Source: Lachnospiraceae bacterium | GTDB taxonomy: Bacteria; Bacillota_A; Clostridia; Lachnospirales; Lachnospiraceae | Length of the DNA stretch: 6,037 nt | Direction of reading: 5' to 3' | Assembly: GCA_003446335.1 (NCBI GenBank) | Contig: DMAZ01000183.1 | Location: 1-6,037 of the forward strand | Part shown: positions 1-6,037 of the stretch, piece by piece | How the letters are laid out: the number at the start of each line of letters is the position of its first letter | Numbering within the stretch: position 1 is the first letter of the stretch | Notes under the pieces: generated by a model | What the model was told of the DNA's origin: nothing | The model's input: only the letters and a program-made list of their open reading frames with translations | Databases searched by the model: none | Program-made: the position numbers and the translations under genes

Positions 1-360
1 CTGAACTATTATGGTCAGATGATGGCGATGAAGTACCCGTTCATGCAGATGAAGAACGGAACCTCGGAGGAACTTTGCAGCTCTGACAGTGCGGGGACGG
101 CGGAGAATGTCGAAAAATATGAAATATGCGGGTCTCTCTGTACGGTCAGTGATGTGATAATAAGACAGGTTCCACTTGAAAATCCGGAAACAGGCGATAT
201 ACTTGTCTTTGAGCGGACGGGAGCCTATTCGGTAACGGAAGGTATCAGCCTTTTCCTGAGCCGTGACCTTCCCCGGATCTATGTTAAGAGCGGGGAGAAA
301 TTGACATTAATAAGAGAACAGATCAGAACGGAGGAAGTAAATTATGGAAGAACTTATTGA
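1..360 (+). CDS. PLP-dependent decarboxylase (DapDC/BtrK-like fold-type III), C-terminal part
   Basis: The reading frame is open from the first base, so this is the last 119 residues of a gene that begins outside the window; the internal ATGs near base 19 are not starts. The visible part matches the C-terminal beta domain of fold-type III PLP decarboxylases (diaminopimelate, ornithine and BtrK-type). CGSLCTVSDV (bases 127-156) corresponds to the family's C-x-S-x-D segment, with the catalytic cysteine at 139-141. GDILVFERTGAY (193-228) corresponds to the GD...GAY segment that contacts PLP. TEGISLFLSRDLP follows in place of the usual MxSNYN. Alanine racemases use a tyrosine at this domain and lack the cysteine motif, so decarboxylase fits better. 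The stop overlaps the carrier-protein gene by 17 bases, implying translational coupling. Substrate cannot be read from this fragment. A ligand that is carrier-bound, as for BtrK, is an inference from the neighbour. Family call is fairly sure; substrate is open. Confidence 0.75.
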   Translation: MNYYGQMMAMKYPFMQMKNGTSEELCSSDSAGTAENVEKYEICGSLCTVSDVIIRQVPLENPETGDILVFERTGAYSVTEGISLFLSRDLPRIYVKSGEKLTLIREQIRTEEVNYGRTY

Positions 361-568
361 GATCCTTGAAGATATTCAACCGGATGCGGACTATGAGACA
401 TGTGAGACATTGATCGACGATGGGATCCTGGACTCTTTTGCAATCCTCTCCATTATTACGGAGCTGCAGGATGAGTATGATATCCGCATTACACCGGCCG
501 AGATCGTACCGGCCAACTTTAATTCTGCAAAGGCCATTTATGCAATGGTAAAGAGGCTGCAGGGCTGA
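344..568 (+). CDS. Acyl carrier protein (DltC/BtrI-like, phosphopantetheine-binding)
   Basis: A 74-residue protein of the carrier-protein size class (about 75-85 residues). The 4'-phosphopantetheine attachment site is Ser31 in DDGILDSFAIL, at the start of the predicted helix 2. The protein is strongly acidic, with about 17 Asp/Glu against 4 Lys/Arg, typical of carriers. The C-terminal part (NFNSAKAIYAMVKRL) resembles the last helix of DltC and D-alanyl/aminoacyl carriers. The start ATG is preceded by GGAGGA at 330-335 with an 8-base spacing, inside the end of the upstream gene, which it overlaps by 17 bases. The MBOAT gene follows after 25 bases. It would carry the acyl or aminoacyl group as a thioester in the cytoplasm and present it to the MBOAT. 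The loading enzyme is not in the window. D-alanine, another amino acid or a decarboxylated amino acid are all possible cargo. Confidence 0.88.
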   Translation: MEELIEILEDIQPDADYETCETLIDDGILDSFAILSIITELQDEYDIRITPAEIVPANFNSAKAIYAMVKRLQG

Positions 569-593
569 ATCCAGTTAGAAAGGTAATTTCCGG

Positions 594-2081
594 ATGTCAT
601 TTGTATCAACAGCATTTCTTGCATTTGTGATCCTCTGCACAGCAGGGTATTATCTGATTCCGAAAAAGTATCAGTGGTGTTGGCTTCTGGCTTTTTCCTA
701 TATCTATTATCTGGCAGCCGGACCGGGATATATCATATTTCTTCTGTTCTCGACGGTGATCACCTTCATCGGGGGGCTTCGCGCGGAACAGGGGTCGAAG
801 GCAGCGGTACCGATTGTACTGCTGCTTGATTTTGGTGCGCTTGCGGTAATCAAGTACACCAATTTTTTTGCCGGTACCTTCGCGGGGATACTCGGTTTCG
901 AATTCCATGAACTGGATATCCTTCTGCCTCTGGGCATATCTTTTTATACGTTCCAGACAGCCGGCTATCTTCTGGATGTTCACTGGAAAAGGTGTAAGGC
1001 AGAGCATAATTTTCTGCATTTTGCTCTTTTCGTATCTTTCTTTCCCCAGATCATGCAGGGACCGATTTCAAGATACAGCCAGCTGGCAGGCCAGCTCTTT
1101 GAGGAACATTCCCTCGACTTGAAACGCATAGAGAGCGGGCTCTATCGTATCGCATGGGGATTTTTCAAAAAAATGGTCATAGCGGATAATGCCGCGCTCT
1201 ATGTCAGTTCCATCTTTGACAACTATATGACCATGAGAGGGTACGGCGTACTGGGGGTTCTTATGTACAGCGCTCAGCTCTATGCCGATTTCTCAGGCGG
1301 TATCGATATTGTAATAGGAATCGCGGAATGTCTGGGGATTACGCTCGCTGAGAATTTCCGGCAGCCTTTCTTTGCTGTTTCCATCAGTGATTTCTGGCAC
1401 AGATGGCATATCACGCTGGGGACCTGGATGAAAGATTACGTATTTTATCCTGTTTCCCTGTCAAAATGGATGGGAAATTTCGGAAAATGGTGCCGTAAGC
1501 ATTTAGGGAAGGACATCGGCCGCGCCATGCCGATCTGCGTGGGCAACATTATTGTCTTTCTGGTCGTCGGTGTGTGGCACGGACCGGCCTGGCATTATAT
1601 CGTATACGGCCTCTACAACGGTCTGATCATCGGTATCTCCGGTCTGCTGGCAAAGAATTACAGGAGCTGGAAAAAGAAGCTGAAGATCAATGATAAAGGA
1701 AAAGGCTTCAAACTGTTCCAGATCGTGCGCACATTCATACTGGTCAATATCAGCTGGTATCTGGACTGCTCCGGCAGTGTAGGGCAGGCTTTTATGATGT
1801 TCAGGGACAGTATACTTCGATTCAGGATTTCCGGTGAGGTCATTGATACATTTTATACGTGGTCAGGCTCACAGGGCGTAACGCTGGCGTGCATTATTTT
1901 CGGATGTGCCATAGTGTTCACCCACAGCATTATGAAAGAGAGGGGTATGGATGTACGGGCTGAGCTCCTGGCAAAGCCGGTCTACGTTCGATGTGCGGTT
2001 CTTTTTCTGCTGCTCATCAGCCTTGTTCTGATCGGCAACCAGCCGCTGTCCGTGGGAGGATTTATATATGCGAATTTCTAA
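594..2081 (+). CDS. MBOAT-family O-acyltransferase (DltB/AlgI/PatA-like)
   Basis: A 495-residue polytopic membrane protein, AlgI/PatA-like in length (DltB is shorter, near 400). Hydrophobic segments lie near residues 2-22, 31-62, 71-90, 140-155, 315-350, 376-391, 427-446 and 466-484. Family signatures occur in order: LPLGISFYTFQ (111-121), QGPISRY (155-161), YADFSGGIDI (230-239), DFWHRWHITLGTW (266-278), and GVWHGPAWHY (326-335) with the expected catalytic His329 in the membrane. Such proteins pass an acyl group from a cytoplasmic donor across the membrane to an acceptor. The gene lies between a carrier protein and an SGNH-like protein, the Dlt/Alg/Pat arrangement, so the carrier is the likely donor. 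The C-terminus is FIYANF (490-495), resembling the DltX-type motif whose tyrosine is acylated. The start at 594 is supported by GAAAGG at 578-583, 10 bases upstream. The 3' end overlaps the next gene by 14 bases. Family call is secure; acyl group and acceptor are unknown. Confidence 0.95.
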   Translation: MSFVSTAFLAFVILCTAGYYLIPKKYQWCWLLAFSYIYYLAAGPGYIIFLLFSTVITFIGGLRAEQGSKAAVPIVLLLDFGALAVIKYTNFFAGTFAGILGFEFHELDILLPLGISFYTFQTAGYLLDVHWKRCKAEHNFLHFALFVSFFPQIMQGPISRYSQLAGQLFEEHSLDLKRIESGLYRIAWGFFKKMVIADNAALYVSSIFDNYMTMRGYGVLGVLMYSAQLYADFSGGIDIVIGIAECLGITLAENFRQPFFAVSISDFWHRWHITLGTWMKDYVFYPVSLSKWMGNFGKWCRKHLGKDIGRAMPICVGNIIVFLVVGVWHGPAWHYIVYGLYNGLIIGISGLLAKNYRSWKKKLKINDKGKGFKLFQIVRTFILVNISWYLDCSGSVGQAFMMFRDSILRFRISGEVIDTFYTWSGSQGVTLACIIFGCAIVFTHSIMKERGMDVRAELLAKPVYVRCAVLFLLLISLVLIGNQPLSVGGFIYANF

Positions 2082-3036
2082 GGGGCGCATAATTTGCACA
2101 ATTGCGGCATTTTTCGCAGTGCTGACAGCCTTCAATATGGTCATGAATTATCTTCTGATTCCATATTCCTTCACGCGGATGAAGGTACATTATCTGGAGA
2201 CGGAGACCTGCGATGACCTGATTCTCGGTTCTTCACATGCGGGAACCAATATAGATGCCTCACTTCTTGAAAGCGTTACAGGACGAAAGACTTTCAATGC
2301 GGCCCAGGGGGAACAGTATCCTGTGGACAGTTTCTATCTTCTTAAAGATGCCGCCATCGACCATAAACCGAAACGCGTACTATACGAATTCGATCCGACT
2401 TACTGGCTCGTTTCGCAGGAAATTGACTCAGCCTATGCGGGAATGTTCTATGAAATGCGCATGTCGCCGGTCAAACTACAGTATTTCTTCGATAAAATGT
2501 GGTCGGCGGATTTCCGTACGTGGACAGCACCCTGGTATTTTTACCGCAGACAGATAGGGGATATTTCGGCAAATCTTTATACGAAAAAGACGGATAACTA
2601 CAAGAACTACGGGACGGCTACATTTGATTCTGATACCCAGACTGTTCGGGAGGATGGTTTTATTGCTGTCAAACCGGGCAGATGGGAGGACGAGATCACC
2701 GTTCGCGAATGGAGCGATGAGACAATTCAGAAAGATGATGAGAGGTTCTTTGAACGAATCGCCAAGTTCTGCCGTCAGGAGGGAATTGAACTGGTCGTCG
2801 TGACGACGCCCGTTCCCGCGGGGACTTATGAAGCGGGCAGGGAGAACTTTGATGCGGCTGCCGCCCATATGAAGGACCTGGCGGAAAAATACGGCTTTGA
2901 GTATCTTTGTTACAACGGTGATGCCCTGCAGGATAAGAGTTTGACGGGAGAGGAGCAGTATGCGGACTGGGACGGACATATGTATGAGGAGGCTGCGGAC
3001 CGGTTCACGGAGCTTCTTGCCAAAGATTTGATCTGA
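2068..3036 (+). CDS. Membrane-anchored SGNH-like protein (DltD-like partner of MBOAT)
   Basis: A 322-residue protein with one N-terminal hydrophobic segment (about residues 8-30) after a basic MRISKGR start. This fits an uncleaved anchor with the rest outside the cell. DDLILGSSHAGTNID (49-63) matches SGNH/GDSL block I, Ser56 being the likely nucleophile in GSSH. A Rossmann-like strand ELVVVTTPVP (241-250) follows, and near the C-terminus WDGHM (301-305) could supply the Asp/His pair, with His304 as candidate base. SGNH proteins paired with MBOATs (DltD, AlgJ/AlgX type) complete acyl transfer to the extracellular polymer. This one is not close enough to DltD for me to give that symbol. GGGAGGA at 2054-2060, seven bases before the ATG, sits inside the MBOAT gene, so translation is probably coupled. 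It is the last gene of the operon, with a terminator five bases after its stop. SGNH assignment rests on block I and the C-terminal histidine; the middle (120-230) is unfamiliar. Confidence 0.75.
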   Translation: MRISKGRIICTIAAFFAVLTAFNMVMNYLLIPYSFTRMKVHYLETETCDDLILGSSHAGTNIDASLLESVTGRKTFNAAQGEQYPVDSFYLLKDAAIDHKPKRVLYEFDPTYWLVSQEIDSAYAGMFYEMRMSPVKLQYFFDKMWSADFRTWTAPWYFYRRQIGDISANLYTKKTDNYKNYGTATFDSDTQTVREDGFIAVKPGRWEDEITVREWSDETIQKDDERFFERIAKFCRQEGIELVVVTTPVPAGTYEAGRENFDAAAAHMKDLAEKYGFEYLCYNGDALQDKSLTGEEQYADWDGHMYEEAADRFTELLAKDLI

Positions 3037-3040
3037 CAGA

Positions 3041-3065
3041 AACGGCGCGGTCGCGCCGTTTTTTT
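3041..3065 (+). terminator. Rho-independent terminator of the Dlt-like operon
   Basis: A GC-rich perfect stem AACGGCGC / GCGCCGTT (3041-3048 and 3053-3060) closes a GGTC tetraloop. The stem's last two T residues run on into five more, giving seven U in the transcript (3059-3065). It begins four bases after the stop of the SGNH-like gene. It is the strongest terminator in the window and sets the 3' boundary of the operon. The reverse strand lacks a long T run after the stem, so it should mainly act in the forward direction. Confidence 0.93.
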
Positions 3066-3164
3066 ATGGGTTCGCCCGGCGGCGCACGTTGCGGCAGGAA
3101 CGCTGAGGCGTTCTTGGAATTACAGGGAAGCTTTGATCTGTTCTGCGGTGTATAACGAAAATGC

Positions 3165-3198
3165 TTTACACATTACGTGCATTCAGTGATTTTATATG
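3165..3198 (+). promoter_or_regulatory. Possible promoter for the flavodoxin gene
   Basis: TTTACA at 3165-3170 matches five of six bases of the -35 consensus. The best -10-like sequences, TTATAT (3192-3197) or GATTTT (3188-3193), are either 21 bases away or poor matches. The preceding terminator implies a new promoter is needed between 3066 and 3260, and this is the most plausible location. The exact elements are uncertain. AATGC (3160-3164) and GCATT (3179-3183) form a small inverted repeat around the -35 box. Confidence 0.35.
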
Positions 3199-3261
3199 TT
3201 AAACTTTGCTTATGAAAAAGTCCGTGTACTGTCTGGAGCCCGGAGATAAAAGAATAAAAGG

Positions 3262-3268
3262 AAGGTGG
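3262..3268 (+). promoter_or_regulatory. Ribosome binding site deciding the flavodoxin start
   Basis: AAGGTGG lies six bases before the ATG at 3275 within a purine-rich run (AAAAGGAAGGTGGGA). The frame stays open upstream to a TTG at 3206 and an ATG at 3212, but those have no ribosome site, and the extra 23 residues are not part of the flavodoxin fold. This fixes the start at 3275. Confidence 0.8.
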
Positions 3269-3274
3269 GATAGT

Positions 3275-3697
3275 ATGAGTAAAGTAGCGATTATTTACTA
3301 CAGTCAGACCGGCAACACGAAAGCAATGGCGGAAGGAATCGCGGAAGGTGTCCGCGCAAATGGCGGCGAAGCCACTCTTTATATTCCTCAGGAAGTAAAA
3401 CCGTACATGGTCCGGGACTGCAGCGCAATTGCTCTCGGATGTCCGGCGATGCGATTTGAACAGCTGGATGATGATATTTTCGAGCCTGCCTACGAAGCGA
3501 TCAAACCGGAATTCCCCGGCAAAAAAATAGCGCTGTTCGGATCTTACGGATGGGGCGGCGGAGAATGGATGCGCACCTGGGAAGACGAGATTCAGAAAGA
3601 GGGCATTCAGCTCGCTGCCGAGAGTGTGATCTGCTGCGAGACCCCGAACAGCGAGGTCATGGAAGAGTGCAGACAGCTTGGCAGAAAACTGAGCTGA
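3275..3697 (+). CDS. Short-chain flavodoxin
   Basis: A 140-residue cytoplasmic FMN electron carrier, the normal length for short-chain flavodoxins. The FMN phosphate loop is SQTGNT (residues 10-15) after the first strand VAIIYY. The 50s loop is LGCPAMRFEQL (54-64), and the 90s loop GSYGWGGGEWMRTWED (89-104) carries the aromatic Tyr91/Trp93 that stack on the isoalloxazine ring. It carries low-potential electrons, often replacing ferredoxin when iron is scarce; its partner cannot be told from here. It stands alone after a terminator, so it is likely monocistronic. Its stop lies three bases from the stop of the convergent TetR-family gene. I see no link in the sequence to the Dlt-like operon. 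Function is secure at family level. Confidence 0.95.
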   Translation: MSKVAIIYYSQTGNTKAMAEGIAEGVRANGGEATLYIPQEVKPYMVRDCSAIALGCPAMRFEQLDDDIFEPAYEAIKPEFPGKKIALFGSYGWGGGEWMRTWEDEIQKEGIQLAAESVICCETPNSEVMEECRQLGRKLS

Positions 3698-3710
3698 ACA
3701 TTATTTTTTT
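3674..3710 (+). terminator. Possible weak terminator at the end of the flavodoxin gene
   Basis: An 8-bp stem CAGCTTGG / CTGAGCTG including two G-U pairs (3674-3681 and 3689-3696) overlaps the last codons of the flavodoxin gene. A T7 run follows at 3704-3710. The seven-base gap between stem and T run is longer than in a good intrinsic terminator, so this is tentative. The T run itself lies in the 3' end of the convergent tetR-family gene. Confidence 0.3.
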
Positions 3711-4315
3711 GATGGTATTATGACCGTTCTGTTAAGTCCGTAGAGGGTCAGGCTGCCGGCAAGATCTGTGAATTCATCCAGAGAAATGTCACCCGGTTCG
3801 GCAATCCAGCAGGATACCATGGAAAGAATTCCGGCCGCGACGTATTGGGACATGAGCGTGAGTCTTGCAAGTTCATGGTGATCGTTTATTTCTACTTCTA
3901 CCTGGGACATAATGATGTCCACGACAAGCGCCTGGACTTTTCCGAGAAGGTGGGCCAGCTGCCCGCACTGATTCAGCAGGTGATAAACTTCAAAGTCATC
4001 CCTTACCAGCTGATTGAACTTGTCAAAGAAATCCCGGGCGGAAAATGTTGTTGACTTTAAATTCAATGTTGAAAAGAGCGGTCTGAATTTGTCAATGAGT
4101 TCCGTTTCAATTTCTTCCAGAAGGTCTTCTACTCCGTCATAGTAAGTGTAGAAGGTCTTACGATTGATTCCGGCTTCATTTGCAATATCCGTGATGGTGA
4201 TTTTCCCGTAGTCTTTTTTCTGAAGTTCCGCGAAGAAAGCTTCACGGATTGCTTTTTTGGATCGGATGACACGTTTGTCCTGATAGTTTGAGCTGTCTGA
4301 ATACGTTCTGTTCAT
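3701..4315 (-). CDS. TetR/AcrR-family transcriptional regulator
   Basis: A 204-residue protein of normal TetR-family length. The N-terminal DNA-binding domain spans about residues 18-62. RSKKAIREAFFAELQ forms helix 1, and ITITDIANEAGINRKTFYTYY (39-59) is a textbook TetR helix-turn-helix with recognition helix NRKTFYTYY. The C-terminal domain (65-204) is all-helical and variable, as expected for ligand binding and dimerisation; it resembles the DhaS-like subgroup, but the ligand cannot be inferred. The ATG at 4315 has a modest ribosome site, GGGTG, seven bases upstream (plus-strand 4323-4327). It is convergent with the flavodoxin gene (three-base gap) and divergent from the DegV-family gene. 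A perfect inverted repeat 66 bases upstream of the start is a candidate operator, suggesting autoregulation. Whether it controls degV-guaA or the flavodoxin gene is unresolved. Confidence 0.93.
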   Translation of the reverse strand: MNRTYSDSSNYQDKRVIRSKKAIREAFFAELQKKDYGKITITDIANEAGINRKTFYTYYDGVEDLLEEIETELIDKFRPLFSTLNLKSTTFSARDFFDKFNQLVRDDFEVYHLLNQCGQLAHLLGKVQALVVDIIMSQVEVEINDHHELARLTLMSQYVAAGILSMVSCWIAEPGDISLDEFTDLAGSLTLYGLNRTVIIPSKK

Positions 4316-4380
4316 GAAATTACACCCGGCTTTTCTATGCGTGGGGAGAAGAAAAATGATCTCTGGTCAGTAAATGATCG

Positions 4381-4405
4381 GAAACACAGAGTAAAAATGT
4401 GTTTC
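4381..4405. promoter_or_regulatory. Candidate TetR-family operator (inverted repeat)
   Basis: GAAACACA (4381-4388) and TGTGTTTC (4398-4405) are perfect inverted repeats separated by nine bases, a 25-bp site with half-site centres 17 bp apart. It lies in the divergent region between the tetR-family and DegV-family genes, 66 bases upstream of the regulator's ATG and 30 bases upstream of the degV -35 box. The position favours autoregulation of the regulator, with an upstream effect on degV possible. A direct repeat AAATGATC (4354-4361 and 4372-4379) lies beside it. Confidence 0.5.
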
Positions 4406-4434
4406 TTAAGAGACATCCATTCATTTTCTGCCCA

Positions 4435-4463
4435 TTGTAAGTGCTACCTCTCATAATTATAAT
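4435..4463 (+). promoter_or_regulatory. Sigma-A promoter of the degV-guaA operon
   Basis: TTGTAA (4435-4440, four of six consensus bases, including TTG) and a perfect TATAAT (4458-4463) are separated by the ideal 17 bases. Transcription should begin near 4470, giving a leader of about 42 bases to the ATG at 4512. No terminator lies between the DegV-family gene and guaA, so this promoter probably drives both. Confidence 0.85.
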
Positions 4464-4498
4464 GAGTCTGTTTCTGAAAAGCAACAGATGTTACTTAC

Positions 4499-4506
4499 AG
4501 GGAGGT
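4499..4506 (+). promoter_or_regulatory. Ribosome binding site deciding the DegV start
   Basis: AGGGAGGT ends five bases before the ATG at 4512. An in-frame ATG at 4488 would place this ribosome site inside the coding sequence and would add eight residues ahead of the conserved N-terminal strand. The start at 4512 is therefore preferred. Confidence 0.88.
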
Positions 4507-4511
4507 ATTTC

Positions 4512-5399
4512 ATGAATAATTATGTGATTTTTACAGATGCGTCAGCTGACGTTGACAGAAAATACGTGGCTGCTCACGATATACGTTTCGTGCCTATGCA
4601 TTATACACTTGGAGCAGAGGACCGTACGACGATGGGACCGGAGAAGGAAGATCTTCTTTCAGCCTTTTACAACGGCCAGCGCGGCGGTGACCTCACACAG
4701 ACGAGTCAGATCGCGCCGCAGGTCTATATCGACCATTTTGAGCCGGAACTGAAGGAAGGACGGGATATCATCTATCTTTCCCTTTCCAGCGGAATAACCA
4801 AGACTTTTGACAGTGTGCAGATCGCGAGAGCAGCGATGGAAGAAAAATATCCGGATGCGCATATTTATCCTGTCGATACACTCGGTGCCGCAGGAAGTAT
4901 GGGAATTATGGTCGAGCGGGCAGCCGATAACCGTGAGGCCGGGATGGATATCGAAGCAAATGTCGCTGATCTTGAAGCGCGGTCTCATGAGAGCATTATT
5001 CTCTTAATGGTCGATGATCTCATGTACCTGAAAAGAGGAGGACGTCTTCCGGCATCTTCGGCTGTACTCGGAACGGTCCTCGGGGTAAAACCGATCATGT
5101 TCCTGGAACCGCAGGGCAAATTGCTTCCCATAACGAAAAAGAGGGGAGAAAAGATTGCTCTGAAGGAAATGCTGCGGCTGTATTTTGCAACCAGAAAGAA
5201 GGACATAAGCAATCGTATTTATATTTCCCACGGAGACTGTGAGGATCGCGTTAAAAATCTTTCCCGGATGATCCATGAGGTCGATCCGGATGTAGATATC
5301 GTTCCTGTCATGATGAGCCCGATCATAGGTGCTCATACAGGTCCCGGTATGATTTCAATATGCTATTTCGGAGATAAGGATCATATGCTGGACAATTAA
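4512..5399 (+). CDS. DegV-family fatty-acid-binding protein (FakB-like)
   Basis: A 295-residue cytoplasmic protein, within the usual 275-295 range of DegV proteins. Family motifs appear in order: FTDASADV (7-14), the TQTSQI loop (62-67), LSLSSGITKTFDS (89-101) with the fatty-acid-carboxylate serine in SSG, VDTLGAAGSMG (121-131), LMYLKRGGRLP (170-180), and IGAHTGPGM (272-280) with the conserved histidine. FakB-type members bind a fatty acid and present it to the FakA kinase for phosphorylation and incorporation into phospholipid. No fakA is in the window, and many genomes carry several DegV paralogues of unknown ligand. A strong promoter lies 49 bases upstream of the start, and guaA begins 18 bases after the stop. 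The divergent TetR-family gene could regulate it, though the candidate operator is upstream of the promoter core. Family is secure; ligand unknown. Confidence 0.95.
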   Translation: MNNYVIFTDASADVDRKYVAAHDIRFVPMHYTLGAEDRTTMGPEKEDLLSAFYNGQRGGDLTQTSQIAPQVYIDHFEPELKEGRDIIYLSLSSGITKTFDSVQIARAAMEEKYPDAHIYPVDTLGAAGSMGIMVERAADNREAGMDIEANVADLEARSHESIILLMVDDLMYLKRGGRLPASSAVLGTVLGVKPIMFLEPQGKLLPITKKRGEKIALKEMLRLYFATRKKDISNRIYISHGDCEDRVKNLSRMIHEVDPDVDIVPVMMSPIIGAHTGPGMISICYFGDKDHMLDN

Positions 5400-5417
5400 A
5401 AACAGAAAGGAGAATTC

Positions 5418-6037
5418 ATGAACGAACTGGTAGTAGTTATTGATTTCGGCGGACAGTATAATCAGCTTGTTGCCCGGCGTGTGAGAGAGAATAATGTGTA
5501 CTGTGAAATCTATTCCTACAGAACACCGCTTCATGAAATTCTGGCCAGACATCCAATGGGAATTATCCTGACGGGAGGTCCGAGCAGTGTCTATGAGGAG
5601 AATGCGGCTACCTGCACAGCTGAACTTTTTGAGGCCGGGATCCCCGTGCTTGGATTATGTTATGGGGCGCAGCTGATGAGCTATGTGCTCGGGGGAGAGG
5701 TCAGGCGTGCTGCGGACCGCGAATATGGCAAGACCGAGACGATATTTGACACGACTTCCCCACTCTTTGAGGGTATTCCGGACAAGAGTATTGTATGGAT
5801 GAGCCATTTTGATTACATCTCAAAACTCGCGCCGGGCTTTGAGAGCATCGCTCACACGGCATCTACGCCTGTGGCGGCAGCACAGAACAGGGAAAGAAAG
5901 CTGTATGCGATCCAGTTCCATCCGGAGGTACTCCATACGGAGTACGGGAAGGAGATTCTCTTCAATTTTGTGCGAAATATATGCGGGTGCCGCGGTGACT
6001 GGAAGATGGACTCTTTTGTGGAGAGCCAGATCAGACA
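5418..6037 (+). CDS. guaA: GMP synthase (glutamine-hydrolysing), N-terminal part
   Basis: The gene runs off the right edge after 206 codons, of about 510-525 expected. It catalyses XMP + ATP + glutamine to GMP, the last step of guanine nucleotide synthesis. The visible part is the class I glutamine amidotransferase domain. Strand VVVIDFGGQYNQL (5-17) is followed by the oxyanion region TGGPSSV (52-58), the nucleophile elbow GLCYGAQL with Cys81, MSHFD (128-132), and FHPEV with His168 and Glu170 completing the triad. WKMDSF...IR (195-206) begins the linker to the ATP-pyrophosphatase domain, which lies outside the window, so its integrity cannot be judged. AAAGGAG (5406-5412), five bases before the ATG, supports the start. 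The 18-base gap to the DegV-family gene and absence of a terminator suggest co-transcription. I see no purine riboswitch in the gap or in the leader of the operon. Confidence 0.95.
   Translation, partial: MNELVVVIDFGGQYNQLVARRVRENNVYCEIYSYRTPLHEILARHPMGIILTGGPSSVYEENAATCTAELFEAGIPVLGLCYGAQLMSYVLGGEVRRAADREYGKTETIFDTTSPLFEGIPDKSIVWMSHFDYISKLAPGFESIAHTASTPVAAAQNRERKLYAIQFHPEVLHTEYGKEILFNFVRNICGCRGDWKMDSFVESQIR

Follow-up and report, generated by a model that had tools for sequence, protein, structure and literature searches.

We propose that the genes described here are the 3′ end of a five-gene operon for envelope aminoacylation, A-DC-ACP-MBOAT-SGNH, and that this operon is likely a new relative of the pathway by which Gram-positive bacteria decorate their cell walls with D-alanine. 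We infer the amino acid, the order of the steps, the product and the acceptor as follows. The adenylation enzyme (A) would activate an acidic amino acid, of which aspartate, used through the β-carboxyl, is the likeliest, and load it onto the carrier protein (ACP); the decarboxylase (DC) would then remove the α-carboxyl from the carrier-bound group in the manner of BtrK and VinO, so that an acyl thioester with an amine, most likely β-alanyl, remains; the MBOAT acyltransferase would pass the acyl group to the tyrosine of its own C-terminal FIYANF motif; and the SGNH enzyme would place it on a hydroxyl group of a surface polysaccharide, which would thereby gain positive charge. We put the probability of this scheme, taken jointly with the operon assignment, at roughly 0.6.

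Gene content and conservation

The window, by which we mean the whole stretch of 6,037 nucleotides that was analysed (contig DMAZ01000183.1 of assembly GCA_003446335.1, from a Lachnospiraceae bacterium), carries the 3′ part of DC followed by ACP, MBOAT and SGNH in a single operon, and the genes treated here lie within positions 1 to 3036 (Table 1). An earlier note on this DNA had described decarboxylase, carrier, MBOAT and SGNH genes closed by one terminator, an observation that we confirm. The enzyme classes, the conserved catalytic residues and the linkage of the genes can all be read from the sequences. The genes are tightly packed where MBOAT ends, the start codon of SGNH (2068-2070) overlapping the codon of the shuttle tyrosine (2067-2069). 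There is no room between the window's genes for a separate DltX microprotein; the shuttle motif is instead fused to MBOAT.

Table 1. Features of the operon in the window
Feature	Position	Strand	Basis
DC, C-terminal 119 residues, fold-type III (alanine racemase fold) PLP decarboxylase	1..360	+	Pfam PF00278, 1.3e-7
DC Cys-loop GSLCTVSD, predicted catalytic Cys	130..153	+	Comparison with LysA, BtrK and SbnH
ACP, stand-alone carrier protein, 74 residues, DltC-like	344..568	+	PP-binding, NF003464
ACP Ser31 (LDSF), predicted phosphopantetheine site	434..436	+	Sequence; Ser here in aligned relatives
MBOAT acyltransferase, 495 residues, DltB-like, C-terminal shuttle motif	594..2081	+	Pfam MBOAT, 1e-15; TIGR04091
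MBOAT conserved His (VWHG)	1578..1580	+	WHG in 75/75 relatives
MBOAT Tyr of C-terminal acyl-shuttle motif FIYANF	2067..2069	+	75/75 relatives; published motif FXYXXF
SGNH-fold acyltransferase, membrane-anchored, 322 residues, DltD-like	2068..3036	+	Fold match; N-terminal helix 2-30
SGNH predicted catalytic Ser56 (GSSH)	2233..2235	+	Alignment of 76
SGNH predicted catalytic Asp300 and His304	2965..2979	+	Alignment of 76
Intrinsic terminator, strong, closes operon	3038..3063	+	

DC is present in 59 of 299 Lachnospiraceae genomes. Cultured relatives with A, ACP and DC include Anaerosacchariphilus polymeriproducens (locus L017) and Anaerobium acetethylicum (L018). Sixty DC genes were found and 59 neighbourhoods counted, the second DC of one genome (G120, locus L055) being left out. 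Within about 7 kb of these 59 lie A in 56, ACP in 56, MBOAT in 46, SGNH in 46, and all four in 42, and since loci at contig edges were kept in the counts, genes scored absent may lie past the contig end. The co-occurrence that the earlier note had proposed surveying is thus conserved, in an order that varies among loci (e.g., MBOAT-SGNH-A-DC-ACP and A-ACP-DC-MBOAT-SGNH). That note had also placed a loading enzyme just upstream; in relatives the gene upstream of DC, which falls outside the window itself, encodes a DltA-like adenylation enzyme (DltA/NRPS-type) of about 500 residues. BtrJ, the loader of butirosin biosynthesis, is of the ATP-grasp type, and a loader of that kind was rejected for this operon, given the adenylation enzyme upstream in relatives. 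Where A-DC-ACP sets stand as orphans, the genes upstream are chiefly housekeeping genes, with adenylosuccinate synthetase in four.

The loader, the decarboxylase and the group on the carrier

The operon resembles Dlt (DltX-A-B-C-D, teichoic acid D-alanylation) in its adenylating loader, small carrier, MBOAT, SGNH protein of DltD-like fold, and Tyr-shuttle logic. It differs in its extra PLP decarboxylase, in its A pocket, in its likely polysaccharide acceptor, and in bearing the shuttle motif on MBOAT, where Dlt has it on DltX. Moreover, its A, carrier and MBOAT all score below the curated Dlt cut-offs: A proteins of four loci (L001, L017, L029 and L031) reach 275-297 bits against the DltA model TIGR01734 (cut-off 559.85), ACP 38 bits against the DltC model NF003464 (cut-off 68), and MBOAT 174 bits against the DltB model TIGR04091 (cut-off 375). 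The PP-binding match of ACP (1.4e-3) is slightly short of its cut-off. The A pocket reads DVK[IT][LM]S[LV]CNK in relatives, as against DLMVLCTVxK in DltA, and the D-Ala pocket is absent. Plain D-alanylation was rejected on these cut-offs and this pocket.

The pocket residues suggest what is loaded. Among 80 A proteins (25 from the first locus set and 55 further A genes), 74 have Lys and 4 have Arg at position 239, where canonical DltA (L168, L172) has Met; of 10 A proteins with no adjoining DC, 1 has Lys or Arg there. A basic residue here suggests that the substrate still carries a second carboxylate when it is loaded. Asp235 is kept in 75 of the 80, and we read it as the counterpart of Asp230 in VinN, a residue that binds the amino group of that enzyme's aspartate-type substrate (PMC11284099, PMC7756342). 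The VinN-VinL-VinO and BolO-BolC-BolN systems likewise combine an A-domain, a stand-alone carrier and a PLP decarboxylase, and PMC11284099 and PMC7756342 describe conversion of a dicarboxylic amino acid to a β-aminoacyl thioester, shown for Vin and proposed for Bol. In those systems the group serves as primer for a polyketide or lipopeptide; in this operon it is linked to export through MBOAT-SGNH.

The earlier note had drawn on butirosin biosynthesis for the idea that decarboxylation takes place on the carrier, as by BtrK. The analysis supports the idea and refines the precedent. BtrJ-BtrI-BtrK offers a carrier-bound glutamyl decarboxylase, and in a profile comparison of DC with solved structures BtrK is the best match (170 bits, 7.5e-49), ahead of SbnH (154) and the top DAP decarboxylase (147); the loader here, however, is of the A-domain type, and the Vin and Bol systems, which share that type, fit better and favour aspartate and β-alanine over glutamate and GABA. 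Were glutamate loaded by its γ-carboxyl, the exported group would be 4-aminobutyryl (GABA), as in butirosin. The rank of BtrK and the four A proteins without Asp235, which could hold a more distant amine, speak for this version, but the prevalence of Asp235 elsewhere and the ready cyclisation of GABA esters and thioesters speak against it, as does the failure to recognise a second, amine-protecting ligase in the operon, and we regard it as improbable.

In the window, TIGR01048 (LysA) and TIGR03099 match the C-terminal part of DC far under cut-off, and this part aligns to full-length relatives. Three operon DCs score 138-176 bits against TIGR01048 (cut-off 297.9) and 168-207 bits against TIGR03099 (cut-off 478), the latter being the top NCBIfam model for two of the three. 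TIGR03099 and TIGR03098 describe an exosortase-A-associated decarboxylase and AMP ligase, an enzyme pair like that of the operon, but both operon enzymes fall far under the cut-offs (A reaches 184-194 bits against TIGR03098, or 240 in L031, where 592 is required), and no exosortase context was seen among the profiled neighbours.

The catalytic loop also sets DC apart from LysA. In the 83 Cys loops found by pattern among 85 DCs, the residue after the predicted catalytic Cys is Thr in 78 and Ser in 5; BtrK and SbnH have the same Thr as the window DC, while all 12 LysA-type proteins read have Glu. Ornithine decarboxylases have Asp at this place, and the Glu or Asp probably binds a distal ammonium. 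In a tree containing 31 of the 85 operon DCs (VinO and BolN were not included), the operon DCs form one clade (SH-aLRT 95) and the LysA-type proteins from their genomes another (97), with BtrK weakly on the LysA side among long branches. A separate LysA-type gene is encoded in 29 of the 31 genomes of the first locus set; 28 of these score 255-284 bits against the TIGR01048 cut-off of 297.9, and only that of G030 passes. The identification of DC as LysA was rejected on its own clade, its Thr or Ser in place of Glu, its sub-threshold TIGR01048 scores, and the LysA-type gene elsewhere. The result answers the earlier note's concern that DC might cluster with true LysA beside lysine genes, none of which occurs among ten profiled flanking genes.

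Could DC nevertheless act on a free amino acid (Asp to β-alanine, or DAP to lysine) whose product is then loaded? Its fold is LysA-like, and its gene would adjoin that of the loader under either order of steps. This order is nonetheless unlikely: the basic residue 239 of A suggests a second carboxylate at loading, a LysA-type gene is encoded elsewhere, and DC lacks the Glu or Asp of the Cys loop. Vicenistatin offers a further argument, since thioester formation must there precede decarboxylation (PMC11284099, PMC7756342).

Least probable of all is a role for the PLP enzyme as an amino-acid racemase that supplies a D-alanylation system. Both named matches among the 120 listed carry the source name "MAG: alanine racemase," Ala_racemase_N (PF01168) is over cut-off in L100 and present in most matches listed, and the PLP-barrel fold is common to both enzymes. 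Against this stand the decarboxylase C-terminal sheet PF00278, the conserved decarboxylase-type Cys loop, the match of the L001 DC to decarboxylase models (TIGR03099, 3e-49; TIGR01048, 3e-40), and an A pocket unlike that of DltA; no NCBIfam racemase model matches L001 or the other two DCs compared at 1e-5. Alanine racemase was rejected on the sheet and the absence of such a match. With the fold, Cys-loop Thr, and adjoining carrier and loader genes of the BtrK/VinO type, DC probably acts as a carrier-bound decarboxylase of that type.

Export and the acceptor

The features of an acyl-Tyr shuttle are present in the MBOAT His, the C-terminal Tyr motif and the SGNH partner. All 75 relatives' MBOATs longer than 450 residues have WHG, whose His would serve as in DltB and PatA (PMC12148441), and all 75 end in Y..F or Y..Y, in keeping with the published shuttle motif of MBOATs, FXYXXF (PMC12148441). 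PatA-PatB, which O-acetylates peptidoglycan, likewise pairs an MBOAT ending in FXYXXF with an SGNH partner, and PatA of N. gonorrhoeae ends in FIYANF; PatA, however, uses acetyl-CoA, and MBOAT/SGNH pathways other than Dlt are reported to have no similar carrier protein (PMC12148441), whereas this operon does. In an alignment of 76 SGNH proteins the predicted catalytic places hold Ser in 74 and Cys in 2, Asp in 69, and His in 75. The fold matches DltD and SGNH esterases, and the Ser and His expected of a DltD-type catalytic site are present; because esterases and PatB reach scores little below that of DltD, the comparison establishes an SGNH fold and does not single out DltD. The SGNH protein had no NCBIfam match.

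As acceptor, a surface polysaccharide is likelier than teichoic acid. MBOAT-SGNH pairs also occur apart from A-DC-ACP; polysaccharide genes surround six of the six profiled (another separate pair, L016, was left out), one pair adjoins RmlABDC, and the MBOATs of separate pairs fall among operon MBOATs. This context favours a sugar polymer. The earlier note's reading is supported overall, with the acceptor refined. A replacement for Dlt acting on teichoic acid would suit the DltD-like fold of SGNH and the scarcity of canonical DltA, which exceeds the curated cut-off in just 1 of 31 genomes (G002 has an additional 362-bit DltA-type gene, broken by the contig end, L172); set against the sugar-polymer context, we consider it unlikely. 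One locus (L150) has an SGNH gene without a recognised MBOAT. The ten neighbours of intact operons that were profiled (a Rex-like regulator, DUF2232, radical SAM, YdjC, PrmA, two response regulators, EamA, NadA and a formyltransferase) do not point consistently to any acceptor.

Implications and possible regulation

The operon joins two activities that we found only separately: amino-acid decarboxylation on a carrier, described in antibiotic and lipopeptide biosynthesis, and acyl export by MBOAT-SGNH, described for D-alanine and acetate. We found no paper joining an MBOAT with such a decarboxylase, in a search that left subscription journals mostly outside its coverage, so that absence is not proven. 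If the scheme is correct, about one-fifth of the sampled Lachnospiraceae genomes (59/299) would encode a cationic surface decoration built on something other than D-alanine, with a bearing on antimicrobial-peptide tolerance and host recognition in a major gut family; it also becomes testable what else MBOAT-SGNH pairs are able to transfer apart from D-alanine and acetate. Tentatively, and with rather less confidence than we place in the scheme itself, we speculate that many Lachnospiraceae lack canonical Dlt and in its place put β-alanyl esters on a rhamnose-type wall polysaccharide through on-carrier decarboxylation of aspartate. This could be a so far unrecognised kind of cationic modification of the envelope, served by an enzyme module of its own and at times under two-component system control. 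At 11 of 86 DC loci (raw count), a gene for an OmpR-type response regulator follows in the same orientation less than 200 bases downstream.

Conserved gene content and the upstream loading gene

The gene combination described in the earlier note is real, and its interpretation held wherever it could be tested; in the literature searched, we found no published account of this combination. There is good evidence that the adenylation enzyme (A), PLP decarboxylase (DC), carrier protein (ACP), MBOAT and SGNH constitute a single pathway, since the gene content survives rearrangement of gene order. When the DC alignment was run against 299 genomes of the family of locus L017 (Lachnospiraceae), matches at or below 1e-40 were obtained in 59. 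Profiles scored over the neighborhoods of these 59 loci detected A in 56, ACP in 56, MBOAT in 46 and SGNH in 46; all four partners accompany DC in 42. Order was read in 90 loci: 32 came from searching genome contigs with the SGNH alignment (titles mostly Lachnospiraceae, the others being other Clostridia or Bacillota) and 58 from the DC-search neighborhoods. The window's order is found in 52 of the 90 and MBOAT-SGNH-A-DC-ACP in 4; DC-A-ACP-MBOAT-SGNH, A-ACP-DC-MBOAT-SGNH, SGNH-A-ACP-DC-MBOAT and others were each seen once. Locus L031, which lacks DC, is an exception; its A pocket differs (DIHLMALFVK), and this related set probably moves another amino acid. Two SGNH-family genes occur in L120, as they do in L030.

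The loading enzyme that had been predicted just upstream is present there in relatives as A, an adenylation enzyme of approximately 500 residues (order A-DC-ACP-MBOAT-SGNH in 24 of the 32 SGNH-scan loci, contig ends cutting several others). In the MBOAT tree the window protein clusters with those of L001, L002 and L003 (support 100; 87% identity to L003), and A lies immediately 5′ of DC in all three. Those A proteins that were tested resemble both amino-acid adenylation domains and DltA, scoring 275–297 bits against DltA, far short of its cut-off of 560. DltA exceeds that cut-off in 1 of 31 genomes, and G002 has a DltA-type gene cut by a contig end (L172), so in many cases this system may take the place of Dlt.

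Substrate and product

We infer substrate, product and acceptor from sequence. The ten-residue pocket code, read by alignment to GrsA, is near DVK[I/T][L/M]S[L/V]CNK in most A proteins, and position 239 is Lys in 74 of 80 and Arg in 4; the exceptions are L031, which has His and lacks DC, and L128, whose A is distant. Same-family DltA proteins, from L168 (above the DltA cut-off) and L172 (cut by a contig end), read DLMVLCTVxK. Among ten A proteins without an adjoining DC, L031 included, one (L167) has Lys or Arg at 239. L169 is a counter-case, in that a sister-type DC adjoins an A with Tyr at this position.

The conserved cation in the pocket, taken with an Asp235 that would bind the amine, suggests that an acidic amino acid is loaded with both carboxylates still present. 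In vicenistatin biosynthesis, VinN uses Asp230 and Ser299/Arg331 to hold 3-methylaspartate and activates its beta-carboxyl; once on the carrier, the group is decarboxylated by VinO (PMC11284099, PMC7756342). The operon A pocket, with its conserved cation and Asp for the amine, would follow the same logic, and by this analogy we favor a route in which A would load aspartate and the carrier-bound group would end as beta-alanyl. GABA would tend to cyclize off. Four A proteins with Ile235/Arg239 (L105, L116, L120, L123) may load a different substrate.

The L169 decarboxylase is sister to the operon DC clade, and its cluster resembles a pathway to a small molecule that employs the same combination of loading and decarboxylation. 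If the L098 fusion is real, it is an unexpected one for an enzyme of the cytosol.

Features and coordinates in the window and in related loci
Locus	Coordinates	Strand	Feature
Window	2067-2070		site of the SGNH start codon within the MBOAT shuttle motif
Window	3278-3697		flavodoxin
Window	3701-4315	opposite	TetR-type regulator
Window	4488-5399		DegV-family protein
Window	5418-6037		GuaA, start of gene
L030	6893-10996		two SGNH-family genes within one operon, one between DC and ACP
L031	2988-7345		MBOAT-SGNH-ACP-A
L098	5713-9057	-	DC frame of 1114 residues, extending into Ig-like and transglutaminase domains of surface type
L167 (G017:C47)	4650-10861		second MBOAT-SGNH set; Lys239-type A, formyltransferase-like gene
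L169 (G019:C27)	428-12819		four radical SAM genes, NAD-synthase-like gene, carrier, adenylation enzyme, decarboxylase

Export, acceptor and neighboring genes

WHG and a terminal Y..F or Y..Y are present in all 75 of the relatives' MBOATs longer than 450 residues. The C-terminal motif of the window MBOAT, FIYANF, exactly matches a PatA peptide of N. gonorrhoeae which, when acetylated, served as acetyl donor for PatB (PMC12148441). According to the same paper, non-Dlt MBOAT-SGNH pathways have the motif fused to MBOAT and no similar carrier protein, whereas carrier and fused motif are present together here. At the SGNH catalytic positions, 76 relatives have Ser in 74 (Cys in 2), His in 75 and Asp in 69. 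The SGNH start codon sits within TATGCG, which encodes the Tyr and Ala of the MBOAT shuttle motif, and an ATG at that site, 14 bases 5′ of the MBOAT end, occurs in 60 of 75 relatives. Neither carrier nor decarboxylase was recognized in the L167 set.

In 12 genomes whose set is incomplete, split or spread over two strands, SGNH of this family was found elsewhere at >80 bits in 6, as weak matches only in 4, and not at all in 2. Six separate MBOAT-SGNH pairs were profiled with their neighbors: L147 is flanked by RmlA-B-D-C-type genes and glycosyltransferases; L149 and L152 adjoin Wzt-type ABC transporter genes, L149 also glycosyltransferases; L148 adjoins an epimerase and a phosphomannomutase-type gene; and glycosyltransferases lie near L151 and L153. 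Pfam gave no match for some neighbors in L149, L151 and L152. The MBOATs of these pairs group among operon MBOATs, L147 within a 99-supported clade and the remaining five in a mixed branch that is less well supported (94). Given these sugar-polymer neighbors and this grouping, a surface polysaccharide is the most likely acceptor, most likely a rhamnose-containing one in at least one genome; the separate pairs presumably use the carrier-loaded group.

In 11 of 86 DC loci (including L106, L109, L111 and L125), the gene directly 3′ of the operon encodes an OmpR-type response regulator, an arrangement reminiscent of dlt, which is under envelope-stress control. The flavodoxin, TetR-type, DegV-family and GuaA neighbors in the window are ordinary and apparently unrelated to the operon.
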